From: Fibrobacter sp. UWEL
Lineage (GTDB): Bacteria > Fibrobacterota > Fibrobacteria > Fibrobacterales > Fibrobacteraceae
Length of the DNA stretch: 34,797 bases
Assembly (NCBI RefSeq): GCF_900142535.1
Contig: NZ_FRBE01000026.1
Span: 1-34,797, forward strand
Reading direction: 5' to 3'
Part shown: positions 1 through 34,797 of the stretch, piece after piece
Position numbering within the stretch: position 1 is the first letter of the stretch
Layout of the letters: every line of letters begins with the position of its first letter
Program-made: the position numbers and the translations under genes
Notes under the pieces: generated by a model
Database searches by the model: none
Told to the model about the DNA's origin: nothing
Seen by the model: only the letters and a program-made list of their open reading frames with translations

Positions 1-45
1 CAGGTGGCAGACTGCGTACGCGTGTTAGCGCGTGCCGTAACATAG
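1..45 (+). CDS. Possible 3' end of an upstream gene
   Basis: Reading frame 1 is open from the window edge to a TAG at 43-45, giving about 14 C-terminal residues (ending VRVLARAVT). A terminator hairpin follows 17 nt later, as expected after a gene. The fragment is too short to identify, and it could equally be the end of an RNA gene or chance. Confidence 0.3.
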   Translation, partial: QVADCVRVLARAVT

Positions 46-62
46 GGCTTTGCCCGTCTATG

Positions 63-97
63 AAGAACCACCGGCTTGCCGGTGGGTTCCTTCTTTT
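63..97 (+). terminator. Rho-independent terminator
   Basis: ACCGGC and GCCGGT pair across a TT loop, extended by GAACC/GGTTC with one bulged base, and are followed by TTCTTTT. It closes the transcription unit upstream of the first complete gene. Confidence 0.7.
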
Positions 98-130
98 GGA
101 TTCTTGCTCTCGTTTTATGGCGGGGGTTTT

Positions 131-136
131 TATATC
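131..136 (+). promoter_or_regulatory. -10-like element 6 nt before a start codon
   Basis: TATATC lies directly in front of TTTGGG and the ATG at 143. No clear -35 box is seen at 16-18 nt spacing. This is one of about ten genes in the window with this arrangement, which predicts a leaderless or nearly leaderless mRNA. Confidence 0.4.
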
Positions 137-142
137 TTTGGG

Positions 143-514
143 ATGATGAAAAGATTATTGATTGTTTTGCTTGCCTTGATGGCTTTGGTGGTGGGGTGTT
201 CTGAGCCTACGGATCGTATTGAACACAAACTAACGCCGTACTTACAGGAAGATTTGAAGTTCATGGTGGCGGAGAATATTCGTGCCAACGGGAACAAGGA
301 TGCCTTGATGGCGGAGCCTTACTATCGTGTCAAGGATTTTCGTTTGTTCGAAGGGGCTGCGTCTCGTATTTATGCTGCTTATGCTGAGGTGGATTTCTTC
401 ATCTACAAGGACGTGGCTATGCATGAAAAGCGGAAGTATCGTTATGACGTGCATACTCGTCAGTGGGACCGCTATTCCAAAGAACTAAAACATGGCAGGG
501 ATTCCATTCCTTAG
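143..514 (+). CDS. Small predicted lipoprotein, unknown function
   Basis: The protein has 123 residues from the ATG at 143 (a second ATG is at 146). The open frame runs back to 50, but that stretch crosses the terminator and lacks signal-peptide character, so the later start is preferred. Residues 1-19 are a lipoprotein signal (MMKR, hydrophobic core, lipobox VVGC), so the mature protein would be lipid-anchored at its Cys. The mature part is charged, with several aromatic residues, and ends GRDSIP. I recognise no family. It precedes mreB by 70 nt, but mreB has its own promoter in that gap, so a functional link is not implied. Confidence 0.7.
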   Translation: MMKRLLIVLLALMALVVGCSEPTDRIEHKLTPYLQEDLKFMVAENIRANGNKDALMAEPYYRVKDFRLFEGAASRIYAAYAEVDFFIYKDVAMHEKRKYRYDVHTRQWDRYSKELKHGRDSIP

Positions 515-515
515 G

Positions 516-544
516 TTGTTTGCTTGTTTGGTTTTAACTATAAT
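516..544 (+). promoter_or_regulatory. Sigma70-type promoter of the mre/mrd operon
   Basis: TTGTTT (516-521), a 17-nt spacer and a perfect TATAAT (539-544). The predicted transcription start is near 551, giving a leader of about 34 nt before the mreB start. It begins right after the preceding stop codon and is the only clear promoter upstream of the five-gene operon. Confidence 0.65.
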
Positions 545-584
545 TGTGGCGTAAAGTTTCATCTCATTTAAAAGGGCGTTTACC

Positions 585-1607
585 TTGTTCGGTCTTTTCT
601 CTTGCGACATCGGTATTGATCTCGGTACGGCAAACACATTGGTCCACGTTGCCGGCCAGGGCATTGTTATTAACGAACCTACGGTTATTGCTGTGGACAG
701 CAAGAATAACCGCGTTTCTGCCATCGGCTTCGAAGCGAAGAAGATGCTTGGCCGTACCCCTGGCGAAAGCCGCGCTGTGCGCCCCATGCGCGATGGCGTG
801 ATTGCTGATTTCGAACTGGTTGAAAACCTCCTGCAGACTTTCATCAAGCGCGTTCAGAAGTACCCGCTGTGGATGGTGAAGCCTCGTGTTGTGGTGGGTG
901 TTCCTTCTGGTATTACCGAAGTGGAAAAGCGCGCTGTGATTGACGCTGCCAAGCAGGCTGGCGCAAAGGAAGTGCACCTGGTTCACGAACCTATGGCTGC
1001 TGCCATCGGTATGGGTATTCCTGTGGAAGATCCCGTGGGTAACATGATTGTGGATATTGGCGGTGGTACTTCCGATATCGCTGTGATTGCCTTGAACGGC
1101 ACTGTTTGTAACGCCTCTGTACGCGTGGGTGGTGATGAAATGGACGAAGCTATCGTTCGTTACCTCCGCACTATGTACAACCTGTGCGTTGGCGAAAGCA
1201 CTGCTGAACAGATCAAGATGACTATCGGCTCTGCTAGCCCGCTGGAAGAAGAACTGACTATGGAAGTGAAGGGTCACGACTTTATTGCCGGTATGCCCCG
1301 CACCATGACCATTAACAGCGCTGAAATTCGTGAAGCCTTGAATGAACCTGTGACCGCTATTGTTGAAGCTGTGAAGCAGGCTCTGAGCATTACTCCGCCG
1401 GAACTGTCTGCAGATATTTACGACAAGGGTATCATCATGACTGGTGGTGGTTCTCAGCTTCGCGGTTTTGACGAACGTATCCGTCAGGAAACTGGTCTTT
1501 CCGTGAATGTGATTGACGAAGCCCTTGTCTGCGTATGTAAGGGTGCCGCTCGCATTCTGGAAGACTTGGACAAGTATCGTCCGGTCCTGATCGCATCCTC
1601 TAACTAA
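585..1607 (+). CDS. mreB: Rod shape-determining actin homologue MreB
   Basis: Bacterial actin that polymerises under the inner membrane and guides the elongasome (MreCD, PBP2, RodA). The protein has 340 residues, close to the usual 335-347. The ATP-binding actin-fold motifs are visible: phosphate-1 DLGTANT at residues 12-18, phosphate-2 DIGGGTSDIAVI around 155-168, and the adenosine motif MTGGGSQLRG near 285-295. The start is TTG at 585: the product begins MFGLFSCDIGIDLG, which matches MreB N-termini, and AAAAGGG sits about 8 nt upstream. No ATG fits. It is the first gene of mreB-mreC-mreD-mrdA-rodA and is driven by the TTGTTT/TATAAT promoter in front of it. Confidence 0.97.
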   Translation: MFGLFSCDIGIDLGTANTLVHVAGQGIVINEPTVIAVDSKNNRVSAIGFEAKKMLGRTPGESRAVRPMRDGVIADFELVENLLQTFIKRVQKYPLWMVKPRVVVGVPSGITEVEKRAVIDAAKQAGAKEVHLVHEPMAAAIGMGIPVEDPVGNMIVDIGGGTSDIAVIALNGTVCNASVRVGGDEMDEAIVRYLRTMYNLCVGESTAEQIKMTIGSASPLEEELTMEVKGHDFIAGMPRTMTINSAEIREALNEPVTAIVEAVKQALSITPPELSADIYDKGIIMTGGGSQLRGFDERIRQETGLSVNVIDEALVCVCKGAARILEDLDKYRPVLIASSN

Positions 1608-1624
1608 ACCTACGATACATTTCG

Positions 1625-2452
1625 ATGTTTAGGGCTTTTCGCTTTATTATCGATTTGTTCTCCCAAAGGCATGGCATTGTTGCTTTTGCCTTTTTCTTGG
1701 CTATTGGGTTCCTGATGCGTCAGGCTCCCAATGTGGTGAGGGAGAGCATTGTCTCTACGATTACGAGTACGGTTTTCTATCCGGTACAGCTGGTGGCGAG
1801 TTCCTTGAATGAATTCCGTTCCATGGCGGATGAAAACGCCCATCTGAAGGAAGAAAACGCAAGACTGCGCCAGGAAACTTATCATGCCCATGAAGGCTTG
1901 CAGGAACTGGCTAGACTGCACACGCTGGTCCGCTTTGATGACAAGTGGGACTATCCCATTGTGACCGCTCGCGTGGTGGGACACAACCCGGGACGCTTCC
2001 TTACAACTCTGGTGATTAACCGTGGTAGCATGCATGGCGTAAAGGAACATATGCCTGTGTTTTCCATGAACGGCTTGGTGGGTAAAGTCACCAAGACGGA
2101 AATGGGACATTCTCGCGTGCAGCTGCTGGTGGACCCGAATCTTAAGTTGTCTGTAATGGAGCGACGTTCTAGAGTGGTGGGCTTCCTGGAATCCATGGAT
2201 GGACACAGGCTTACTGCAATGGTGCCTGCTCATGCGGGTGCAAAGGTAGGCGATACCCTGGTGACATCTGGCCTTGGTGGTATTTTCCCCAAGGGTATTC
2301 CTGTTGGAACTGTTCAGAACATTCGTAAATCTAATTTGGATGTCATGCGCCAGATGGACGTGGAGCCCTTCCAGGAATTTTCCGTACTGGAAGAAGTGTT
2401 CGTGATGGAAAAGGAACCGGACTGGATTATTCAGGAGTTGCTGGATGAATAA
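1625..2452 (+). CDS. mreC: Rod shape-determining protein MreC
   Basis: Bitopic elongasome protein whose periplasmic part binds and activates PBP2. The protein has 275 residues. A short cytoplasmic N-terminus is followed by a membrane segment around residues 15-33, then a coiled coil around 60-100 (ADENAHLKEENARLRQ region), then the paired beta-barrel MreC core with glycine-rich turns such as VTSGLGGIFPKGIPVG. It starts 17 nt after mreB with no strong Shine-Dalgarno. Its last 8 nt overlap mreD, implying translational coupling. Confidence 0.95.
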   Translation: MFRAFRFIIDLFSQRHGIVAFAFFLAIGFLMRQAPNVVRESIVSTITSTVFYPVQLVASSLNEFRSMADENAHLKEENARLRQETYHAHEGLQELARLHTLVRFDDKWDYPIVTARVVGHNPGRFLTTLVINRGSMHGVKEHMPVFSMNGLVGKVTKTEMGHSRVQLLVDPNLKLSVMERRSRVVGFLESMDGHRLTAMVPAHAGAKVGDTLVTSGLGGIFPKGIPVGTVQNIRKSNLDVMRQMDVEPFQEFSVLEEVFVMEKEPDWIIQELLDE

Positions 2453-2936
2453 CTCAAGTTGGCTCAAGATTCTGTTTTTGTTTATTGCTTCCTTTGCGCT
2501 GCAGGTATCTGTGGCGTCCTGGATTTCCATCTTTGGTGCAACTCCTGATTTCGTGATTATTTTCGTGGTTGCTACCGCTATTAAGCGAGGCCCTGCAGCA
2601 GGTTGCTTCTGGGGCTTCCTGGCGGGATTCTCCCAGGATATTTACGCTCCTGTGGAATGGCTTGGTGCCAACGCGATTTCCATGACGGTCATTGGATTCC
2701 TGGTAGGCCAGGTGGAAGAAAAACTTTTGACGTTGAATAAGCCTGCAAAGGTTGCTGTTCTGGGTTTTGCATTCTTTGTCTGCGACATGATTTATTATGG
2801 TGTAACGGGACTTTCCCAGGATATCATTACCAATTTGTTCCTGACTCAGACTTTGCCGGAGTTTATCTACACGGTATTCATCGGCGGCATTATCTTCTAT
2901 CTGGACCACGGCGGCGATAAGAAAAAGCATGCGTAG
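2445..2936 (+). CDS. mreD: Rod shape-determining protein MreD
   Basis: Polytopic inner-membrane partner of MreC in the elongation complex. The protein has 163 residues, the usual MreD length, almost entirely hydrophobic with five or six predicted membrane segments. A loop with a conserved-type G-F-x-x-D motif (FSQDIYAP) is present. It overlaps mreC by 8 nt and mrdA by 8 nt. The assignment rests on hydrophobicity, length and operon position between mreC and PBP2, which is the standard order. Confidence 0.93.
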   Translation: MNNSSWLKILFLFIASFALQVSVASWISIFGATPDFVIIFVVATAIKRGPAAGCFWGFLAGFSQDIYAPVEWLGANAISMTVIGFLVGQVEEKLLTLNKPAKVAVLGFAFFVCDMIYYGVTGLSQDIITNLFLTQTLPEFIYTVFIGGIIFYLDHGGDKKKHA

Positions 2937-4770
2937 TTCCGTTAACGATAACGAAATCCAGCAGCGCAAAAACTGGAATGTCCTTGTCTATTTGACAGGG
3001 GTTGCTTTGGTATTTATGGTGCTGCTGCTGCGCCTGTTCTTTGTGCAGTACGTTCACTACGACGAAAACGTCCAGCGTTCGGATAACAACCGTTTGCGTA
3101 AGGTGGACTTGATTGCCAACCGCGGATTTATTTACGACAGAAACGGTGAGGTTCTGGTTCGCAACCGTCCCTCTTACCAGATTGCTTTGCAGGCAACCAG
3201 CCTTCCTCGCAAGAAGGAAGCGAGAGACTCCGTTTTCAATCGTCTGCTCCAGATTAAGGACAAGTCTGGCGAACGTCTCTTTGACTCCCTTTCCCTAGAT
3301 ACAGCGTTCCAGAGAACTCGCTGGATCAAGAACCGTCCCATTCGATTCTTTGAAGATGCAACTCCCGAGCAGGTGGCTGTGGTGGAAGAACATTCTTCTG
3401 AATTGCCGGGTGTGGTGACCTTGATTGAATCTCGTCGTGATTATCCTTATGGAACCTTGGCTTCCCATGTGCTGGGTTATACCAGTGAGATTTCCGAAGA
3501 ACAGTTGAAGCTTCCGGAATTCCAGGGCTACTCTCAGGGTGACCGTATTGGCCAGAAGGGACTGGAACAGTATTACGATAAGGAATTCCGCGGTAAGGAT
3601 GGCGTAAAGCTGGTGGAAGTGAATGCCTCCGGACGTGAAGTGGGTATCGTGGATGGTGTGGATGGGCAGGATCCTGTTCCTGGTCTTCACCTGGTTTCTA
3701 CGCTAGATTTGAAATTGCAGAAGGTTGCGGAAGCGGCTATTCCCGATAGTGCCAGGGGCGCCTTGGTGGCCCTGGATCCCCGCACGGGTGAAATTCTTGC
3801 CATGGTCAGCTCTCCTCGTCTGGATCCGAACATTTTCTCCTTGAAACGTCGTGAACGTAACAAGGGCTGGGCCCATGTGGCTCTGGACTCCATGCGTCCC
3901 TTGACCAATCGTGCTATTTCTGGTACTTATCCGCCGGCGTCCGTATTTAAGCTGGTGACTGCGGGAGCGGGACTAGAAAACGGTCTCCTGTCGGAATACA
4001 AGTACTATCCCAAGGCTTGTACGGGTGGCTATCAGTATGGCTCCCGTTACCAGAAGTGCTGGGGGACTCACGGCAACTTGAATGTGGTCCATGCCTTGCG
4101 ACTCTCCTGTGACGTGTTCTTCTATCAGGCTGGCCTTGATATTGATATGGAGCGCATTAACGAGTTTGGTAGACGCTTTGGCCTGGGTGAGGAATTGCTG
4201 GGCGTAGACATTCCCGGTGAACGTCCGGGCTGGCTTCCGGATTCTATATCCTTCAACAAGAGAAACAAGCGAAATGGCTGGCGCTGGGCTCGTGGCTTGA
4301 TCTTGAATCTTTCCATTGGACAGGGCCAAATTGTGACTCCCTTGCAGCAGGCGGTGCTTGTGGGTTCTCTTGCGACCAACAAGGGTGTTTATAGGCCTCA
4401 CTTCATGAAGGAACTGCGTGACGAGCAGGGAAATGTGGTGAAACGTTATGAACCTGAAATTATTCGTTCCGGCAGGATGAAGGAATCCACCCATCGCGTA
4501 CTGATGCATGCTATGGATTCCGTGGTGAACCATCCTGGAGGAACGGGTAAGAGAGGTGCCCTGCCGGGAATTCGCGTGGGTGCAAAGACTGGCTCTGGCG
4601 AATGGAAACGTGGCCATAAGACTCACGCCTGGTATGCTGCTGTAGCTCCCCTGGAAAATCCTGAAATTGCCGTTGCAGTTATTATGGAAGCTGCCGGCGG
4701 TGGCGGCGCTGTATCTGCTCCTATCGCGAAGAAAGTGTTGATGGAATACTTCCATATCGAGGCTCCCTAA
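2929..4770 (+). CDS. mrdA: Penicillin-binding protein 2, elongasome transpeptidase
   Basis: Monofunctional class B PBP that cross-links peptidoglycan during elongation, paired with RodA. The protein has 613 residues. It has a single membrane anchor around 16-40, a pedestal/dimerisation region at 50-250, and a transpeptidase domain from about 260. The active-site motifs are SVFK (S338-K341), SCD (393-395) and KTGS (553-556). Cys364, Cys377, His381 and Cys394 flank the active site in the place where some PBP2 enzymes bind zinc. It overlaps mreD by 8 nt and its stop codon shares one base with the rodA start. Confidence 0.96.
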   Translation: MRSSVNDNEIQQRKNWNVLVYLTGVALVFMVLLLRLFFVQYVHYDENVQRSDNNRLRKVDLIANRGFIYDRNGEVLVRNRPSYQIALQATSLPRKKEARDSVFNRLLQIKDKSGERLFDSLSLDTAFQRTRWIKNRPIRFFEDATPEQVAVVEEHSSELPGVVTLIESRRDYPYGTLASHVLGYTSEISEEQLKLPEFQGYSQGDRIGQKGLEQYYDKEFRGKDGVKLVEVNASGREVGIVDGVDGQDPVPGLHLVSTLDLKLQKVAEAAIPDSARGALVALDPRTGEILAMVSSPRLDPNIFSLKRRERNKGWAHVALDSMRPLTNRAISGTYPPASVFKLVTAGAGLENGLLSEYKYYPKACTGGYQYGSRYQKCWGTHGNLNVVHALRLSCDVFFYQAGLDIDMERINEFGRRFGLGEELLGVDIPGERPGWLPDSISFNKRNKRNGWRWARGLILNLSIGQGQIVTPLQQAVLVGSLATNKGVYRPHFMKELRDEQGNVVKRYEPEIIRSGRMKESTHRVLMHAMDSVVNHPGGTGKRGALPGIRVGAKTGSGEWKRGHKTHAWYAAVAPLENPEIAVAVIMEAAGGGGAVSAPIAKKVLMEYFHIEAP

Positions 4771-6023
4771 TGAGACCCTTAAAGTTTGTCGATAGCACCC
4801 TCAAGTTTGACTGGTTTTTCATCCTTCTGGTGATTGCCTTGATGTCCTGTGGGTTGACCTTGGTGTATTCCGCAACTATTACGGAAGAGATTCCCTTCCA
4901 CCAAACTTTCTGGTTCAAGCAGCTGCTTCATTTTGTGGGTGGCTCTATCCTGGCAGTCCTGCTGGTTTTTGTGCGTATTGAATGGCTGAAACGTGCTGCG
5001 TTCCCTCTTTACTTCGTGTCCCTGGTGCTGCTTTGCGTGGTGCTGTTTTTTGCGGGTGACGTGGTGAAGGGTGCAGGTCGTTGGATTGACCTTGGTTTCT
5101 TTAAGTTACAGCCTTCTGAATTTGCGAAGATTGCCTATTTGCTGACCATTTCATTCTGGCTTTCCAAACATCACGTTAGTTTGTATAAAATAAAGACGTT
5201 CGTCGTTCCCTTCATCTTGTTTATTGTGCCTTTTGGCTTGGTGCTGAAACAGCCGGACTTGAGTACTGCTCTTGTGTTTACTGCTGTTACCTTTGTGGGA
5301 TTTTTCTTTGCAGGTCTTACCCTGACGGATGTGTTCCTGATTGTTAGTCCTGTATTCTCCGTTCTGTTTTCCCATTCCCAGGCGATTGGCTTTGAAATTC
5401 TCTGGGGGCTTTTGATCTGTGCGGTGGCTTTCGCCCTGATGCGCCGCCGCCTGCCTAAGTTCCAGACGATCTTTTTCCTTGCGGCAAACATTCTGGCGGG
5501 TTATGCGAGTTCCATGGTATGGAATATGCTGGAACCTCATCAGCAGAAGCGCGTGAATACCTTCCTGGATCCCATGAGCGATCCTATGGGCGATGGCTAT
5601 CAGGTGCTGCAGTCTATTACTGCCATTGGCAGTGGCGGCTTGACGGGGAAGGGCTTCGGGAACGGAACTCAGACGAACCTGGCGTTCCTTCCGGAAGAAC
5701 ATACGGACTTTATCTTTAGCGTACTTGGCGAACAGTTTGGCTTTTTGGGCTGTGTGGTTGTTCTTGTGCTGTTTGCCCTATTCCTGTGGCGTGCGACTTC
5801 GGTATGTAAAATTACTCGCGATCCTTTCGTGACGCTTGTAACCATGGGAGCAACAACAATCTTCGTTTTCCATATGTTGGTAAATATCGCCATGACCATT
5901 GGTCTTATGCCGGTGACCGGTTTGCCGCTGCCATTCCTGTCTTATGGTGGATCCTTTGCCTTGACTTGCATGGTGCTGGTTGGCCTTTTGCTTTGCCTTC
6001 GTTTCCAGAGCCGTCGCCGTTAG
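4770..6023 (+). CDS. rodA: SEDS peptidoglycan polymerase RodA
   Basis: SEDS-family glycosyltransferase that polymerises lipid II into glycan strands and works with PBP2. The protein has 417 residues with about ten membrane segments. Characteristic SEDS blocks are present: GAGRWIDLG then QPSEFAKIA, QPDLSTALVF, the FLPEEHTDFIFSVLGEQFG loop that carries the essential aspartate in this family, and the C-terminal PLPFLSYGGS. The ATG overlaps the PBP2 stop (TAATG), so translation is coupled. It is longer than the roughly 370 residues of E. coli RodA, the extra length lying in the middle of the protein. It is the last gene of the operon. Confidence 0.96.
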   Translation: MRPLKFVDSTLKFDWFFILLVIALMSCGLTLVYSATITEEIPFHQTFWFKQLLHFVGGSILAVLLVFVRIEWLKRAAFPLYFVSLVLLCVVLFFAGDVVKGAGRWIDLGFFKLQPSEFAKIAYLLTISFWLSKHHVSLYKIKTFVVPFILFIVPFGLVLKQPDLSTALVFTAVTFVGFFFAGLTLTDVFLIVSPVFSVLFSHSQAIGFEILWGLLICAVAFALMRRRLPKFQTIFFLAANILAGYASSMVWNMLEPHQQKRVNTFLDPMSDPMGDGYQVLQSITAIGSGGLTGKGFGNGTQTNLAFLPEEHTDFIFSVLGEQFGFLGCVVVLVLFALFLWRATSVCKITRDPFVTLVTMGATTIFVFHMLVNIAMTIGLMPVTGLPLPFLSYGGSFALTCMVLVGLLLCLRFQSRRR

Positions 6024-6080
6024 TTCGGTAAAACAAATTTTTCAAAAATAATCTGTTTAAATCGCCTGAAAAAAGCGTGT

Positions 6081-6117
6081 CTATGGGAGTGCGTGTTTGC
6101 GCATTTTCCATAGGAGG
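6081..6117 (+). promoter_or_regulatory. Hairpin abutting the comF ribosome binding site
   Basis: CTATGG (6081-6086) pairs with CCATAG (6108-6113), with further imperfect pairing inside (GTGCG/CGCAT). The 3' arm shares two bases with a very strong Shine-Dalgarno, AGGAGG (6112-6117), 5 nt before the comF ATG. The structure could modulate ribosome access or be a weak terminator for rodA; there is no T-tract. Confidence 0.45.
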
Positions 6118-6122
6118 CTTTT

Positions 6123-6839
6123 ATGAATTGGCTAGAAAGCATTGGCGGTTTTGTGTTTGGAATGGAGTGTCTTGGATGTGGCGTGGCATCGGAGTCTCTG
6201 GACCCGTGGCTTTGCCCTGCCTGTAGGGCGGAGCTGGAGAAAATGTCCAAGGCGCCTCACTTTCCCAATGGGGATGTGTTCTGCCTGTTTCCCATGAGAC
6301 CTTTGACGAGGAACTTGATTCATGCGTTGAAGTACAAGAGTATTCCTGGTATGGCGACCTACCTGGTGAAGCGTTCCTGCGCAAGAGCGGGGGAGGTGGT
6401 TGCCCAGGAGTTGTCCTTGTTGCCGAAGCCTCTTTACTTTGTGCCGGTCCCGTTGCACCCAGCGCGTCTTCGAGAGCGAGGATATAACCAGGCGGAAAAG
6501 ATTGCAGGGGCGCTTGCGTCTACTTGTGGCGGTAAGGTCTGGAGACTTTTTAGGCGAAGGACTTTTGTAGTGTCCCAGACAAAGCTTTCCAAGGAAGGAC
6601 GTGAGTGGAATGTGGCGGGTGCTTTCGAAATGGTTCCTCAGAAGAAAATGCCTACTTGCGGGACCGTACTGGTGGTGGACGACGTGTTCACCACGGGGGC
6701 GACGACCTCCAGCTGTCTGGGTGCCTTGGGGCAAGATTTTCCTCTGCCGGTGAAGGTCTGCACGTTGCTTTACGATGAACCGGCTACTGCGGCGGCGGAT
6801 TTTGCGGCGGATAACCGGACTGCCTGGGATTCCATGTAG
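6123..6839 (+). CDS. comF: ComF-family phosphoribosyltransferase-like protein
   Basis: ComF proteins are required for natural DNA uptake in competent species, but they are widespread and their chemistry is poorly defined. The protein has 238 residues, the family norm. The N-terminus has a zinc-ribbon pattern of two CxxC pairs (CLGC near residue 17 and CPAC near 35). The middle has the family YNQAEKIA stretch. The C-terminus has the PRPP-binding loop VLVVDDVFTTGATT around residues 182-195. The ATG at 6123 is fixed by AGGAGG 5 nt upstream. It stands alone between rodA and a terminator. No other competence gene is visible here, so a DNA-uptake role is only suggested. Confidence 0.9.
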   Translation: MNWLESIGGFVFGMECLGCGVASESLDPWLCPACRAELEKMSKAPHFPNGDVFCLFPMRPLTRNLIHALKYKSIPGMATYLVKRSCARAGEVVAQELSLLPKPLYFVPVPLHPARLRERGYNQAEKIAGALASTCGGKVWRLFRRRTFVVSQTKLSKEGREWNVAGAFEMVPQKKMPTCGTVLVVDDVFTTGATTSSCLGALGQDFPLPVKVCTLLYDEPATAAADFAADNRTAWDSM

Positions 6840-6874
6840 TTTTATGGGATCGTCTATAGACTCCTGAATGCAAG

Positions 6875-6900
6875 AAAGACCGGCCAAAAGCCGGTCTTTT
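6875..6900. terminator. Bidirectional terminator between comF and tRNA-Ser
   Basis: A perfect 10-bp stem, AAAGACCGGC with GCCGGTCTTT, encloses a 5-nt loop and is flanked by A-rich and T-rich arms. It can end comF on the plus strand and the converging tRNA-Ser on the minus strand. Confidence 0.85.
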
Positions 6901-6902
6901 CG

Positions 6903-6983
6903 CGGAGGAAGAGGGACTCGAACCCCCAAGCCTTACGGCGGCGGTTTTCAAGACCGCTGACTTACCAATTAGCCTATTCCTCC
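6903..6983 (-). tRNA. tRNA-Ser (anticodon UGA)
   Basis: Read on the minus strand it folds as a class II tRNA. The acceptor GGAGGAA pairs with TTCCTCC, the D-stem is GGCT/AGTC, the anticodon stem GCGGT/ACCGC encloses CTTGAAA (anticodon TGA), the variable arm is GCC-GTAA-GGC, and the T-arm GGGGG/CCCTC encloses TTCGAGT. The discriminator base is G, as expected for serine. CCA is not encoded. It decodes UCA and related codons. Confidence 0.93.
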
Positions 6984-6995
6984 AGGCGCGACAAA

Positions 6996-7024
6996 GGATA
7001 GAAAAAAAATAGCGTTTCCGTCAA
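6996..7024 (-). promoter_or_regulatory. Promoter of tRNA-Ser
   Basis: On the minus strand TTGACG (7024-7019), a 17-nt spacer and CTATCC (7001-6996), with the tRNA beginning 12 nt after the -10. The -35 is near consensus and the -10 is weak. Confidence 0.5.
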
Positions 7025-7038
7025 CAAATCCGTGATTT

Positions 7039-7057
7039 TTCACATACCAAGTGTGAA
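7039..7057. promoter_or_regulatory. Inverted repeat upstream of the HD-GYP gene
   Basis: TTCACA and TGTGAA form a perfect 6-bp inverted repeat across 7 nt, 45 nt upstream of the HD-GYP start codon and about 30 nt upstream of its candidate -10. It could be an operator. It has half-sites like those of CRP but in the opposite orientation and with different spacing. Confidence 0.35.
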
Positions 7058-7086
7058 TTTGATTTTGAAGTTAAACTTTTATTAAC

Positions 7087-7092
7087 TAAATT
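7087..7092 (+). promoter_or_regulatory. -10-like TAAATT near the HD-GYP start
   Basis: TAAATT ends 9 nt before the ATG at 7102. A weak -35 candidate, TTGAAG, lies 16 nt upstream at 7065-7070. The predicted leader is only a few nucleotides, and no Shine-Dalgarno is present. Confidence 0.4.
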
Positions 7093-7101
7093 AGACCTTG
7101 T

Positions 7102-8247
7102 ATGATGGACGTTGATGAGAAGCAGACGGTAGAGTCTAAGAGAATCCTGGAGTTGCTGTTCTCCTATATGCCGAAGATTGCGGCAGAACGCAAGATGGAT
7201 AATCTGCTTGTGCTGATGGCTGACCTTGGTCGAGCCATGGTTTCTGCTGACCGTTGTTCCTTGTGGCTTGTGGATGAGGAAAACGGCGAACTTTGGACAA
7301 AGGTTGCTCATGGCGTCAGTGAACTTCGTATTCCCCAGAACGCAGGCTTTGCCGGTTGTACCGTTATTACGGGCGAACCCTTGCTGATCAAGGATGCTTA
7401 CCTTGACCCCAGGTTTGACCGTCGTAGTGATGAGAAAACGCACTACCATACAAAGTCTGTGCTGACGGTGCCCCTGATGGATTCCATTGGAAACGTCATG
7501 GGGGTATTCCAGGCTATTAACAAGCAAGGCGAGGTTCAGGAATTTACTGAACAGGATCTGGAACACTTGCGCTTGACTGCAGTGTATTCCGCAAAGACTG
7601 TGGAATCCGCCATGCTGACTGCAGAACTTGAAGCTACCCAGCGTGAAATTATCCATACCTTGGGTGAGGCGTCCGAATACCGCAGTCAGGAAACGGGTGA
7701 CCACATCCAGCGTGTGGCGGAAACCTCTAGAAAGTTGGCTGAATACTTGAAGCTTCCTCCGGAAGAGGTGGAGAAGATCCACTTGGCAGCTCCCATGCAT
7801 GACTTGGGCAAGATCGCCATTCCCGATGCTGTGCTGAACAAGCCGGGCAAGCTTACGGAAGAAGAATATGCCATCATGAAGACTCATGCGGAACTGGGCT
7901 TCAAGATGCTGTGCAATTCCAAGAGAAAGCTTTTGCGCTTTGCAGCAAATGTGTCCCGCGCTCATCATGAACGTTGGGATGGTAAGGGTTATCCCTTGGG
8001 CTTGAAGGGCGAGAGCATTCCTCTGGCAGGCCGTATTTGTGCCGTAGCCGATGTGCTGGATGCTTTGGCTAGTTATCGCTGCTACAAGGCTCCTTGGCCG
8101 GAAGAAAAGGTGAAGGAAGAATTCATCAAGATGAGCGGTTCCCAGTTCCAGCCGGAAATTGTGGACGCACTCATTGAGCATTGGGATGAAGTGTTTGCCT
8201 GCTATCGTGTGCAAGCAAATCCCGAAGACGGCGACATCCGTAGATAG
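7102..8247 (+). CDS. GAF and HD-GYP domain cyclic-di-GMP phosphodiesterase
   Basis: Predicted signalling enzyme that hydrolyses cyclic di-GMP, with a sensory GAF domain. The protein has 381 residues (a second Met follows immediately). The GAF domain spans about residues 22-175 (SADRCSLWLVDEENGELW, then VLTVPLMDSIGNVMGVFQAIN). An HD-GYP domain follows from about 185 to 360, with HDLGKIAIPD for the metal-binding HD and HHERWDGKGYPLGL for the HH and GYP signatures, so the catalytic residues look intact. There is no signal peptide or membrane segment, so it is cytosolic. It is not in an operon. A duplicated hairpin repeat follows it. Confidence 0.9.
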   Translation: MMDVDEKQTVESKRILELLFSYMPKIAAERKMDNLLVLMADLGRAMVSADRCSLWLVDEENGELWTKVAHGVSELRIPQNAGFAGCTVITGEPLLIKDAYLDPRFDRRSDEKTHYHTKSVLTVPLMDSIGNVMGVFQAINKQGEVQEFTEQDLEHLRLTAVYSAKTVESAMLTAELEATQREIIHTLGEASEYRSQETGDHIQRVAETSRKLAEYLKLPPEEVEKIHLAAPMHDLGKIAIPDAVLNKPGKLTEEEYAIMKTHAELGFKMLCNSKRKLLRFAANVSRAHHERWDGKGYPLGLKGESIPLAGRICAVADVLDALASYRCYKAPWPEEKVKEEFIKMSGSQFQPEIVDALIEHWDEVFACYRVQANPEDGDIRR

Positions 8248-8256
8248 AATGATGCA

Positions 8257-8279
8257 GAGGGGCGCTGAAGCGCCTCCTC
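8257..8279 (+). repeat. GC-rich hairpin after the HD-GYP gene
   Basis: GAGG-GGCGC pairs with GCGCC-CCTC across a TGAA loop with one bulged T, 9 nt after the stop codon. No T-tract follows, so it may stabilise the mRNA 3' end rather than terminate. Confidence 0.45.
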
Positions 8280-8318
8280 AGAGGATTACTTTATTTGAAT
8301 TGGTGACGGGGCGGGGGT

Positions 8319-8460
8319 GCTCGAGGGGACAACGTCCCCAATCCTGATGGATAACGGGGGATCCAAGGGGGTGTAGCCCCGAAATAAAAGGGGAGCTCGA
8401 GGGGACAACGTCCCCAATCTTGAGAAATAACGGGGGTTCCAAGGGGGTGTAACCCCCTTG
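8319..8460. repeat. Tandem double-hairpin repeat, two copies with 76-bp period
   Basis: Two copies begin at 8319 and 8395 and match over about 62 nt with few differences. Each holds a perfect GGGGAC-AAC-GTCCCC hairpin and a second hairpin around AGGGGGTGTA. In copy 2 the second hairpin is a perfect 9-bp stem (8440-8460), while in copy 1 the right arm is shorter. The block lies between the HD-GYP gene and a terminator and is non-coding; a minus-strand open frame through it is Pro/Gly-rich and spurious. Confidence 0.8.
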
Positions 8461-8466
8461 CATGAT

Positions 8467-8500
8467 AAAAAAGACCTTAGCTTTCGCTAAGGTCTTTTTT
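8467..8500. terminator. Strong bidirectional terminator
   Basis: A perfect 15-bp stem with a TTTC loop: six A, GACCTTAGC, then GCTAAGGTC and six T. It serves the plus-strand unit and, on the other strand, ends tRNA-Phe 3 nt away. Confidence 0.92.
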
Positions 8501-8502
8501 CG

Positions 8503-8575
<73 letters not shown>

Positions 8576-8589
8576 GTTTTGGTAGCCCA

Positions 8590-8618
8590 AATATAGTACA
8601 TGTTGAAAAGCTTGTCAA
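8590..8618 (-). promoter_or_regulatory. Near-consensus promoter of tRNA-Phe
   Basis: On the minus strand a perfect TTGACA (8618-8613), a 17-nt spacer and TATATT (8595-8590), 14 nt before the tRNA. It is the best sigma70 match in the window and shows that this organism uses ordinary -35/-10 spacing. Confidence 0.85.
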
Positions 8619-8632
8619 GGGTAAATAGAATA

Positions 8633-8661
8633 TTACTGAGATTTTTTCCTTTTTTTATAAT
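8633..8661 (+). promoter_or_regulatory. Candidate promoter of the CotH lipoprotein gene
   Basis: TTACTG (8633-8638), 17 nt, TATAAT (8656-8661). A TAAATT at 8669-8674 is an alternative -10. Either would give a leader of about 65-80 nt to the GTG at 8749. It is divergent from the tRNA-Phe promoter. Confidence 0.45.
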
Positions 8662-8748
8662 AATCTTCTAAATTTAGCTTTGAGATGATGGTACTGGGAT
8701 TCCGAGATAGTGGTGTTTTCGGATGAATCCTTATTTATAGGTAGAATT

Positions 8749-11229
8749 GTGCAGGTTTTCAAAAAACTGAATTATTTGGCAGCTTTGGGCTGCTTGGGAC
8801 TTTCTTTTGCAAGTTTGGTTGCTTGCGTTGATGAAGAAGCCGCTGCTAAACCTGGTAATGGTAATATTGTTGTAGGTCCGTCTGGCGATACTCTTGTGGT
8901 TAACCCTGTGACTGGCGATTCCAGCAAGCAGCAGATTGATACTGTGACCCATATTGATCCGGTTACTGGCGACACAATCAAGAAAATTGATACTCTTTTG
9001 ATTCCCTTGGACACCACTATGCATTGGGTGGGTAACTCCGCCTTGCTGATTACGGAAATTGCTCCGGTGAACTTGAGCTGGACAGATGAAGAAGGTGGCG
9101 ATCCGGGTTGGGTCGAAATTTATAATGCTGGTTCCGAAGCCGCAAACCTGAAGGGTTATGCTCTGGTGGAAACGACTGCCAAGGGCCGTAAGTGGATCTT
9201 TGGTGATGAACTGATTGCTGCAAAGAGCTTCCGTACCGTATTCTGCGACAAGAGAAACTTGGTAACGGCTCCCAGCGATACTGAACTCGGTAAGGGTCGT
9301 ACTCATACCAACTGGAAGTTGGAAAAGGATGGCGGTACCGTTTATCTGGTAGACCAGTATTTTGGTATTCGTGATTCCGTGCAGTATCCTGCTCTGGAAT
9401 CCGGCATTAGCTGGGGCATTGTAGATGGAGGCGCCTGGAAGTATTTTGGTACCCCCACTCCGGAAAAGGCTAACAATGCTCAGACGGCTTACGATGGAAT
9501 GGCTCCTGAATTCCAGTTCAATGGTTCCCAGGGCGGTTTCTACAAGGAAGCAGTTCAGCTGAACGCTCCGACTGTAAGCGGTGGCCTGAAGGTTCGTTGC
9601 ACCCAGAATGGTTCTGCTCCTACCAAGGACTCTCCGGAATTCAACCAGACCATCACCATCGAAGAAAATACGGTCCTTCGTTGTGCCGCCTTCAAGGATG
9701 GCCTCTTGACCAAGAAGGTGGTGACCAATACCTACTTCGTCGGTGAATCCGTAAAGATGCCTGTGGTGGCTGTAAGTGTGGATTCCACATTCTTCCGCGA
9801 TCATTATGTGCCGAAGTCTAAGTGTGGTAGCGATAATCCGAAGTCCTGTCCTGCTGGCTTGATGGCAGATGTGGAATTCCCGGTTCATGTGGAATACTTC
9901 GCTGAAGGTAGCTCTTCCAAGGAAAAGGCATGGGAAATTGATGCCGGTATTTCTCTGATGGGTGGCTGGAGCCGCGTGGCTGACAAGAAGTCCGTGGCTG
10001 TGGTCATGCGCGAAGAATATGAAGCTGGCTGGCTGAAGTATCCTTTGTTCGAAACTCGCAAGGATTTGAATAACAAGTTCAAGGGATTTAACCTCCGTAA
10101 CAATGGTAACCGTTTCGTCAGTGACTACATCGAAGATGCTGTAGGCGGTGCTGCTTTGGAAGGCAGCGGTGTGGATTACCAGCGTAGCCGCCAGGTGGTT
10201 GTGTTCTATAACGGTAAGTACTGGGGCATTCATGACATGCGTGAACGCTTCAACAAGAACTATGTAGAAACCAATTATGATATTGATGCCGGTACTGTGG
10301 AAATGGTCAAGATTCTTGGCCATGCGGATAGCATGCTGACTGGTAATACCGTTTCTGCTGTGAACAACTTCACTGCTCTCTTGAATTTTGTGGGTACTAG
10401 TGACTTCAGCGGCGAAAATAACGAAAGCTATGCTGCTGTGAAGGGCTTGATGGATCTGGGCAACTATGCGGACTATATGGCTGCTGAAATCTATTACAAG
10501 AACGGTGACTGGCCCAACAATAACGTCCGTGCATGGCAGGCTCCGGGTCAGCCCTGGAAGTTCATGATCTACGACCTTGACCACGGATTTGGCTGGAAGT
10601 GGGGCGTGAATAACGGTGAATTTGATGCATCTTCTACCAACATGTTTAGCTGGATCAAGAAGGGCGGTGGAAATGTTCCCTGTAAGGTTACGGGTTGCTT
10701 TGCTAACCTCTATATTCAGCTGATCAAGAATCCTGAATTCAAGCGCCTCTTTGTGAACCATGCCGCAATGCTTTACCAGAATTACGTCAATGGTTCCAAC
10801 GTTTCCTCTATCGTGAATAAGATGGTTGCTACCATGAATTCCTCCGATATGGAACGTGACCTGGAAAAGTTTAAGCAGGAAGAAAAGTACTATCCCGGTG
10901 GCTTCAGCAAGGATGGCGAAATCTTGAAGGACTGGGCTAATGATCGCGATGGTGATATCTTTAGCGAATTCCAGACTGAATTTGGCCTGAGCGGAATGGT
11001 TAACGTAACTATCGCTGCTTCTGGTAACGGTTCTGTCTTGATGGAAGGCGCTAAGCTTCCTGGCGGCAAGGCCTCCTACACTGGCAAGTTCTTCGCTGGC
11101 GTTGGTATGGAAGTGACCGCAGTTCCTGCTGAAGGCGCAATGTTTGTGGGCTGGTCTGACGGTTCTGTGGAAAATCCCCACGTAATCGCTACTGACAGTG
11201 ACGTAAGCATTACTGCTAACTTCAAGTAA
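8749..11229 (+). CDS. Multidomain CotH-kinase lipoprotein with lamin-tail and InlB-type repeat
   Basis: Large surface lipoprotein of 826 residues. The chosen start is GTG 8749, which puts a lipoprotein signal (MQVFKKL, hydrophobic core, lipobox LVAC, Cys26) at the N-terminus and has AGGT about 7 nt upstream; the frame is open to GTG 8710. A linker at about 27-90 has repeated 'NPVTGDS/DPVTGDT' units. A lamin-tail-like domain (about 95-200, LLITEIAPVNLSW, WVEIYNAG) and a chitobiase C-terminal-like domain (about 255-335) follow. A CotH-kinase domain (about 340-690) carries the R-x-x-F/K core and DLDHGFGWKWG, the putative metal-binding site. The C-terminal 70 residues are an InlB-like beta repeat (GAMFVGWSDG). 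CotH domains are protein kinases in Bacillus spore coats; the substrate here is unknown, but cell-surface adhesion or carbohydrate contact fits the accessory domains. It stands alone. Confidence 0.9.
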   Translation: MQVFKKLNYLAALGCLGLSFASLVACVDEEAAAKPGNGNIVVGPSGDTLVVNPVTGDSSKQQIDTVTHIDPVTGDTIKKIDTLLIPLDTTMHWVGNSALLITEIAPVNLSWTDEEGGDPGWVEIYNAGSEAANLKGYALVETTAKGRKWIFGDELIAAKSFRTVFCDKRNLVTAPSDTELGKGRTHTNWKLEKDGGTVYLVDQYFGIRDSVQYPALESGISWGIVDGGAWKYFGTPTPEKANNAQTAYDGMAPEFQFNGSQGGFYKEAVQLNAPTVSGGLKVRCTQNGSAPTKDSPEFNQTITIEENTVLRCAAFKDGLLTKKVVTNTYFVGESVKMPVVAVSVDSTFFRDHYVPKSKCGSDNPKSCPAGLMADVEFPVHVEYFAEGSSSKEKAWEIDAGISLMGGWSRVADKKSVAVVMREEYEAGWLKYPLFETRKDLNNKFKGFNLRNNGNRFVSDYIEDAVGGAALEGSGVDYQRSRQVVVFYNGKYWGIHDMRERFNKNYVETNYDIDAGTVEMVKILGHADSMLTGNTVSAVNNFTALLNFVGTSDFSGENNESYAAVKGLMDLGNYADYMAAEIYYKNGDWPNNNVRAWQAPGQPWKFMIYDLDHGFGWKWGVNNGEFDASSTNMFSWIKKGGGNVPCKVTGCFANLYIQLIKNPEFKRLFVNHAAMLYQNYVNGSNVSSIVNKMVATMNSSDMERDLEKFKQEEKYYPGGFSKDGEILKDWANDRDGDIFSEFQTEFGLSGMVNVTIAASGNGSVLMEGAKLPGGKASYTGKFFAGVGMEVTAVPAEGAMFVGWSDGSVENPHVIATDSDVSITANFK

Positions 11230-11248
11230 TGGAATTTACCGAATGTTT

Positions 11249-11277
11249 AAAGCGCGGGCGAAAGTCCGCGCTTTTTT
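11249..11277 (+). terminator. Rho-independent terminator of the CotH gene
   Basis: AAAGCGCGG pairs with CCGCGCTTT across an 8-nt loop and is followed by a T-run, 20 nt after the stop codon. Confidence 0.9.
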
Positions 11278-11309
11278 GCTTTTGAGAAAGACTGACGGCC
11301 TGCAATTTC

Positions 11310-11315
11310 TAAATT
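11310..11315 (+). promoter_or_regulatory. -10-like TAAATT 7 nt before menG
   Basis: TAAATT ends exactly 7 nt before the ATG at 11323, with no Shine-Dalgarno between (GTACCCC). The upstream terminator shows that a new transcript must start in this 45-nt gap, so a leaderless mRNA is the simplest reading. Confidence 0.5.
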
Positions 11316-11322
11316 GTACCCC

Positions 11323-12063
11323 ATGAGCTCAAAGAAGAAAGATCCCAATGAAAAAAGTTATGTTCGTGCCATGTTCGACGAAATTTCCGGACGGTACGAC
11401 TTCCTGAATCATTCTCTGAGCTGTTTTCAGGATATTCTCTGGCGTAGGGCCTGCTGTAAGGAATTGAAAAAGCAGAAGCCCGGCAAACGCCTGCTGGACC
11501 TGTGTGGTGGCACTGGTGACTTTGCGGTGACCTACGAAAAGTTTAACGGTGCTCAGGACGTGGCGATTCTGGGGGACTTTTCCTTCGGGATGCTGAAGGG
11601 TGCGGAAGGCAAGAAAACTTCTGCGGTACCTGTCCAGCTGGATGCCATGAAAATGCCTTTCCAGGACAAGACTTTTGACGTGGTGCTGAATGGCTTTGGC
11701 ATGCGTAACGTGCCTAACGTAGAAGTTGCCCTGAAGGAATCCGCCCGCGTGCTGGACGATGGTGGCTACCTGCAGATTCTTGAATTTTTTGCCCCGCGAA
11801 ATGTATTCAACAAGTTTTTCTACAAGATTCTCGCTCCGCTGTTTATCCCCATTATGGGTGCGTTCTTTAGCAAGAAGGATGCGTACGAGTATCTTGTCAA
11901 TTCCGTCACTAACTTCTTGCCGGTAGCGGACTTTGTGGCCCTTGCGGAAAAGAACGGGATGGAACTGGTCCATGTGAAACCCTGCTTCTTTGGGGTAGCC
12001 TATCGTGTTCTCCTGAAGAAAAGTTCCGGTTCCCTGAATGGAACTGCGCCGGAGGCAAAGTGA
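11323..12063 (+). CDS. menG: Demethylmenaquinone/ubiquinone C-methyltransferase
   Basis: SAM-dependent methyltransferase (UbiE/MenG) that methylates the quinone ring in the last step of menaquinone synthesis. The protein has 246 residues from the ATG at 11323 (a TTG 9 nt earlier is also in frame). The family opening VRAMFDEISGRYDFLNHSLS is present near residue 15. SAM motif I is LLDLCGGTGDFAV (about 60-72), and the family signature GFGMRNVPNVEVALKESARVL follows near 128-148. A typical LEFFAP motif is present. It overlaps ubiX by 4 nt (GTGA), starting a three- or four-gene quinone operon. In a probably anaerobic organism the product is more likely menaquinone than ubiquinone. Confidence 0.93.
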   Translation: MSSKKKDPNEKSYVRAMFDEISGRYDFLNHSLSCFQDILWRRACCKELKKQKPGKRLLDLCGGTGDFAVTYEKFNGAQDVAILGDFSFGMLKGAEGKKTSAVPVQLDAMKMPFQDKTFDVVLNGFGMRNVPNVEVALKESARVLDDGGYLQILEFFAPRNVFNKFFYKILAPLFIPIMGAFFSKKDAYEYLVNSVTNFLPVADFVALAEKNGMELVHVKPCFFGVAYRVLLKKSSGSLNGTAPEAK

Positions 12064-12629
12064 GCCGTTTTATTCTGGGCGTAACAGGGGCTAGCGGGGC
12101 GATTTACGCTACCCGCGTTGCAATGCACCTGAAGCAGCTGGGGCATAGCGTGACTGCCTTGGTGACGTCTCCTGGCCGTGACGTGGTGGCTTACGAAGGC
12201 CAGAATGCTCTTTACGAGCATTGCGATGAAATGCCCGATGTCAATGACTTCTTTGCGGAATGTGCCAGCGGGAGCGCTGACTACGCAGGGATGGCCGTAG
12301 TGCCTTGCTCCATGGGGACCTTGGGACGAATCGCTCACGGGACTTCCGATAACTTGCTGGTACGATCTGCGGACGTGTGTCTCAAGGAACGCCGTCCCTT
12401 GGTGATTGTGCCTCGTGAAATGCCTTACAACTTGATCCACCTGGAAAATATGGAACGCCTGACTCGGGCAGGGGCCGTGGTGATTGCCGCTTCCCCGCAG
12501 TTCTATAGCAAGCCTGCTTCCATCGAGGAATTGGTGGACTCGGTAGTGGTGAAGGTGCTGAAACACCTAGGCATACCTGCGGAACAGCTGAAGAAAATTG
12601 TTAAACCATGGAACAATGAACAATTATGA
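12060..12629 (+). CDS. ubiX: UbiX-family flavin prenyltransferase
   Basis: Makes prenylated FMN, the cofactor of UbiD-type decarboxylases, from FMN and dimethylallyl phosphate. The protein has 189 residues. The N-terminal flavin-binding sequence VTGASGAIYATRVA is at residues 7-20, and the family stretches PCSMGTLGRIAHGTSDNL and PLVIVPREMP are clear. The GTG start overlaps the menG stop. No ubiD is in the window. By gene context it may be the MqnM equivalent of the futalosine menaquinone route. The last five residues (NNEQL) and the stop codon lie inside an AT-rich repeat. Confidence 0.93.
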   Translation: MSRFILGVTGASGAIYATRVAMHLKQLGHSVTALVTSPGRDVVAYEGQNALYEHCDEMPDVNDFFAECASGSADYAGMAVVPCSMGTLGRIAHGTSDNLLVRSADVCLKERRPLVIVPREMPYNLIHLENMERLTRAGAVVIAASPQFYSKPASIEELVDSVVVKVLKHLGIPAEQLKKIVKPWNNEQL

Positions 12630-12687
12630 ATTACGAATTATGAATTCCAAATATCTCATAATTCATCACTCATAACTCACAACTCAT
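12611..12687 (+). repeat. AT-rich degenerate repeat with inverted arms between ubiX and ubiA
   Basis: The segment is built from variants of GAACAAT, GAATTATGAATT and ACTCATAA. GAATTATGA (12635-12643) and TCATAATTC (12656-12664) form a perfect 9-bp inverted repeat. It begins inside the ubiX 3' end and runs to the ubiA start codon, replacing any normal ribosome binding site. It looks like a locally amplified repeat or a small palindromic interspersed element. Confidence 0.6.
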
Positions 12688-13581
12688 ATGCTGAAAAAAA
12701 TTTTGGAATTTGGTCATCTGGTTCGCTTGAGCCATTCCCTGTTCGCCATGCCTTTCGCCATCGGTTCCATGTGGGTGGCAGCAAACGGCTTTAGAGGGAT
12801 GGCGTGGCAGGAGATTGCCCGCATTGTCCTGCTCATCGTTTTGTGCATGGTGACTGCTCGTAACAGCGCCATGAGCTTCAACCGCATTGCGGATGCGGAC
12901 ATTGACGCCAAGAACCCTCGCACTGCCAAGCGCCACCTTCCGGATGGCCGCCTGAGCAAGAAATCCGTCATCGCCTTCCTGGCCATTAACGGCGTGCTGT
13001 TCGTGGTTTGTGCTGCCCTGTTGCAGCCCCTGGCGGGCTTGCTGGCCTTGCCCGTATGGCTGTTGCTGCTGTCTTATTCTTACTGGAAGCGCTTTAGCTG
13101 GCTTTGTCACTGGTTCCTGGGTTTCGCTATCGGCATGAGCCCTCTGGGCGCCTGGATTGCCATTCGCGGGGAGTTCGCCCTATTCCCCATTTTCCTGCTG
13201 GTGATTCTCATGCTGTGGATGGGCGGCTTCGATATTATTTACGCCACTCAGGACGAAGAAATCGACCGTGAGCTGGGCCTCCATTCCGTGCCCGCCCGCT
13301 TTGGTCGCAAGCGTGCCTTGCAGATTGCTTTCTGGAGTCATGTGGCCATGCTTGCCCTGTGCGTGGCTTTTGGCTTTGTGTGGAACATGGGCGCCGCCTG
13401 GTGGGTGGTAACGGGCCTCATGACCGCAGCAATTTCCTACATCCATTTGTTTAGAAAGTCCGACGATCTGGATGCCATGAACCGAGACTTCTTTTTGGCC
13501 AATGTGGCCATTAGCGCTCTGGTGATGGTGGGCCTGATTGTATGGATGATTATGGGAGGTGACGTCAATGTCCTTTTCTAA
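12688..13581 (+). CDS. ubiA: UbiA-family polyprenyltransferase (menaquinone pathway)
   Basis: Integral membrane enzyme that attaches a polyprenyl chain to an aromatic precursor. The protein has 297 residues with about eight or nine membrane segments. Both Asp-rich metal/diphosphate motifs are present: NRIADADIDAKNPRT (about residues 71-85) and YATQDEEIDRELG (about 186-198). With UbiX and MenG beside it, the likely role is 6-amino-6-deoxyfutalosine-derived quinone prenylation (MqnP type), but 4-hydroxybenzoate prenylation cannot be excluded from sequence. The start codon directly follows an AT-rich repeat and has no Shine-Dalgarno. Confidence 0.9.
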   Translation: MLKKILEFGHLVRLSHSLFAMPFAIGSMWVAANGFRGMAWQEIARIVLLIVLCMVTARNSAMSFNRIADADIDAKNPRTAKRHLPDGRLSKKSVIAFLAINGVLFVVCAALLQPLAGLLALPVWLLLLSYSYWKRFSWLCHWFLGFAIGMSPLGAWIAIRGEFALFPIFLLVILMLWMGGFDIIYATQDEEIDRELGLHSVPARFGRKRALQIAFWSHVAMLALCVAFGFVWNMGAAWWVVTGLMTAAISYIHLFRKSDDLDAMNRDFFLANVAISALVMVGLIVWMIMGGDVNVLF

Positions 13582-13792
13582 TAAGAAGTTCACCAACGAA
13601 GATAAGATCAAGATGTTCGAACGCATGGGTGCCACTGGCGCCATCGTCGCCCTGATCTTTGTGTTCCTGCTGGAAACGGGTTACGCCGGACAGTATGTGG
13701 ACTTGGTAAACATGGGCCTGACTGCCATGATTGTGGTCCTGGCGGTTTCGTTGGCGGGAAGCGTCTTCTTTAAGACCCGTCGAGATAAATAA
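13568..13792 (+). CDS. Small membrane protein, unknown function
   Basis: The protein has 74 residues from the ATG at 13568, which has GGGAGG 8 nt upstream; an in-frame GTG at 13559 is less likely. A charged N-terminus (NKKFTNEDKIKMFER) precedes two predicted membrane segments at about 22-38 and 46-64, then a basic tail KTRRDK. It overlaps the 3' end of ubiA by 14 nt, so it is translated from the quinone operon message. I do not recognise the family. Confidence 0.7.
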   Translation: MSFSNKKFTNEDKIKMFERMGATGAIVALIFVFLLETGYAGQYVDLVNMGLTAMIVVLAVSLAGSVFFKTRRDK

Positions 13793-13810
13793 GCTTGTAT
13801 TTTTGAAAGG

Positions 13811-14692
13811 CTAGATTTCCAGATCCGCGGAGTAGACTGTCTGTACTTCTCCGTCGTCGGTCTGGAACAGTAGACTTCCATCGGGTTGCATATCCAGAAT
13901 GCGGCCCGATTTTTTGATGGAGCCTTCGCCATTATTGCGGTTCTCGTCCGTACAGCGGTTGTTCGCCACGATGGTTCCGCGGGCGCCGATGAACTGGTCC
14001 ATCTTTTTCCAGGCGGCAACCCACGGGGAGATGCCGAATGCCTTAAACTGCCCGATGGCGCGTTCCAGATGGCCGATAAGAGCCTGCAGGAGTTTCTCGC
14101 GGTTGATGGCGTGACCTGCAATGGCTTTCAGGGTAGTGACTTCACGGCCCAGGAAAGCGTAGTCCTGAGGGTCGCTGTTCACGTTGATGCCAACGCCAAG
14201 ATTGAAAGCGGGCTTGCCCTGCTGGAAGACGATTTCTGCCAGGATGCCGCAGAACTTACTTCTCCCGAAGAGGATGTCATTGGGCCATTTCACCGTGACG
14301 CGTTGGACCGCCTGGCTGGCTGTTTTTTTTAATTCGTGCTGATCGTCCCCGCGGGGCTCGCCAAGGTCCTGGAGGCTCTGGAATATTTCCGCAAAGGTGA
14401 GGGCTGCCACTTGGGTGATCTGGGGCGTTGTGTTGAGGGGTATGCCGTCCAGAGGAATCAGGATGTTGAAGTAGAGGTTCTTGCCCTCGGGGGAGGCCCA
14501 GGTCCGTTCGTGCCTGCCACGGCCTGCGCTCTGGCTATCGGCGACCACAAGAGCTCCCGGCTGGATGGCGCCGGAGGCAGCCTGCACCTTCATGTAGGTG
14601 TGGGTGCTTTCAATAGTCTTGAATAATTGTGCGGGATTGCCTGCGAAACCGGTCAGGTTCCAGAGGCTAAATTCTTTTTCGGGCGAGAACAT
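13811..14692 (-). CDS. birA: Biotin-protein ligase
   Basis: Activates biotin with ATP and attaches it to a lysine of biotin carboxyl carrier proteins. The protein has 293 residues. The catalytic motif GRGRHERTWASPEGKNLYFN is at about 57-76, KWPNDI near 137-142, and the LGVGINVNS turn follows at about 167. There is no N-terminal winged-helix, so this is a monofunctional ligase that does not repress biotin genes. A short spacer rich in charged residues (EPRGDDQHELKKTASQ, about 111-126) is inserted before KWPND. It lies 9 nt downstream of the secreted-protein gene, in one transcription unit. It converges on the ubiA operon with an 18-nt gap and no terminator. Confidence 0.93.
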   Translation of the reverse strand: MFSPEKEFSLWNLTGFAGNPAQLFKTIESTHTYMKVQAASGAIQPGALVVADSQSAGRGRHERTWASPEGKNLYFNILIPLDGIPLNTTPQITQVAALTFAEIFQSLQDLGEPRGDDQHELKKTASQAVQRVTVKWPNDILFGRSKFCGILAEIVFQQGKPAFNLGVGINVNSDPQDYAFLGREVTTLKAIAGHAINREKLLQALIGHLERAIGQFKAFGISPWVAAWKKMDQFIGARGTIVANNRCTDENRNNGEGSIKKSGRILDMQPDGSLLFQTDDGEVQTVYSADLEI

Positions 14693-14701
14693 AGGGCTGG
14701 A

Positions 14702-15136
14702 CTATTTGTCCTTATTCAAGTCTTCCAGCATTTTCATGGCTTCTTCCGGGAAAATCAGGAAGTATTCCTTCTTGCGGTCTTCGAAAAGCTGGAGCAAGCG
14801 TTCCTGCTCGAACTGTTCGCGGTCGATGTTCTGCATGAAGAATTCATCACGGGCGAAGTCGCGGGTGGTCATGAGTTTCTTCATTTCTTCGGAAAGATCG
14901 ACCTGATCCCAGAGAATGTAGTAGGAACCGGTAAAGCCGTCGGAGAACACGTTCACGTCCAAGGTAACTGCGTTTGCCTTGGAGGAGTCCACCATCTTGA
15001 CGGTGGTTTCTCGCTTTTCGGGACGGAAGACGTCCACGTCCTTTGCCTGAAGGGGGGTGTCCTGGGCCATAGCCGAAGAGACCGCCATGAAGGCGGCTGC
15101 GATAAAGGGAATGACTCTGGATACCTCGTAACTCAT
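14702..15136 (-). CDS. Small exported protein, unknown function
   Basis: The protein has 144 residues from the ATG at 15136 (an in-frame TTG at 15145 is rejected because it lies on the -10 element). A Sec signal peptide of about 25 residues ends AMA-QD. The mature protein has a beta-rich first half (TLDVNVFSDGFTGSYYILWDQVDL) and an acidic helical tail (REQFEQERLLQLFEDRKKEY). I recognise no family. It is the first gene of a two-gene unit with birA. Confidence 0.75.
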   Translation of the reverse strand: MSYEVSRVIPFIAAAFMAVSSAMAQDTPLQAKDVDVFRPEKRETTVKMVDSSKANAVTLDVNVFSDGFTGSYYILWDQVDLSEEMKKLMTTRDFARDEFFMQNIDREQFEQERLLQLFEDRKKEYFLIFPEEAMKMLEDLNKDK

Positions 15137-15143
15137 GGATACC

Positions 15144-15149
15144 AATATA
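15144..15149 (-). promoter_or_regulatory. -10-like TATATT 7 nt before a start codon
   Basis: On the minus strand TATATT is followed by exactly 7 nt and the ATG at 15136. There is no Shine-Dalgarno in the gap (GGTATCC). Confidence 0.5.
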
Positions 15150-15163
15150 CGTAATTCAAACGA

Positions 15164-15181
15164 AGTTTGTTGCTACAAACT
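15164..15181. promoter_or_regulatory. Inverted repeat covering the -35 region
   Basis: AGTTTGT and ACAAACT form a perfect 7-bp inverted repeat across 4 nt. It sits where the -35 of the birA-unit promoter would fall. It could be a repressor site, or a 3' hairpin for tsaD, which ends 45 nt away. Confidence 0.35.
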
Positions 15182-15225
15182 ACCAAGAAAATGAATTAAG
15201 TCACTTTTCCGTATTTTAAATCACG

Positions 15226-16233
15226 TTACAACGCTAGGGGCATCCAGGGTTTGACCACGTCCACCGATGTTAGTTTGTTCTGCTTGACGCGGCGGATGGC
15301 GGCGGCAGCGATCATAGCGCCGTTGTCAGTACTCAGGCTACGATCGGGAATGCAGAAGCGAATGCCGTGCTTGCCGCAGTAGTCCTGCAGGCGGGTGCGA
15401 AGCCAGGCGTTGGCGCTCACACCCCCACCCATGACCAAGGTCTTCATCTTGGTCAGTTTCAGGGCGTTGATGGTCTTGGTCACCAAGCTATCTACGATGG
15501 CGTCTTCCAGGGAGGCGCAGATGTCTCCCAGATTTGCCTGGATGTATTCGGGATCGTGAGTTTCCGTATAGCGGAGAACTGCGGTTTTCAATCCGCTGAA
15601 GGAAAATTCGCAATTGTCATGACCGCGGAGCGCACGGGGAAACTCCACAAACTTGCGGTTGCCATTGGCACCCAGACGGCTAATGGTGGCGCCTGCGGGA
15701 TACTTCAGGCCCAGCAGTTTGCCGCACTTGTCAAAAGCTTCGCCGGCGGCGTCATCACGGGTGCGTCCAATGCTTGTGTACTTGAAGCCCGGTTCTTCCA
15801 GAACCAGCTCCGTATGGCCGCCAGAGACGGTGAGGGTCAGGAAGGGCGGTTCAATGTCCGGATTGCTAAGCCAGGCGGCTGCAAGATGACCTTCCAGATG
15901 ATTCATTCCATAGGCGGGAATGTTCAGGTCGCGGGCGAGACCTTTTGCAAAACTTGCTCCTACGAGAAGCGGTCCCATAAGGCCCGGGCCAGTGGTGTAG
16001 GCGATGGCGTCGATGTCTTCCATCTTGATGCCCGCTTCCTTGACGGCAGCTTCTGCCACGGGCACAATCTTCTGCAGGTGTGCTCGTGCTGCGATTTCGG
16101 GAACCACACCGCCGTAGAGGGCGTGTTCGTCGATCTGGCTGTAAAGCGGGTTGGAAAGAACCTTGAGGGGTTCGTCCTGCAGGATCGCGCAGGCGGTTTC
16201 GTCACAGCTGGATTCAATACCAAGCCAAATCAT
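15226..16233 (-). CDS. tsaD: tRNA threonylcarbamoyltransferase TsaD
   Basis: Catalytic subunit that makes the N6-threonylcarbamoyl modification on A37 of ANN-decoding tRNAs, with TsaB and TsaE (neither is in this window). The protein has 335 residues, standard length. It opens IWLGIESSCDET. The metal-binding NHLEGH motif (His and His) is near residues 109-114, and TVSGGHTEL and VMGGGVSANAWLR of the ASKHA fold follow. The C-terminal SLSTDNGAMIA block with the metal-binding Asp is present. The start overlaps the ybbR stop by 4 nt (ATGA), so the two are co-translated. Confidence 0.96.
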   Translation of the reverse strand: MIWLGIESSCDETACAILQDEPLKVLSNPLYSQIDEHALYGGVVPEIAARAHLQKIVPVAEAAVKEAGIKMEDIDAIAYTTGPGLMGPLLVGASFAKGLARDLNIPAYGMNHLEGHLAAAWLSNPDIEPPFLTLTVSGGHTELVLEEPGFKYTSIGRTRDDAAGEAFDKCGKLLGLKYPAGATISRLGANGNRKFVEFPRALRGHDNCEFSFSGLKTAVLRYTETHDPEYIQANLGDICASLEDAIVDSLVTKTINALKLTKMKTLVMGGGVSANAWLRTRLQDYCGKHGIRFCIPDRSLSTDNGAMIAAAAIRRVKQNKLTSVDVVKPWMPLAL

Positions 16234-17261
16234 TGTGCGGCCTCCTCGACTGCTTCTGCTTTAGACTCCACCTTGACTTCCTTCTTCTTCAGGTAAACCT
16301 TGTCCGGGCGAACTTCAATAGCCTTGATGGACTTTTCACGATTGACGGAGGGAGGCAGAGTCAACTTGGTGGTGGGGGAAAGGCTGTCGGCGTCTTCGAT
16401 GGCGAAGCGGTTGAATTCCATAATCAGCTCGATGTGTTCCTTGGTGATGGAATCCAGAACTTGTTCACCGCCGGTGATTTCTACAGTGACGGTATCCGGA
16501 GAGAGGCTGTAGATGCTACGATCGTAGAAGCCGATGAGAGAGACGGGAACCTTCTCGAATGTCTTGGAACCCATCTTCTGGATGTTTACCGCAATCTTGA
16601 CGCTGGAATCGCTGGGGGATACAAAACTGGGGAAGGCGTCGAAATTCAGGGGGACTGTAAAGACCTTGCTTCCCTTGAGGGTATCGAAGGTCATGGAGTC
16701 CGTGGGAATGTCGATGATTCTTGCCAGCGCATTGCGAGCGCCAGAGACCTGGATTTCGTCCGGAGTAATCTTGGGATCGTCTGCCAGCAGGTAGCCTTGG
16801 GCTGCGTTAATGGCTGTGTTCGCCTTGACAGGAACGCTGCGGACAATGCGAGTGTCCAAATCCAGGTCAATGAAAAGCAGGCGGCTTTCGGGTTCAATGA
16901 ACTTGACGTTGGAAAAGCCCGGCGCAAAGAAATTCTTCTGGTCCAGGTGAATGCGGGTGGCGCCTAGTTCTGCTTTCTGCAGGTCTACCACCATGGTGGC
17001 GGCGCTGGCATTACCCTTGGTAATTTCGCGATGGAGACGGATCAAGTCCCAAGTCTTGCCTTCCACGGTAATGTGGATGGTGTGAGGAGGCTTGGAGGCA
17101 ATAGCCATTGTTTCGGGAAGCTTTACAAAGTTCAGCGGAACTTCCAGGACCAACTGATAATCCTGTCGTGAAATCACGATAAACCAGATTGCGATGCCAA
17201 AAAGCAGTGCCGTTATCTTTAATGCGATGTTTCCCATAGTCGTCTCGAAAAGAACTGCCAT
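16230..17261 (-). CDS. YbbR-like domain membrane-anchored protein
   Basis: The protein has 343 residues with one N-terminal membrane segment at about 13-30 (ITALLFGIAIWFIVI), followed by an extracytoplasmic region with at least three YbbR-like beta modules. Typical YbbR phrases are EVPLNFVKLPE, VRSVPVKAN and FEKVPVSLIG. In Firmicutes YbbR (CdaR) regulates the diadenylate cyclase CdaA, but no cdaA is adjacent here and the partner is instead tsaD. The first ATG (17261) is preferred over the ATG at 17237 because TATAAC lies exactly 7 nt upstream of it. The C-terminus is a Lys/Glu-rich tail. Confidence 0.85.
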   Translation of the reverse strand: MAVLFETTMGNIALKITALLFGIAIWFIVISRQDYQLVLEVPLNFVKLPETMAIASKPPHTIHITVEGKTWDLIRLHREITKGNASAATMVVDLQKAELGATRIHLDQKNFFAPGFSNVKFIEPESRLLFIDLDLDTRIVRSVPVKANTAINAAQGYLLADDPKITPDEIQVSGARNALARIIDIPTDSMTFDTLKGSKVFTVPLNFDAFPSFVSPSDSSVKIAVNIQKMGSKTFEKVPVSLIGFYDRSIYSLSPDTVTVEITGGEQVLDSITKEHIELIMEFNRFAIEDADSLSPTTKLTLPPSVNREKSIKAIEVRPDKVYLKKKEVKVESKAEAVEEAAQ

Positions 17262-17283
17262 AAATTTAGTTATAATTCGCTTT
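17262..17283. promoter_or_regulatory. Overlapping divergent -10 elements for ybbR and ftsX
   Basis: On the plus strand TATAAT (17271-17276) ends 7 nt before the ftsX GTG at 17284. On the minus strand TATAAC (17274-17269) ends 7 nt before the ybbR ATG at 17261. The two hexamers share four base pairs (TTATAA core). The 22-bp gap holds nothing else, so any leader would be about zero on both sides, and any -35 would lie inside the opposite gene. Confidence 0.6.
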
Positions 17284-18171
17284 GTGTTCGGACAACTAGG
17301 TTATTTAATATCGGAATCTTTCCGCGGAATGAGGCAACATCGTTCGGTGATTTTCCCGTCGTTGGTGACCATCTTCCTGTGTTCTTTACTTCTTGCTTCT
17401 TCCCTCACTGCTTTAGGGGCTGCCATGCGGCTTCTGGACGCCGAAAAGAACCTCTACACGGTGGAAGCGTTCTTGCCGGATGACGTGTCCATGGATTCCG
17501 TCAAGGTGATTCGTGAACGACTGGAACACCGCAAGTATGTGGACTCCGTCAGCTTCATTAGTGCGGATTCTGCCCTGAGGGATTTTAGAAGTCATTTCTC
17601 TGCGGAAATGCTGGAGTTGGTGGAAGGAAATCCCCTGCCGCCTTATTTCCGCATGACGGTGAAAGAAGAAAACCAGAACCCTGGGGACCTGGCGGGTCTT
17701 GTGAACGCCCTTTCCAGCGAAGACTATTTTGAAGAAGTTCAGGCTCCTGTGGAATGGGTGGAAAAAATTGCCGCCTGGAAGTTCAAGATGATCTTCTGGC
17801 CCATTTGCATTAGCGTGCTTCTCCTGATTACCCTTTCTTTGATTATCTGCAATTCCGTCCGACTTTCCCTTTTGTCCAGAAAGTTGCTGGTGGAGAATAT
17901 GAAATACGCTGGCGGCAGCTACTTCTTTATTGAGTTTCCCTTTGTGCTCCAGGGTGCTATCCAGGGATTTTTAGGAAGTGGTTTTGCTGTGGTCCTGCTT
18001 TTTGCCACCATCCGTTCCCTGACCCAGTCCCTGCCCATTATTAGCGTTTATGCCCAGGGCGTTGGCTTTGCCTTTGTGGCGGTCGTCTTGTTGGTCACCT
18101 TCCTTTCCGGATATTTCAGCTTCAGCACGGTGCGCAAGTTCCTGAAAGTCAAACGTAGTGAACAGGATTAA
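17284..18171 (+). CDS. ftsX: Cell division permease-like protein FtsX
   Basis: Membrane half of the FtsEX complex, which transmits ATP-driven motion to periplasmic EnvC-type activators of cell-wall amidases. The protein has 295 residues from the GTG at 17284, which removes the portion of the frame overlapping ybbR and gives the usual short cytoplasmic N-terminus. A first membrane segment (SLVTIFLCSLLLASSLTALG) is followed by an extracytoplasmic loop of about 120 residues and three further segments, then a basic tail. Directly downstream is an EnvC-like protein. The ATPase gene ftsE is not adjacent, which is unusual. Confidence 0.9.
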   Translation: MFGQLGYLISESFRGMRQHRSVIFPSLVTIFLCSLLLASSLTALGAAMRLLDAEKNLYTVEAFLPDDVSMDSVKVIRERLEHRKYVDSVSFISADSALRDFRSHFSAEMLELVEGNPLPPYFRMTVKEENQNPGDLAGLVNALSSEDYFEEVQAPVEWVEKIAAWKFKMIFWPICISVLLLITLSLIICNSVRLSLLSRKLLVENMKYAGGSYFFIEFPFVLQGAIQGFLGSGFAVVLLFATIRSLTQSLPIISVYAQGVGFAFVAVVLLVTFLSGYFSFSTVRKFLKVKRSEQD

Positions 18172-18174
18172 CGG

Positions 18175-19518
18175 ATGCGCCTGTTCCTTTTCATCCTCTG
18201 CTTTTTTGTCGGCGTAAGTCTTGGCGCTCCCAAGGCTTCTTCTAAGCCTGCACCAAAGACGGTTTCAAAGCCTGCACCAAAGAATAATGTGAAGCAGGCT
18301 ACCCAAAAGACGGATGCCCAGATCAAGGAACAGAAGGATGCTCTGAAAAAGCTGGAATCGGACTTGGCCAAACGCCGTCAGGAATTGAGTATTCTTGAAA
18401 CGGAAGAAAAAGGCGTGCTGAATACCATCTCCCTTCTGGACCAGAACCTGAACCAGACCCGCGTCTACATTAACGAACTGACCAAGAGCGAGAATATGTT
18501 GCAGAACGCTCTGGTTAGGCTTTCTACGGAAATTGACTCGCTGGACAAGAAAATCACGGAACGAAAGGCCGTCATGACCAAGCGTGTCAGAACGTTGTAT
18601 GTAAAAGGCCGCAGCAGCGAGGCCAAGGTGCTGATGGATCTCCTAACGAAAGAAGGGAACCCTGAACGTCAGGCTTACTGGGTCCGTTACGTGCTAAGTA
18701 AGGATCGTGACGAGGTGGAGTATCTCCAGAGGCTGGTCATTGAACGTAACGAAAAGGCGGAACAGGAACAGTCCCATCTGGCGGAACTGAAGAATCTTCA
18801 GTCCAAGAAGGCCGCCGAAGAAAAGGGCCTGGTTTCCCAGATGAACGGTCAGGAAAAAATGCTGAAGAACCTGAAGCAGGACCAGAACATGCAGCGCCGT
18901 GCCCTTCAGGAATTCGAGCAGAACCAGAAGACCATGCTAGCCTTGATCAAGATGTTGGAAGCCCGCCGCAAGAAGGAAATCGAGGCCGCCAAGAAGGCTG
19001 AAGCGGAACGAATTGCTCGCGAGAAGGCAGCGAAGGACAAGGCCGCCAAGGATAAGAAGAAAAAGAAGGAAGAACCTAAGCCCCAGAAGGTGGTGACAAA
19101 GCCCAAGGTTGTGGTGGCCGCTACGGAAGGACCCCGCTGTAAGCCTATGGAAGGTGAAATCATCAGCAACTATGGTCTTCAGGAACATCCGGTCCTACAT
19201 ATCATGACTCGTAACCTGGGTGTGGAAATTCGCGGTAAGCGTGGCGGAATGGTCCGTGCGGCCGCCGCAGGAACTGTTGCCATGGTGGCAGAAATTGATG
19301 GTCGTGGCCCCTCCGTGATTATTGAACATCCGGGCGGAACCTATTCCGTATATGGCCATATGAAGTCAATTCGAGTAAAAGAAGGCGCCAATGTGCAAAA
19401 TTGCCAGGAAATTGGCGAAGTGGGCGACATCGGTTCCTTAAATGGAATTAAATTGTACTTCCAAGTTAGCGAAGGAACGCAGACCGTGGATCCTTTGCAG
19501 TGGTTAAATACAAAATGA
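18175..19518 (+). CDS. EnvC-like coiled-coil protein with degenerate LytM (M23) domain
   Basis: Predicted periplasmic activator of septal amidases. The protein has 447 residues. It has a signal peptide at 1-18 (cleavage after SLG-A), a Pro/Lys/Ala linker, coiled coil from about 40 to 265, a Lys/Glu/Ala-rich stretch at 265-310, and a LytM fold at about 320-447. In the LytM part, the usual HxGxD metal site reads NLGVE and the final HxH reads KLYFQ, so zinc ligands are lost, as in EnvC, which activates rather than cuts. YGHM is retained. The gene begins 3 nt after ftsX, matching the known FtsX-EnvC partnership. The last 4 nt overlap holB. Confidence 0.87.
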   Translation: MRLFLFILCFFVGVSLGAPKASSKPAPKTVSKPAPKNNVKQATQKTDAQIKEQKDALKKLESDLAKRRQELSILETEEKGVLNTISLLDQNLNQTRVYINELTKSENMLQNALVRLSTEIDSLDKKITERKAVMTKRVRTLYVKGRSSEAKVLMDLLTKEGNPERQAYWVRYVLSKDRDEVEYLQRLVIERNEKAEQEQSHLAELKNLQSKKAAEEKGLVSQMNGQEKMLKNLKQDQNMQRRALQEFEQNQKTMLALIKMLEARRKKEIEAAKKAEAERIAREKAAKDKAAKDKKKKKEEPKPQKVVTKPKVVVAATEGPRCKPMEGEIISNYGLQEHPVLHIMTRNLGVEIRGKRGGMVRAAAAGTVAMVAEIDGRGPSVIIEHPGGTYSVYGHMKSIRVKEGANVQNCQEIGEVGDIGSLNGIKLYFQVSEGTQTVDPLQWLNTK

Positions 19519-20639
19519 TTGATTACAGTTTAAAAGGTCCTGTATCCCAGGAAAGGGCGAGAATCCGCCTGATGTCCGCATTGAGGGAAAATCGATTCCC
19601 CCAGGCTATCCTGATTGATGGCCCCACAGGCATTGGCAAGAAGGCTCTGGCGATGGAAATTGCCAAGGCCCTTCAGTGTACGGATCCCGCAGGTAGACCT
19701 TGCGGTCATTGTTTCGGTTGCCGTATGGCTGCCGAAAGCGGTGCAACCGAAAACTGGATCATCCCTCTGGAAGCGGCAGAAGCTCGCGCGAAAAAGGCGG
19801 AAGACGCTACCGCCCGAAGCACTGCCAAGACCATCGAAGATATTAAGCAGGACTACATCAAGGAAATTATCAAGAATCCTTATCGTGTAGACATCTTCAG
19901 TGCGGCAGCCTTCATTTCCGTAGAGCTGATGCGTACCATGACCAGCAGTTTTGCCATGAGAGGTGACCGTGTCCGTACGGTGATTATTGCTGAAGCAGAC
20001 CGCATGAACGAAGCGGCAAGCAATGCCTTCCTGAAGACGCTGGAAGATGTTCCTCCTGACACCTACTTTATCCTGACCACGTCTTCCCGCGAGAAGATGC
20101 TTCAGACCATCCGCTCCAGATGCCTTGCGCTGCACCTGTTGCCTTTGACGGATGACGAAGTCCAGAAGGAAGCCGCCCGCGTGGCAGATGAAGATTTTGA
20201 CCGTACTATGCTCACCGACGATGTGGTGGGCATGGCGGTGGGTTCCCCAGGCAAGGCGCTCTATTATGCGCCCCTCTGCGAGCAGTGGAACCCCCTGGCT
20301 GTGGATTTCATCCGGAAGTCCCTGTTGCAGGATTATACCGATTTGTTCTTTGCCCTGAAGGAAGCTTCCCTGGAAGATCCTTATGTGGCAAATCGTTTCC
20401 TGGAAGTCATGTCCTTCCTGGTGGCGGACCTCCTGAGGGAGCTGGGCGGTGCACCTTTGCGTATGCCTACGACCACCGCAAGTATCGGACTGAAGAACTT
20501 CCCCCGTATTGACGCTACGGCATTGGAACTTGCCCTGGTGGACATTCAGGAAACCATGTCCCGTATTGAGTCCCGTCGTGCGACGACCACCATGAGTCTC
20601 CAGACTCTGGCCCTGAAACTTTTCGAGGGTTACAAGTAA
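19515..20639 (+). CDS. holB: DNA polymerase III subunit delta' (clamp loader)
   Basis: AAA+ clamp-loader subunit. The protein has 374 residues from the ATG at 19515, which overlaps the preceding stop (ATGA); a GTG at 19500 is also in frame. Walker A-like DGPTGIGKKAL is near residues 34-44. A zinc module of four Cys (CTDPAGRPCGHCFGC) is near 54-68. EADRMNEAASNAFLKTLEDVP and TIRSRC, the sensor/arginine-finger region, follow at about 160-200. An insertion of some 50 Ala/Lys/Glu-rich residues (about 80-130) separates the zinc module from the next core strand and is longer than in E. coli HolB. It is coupled to recJ by a TAATG overlap. Confidence 0.9.
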   Translation: MIDYSLKGPVSQERARIRLMSALRENRFPQAILIDGPTGIGKKALAMEIAKALQCTDPAGRPCGHCFGCRMAAESGATENWIIPLEAAEARAKKAEDATARSTAKTIEDIKQDYIKEIIKNPYRVDIFSAAAFISVELMRTMTSSFAMRGDRVRTVIIAEADRMNEAASNAFLKTLEDVPPDTYFILTTSSREKMLQTIRSRCLALHLLPLTDDEVQKEAARVADEDFDRTMLTDDVVGMAVGSPGKALYYAPLCEQWNPLAVDFIRKSLLQDYTDLFFALKEASLEDPYVANRFLEVMSFLVADLLRELGGAPLRMPTTTASIGLKNFPRIDATALELALVDIQETMSRIESRRATTTMSLQTLALKLFEGYK

Positions 20640-22390
20640 TGGACTGCGTTGCCTTGGACGAACGCAGAGCTACGGCTCTTGCCCACGGATTGCGGATACC
20701 CCATGTGGTAGCCCGATTCCTGGTGTCCAGAGGCATCAATACTCCCACGGATGCGTATCGACTGCTGTGCAGAAGCGCCGAAGACGAACTGGATCCTTTT
20801 ACCATGAAGGGCATGGACGATGCCGTTCAGTGGATTTTGGATGTTCGTGAAAAGGGCGAGAAGGTCTTTATCTTTGGCGACTACGACCTGGATGGAATGA
20901 CTTCTGTGACCCTGCTGACCAAGGCTTTCGAGGATTTAAAAATCGTCTCGGACTGGAGGCTCCCCAATCGCTTTGGTGACGGTTACGGACTTTCTGTTTC
21001 CGCAGTAGACGAAATGTATGAGGCCGGCGCCCGCTATGTGGTGACGGTGGATACAGGCATTACGGCCAATGCTGAAATTGCCCACGCTAAGGAATTGGGA
21101 ATGGCGGTGATGGTGATTGACCATCATCAACCCTCTGGAGAGGGGCTTCCGATTTGCGACGTCCTGCTGGATCCCCATCAGGAAGACGATCCTTACGAAA
21201 ATCCGGAACTGTGCGGTGTAGGCGTTGCCTACAAGTTTATTTGCGCCTTGTATTCCCGCTTGTCCATGCCGCGTCCTGTAAAGTTCCTGGACTTGGTGGC
21301 CCTCGGGACATTGGCGGACTTGGTCCAGATGACGCCCGAGAATAGATTCTTTACCAAGGCGGGTCTTGCCCAGCTGAAGAACAGCCCATGGCCTGGCCTG
21401 CAGGAAATGTACTCCGCTCTCATGAAGCCGGAAAGTACCGTAGGCGGCATCGACGTCATGTACAAGTTTGCCCCGGTGCTGAACGCACCGGGCCGCATGG
21501 AGCGGCCGGACCCGGCCCTCAAGCTGTTACTGAGTCCTAACCGGGCCCAGGCAAACGCACTGCTGGCGGAACTCAAGAACTGGAATTCCCGACGCAAGCA
21601 GAAGGAAGCAGAAATCACGGACATGGCTATGGAACAGGTCAAGCTTGTCTATGGCGAAACTCTGCCTACCGTCCTTGTGGTTGCCGGCGAGAACTGGCAC
21701 GTCGGGGTCATTGGCATCGTTGCCGCAAAGCTTGCCCAGGAATACCATCGTCCGGCAGCAGTCCTGTCCATTATGGACGGTGTGGCTCATGCCAGCGCTC
21801 GTGCTGTTCCTGGCTTTAACTGGCATCGCGCTCTCTTTGAATGCAGGGACTTGTTTGACCGCTGGGGCGGACATGCCAACGCCGCTGGCTTCTCCCTTAC
21901 CGCCGATAAGATCGACGAACTCCGCAAGCGTCTGGAAGTATCTGCGGCCGACCAGAATTACACCGGCGAGGAAACGGTCGTTACGGAAGATTATCCCTTC
22001 GACATTCAGGTGGCACTCTATGAACTGGTGGTGGAAACCTCCCAGTACATGCCGGTAGCACAAGGCAGAAACGTCAGTCAGACCATGCCCATTCTTGGTT
22101 TCCTGGATTTGCTGGAACCCTTCGGCGGTAACTTTCCCTATCCCACATTCCGTGCAGATAACGTGAAGGTGCATCGCTTCCGCGAATTGCCTGGTGGACA
22201 CCTGCAGATGGAAATTTCCCAGGCGGGTAGCCCGGTATTCCAGGCTATTGCCTTTGGTCTGCGCAAGCGGAAGGGGCTTCTTACGGGCACTACTCCTGTG
22301 TCCATCGTCTTTGAACCGACCTGGAACTACTACAATGGCCACAAGTCCTTGCAGCTGTGTATCAAGGCGATTGAACAAGGTAAGATTTAA
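20639..22390 (+). CDS. recJ: Single-stranded-DNA exonuclease RecJ
   Basis: 5'-3' exonuclease on single-stranded DNA used in recombination and repair. The protein has 583 residues, similar to E. coli RecJ (577). DHH-family motifs are in order: FGDYDLDGMTS (about 81-91), VTVDTGITAN (about 137-146), VIDHHQPSGE (about 159-168) and GVGVAYK (about 192-198). The DHHA1 region has GGHANAAGFSL (about 412-422). A C-terminal OB-fold-like region follows. It starts on the holB stop codon and its own stop overlaps the next ATG by 1 nt. Confidence 0.95.
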   Translation: MDCVALDERRATALAHGLRIPHVVARFLVSRGINTPTDAYRLLCRSAEDELDPFTMKGMDDAVQWILDVREKGEKVFIFGDYDLDGMTSVTLLTKAFEDLKIVSDWRLPNRFGDGYGLSVSAVDEMYEAGARYVVTVDTGITANAEIAHAKELGMAVMVIDHHQPSGEGLPICDVLLDPHQEDDPYENPELCGVGVAYKFICALYSRLSMPRPVKFLDLVALGTLADLVQMTPENRFFTKAGLAQLKNSPWPGLQEMYSALMKPESTVGGIDVMYKFAPVLNAPGRMERPDPALKLLLSPNRAQANALLAELKNWNSRRKQKEAEITDMAMEQVKLVYGETLPTVLVVAGENWHVGVIGIVAAKLAQEYHRPAAVLSIMDGVAHASARAVPGFNWHRALFECRDLFDRWGGHANAAGFSLTADKIDELRKRLEVSAADQNYTGEETVVTEDYPFDIQVALYELVVETSQYMPVAQGRNVSQTMPILGFLDLLEPFGGNFPYPTFRADNVKVHRFRELPGGHLQMEISQAGSPVFQAIAFGLRKRKGLLTGTTPVSIVFEPTWNYYNGHKSLQLCIKAIEQGKI

Positions 22391-22914
22391 TGTTTTTTAG
22401 AAATCTGTTTGGCATCTTCATCATCATGCTGTTCCTCGCCATGGTTGCGGGTGTTCTCTTGATGCCCAGGAATCCGTACAAGACTCCCGTAGATGTGCGT
22501 CAGGTTGAAGTGGAAGATGTTCACAAGGTGGAAACGCCTTTTGTGGGCCGCATGATTCTTCCGGAAGTATCCGATATCGAAGTACTGGACAATTCCGCCG
22601 GCCGCGATATGGAACAGATGGCCCGCTTCCTGCAGGGCCGTGCCGCAGGCCTCCACTGGCTTGCCAATGAACATTTCAAGAAGGCCTGGCGCAACTACCG
22701 CAAGAGAACTACCGTTCCCGACGTCCACGCTAGGTTGATTCTTTCCGTGGATTCCCTGGGTATCTTCCAGGTGGATTCCATCATGTCCGATACAGACGAT
22801 CTGGAATTGGGCAAGCGTCTTCAGGACCACATAAAAAAATACTGGCGCTACCGTCGCAGCACCAGTGGAAAAACGGATTTTATAGTCCCGTTTATTTGGA
22901 CTTCAAAATATTAA
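22390..22914 (+). CDS. Membrane-anchored protein with possible TonB C-terminal-like fold
   Basis: The protein has 174 residues. An N-terminal membrane anchor spans about 5-26 (FGIFIIMLFLAMVAGVLLM), followed by a periplasmic stretch. The C-terminal 70 residues (ARLILSVDSLGIFQVDSIMSD, then a helix, then FIVPFIW) resemble the alternating pattern of TonB/AgmX C-terminal domains, but no sequence motif proves it. It is the last gene of the ftsX operon and its 3' end overlaps the converging gene by 23 bp. Confidence 0.6.
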   Translation: MFFRNLFGIFIIMLFLAMVAGVLLMPRNPYKTPVDVRQVEVEDVHKVETPFVGRMILPEVSDIEVLDNSAGRDMEQMARFLQGRAAGLHWLANEHFKKAWRNYRKRTTVPDVHARLILSVDSLGIFQVDSIMSDTDDLELGKRLQDHIKKYWRYRRSTSGKTDFIVPFIWTSKY

Positions 22915-23332
22915 GAAGCTGGTCGGCCTTCTTTTCGATGAGGATGAAGGCTTCGAACATACGGGCTTCGCGCCACTTGATCAAGTACTTGGCACGCCAT
23001 TCGTCAGCCACCATTTCGGTGTCTTCGTGACCGCCTTCCTTTTCCTTTTCGTTCTGGTACCATTCTTCCTTCTTGATTTCCTTGATCATGTCGCCCAGTT
23101 CGGCGGCAGGCTGCAGGGAACCCTTGCAAAGGAGCAGGGCACGGAGATTGTCCAGGAGAATTTCGTCGGTGGGTTCGTCAGCGTCGTCACGAGCGCAGTC
23201 CCAGATTTCGCCGCGGTGGCGTTCCGTCCAGCCAATCAGGTGCTTTTCAGTCTTCTGAAGTTCGCCCTTGGCAAGCTTCTCCTCGACTGCTTCGCGGGGG
23301 TAGTAAATGCTGTTCGGATAGAAATCAATCAT
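22892..23332 (-). CDS. Hypothetical cytosolic protein, charged
   Basis: The protein has 146 residues, rich in Glu and Lys, with no signal peptide or membrane segment. Notable stretches are IGWTERHRGEIWDCARDD and a helical C-terminus (MFEAFILIEKKADQLLNILKSK). I recognise no family. The ATG at 23332 has GAGG about 6 nt upstream. The 3' end overlaps that of the plus-strand gene by 23 bp with no terminator between. It lies 35 nt downstream of the tRNA-Leu gene on the same strand, so it may be read through from the tRNA promoter. Confidence 0.7.
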   Translation of the reverse strand: MIDFYPNSIYYPREAVEEKLAKGELQKTEKHLIGWTERHRGEIWDCARDDADEPTDEILLDNLRALLLCKGSLQPAAELGDMIKEIKKEEWYQNEKEKEGGHEDTEMVADEWRAKYLIKWREARMFEAFILIEKKADQLLNILKSK

Positions 23333-23367
23333 GGTGACCTCGCTGGTCTAAAGGTTTGCTCAATTAA

Positions 23368-23450
<83 letters not shown>

Positions 23451-23507
23451 AGGTGTTGAGCGTGGCACAAATATATAAAAAAATGAGCGTTAAACTCCAG
23501 GAATTAT

Positions 23508-23513
23508 TAAATT
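23508..23513 (+). promoter_or_regulatory. -10-like TAAATT 7 nt before a start codon
   Basis: TAAATT ends exactly 7 nt before the ATG at 23521. The intervening AAGGGGC contains a purine run but only 1 nt from the ATG, too close to work as a Shine-Dalgarno. Confidence 0.45.
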
Positions 23514-23520
23514 AAGGGGC

Positions 23521-23940
23521 ATGAAAAAGAATTTCTCCCTTCTATCGGTTCTTGTTTTCGCCTTTATGGCATTGGTTCTGCTTGCCCAGCCCAAGGTTTA
23601 CGCCTACGACGGGGACATGGACGTCTATCGCGAATTCAAGGAAGACCTGGCTCTTGCCCGAGATACCTACATCAGCTCTCTGAACATGGCCATGGATGAG
23701 AAGGAAGTGAGTAACCCTTCCTGGAACGACATCGACTTTGAAGCACCGGACATGAAGTACTGTACTTTAAAGGAAATCCCCGGGGGATTCAAGATCAAGG
23801 GTTCCCATGGCGCTTATAAGCTGGAAGCAGACGTGAAGTTTGTTCCTGGCCGTGAGGATATGCGATACCAGGTAAAGCATTCCAAGGGCAGCAACGGCCC
23901 TGGCAAGGACATCGCCGGCGAAGTGTTTAGGGACAAGTAA
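23521..23940 (+). CDS. Small secreted protein, unknown function
   Basis: The protein has 139 residues. A signal peptide of about 28 residues (MKKNFSLLSVLVFAFMALVLLA, cleavage near VYA-YD) is followed by a soluble domain with PSWNDIDFEAPDMKYCTLKEIPGGFKI motifs and a single Cys. I recognise no family. It is monocistronic, divergent from tRNA-Leu, and followed by a short AT-rich gap before a converging gene. Confidence 0.7.
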   Translation: MKKNFSLLSVLVFAFMALVLLAQPKVYAYDGDMDVYREFKEDLALARDTYISSLNMAMDEKEVSNPSWNDIDFEAPDMKYCTLKEIPGGFKIKGSHGAYKLEADVKFVPGREDMRYQVKHSKGSNGPGKDIAGEVFRDK

Positions 23941-23992
23941 ACCGAAATGCTGGAAAAATAGTGCGATTATTGAAATCCAAACAAATCTAGTA

Positions 23993-24604
23993 CTATTGGA
24001 ATAATTCAAAAATATCAATCAGCTTGACTCTTACAAACCAGCCCATACCTTTTTGCTTGTTGGTGATTTCAAACTGAGCCCCGCCATCTAGCATTACGTG
24101 AGGAAATTCCATTTCTAGGCCGAGCTCCTGTCCCCAGCCCGCTTCGTCCATGTGCCATTTGTTGTTTTTCTTGTATAGCCACCATTCGAATACGTGGGAC
24201 TCGAAAACAGAAAGTCTGAAATAATCAAAATTCAAAAAACGATAACCTAGTTCGCCAGAAGCTAAAAATGCAGCTACGGCCGAGACGATGCCAACCGTTT
24301 GAGGGGCTTTATTCGCAAAACATAAAAAGGCCAAGCCCGCTGCGGGAACGGTGACTATGGGGGAGCCCAATGAAATAGGGTCTTCATCGTACTCGCTTTT
24401 GTCATAGCTTGTTCGAATATCAAATCGAAGCGGGTTGATGCCGGAAAAAAAACTTTCTCCCATGCGGAAATGAAGAGCACTTGCCTCAACACGTCCAAGA
24501 GAAGAGTATCCTATGGTAGCGACATTCAAGTTCATCTTAGGAAGAGTGCGATCTGCCGAAGCACCTACAACTGCGAACAAAATAACGACTAGAATTTTTC
24601 TCAT
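23993..24604 (-). CDS. Exported protein, unknown function
   Basis: The protein has 203 residues from the ATG at 24604. The frame is open to 24760, but that extension reads through a terminator, an interspersed repeat and a gene relic, so it is rejected. The signal peptide is MRKILVVILFAVVGASA-DR. The mature part has a hydrophobic stretch (about 95-130), an aromatic region (FDYFRLSVFESHVFEWWLYKKN) and a C-terminal beta pattern ending DIFELFQ, which could suggest an outer-membrane-associated beta structure. I recognise no family. Confidence 0.65.
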   Translation of the reverse strand: MRKILVVILFAVVGASADRTLPKMNLNVATIGYSSLGRVEASALHFRMGESFFSGINPLRFDIRTSYDKSEYDEDPISLGSPIVTVPAAGLAFLCFANKAPQTVGIVSAVAAFLASGELGYRFLNFDYFRLSVFESHVFEWWLYKKNNKWHMDEAGWGQELGLEMEFPHVMLDGGAQFEITNKQKGMGWFVRVKLIDIFELFQ

Positions 24605-24611
24605 CAGGTTA

Positions 24612-24617
24612 AGTATA
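24612..24617 (-). promoter_or_regulatory. -10-like TATACT 7 nt before a start codon
   Basis: On the minus strand TATACT is followed by exactly 7 nt and the ATG at 24604. It lies immediately downstream of a terminator T-run, so the transcript must start here. Confidence 0.55.
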
Positions 24618-24618
24618 G

Positions 24619-24650
24619 AAAAAAGGCCGGACTTGAGTCCGACCTTTTTC
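24619..24650. terminator. Bidirectional terminator
   Basis: AAAAGG and CGGACT pair with AGTCCG and CCTTTT around a 2-nt apex, with one C-A mismatch in the stem and A/T runs on both sides. On the minus strand it follows the gpmI relic and probably was that gene's terminator. Confidence 0.75.
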
Positions 24651-24670
24651 AAGTTGTTTGATGCCGAACA

Positions 24671-24713
24671 GATTCTTCGACTTCGCACCTTTGGTGCTTC
24701 GCTCAGAATGACA
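24671..24713. repeat. Interspersed GATTCTTCG...CAGAATGAC repeat, copy 1
   Basis: Begins GATTCTTCGACTTCG and ends GCTTCGCTCAGAATGACA. It encloses a GCACC-TTT-GGTGC hairpin. Two related copies lie at 30806-30839 and 31344-31370. The ends are imperfect inverted repeats (ATTCT/AGAAT). Confidence 0.75.
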
Positions 24714-24734
24714 TGGTCCAGCATGACCTGTTGA

Positions 24735-24778
24735 TTACTTGATAACCAGCATGGAGTCATCCCAGGCTTCTCGTGAAC
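24735..24778 (-). pseudogene. Relic 3' end of a second gpmI gene
   Basis: On the minus strand this encodes EAWDDSMLVIK and a TAA stop, matching the end of the intact gpmI (EAWDESMLIVK) 235 bp away. The differences are mostly third-position or conservative, and the match extends through TAATCAA past the stop and back to CACGA, where two extra bases shift the frame. Everything upstream of that is replaced by the TTTA-hairpin block. It is therefore the tail of a diverged gpmI allele, not a recent duplication. Confidence 0.75.
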
Positions 24779-24890
24779 CTCCGTGCTTTAGCACGGGAGA
24801 TGGTCTTTAGACCATCAATCGGTGAACGAAATCGCTTTGGCTAAAGTTACTTGACACTTTAGTGTCTAGTAACTTCCAATAGGGATTAGA
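24779..24890 (-). mobile_element. Cluster of three TTTA-loop hairpins, possible IS200/IS605-type end relic
   Basis: Three perfect or near-perfect stems share the same loop (TTTA on plus, TAAA on minus). CCGTGC/GCACGG is at 24781-24796, GATGGTC/GACCATC at 24799-24816, and AAGTTACT-GACAC/GTGTC-AGTAACTT at 24844-24875 with a T-T mismatch. On the minus strand the block ends in AGGTTCA against the gpmI relic. Subterminal hairpins with such loops and a GAGGTTCA-like right end are typical of IS200/IS605 elements and their short non-autonomous forms. No transposase or TnpB gene is present. The family call is inference. Confidence 0.4.
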
Positions 24891-24897
24891 AGCCAGC

Positions 24898-24949
24898 AAA
24901 AAAGGAAGCCTTTGGGGCTTCCTTTTTTAACACCGACAAAAGTCGGTGT
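24898..24949. terminator. gpmI terminator and adjacent hairpin
   Basis: On the minus strand, 21 nt after the gpmI stop, a perfect ACACCGAC/GTCGGTGT hairpin (24930-24949) is followed by a second stem, GGAAGCC/GGCTTCC, flanked by six A and six T (24898-24928). The latter is a strong rho-independent terminator working in both directions. Confidence 0.9.
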
Positions 24950-24969
24950 AGACGAATCGTTGCGCTTGA

Positions 24970-26604
24970 TTACTTAACGATCAACATAGATTCGTCCCAG
25001 GCTTCGTGCTTTTCGAGGCCGAGGAGGTTAGCGGTGGTAGCTGCCAAGTTGGACAGACCCCAGTTGCCTTCCTTAAGACCCAGCTTGCCGCCGGTGACGT
25101 TATCGTAAAGAATGCAGGGAACCTTGTTCAAGGTGTGGCTGGTCTTAGCCTTGAAGGAACCATCCTTGTTCACCTTGGGCATGCCGGTCTTCTTGTCGAT
25201 TTCGTACATTTCGTCGGCGTTACCGTGGTCAGCAGTGATGATTGCAACACCGCCGGCTGCGTCGATCACCGGGAGCAAACGAGCAAGGCCGATATCCACA
25301 GCTTCGATAGCCATGGTTGCTGCACGGAAGGAACCAGTGTGGCCTACCATGTCGCCGTTGGGGTAGTTGCAGCGCAGAGTCTGGTACTTGCCGCTCTTGA
25401 TAGCTTCGATCATAGCGTCGGTCACTTCTGCAGCCTTCATCCAGGGGCGCTGTTCGAACGGGACAACGTCGGATTCGATTTCGAGATAAGTTTCGCCGTC
25501 GAACTTGCTGGAACGGTTACCATTCCAGAAGTAAGTCACGTGGCCGTACTTCTGAGTTTCGGAGCAAGCGAACTGCTTAACGCCAGTTTCTGCGAACCAT
25601 TCGCCAGAGGTTTCCTTAATTGCCGGAGGAGGAACCAGGAAGCGGTTGGGGAGCTTCAGGTCGCCATCGTACTGGAGCATGCCGGCGTAGCAAACCTTGG
25701 GAGCGCGAACGCGGTCAAATTCATTGAAGGATTCTTCTTCGAAAGCGCGGGTGATTTCGATTGCACGGTCACCGCGGAAGTTGAAGAACACCACGGAGTC
25801 GCCATCGTTGATGGTGCCAACGGGCTGGCCGTTAGCAGCGATTACGAACGGAGGCAGATCCTGGTCAATAGCCTTGGTTTCGCCACGGAGAGTTTCGATA
25901 GCCTGCTTGGCAGATTCGAACTGACGGCCTTCGCCCAGAACGTGGGTCTTCCAACCGGTTTCAACCATCTTCCAGTTAGCATTGTAACGGTCCATGGTGA
26001 TCTGCATACGGCCACCGCCAGAAGCGATGCAAACGTCGAATTCGCCAGAGCGGAGTTCGGAGAGGAACTGTTCGAAGGGTTCAACGTAGTCAAGAGCGGA
26101 AGTTTCAGGAACGTCACGACCGTCGAGAAGAATGTGGATACGAACCTTCTTCACGGCTTCCTTCTTGGCCTGTGCGACCATGGCCTTCAGGTGAGCGATG
26201 TTGGAGTGAACGTTACCGTCGGAGAAGAGGCCGATGAAATGAAGAACAGTGTTCTTTTCACGAACGTTTGCGGAGATTTCCTTCCAAGCGTCGCGGCCGA
26301 AGATGTCGCCGGAGTTGATTGCGTCTGCAACGAGAGCTGCACCCTGGTTGTAAACCTGGCCAGCACCGATGGCGTTATGACCGACTTCGGAGTTACCCAT
26401 GTCTTCGTTGGTGGGCATACCCACGGCGCGGCCGTGTGCGTTCAAGAGAACGTTGGGGTAGGCCTTGAAGAGGTTATCGAGGGTGGGCTGACGAGCTGCC
26501 TTGATGGCGTTGCCCTGTTCGTTGTTGTTGATGCCGTAACCGTCCATGACGATGGTAACGACGGGACCCTTGATACCGGGGAAGTTGGAAAGCTTCTTAA
26601 GCAT
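24970..26604 (-). CDS. gpmI: 2,3-bisphosphoglycerate-independent phosphoglycerate mutase
   Basis: Glycolytic/gluconeogenic enzyme that interconverts 3- and 2-phosphoglycerate with two Mn ions and a phosphoserine intermediate. The protein has 544 residues, longer than the roughly 510 of many bacterial GpmI. It has VMDGYGIN at about 20-27 (metal Asp), MGNSEVGHNAIGAGQ at about 69-83 with the catalytic Ser, LLDGRDVPETSA near 160, FFNFRGDRAIE near 273, and the metal-binding ITADHGNADEM near 460 and TSHTLNKVP near 495. The ATG has TGGAG 7 nt upstream, so it is a normally leadered gene, and a 7-bp hairpin lies farther upstream in the leader. Confidence 0.96.
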   Translation of the reverse strand: MLKKLSNFPGIKGPVVTIVMDGYGINNNEQGNAIKAARQPTLDNLFKAYPNVLLNAHGRAVGMPTNEDMGNSEVGHNAIGAGQVYNQGAALVADAINSGDIFGRDAWKEISANVREKNTVLHFIGLFSDGNVHSNIAHLKAMVAQAKKEAVKKVRIHILLDGRDVPETSALDYVEPFEQFLSELRSGEFDVCIASGGGRMQITMDRYNANWKMVETGWKTHVLGEGRQFESAKQAIETLRGETKAIDQDLPPFVIAANGQPVGTINDGDSVVFFNFRGDRAIEITRAFEEESFNEFDRVRAPKVCYAGMLQYDGDLKLPNRFLVPPPAIKETSGEWFAETGVKQFACSETQKYGHVTYFWNGNRSSKFDGETYLEIESDVVPFEQRPWMKAAEVTDAMIEAIKSGKYQTLRCNYPNGDMVGHTGSFRAATMAIEAVDIGLARLLPVIDAAGGVAIITADHGNADEMYEIDKKTGMPKVNKDGSFKAKTSHTLNKVPCILYDNVTGGKLGLKEGNWGLSNLAATTANLLGLEKHEAWDESMLIVK

Positions 26605-26620
26605 AGTGTACTCCAGTTGT

Positions 26621-26637
26621 GCCCGGACCTTCCGGGC
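26621..26637 (-). promoter_or_regulatory. Hairpin in the gpmI leader
   Basis: GCCCGGA and TCCGGGC form a perfect 7-bp stem with a 3-nt loop, ending about 10 nt before the Shine-Dalgarno TGGAG. It could tune mRNA stability or translation. The probable promoter lies beyond it, near 26650-26680. Confidence 0.5.
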
Positions 26638-26680
26638 GTGTTAAATTCGGGACATAAGATAGAAAAAAGTGGGGGTAAAT

Positions 26681-26712
26681 AAAAGGCTCTCCGCTATTGC
26701 GAAGAGCCTTTT
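26681..26712 (-). terminator. Terminator of the lipoprotein gene
   Basis: AAAAGGCTCT pairs with AGAGCCTTTT around a 12-nt apical part that itself holds CGC/GCG. It lies 22 nt after the stop codon on the minus strand and upstream of the gpmI promoter. Confidence 0.85.
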
Positions 26713-26734
26713 AAAAGGTTTATTCAGCTTTAGA

Positions 26735-27772
26735 TTACTGTACCTTGTAGACAGTCATCTTTACGGTGTAGTTGCCGTTGTTGCCGATCTTTGCTTCGTT
26801 GATTGCGAAGGCGAAGAAACCTGCACCAGTTGCTTCGTTGAAGGCCTTGGTCTTACCGACGTAGATATCGAAAGTGTAGTTTTCCTTCATGTTGACAAGA
26901 GTAGTGCCGGTAATGGTCTTGTACTTGAAATCGCTCATGTGGACAACGCCGCCATTTACGGGGTTCTGGTCCGGCCAGTAGTCCTGACCGTATTCATCTG
27001 TGTTGCTGATAATAGAGAAGGTTGCGCCGTTGCCGCTAGTGATGGAGTAGTCGTCGCCGCTGTTGGACTTGGACTTCTTAACCACGATGTCGGCGGTGGT
27101 AGAAGCGGATGCCGTACAGGTGGCAATGTCAAGACCCGGAGCCAATTCAGTAGACAGAGTTACTTCGGGGCAGGCGACCATGACGGGGCTGTTAGCCGGA
27201 GTGGTAGAAGCGCTGCTTGCAGGGGTGTTGTTTGCTGCGCAGTACATTTCCGGACGGCTGAAGCTAATGGTCTGGGTGTTAGAGAAATCCTTCTTGCTGG
27301 AACCGTCATTTGCAGTTGCAGTAATGATGAACTGGTATTCGCCGCATTCAGTCAGAGACGGATCCTGCAGGTTGAACATCACGTTGGATTCGGTCAGAGA
27401 GATGCTCTTGTTGGTGGGGAATGCAGGCAGAGCGAAGGTGGGCTGTGCGGAAATGGTATTCACGCCAGTGCCAACCACCTTACCGATCTGGATGGTCACG
27501 CCAGTGAACTGCAGGTTTGCAGAAGCGGCGTTAGTAGTGTCTGCGAAAGCGAGGCCGATAGAACCGGTCAGCTTCACCTGGGTACCAGCGTTCACAACGT
27601 TCAAGCCGGTAAAGGAGATGGATGCGTCCTGACGGGAATCAACGGAGATCGGGTTGTTTGCGCCGGAGTTGGGCTTGGTGGTGCTACCGTCATCGCCGCA
27701 AGCGACCAGGCCGAAAGCACCCATAGCGAGCAGAGAACCTGCCAGAAGAGACTTTGCAAATTTGTAACTCAT
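26735..27772 (-). CDS. Predicted lipoprotein, unknown function
   Basis: The protein has 345 residues from the ATG at 27772, which has AGAGAGGA 8 nt upstream; the frame is open to 27817 but without a signal. The lipoprotein signal is MSYKFAKSLLAGSLLAMGAFG with lipobox LVAC (Cys24). The mature part begins Gly/Asp/Ser/Thr-rich (GDDGSTTKPNSG), then a beta-rich domain with an Asn/Thr bias, a short low-complexity spacer (NNTPASSASTTPANSP) near the middle, and a second beta domain ending MTVYKVQ. Three further Cys (in TECGEY, MYCAAN and VACPEV) flank the spacer. The style suits an outer-membrane-anchored surface protein. I recognise no family. Confidence 0.8.
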   Translation of the reverse strand: MSYKFAKSLLAGSLLAMGAFGLVACGDDGSTTKPNSGANNPISVDSRQDASISFTGLNVVNAGTQVKLTGSIGLAFADTTNAASANLQFTGVTIQIGKVVGTGVNTISAQPTFALPAFPTNKSISLTESNVMFNLQDPSLTECGEYQFIITATANDGSSKKDFSNTQTISFSRPEMYCAANNTPASSASTTPANSPVMVACPEVTLSTELAPGLDIATCTASASTTADIVVKKSKSNSGDDYSITSGNGATFSIISNTDEYGQDYWPDQNPVNGGVVHMSDFKYKTITGTTLVNMKENYTFDIYVGKTKAFNEATGAGFFAFAINEAKIGNNGNYTVKMTVYKVQ

Positions 27773-27929
27773 AGTTAAATCCTCTCTATATGTTTTTTGC
27801 CCTTGAAAAATACACAAAAATATTCCAAAACGGACTGTCTAAAAGGGCAAATTAGTGTAAAAAGAAGCTTTATGTGACTAAAAATCCGCAAAATATGCGG
27901 TTCTGTGTATCATTTGAACGTTTTGGAGG

Positions 27930-30128
27930 TTATTTCCCCATGTCACGAATCAGGTCGCGGAGGCGGGCGGCTTCCTCAAAGTCCAGCTTGGCGGCGGCAG
28001 CCTTCATCTGCTGTTCCAATTCCTCGATGGAAAGCTTGGCGGATTTGGCTGTACTCTTGCGGCCGGAGGTCTTCTTGGGCTTACCCAGGGGGGCGCCTTC
28101 AAATAGCGGCTTCTCGTCGTTATCATCCTCGTTACCCAGGCCGTAATCCGCATCGTAATCCGGATCCTCGGCGGCCTTGGGAGTCTTGTCCCCGCGCCAC
28201 AGATCCATGAGGGGATCGTTGATGACCAGGTCCCCTTCCAGCTTGCGGGATACGGATTTGGGTGTAATGCCGTGTTCCTTGTTGAATTCTTCCTGAAGGC
28301 TGCGGCGACGAACGGTTTCGTCGATGGCCTTCTGGAGACTGTCCGTCATGTTGTCTGCGAACAGCAAGACAGTGCCGTTGACATTTCGGGACGCGCGGCC
28401 CATAGTCTGGATCAGGCTGCGGTAATTGCGGAGGAAGCCTTCCTTGTCGGCGTCCAGAATGGCCACCATGCTGACTTCCGGCAGGTCTAGGCCTTCGCGC
28501 AACAGGTTAATACCTACCAGCACGTCGAATTCGCCAGTACGCAGTCCCTTAATGAGGTCGTGACGTTCCAGGGTCTTGATGTCACTGTGTAAATACTTGG
28601 CCTTGATACCCGCTTCCACAAAATAGTCGGTCAGGTCCTGGGCCATTTTCTTGGTAAGGGTGGTGACCAGCACGCGGTCGCCATTCTTGATGGTTTCCTC
28701 GATGCGGTAAAGCAACACGTCCATCTGTCCCTGGATGGGGAACATCTCGATCTTCGGGTCCAGAAGGCCGGTGGGGCGGTTGATCTGTTCGGCTACCACG
28801 CCGCCTGTCTTTTCCAGTTCGTATTCGCCGGGAGTGGCGCTGACGAACAGCACCTGCTTGGGGTACATGTACTCGAATTCCTTGAAGTTCATGGGACGGT
28901 TGTCCAGGGCGCAGGGCAGGCGGAATCCGTAATTCACCAGAGTGGTTTTGCGGCTCTTGTCCCCTTCGGCCATGCCGCCCACCTGGGGGATGCTTACGTG
29001 GGATTCGTCCACCATCAAGAGCCAGTCATCGCCGAAGTAGTCGATGAGGGTAAAGGGGCGTGTGCCGGGCTCGCGATTTTCGATAATGGCGGAATAGTTC
29101 TCGATGCCGCTGCACATACCGGTTTCGCGGATCATTTCCATGTCGTAGCGGGTGCGGCTGGAGAGTCGGGCGGATTCCAGGACCTTGCCTTCCTTGTCCA
29201 GTTCGGCAAGGCGGTCCGTCAATTGCAACTGCATACGCTGCAGGATCCCGGCTCGGCCTTCTTCTTTCGTGACGAAGTGCTTGGCGGGAGCGATGGTCAT
29301 TTCTTCCAGTTCCTGGATGACCTCGCCGGTAATGATGTTGAAGCGCACCAGACGATCCACCTCGTCGCCGAACAGCTCGATGCGCATGCCGTCTTCGTCG
29401 TAGCTGGGGTGGATTTCAATCACGTCCCCATGGCAGCGGAAGGTGCCGCGTTCCAGGCTAAAGTCGTTGCGGGTGTACTGAATGCGTACCAGCTCATGAA
29501 GCAAATCGTCGCGGTCCTTGATGTCCCCTTTCTTGATGCGGACCATCAGGTCGAAATATTCGGCGGGGCTGCCCAAGCCATAAATACAGCTGACGGAAGC
29601 GATGATGATCACGTCGCGACGGGTCAGCAGGTTGGCGGTTGCTCGCAGACGCAGCTTGTCGATTTCGTCGTTGATGCTGGCGTCTTTTTCAATAAACGTG
29701 TCTGTGTGGGGAATGTAGGCTTCCGGCTGGAAATAATCGTAATAGCTGACGAAATATTCCACCGCGTTCTTGGGGAAGAATGCCTTGAATTCCTGATAGA
29801 GCTGGGCGGCAAGAGTTTTGTTGTGAGTAAGAATCAGGGTGGGCTTGCCTACGTTCTTAATGACGTTTGCCATGGTGAACGTCTTGCCGGAACCGGTTAC
29901 GCCAAGCAGCGTCTGGAATTGTTCGCCCTGCTTGAAGCTGTCGCTAATCTGGGCGATTGCCTTGGGCTGGTCGCCGGCGGCACCGTACTGGCTTACCAGT
30001 TCGAAGTTTGCACGGGAGGGCTCCTGAAACTGGCGCAATCTGCCTGGAAGACTCTGCTCGGGGGAGAGAACTTTTCCAACTGGTTTTGCATACGGATCCG
30101 GGGTAATTGTCTTACGTGCTCTTGCCAT
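27930..30128 (-). CDS. uvrB: Excinuclease ABC subunit B
   Basis: Damage-verifying helicase-like subunit of nucleotide excision repair that loads UvrC. The protein has 732 residues; E. coli UvrB has 673. It has an N-terminal extension of about 40 residues before the core. Walker A GVTGSGKTFT is near 78-87, the beta-hairpin YYDYFQPEAYIPHTDTFIEKD near 130-150, DESHVS near 375, and helicase motif VI QTMGRASRN near 577. A C-terminal UVR domain (EELEQQMKAAAAKLDFEEAARLRDLI) is at about 700-725. A 50-residue acidic/Gly/Lys linker precedes the UVR domain. The long N-terminus is supported by a complete promoter whose -10 ends 6 nt before this ATG. Confidence 0.97.
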   Translation of the reverse strand: MARARKTITPDPYAKPVGKVLSPEQSLPGRLRQFQEPSRANFELVSQYGAAGDQPKAIAQISDSFKQGEQFQTLLGVTGSGKTFTMANVIKNVGKPTLILTHNKTLAAQLYQEFKAFFPKNAVEYFVSYYDYFQPEAYIPHTDTFIEKDASINDEIDKLRLRATANLLTRRDVIIIASVSCIYGLGSPAEYFDLMVRIKKGDIKDRDDLLHELVRIQYTRNDFSLERGTFRCHGDVIEIHPSYDEDGMRIELFGDEVDRLVRFNIITGEVIQELEEMTIAPAKHFVTKEEGRAGILQRMQLQLTDRLAELDKEGKVLESARLSSRTRYDMEMIRETGMCSGIENYSAIIENREPGTRPFTLIDYFGDDWLLMVDESHVSIPQVGGMAEGDKSRKTTLVNYGFRLPCALDNRPMNFKEFEYMYPKQVLFVSATPGEYELEKTGGVVAEQINRPTGLLDPKIEMFPIQGQMDVLLYRIEETIKNGDRVLVTTLTKKMAQDLTDYFVEAGIKAKYLHSDIKTLERHDLIKGLRTGEFDVLVGINLLREGLDLPEVSMVAILDADKEGFLRNYRSLIQTMGRASRNVNGTVLLFADNMTDSLQKAIDETVRRRSLQEEFNKEHGITPKSVSRKLEGDLVINDPLMDLWRGDKTPKAAEDPDYDADYGLGNEDDNDEKPLFEGAPLGKPKKTSGRKSTAKSAKLSIEELEQQMKAAAAKLDFEEAARLRDLIRDMGK

Positions 30129-30134
30129 ATCCTA

Positions 30135-30163
30135 AAGATACAATTTGTGCAGTATGTAGTCAA
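30135..30163 (-). promoter_or_regulatory. Promoter of uvrB with essentially no leader
   Basis: On the minus strand TTGACT (30163-30158), a 17-nt spacer and TATCTT (30140-30135), then 6 nt and the ATG at 30128. Both boxes are good and spacing is ideal, so the predicted +1 falls at or within a base or two of the start codon. It starts 8 nt after the acyltransferase stop codon. Confidence 0.7.
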
Positions 30164-30170
30164 GAGCTTG

Positions 30171-31334
30171 TTATTTAATACTCAGGCTTTCCTTGCATGA
30201 GATTTTTTCTTTCCCCAGGAGCTTATACAGCTTGTTTCTGAATAGTGGGATGGCGCCTAGGACAATTACTGCTACGACGGGAATGGACAAGTAGGCGATG
30301 CCGGGCTTGTCCAGCTCTGTCTTGAAAATGATTCGCAACACCAGAAGAACCCACCAGTGAACCGCAAGGATAATCAGTGCATTGCGGGAGATGTTCCGCA
30401 GGATGCCTTGGGCGGTAGCGATGGGTGCCACATGGGGAAGTTTTGAAAGTAGCTGGAATAAACCGATCAGGCCTGCAATGCCAAAGAGGGAACTTCCCAC
30501 AAATCGGAAGATGTTTTTCCCTAGGGTATTGTTCATGATGCTGAACCAGGGATGGGCTTCGTCAATGAGGAAATAAAGTACGAATGCCGCCACCGTGCCT
30601 GCGAAAATCCCGATCGTTCCCGCCTTGCCGGAAACGTTACTTAATTTCTGGATGGGTTCCTTGCAGAGCCAGCCGAATGCGAAGAAGGCAAGACAAGTGC
30701 AGTCTCGCTCGATGCCGAGAGGTAAACGAATGTGGTTCTTGAAAAGGATCCAGCCGGCGGTAAGGCTTGCTGTGGCTATGAGGATGATGGAAATGCGATG
30801 CACTAGATTCTTCGACTCGCTGCGCTCGCTCAGAATGACGTGTTTGGTAGCACTTTGAATTCCATAAAACATCAGGCTGATGGAATACAGCGTAAACACA
30901 AACCAAAGAGGACCAGACCCGATGCTAGATTTGCCCGCCACGAAAATCTTGGCAAAATTCCAGCCGATATAATCCTGCAGGGTCAGAATCTCGGGACGGA
31001 TGTTCATTACCGTCATTTTGGGGGCTCGGGGAAACCAGTCAAAATTCCACATCACTGGATCCAGGGCTAGGAACAGCAGGGAAAGCCAAAGGTAGGGGAG
31101 GAGCAGAACTTTCGTCTTGTGGGTTGCGTAGCTTTTGAAATCGCTGAAACGTCGGGTGCTGAACAGTACGCCGGAAATAAAGAAGAAGGCGGACATGCGC
31201 ATGGCACTGAGGGATTCCATTCCTAGGCTTACGCATTTGAAGGATTGCTCCACATGAAAAAGGCAGACGAGCAGAAGGACGAATCCCTTGAATTCGTCAA
31301 TCCACTGAATGCGATTTTGTGCAGCGCCTGCCAT
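30171..31334 (-). CDS. Acyltransferase family 3 membrane protein
   Basis: Integral membrane acyltransferase of the type that O-acetylates or otherwise acylates surface glycans. The substrate is not evident. The protein has 387 residues with about ten membrane segments. The family opening RIQWIDEFKGFVLLLVCLFHVEQSF carries the conserved His after the first helix. Residues about 166-177 (VILSERSESKN) come from an interspersed DNA repeat inserted in frame in the loop between two membrane helices. The gene begins 15 nt after the hydrolase stop, so the two form one minus-strand unit, and ends 42 nt before uvrB. Confidence 0.85.
   Translation of the reverse strand: MAGAAQNRIQWIDEFKGFVLLLVCLFHVEQSFKCVSLGMESLSAMRMSAFFFISGVLFSTRRFSDFKSYATHKTKVLLLPYLWLSLLFLALDPVMWNFDWFPRAPKMTVMNIRPEILTLQDYIGWNFAKIFVAGKSSIGSGPLWFVFTLYSISLMFYGIQSATKHVILSERSESKNLVHRISIILIATASLTAGWILFKNHIRLPLGIERDCTCLAFFAFGWLCKEPIQKLSNVSGKAGTIGIFAGTVAAFVLYFLIDEAHPWFSIMNNTLGKNIFRFVGSSLFGIAGLIGLFQLLSKLPHVAPIATAQGILRNISRNALIILAVHWWVLLVLRIIFKTELDKPGIAYLSIPVVAVIVLGAIPLFRNKLYKLLGKEKISCKESLSIK
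30806..30839. repeat. Interspersed repeat, copy 2, inside a coding region
   Basis: Begins GATTCTTCGACTCGC and ends GCTCGCTCAGAATGAC, the same ends as the intergenic copy at 24671-24713. It lies within the acyltransferase gene and keeps its frame. Confidence 0.8.
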
Positions 31335-31343
31335 CTCTCAAAT

Positions 31344-31370
31344 GTCATTCTAGAGCGAAGCGAAAGAATC
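31344..31370. repeat. Interspersed repeat, copy 3, forming a gene 3' end
   Basis: In the orientation opposite to copies 1 and 2: GTCATTCTAGAGCG to GAAAGAATC. One extra T relative to the other copies creates CTAGA, which supplies the TAG stop of the hydrolase gene; the final residues SFASL are encoded by the repeat. Confidence 0.7.
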
Positions 31371-32015
31371 CCGTTCGTCTTCGATGGTGGTGGTAGGTCC
31401 ATGTCCAGGCAGTACGATGGTTTCCGCAGGAAGCGTCAGCAGTTTTTTCTTGATTCCGCTAATGAGTGCTTCTTCGTCACCGCCAAACAAGTCCGAACGT
31501 CCCATGGAACCAGCGAACAGAATGTCGCCGGAGAATAGCAGGCCTGGATTCTTCACCCCAGCGATGGTCTCGTCGGATGCGGGCAGGTAGAATGCAACGC
31601 CCCCAGGGGAATGTCCTGCCACATGAATGACTTGCAATTCGATGCCCTCGACGCCAACGGTGTCCCCTTCCGCGATGTAATCGCCCAGCGGGGGCGCCGC
31701 TTCCTCAAAAGGCAATCCGTACATGGAACTCTGTTCTTCCTGCAGGTCCAACAGAAATTCGTCTTCCTGGTGTGCTTCTGCTTTCACCCCGTAGGTGTGT
31801 TCCACAAAGGCGTTTCCCAGCACATGATCCAGGTGCAGGTGCGTGTTCAGCAAGTGACGTACCGTTAGGTGGTTGTCCTTGATGTAGGTGGCTAAAGCGT
31901 CGCGTTCCCGCTGGTTGCTTACGCTGGGATCAATGAGAATTGCGTCGCCCTTGTCATTACTCAGGACGAAACAGTTTACGCCGAAGGAGTTAAAGGCAAA
32001 GTGTTTGAAAAGCAT
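31350..32015 (-). CDS. Metallo-beta-lactamase fold hydrolase (glyoxalase II-like)
   Basis: Cytosolic binuclear-metal hydrolase of the thioesterase-like MBL group. The protein has 221 residues, typical of YcbL/glyoxalase II-like short forms. The metal motif THLHLDH is near residues 58-64, GHSPGG near 134-139, LFSGDILFAGSMGRSD near 160-175, and VLPGHGP near 198-204, so all metal ligands are present. The substrate is unknown. The ATG at 32015 has TATATT 6 nt upstream. The C-terminus (RDSFASL and stop) is contributed by an interspersed repeat. It is the first gene of the unit with the acyltransferase. Confidence 0.9.
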   Translation of the reverse strand: MLFKHFAFNSFGVNCFVLSNDKGDAILIDPSVSNQRERDALATYIKDNHLTVRHLLNTHLHLDHVLGNAFVEHTYGVKAEAHQEDEFLLDLQEEQSSMYGLPFEEAAPPLGDYIAEGDTVGVEGIELQVIHVAGHSPGGVAFYLPASDETIAGVKNPGLLFSGDILFAGSMGRSDLFGGDEEALISGIKKKLLTLPAETIVLPGHGPTTTIEDERDSFASL

Positions 32016-32021
32016 AGGGAG

Positions 32022-32027
32022 AATATA
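32022..32027 (-). promoter_or_regulatory. -10-like TATATT 6 nt before a start codon
   Basis: On the minus strand TATATT, then CTCCCT, then the ATG at 32015. There is no Shine-Dalgarno and no clear -35. Confidence 0.45.
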
Positions 32028-32154
32028 AAAATCTTTATGGCAGAACCGAGCGGGGACAATATAGCCGTTTATAAAACTTTACCAACTATCCGTTGTAAAG
32101 GTGTTTTTTTAGAAGGGTGGTTGATATATATTATAACGCATTGGAGTGTTACAT

Positions 32155-33990
32155 ATGAGGTTAAAAAAATTACCGGTGATCGCCGCATCAGCCGCTTTGT
32201 GCTTTGTGGCCTGTTCTGAAAGTAGTTCGGTTACTGATCCGAATACCCCTGCTATTCCCAACATCGAAGACCCTACCAGCGGCTTGCCCACGGAAGAAAT
32301 TCCTGGCGCGGAAAATCCTGGCGCGGAAAATCCTGGCGAGGTTACCCCGGGCACTGAAACTCCGGGCAATGAGAATCCTGGGGTCAGTTCCTCTAGCAAT
32401 ATGATTCCTGGAATTAGTTCCTCTAGTAATGTAATCCCAGGGATCAGTTCCTCTAGCAATGTGTTCCCTGGAATGGTTTCTTCAAGCAGCGTGAATCCTG
32501 GCAACACGAATCCCGGCGGAAATACTCTCGGCGACGACGATTCGGATGAAGACCAGGCCGTCTCTCATGTTATGATGAAGCTGGCAGGCACCACGGCTAC
32601 CGTCGAAAACAATAACGGATGTGTGACTGTTGCCGAAAAGAGCGCAACGATTACTTGCCCCGGTGCCTACGATATTTCCGGCGAATCCTCGGATTTCCAG
32701 GTGGTGGTAAATACCCCGGGTACAAAGGATGAAGGTAATACCGGCATCTATCTGAACAACGCAACTTTGAAAAGTCAGAATGCCGCTATCCTGGTGAAGA
32801 ACGCCGACAAGACGGTGCTTCATTTGGTAAAGGGCACCACCAATGTGGTGGAAGACGGCAATGGCAATCACTTGTACCAGAAGGCTGATGGAACTCAGGA
32901 TACTGCCAAGGCCGTTATCTACGCCAAGGATGACTTGAACATCAAGGGCACAGGCAAGCTGACCGTCAAGGCAAATTTCATGAACGGTATCCAGAGCAGT
33001 AACGATCTTAAGATCAAGAACGGCGAAATTACCATTGTTTCCAAGGAAACTGCAATTAAGGGTAAGGAAAGCCTGGAAATCTCTGGCGGTAACATTGACA
33101 TTAAATCATCTGGCAAGGGCTTGATGTCCGATACCACCATCTCCGTTGGCGGTAACATCAAGTTGGAAACCGAAGATGACGCAATTCATTCTAACTACAC
33201 GGTTACTATGGATTCCGGCGTCGTGTCCATTTCCACCCCCAAGAAAGGCATTCACGCAGACTCTTCCTTGTACCTGAAGGGCTCTACCGTCAATATTATC
33301 ACTGCAAAGGAAGGCCTTGAATCCTACAGGATTTTTGCTGAAGGCGGCATCACTTCTACCTTCGCAACCGACGATGGCTGGAACGCTGCAGGCGGCCCCA
33401 AGGATCCCAATGCAGGTGGCATGTCTGCATTCAGTGAATCTGGTGGCCACATGGTCATTAGCGGCGGCTATCATTACATTAGCGCCAAGGGCAATATGAT
33501 TGATGTGCTTGACGCTAACGGTACTGCAAAGCATACTGGTGGTGTGTTGATCCTTGAAATCACCGGCGAAAGCTATGAAAACGGCATGAACTTCGGTGGC
33601 GGCAACATGGGTGGCGGCAATTGGGGTGGCAATAATGGCGGCTGGGGCGGAAACCAGGGTGGCAACTGGGGCGGTGGCATGAGCTTCGGCAGCAGCGGAG
33701 GCTGCTCTTCCAATATGGCTGGCGGCCTGATCGATACGGACTCTGGCTACGAGATTTCTGATGGTGCCGTACTTTTGGCCTTTGGTAACTACTCTACGGA
33801 CATTCCTGAATGCAGTACGGTGGAATATACCAGCGACAACTTCTACGGTTCCGACGCGGCCGCATTCAAACCTCAGTACAAGGGCAGCACCATCCTCTAT
33901 GGCGGCGTGGTAAAATCTGTAAGCCAGGTGCAGACTACCGGCATGAAGGAACTGAAGTTCCCCAATGGACTGGTTTACATGTATAAGTAA
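32155..33990 (+). CDS. Cthe_2159-like carbohydrate-binding lipoprotein
   Basis: The protein has 611 residues from the ATG at 32155 (GGAG 8 nt upstream; an in-frame GTG at 32146 is weaker). The lipoprotein signal is MRLKKLPVIAASAALCFVAC (Cys20). A linker at about 48-115 is made of PGxEN and PGISSSSNVI tandem repeats. From about 140 a parallel beta-helix-like domain follows, with the family pattern AYDISGESSDFQVVV, GIYLNNATLKSQNAAILVKNADKTVLHL, DLNIKGTGKLTVKA and DAIHSNYTVTMDSGVVSIS. A Gly/Trp/Asn-rich segment interrupts it near 480-520. The family founder from Clostridium thermocellum binds cellulose and pectin-like polymers, so a role in plant cell-wall contact is plausible but inferred. Confidence 0.85.
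   Translation: MRLKKLPVIAASAALCFVACSESSSVTDPNTPAIPNIEDPTSGLPTEEIPGAENPGAENPGEVTPGTETPGNENPGVSSSSNMIPGISSSSNVIPGISSSSNVFPGMVSSSSVNPGNTNPGGNTLGDDDSDEDQAVSHVMMKLAGTTATVENNNGCVTVAEKSATITCPGAYDISGESSDFQVVVNTPGTKDEGNTGIYLNNATLKSQNAAILVKNADKTVLHLVKGTTNVVEDGNGNHLYQKADGTQDTAKAVIYAKDDLNIKGTGKLTVKANFMNGIQSSNDLKIKNGEITIVSKETAIKGKESLEISGGNIDIKSSGKGLMSDTTISVGGNIKLETEDDAIHSNYTVTMDSGVVSISTPKKGIHADSSLYLKGSTVNIITAKEGLESYRIFAEGGITSTFATDDGWNAAGGPKDPNAGGMSAFSESGGHMVISGGYHYISAKGNMIDVLDANGTAKHTGGVLILEITGESYENGMNFGGGNMGGGNWGGNNGGWGGNQGGNWGGGMSFGSSGGCSSNMAGGLIDTDSGYEISDGAVLLAFGNYSTDIPECSTVEYTSDNFYGSDAAAFKPQYKGSTILYGGVVKSVSQVQTTGMKELKFPNGLVYMYK
32302..32496 (+). repeat. Two-tier tandem repeat coding the lipoprotein linker
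   Basis: Five 15-bp units (PGAEN, PGAEN, PGEVT, PGTET, PGNEN; 32302-32376) are followed by four 30-bp units (PGVSSSSNMI and variants; 32377-32496). The first two 15-bp units are identical and the 30-bp units are close, so unit number could change by replication slippage without loss of frame. Confidence 0.85.
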
Positions 33991-34017
33991 TGTTTCTACA
34001 AAATCTTCTGAAAAAGG

Positions 34018-34044
34018 AACCGCCCGGAAAATCCGAGCGGTTTT
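34018..34044 (+). terminator. Terminator of the carbohydrate-binding lipoprotein gene
   Basis: AACCGC and CGGA pair with TCCG and GCGGTT, with one C-A mismatch and a 3-nt loop, followed by TTTT, 28 nt after the stop. The rest of the gap to 34195 is AT-rich. It includes TATAGAT near 34134 and a GCGGG/CCCGC hairpin near 34169-34184 just before the next gene. Confidence 0.8.
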
Positions 34045-34195
34045 CTTGTGTTTTTTTTTGATTTTTATGGCAAGCGTACGTTTTTACAAGATTTTTACAG
34101 AAATTCTGGAAAATTTTCAGCAATTACATCGTGTATAGATATGTAAGGTCAATCCGCCTTATGCCTTTGCGGGGGCGTTCCCGCTGGGAATCTAT

Positions 34196-34797
34196 ATGGC
34201 AACTTTTGAAGAAAATCAAAAACTGGAGTCGGCTCTGCGCGCAGTTGGCGCTTCGCCTCAGCAGGAAAAGTCCCGCTTCGAGGAACTCTATGAAAAATAC
34301 AGCAAGTCGAAATATCTGGATCCGCGTCTTGATCCCGGATTTAAGCGCTTGCTCAAGAATGGGCCTGCCATGGTCAGTTTTTTGAATGCGATTCTCCATA
34401 AGAAAACGGACCTCATTACCCACGTGGATTTTCTGGATTCAGAACTGGAAGTCCATGCGACGGATTTGCTGAACCTGCGTATGGATATTCATGCTAAGAC
34501 CGAGTCTGGAATGCATATTGATATCGAGATGCAGAAGATGTCTCTGACCTTTTTTGTAGAACGGGCAATCCTCCAGGAGAGTGCTTTCCTGTGTGTGGAA
34601 AAGAAGCGTTTTGATGCTGTCATTCGCGAAAAGTATCCTTCTGACAGCAGGGAGGATGTGGCTGCACGGGAACGTTTCCGCTACGACATTCCTCACGTAT
34701 ATAGCATCTGGATTTGCGACTTTAACGTCAACGACATTGGCGAATATTACGATAGCTGGCATGTCTATAGCGACGAGGCTGTAAAACGTAGTGCATC
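34196..34797 (+). CDS. PD-(D/E)XK nuclease family protein (Rpn/transposase-like), truncated by window end
   Basis: The first 200 residues are visible; no stop occurs before the window edge. It matches the PDDEXK_2/Rpn-like family, often labelled 'nuclease family transposase', which acts in recombination or defence rather than as a classical IS. The start region has MATFEENQKLESALRAVG, then YLDPRLDPGFKRLL. The nuclease core is visible as ATDLLNLRMDIHAK followed by HIDIEMQKM, giving the D...ExQ catalytic pattern at about residues 97-113. YSIWICDFNV fits the family. GGGA about 6 nt upstream of the ATG at 34196 can serve as ribosome binding site. These genes are often multicopy, so it may belong to a dispersed family. 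Confidence 0.85.
   Translation, partial: MATFEENQKLESALRAVGASPQQEKSRFEELYEKYSKSKYLDPRLDPGFKRLLKNGPAMVSFLNAILHKKTDLITHVDFLDSELEVHATDLLNLRMDIHAKTESGMHIDIEMQKMSLTFFVERAILQESAFLCVEKKRFDAVIREKYPSDSREDVAARERFRYDIPHVYSIWICDFNVNDIGEYYDSWHVYSDEAVKRSA

Follow-up and report, generated by a model that had tools for sequence, protein, structure and literature searches.

The window (the whole stretch of 34,797 nucleotides analysed here) corresponds to a single contig from a 3.5-Mb genome of Fibrobacter, a genus of gut bacteria that degrade cellulose. In this window, ftsX on the plus strand and ybbR on the minus strand are divergent and separated by a short gap (Table 1). The plus-strand series continues with an EnvC-like M23 peptidase gene, holB, and recJ, and ybbR is followed by tsaD; our searches bore out all of these gene names, which the initial annotation had given from the sequence. 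The identity of ftsX is based on the FtsX_ECD domain (E = 1.1e-12) and on the FtsX_Gneg model (E = 9.9e-43, but under the cut-off of that model). Genes ftsE and ftsX are generally adjacent in bacteria. Here, the best match to ftsE was found on another contig (G000:C2:317139-317804), and the ftsX operon appears to have a promoter of its own.

Table 1. Features at the ybbR/ftsX locus.
Feature	Position	Strand	Description
ftsX	17284..18171	+	GTG start; first gene of ftsX - EnvC-like M23 peptidase - holB - recJ
ybbR	16230..17237	-	ATG start at 17237, kept in relatives; YbbR Pfam E = 8.6e-12
tsaD	15226..16233	-	Downstream of ybbR with 4-bp overlap; TsaD E = 9e-91
ftsX -10, TATAAT	17271..17276	+	7 nt upstream of GTG; transcription predicted to begin at its G, ±1 nt
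Candidate ybbR -10, TAAATT	17263..17268	-	AATTTA on the plus strand; transcription predicted from about 17256, an A, with a leader of ~19 nt
ybbR -10 of the initial annotation, TATAAC	17269..17274	-	Overlaps ftsX -10 via palindromic TATA; less likely -10
Predicted ybbR leader	17238..17256	-	Weak G-rich Shine-Dalgarno-like stretch
ybbR start of the initial annotation, ATG	17259..17261	-	Present only in the window species (L002) and its closest relative (L003)

The initial annotation had started ybbR at the ATG at 17261, which leaves 22 bp before the ftsX GTG at 17284 (...ATAAATTTAGTTATAATTCGCTTTGTG), and had pointed out a TATAAT for ftsX and a TATAAC for ybbR that overlap at 17271-17274. On re-reading the sequence, we found these letters and distances to be correct, including the four common base pairs and the 7 nt between each hexamer and its named codon. 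The ATG at 17261 was ruled out as the start of ybbR because the codon is found in only two species, and YbbR homology in relatives starts at the ATG at 17237 (MGN/MKH/MNN conserved). With the latter start, ybbR and ftsX are in fact 46 bp apart (range across the genus, 42-46 bp), and the ybbR message would not be leaderless from 17261 and has a predicted leader of ~19-24 nt. FtsX homology in relatives starts at the GTG at 17284 (identity 63-100% within the genus); a longer ftsX ORF from the ATG at 17194, which crosses ybbR, was ruled out on this basis. Conservation of the gap had been proposed as a check, and the divergent layout with a short gap is indeed kept among relatives.

On the ftsX side, a TATWWT hexamer ends 6 nt (25 sequences) or 7 nt (27 sequences) before the start codon in 52 of 52 divergent relatives. 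These are distinct sequences from Fibrobacter and sister genera in which ybbR is divergent and near, with FtsX identities of 48-100%; shared ancestry accounts for part of the conservation within the genus. The ftsX start codon is GTG in 51 of them and ATG in one. Among family members with ybbR elsewhere, a -10-like hexamer was found 6-8 nt before ftsX in L060, L064, L069, L071, L073, and L076, and none was found at this distance in L070, L072, L074, L075, L077, and L079. In most class-level relatives outside the family, a -10-like hexamer stands 12-15 nt ahead of the ftsX ATG, corresponding to a very short leader. Anti-Shine-Dalgarno pairing was not found before the ftsX GTG (+0.8 kcal/mol; median +0.8 in relatives and -3.2 at random positions).

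The same spacing recurs in the rest of the genome. In an 835-kb sample with 590 called genes, including 243 that are first in a presumed unit according to our own simple gene calls, 31 first-in-unit genes have a TAWWWT that ends 6-8 nt upstream of the start, compared with 7.3 ± 2.7 in dinucleotide shuffles, and the distribution has a sharp peak at 6-7 nt. For genes within units, the corresponding count is 6 of 210. When the first ATG is taken as the start, the final base of TAWWWN at 6-7 nt is T in 31 cases, A in one, C in one, and G in two; TAWWWC is not enriched at starts (1 vs 31 TAWWWT). In a second genus (G017), TAWWWT at 6-7 nt was found 12 times against a background of 3.6. Genes with such a start-proximal -10 are a minority; their excess corresponds to about 10% of the first-in-unit genes in this genome. 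The sequence, its conservation, the spacing, and this genome-wide class are direct observations, and the genome-wide peak and the 52 relatives establish that the spacing of the predicted -10 before the ftsX start is not due to chance. Four other genes in the window (31350-32015 and 14702-15145 on the minus strand, 11314-12063 and 23521-23940 on the plus strand) are also candidate leaderless genes, as TAWWWT stands 6-7 nt before a start codon.

Based on the -10 spacing and the absence of Shine-Dalgarno pairing, the ftsX message is probably leaderless. The initial annotation had considered both messages leaderless, which agrees with our results for ftsX and fails for ybbR, as the ATG at 17261 is not conserved. 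Leaderless genes with a start-adjacent -10 have been described (PMC3160421; for Deinococcus-Thermus, PMC12340547), and ftsX resembles them in having TANNNT ~12 bp upstream (counted from the first T), no Shine-Dalgarno sequence, and a weak or missing -35. Two criteria of this class, a TANNNT ending 6-7 nt before the start and a lack of upstream Shine-Dalgarno pairing, describe ftsX. The main text of neither survey mentions Fibrobacter, and a literature search for Fibrobacter succinogenes together with transcription start site gave no match.

On the ybbR side, comparison among relatives indicates that TAAATT is more likely to be the -10 than TATAAC, which the initial annotation had chosen. TAAATT or TATTTT is found in a fixed register in 47 of the 52 divergent relatives, with a 1-bp shift in L038 and a TATTTT 10 bp further in four sequences of genus g10. 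The AATTTA columns are unchanged across a 10-species alignment. Furthermore, the reverse TAAATT/TATTTT is missing from that register in relatives without ybbR within 100 bp, except for L041, in which the contig ends before ybbR. At the TATAAC position, the hexamer ends in T in 13 of the 52 relatives, has lost its first base in four, and reads TATAGC in one. Its register is broken in L005, L030, L031, L038, and L056, and TAAATT is kept in all five. Since the final T is nearly obligatory among the start-proximal -10s of this genome (31 T to 1 C), TAAATT is the better candidate. With TAAATT taken as the ybbR -10, the two -10s lie next to each other with 2 bp between them and are not interlocked, and TATAAC is possibly the AT-rich upstream portion of the ybbR promoter. 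The ybbR leader of just 3-5 nt that TAWWTT would leave in the four g10 relatives and in g6/g11 counts against this choice. The ybbR anti-Shine-Dalgarno duplex, at -3.0 kcal/mol in the window and with a median of -3.7 among relatives, is weak evidence, as the median of random positions is -3.2 kcal/mol. In three g10 relatives (L057, L058, and L063), the reverse block TATAACTATTTT is displaced away from the ftsX -10 by 10 bp, roughly a turn of the helix, and a second TATAAC still overlaps the ftsX -10.

The best of the alternatives, which we nevertheless regard as unlikely, is a bidirectional promoter with interlocked -10s, in which TATAAT would serve ftsX and TATAAC would serve ybbR, with starts ~21 bp apart and a ybbR leader of ~24 nt. 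Consistent with this arrangement, TATAAY is found in 47 of the 52 divergent relatives (TATAAT in 13), the nucleotide preceding the ftsX -10 is T with ybbR adjacent and C in several relatives without it (L060, L064, and L069), and the predicted start spacing falls inside the 7-25 bp that defines bidirectional promoters (PMC10268837). A -35-like TTGTCC (minus strand, 17295-17290) also mildly favors TATAAC, being 15 bp from it and 21 bp from TAAATT. This element lies in the conserved ftsX codons GGA CAA, in which codon use is unusually uniform (GGA in 43 of 45, CAA in 42 of 45), but its spacing is not fixed, as it varies by species from 14 to 15 bp for TATAAC/TATAAT and from 20 to 21 bp for TAAATT. 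However, TATAAC lacks the -7T, and TAWWWC shows no enrichment at starts. The loss of the register in the five relatives that retain TAAATT argues further against this arrangement. The four common base pairs amount to TATA, which is its own complement and occurs in every TATAAT, and most of the match is therefore to be expected from the ftsX -10 itself; because any TATAAT shows TATANN on the opposite strand, the interlock requires no special explanation. Nor is tight packing in itself unusual, as close opposed TAWWWT pairs in the divergent gaps of the 835-kb sample are at chance level (14 of 30 vs 12.3 ± 2.5 in shuffles). A generic sigma-70 scan with a required -35 did not report the ybbR/ftsX site, since neither direction has a recognizable -35 at normal spacing. 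The initial annotation had placed the -35 contacts inside the opposite genes. Any such contacts would lie beyond the 22 bp, in ftsX codons on one side and in the ybbR leader on the other.

Both operons hold genes that are expected to be necessary in growing cells. Simultaneous binding of two polymerases at this site very likely cannot occur, as the initial annotation had argued on steric grounds; for bidirectional promoters of Escherichia coli, steric constraints are likewise stated to bar simultaneous binding (PMC12825309). From this point, the initial annotation had derived mutually exclusive expression of the two operons, which we did not find convincing. In E. coli, all five bidirectional promoters tested had basal activities too low for the two sides to compete, although one-sided activation can repress the opposite side (PMC12825309). 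Exclusive expression is thus unsupported even though exclusive binding is likely, given the low basal competition in E. coli and the lack of a -35 or regulator site that would argue for strong one-sided activity; the presence of growth-needed genes in both operons also speaks against it. We consider it improbable that, at a hybrid bidirectional promoter kept in Fibrobacteraceae with a leaderless division arm and a leadered ybbR-tsaD arm, polymerase competition sets the ratio or noise of the two operons, such that the pairing itself is under selection. Less probable still is a mutually exclusive switch, in which polymerase on one side would silence the other operon and couple cell division to tsaD/t6A synthesis. 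Steric exclusion is expected at such spacing and has been reported in E. coli, as has repression of one side by activation of the other (PMC12825309), but those five promoters showed little competition at basal activity, and at our site no regulator site was found and the -35s are poor. Moreover, genus g5 has ybbR elsewhere (downstream of another gene), and several g5 species keep the ftsX promoter, which argues that ftsX expression is independent of the pairing. Equally remote is an AT-rich gap with no promoter function and true promoters deeper in the neighboring genes, which would fit the absent -35 match and the silent sigma-70 scan but not the strict 6-7 nt spacing in 52 sequences at 48-100% FtsX identity or its retention where ybbR is absent.

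Taken together, the locus is likely to comprise two opposed constitutive promoters in a compact, conserved arrangement, with a leaderless ftsX message and a predicted short leader for ybbR-tsaD. Two sigma-70-type housekeeping promoters would be squeezed together in the gap. Rightward, TATAAT would place the ftsX transcription start on the G of its GTG, and the ftsX-envC-holB-recJ message would be translated via the leaderless route. Leftward, TAAATT, with its upstream end 2 bp from the ftsX -10, would produce the ybbR-tsaD message with a leader of ~19 nt. At any moment, polymerase could be loaded in only one of the two orientations, such that the two arms alternate at ordinary activity and both operons are constitutive. 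Here, we infer promoter use, the exact starts, and leaderless translation from the sequence.

The site is a compact case of known promoter types and not a new on/off switch. It resembles the bacterial bidirectional promoters described by Warman, Grainger, and colleagues (PMC12825309; PMC10268837) in its opposed -10s that admit one polymerase, its divergent genes, and its conserved AT-rich symmetric core. Those promoters are defined by divergent starts 7-25 bp apart (PMC10268837). With TAAATT, the -10s abut without shared bases and the predicted starts are ~27 bp apart, just outside this range, whereas with TATAAC the TATA is shared and the predicted distance of ~21 bp is inside it. The locus offers a clean, conserved test case that joins bidirectional promoters and leaderless translation beyond the usual model bacteria. 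In addition, approximately one in ten first-in-unit Fibrobacter genes seemingly begin at the promoter, which bears on start-codon annotation and on expression tools.

Two further patterns were observed near gene starts. The first 14 codons of ftsX (17284-17328), including GGA CAA and TTA ATA TCG GAA TCT, have unusually uniform synonymous usage across the genus (modal codon fraction of 0.77, compared with 0.60 in the rest of the gene), and this uniformity could result from ybbR promoter contacts or from leaderless initiation. Also, TAWWWT shows a secondary excess at 23-26 nt upstream of starts (18 cases against 9.4 ± 2.9 in this genome, L081-L100 and L130-L149; also in G017, L170-L189), which suggests a common leader of ~18 nt.
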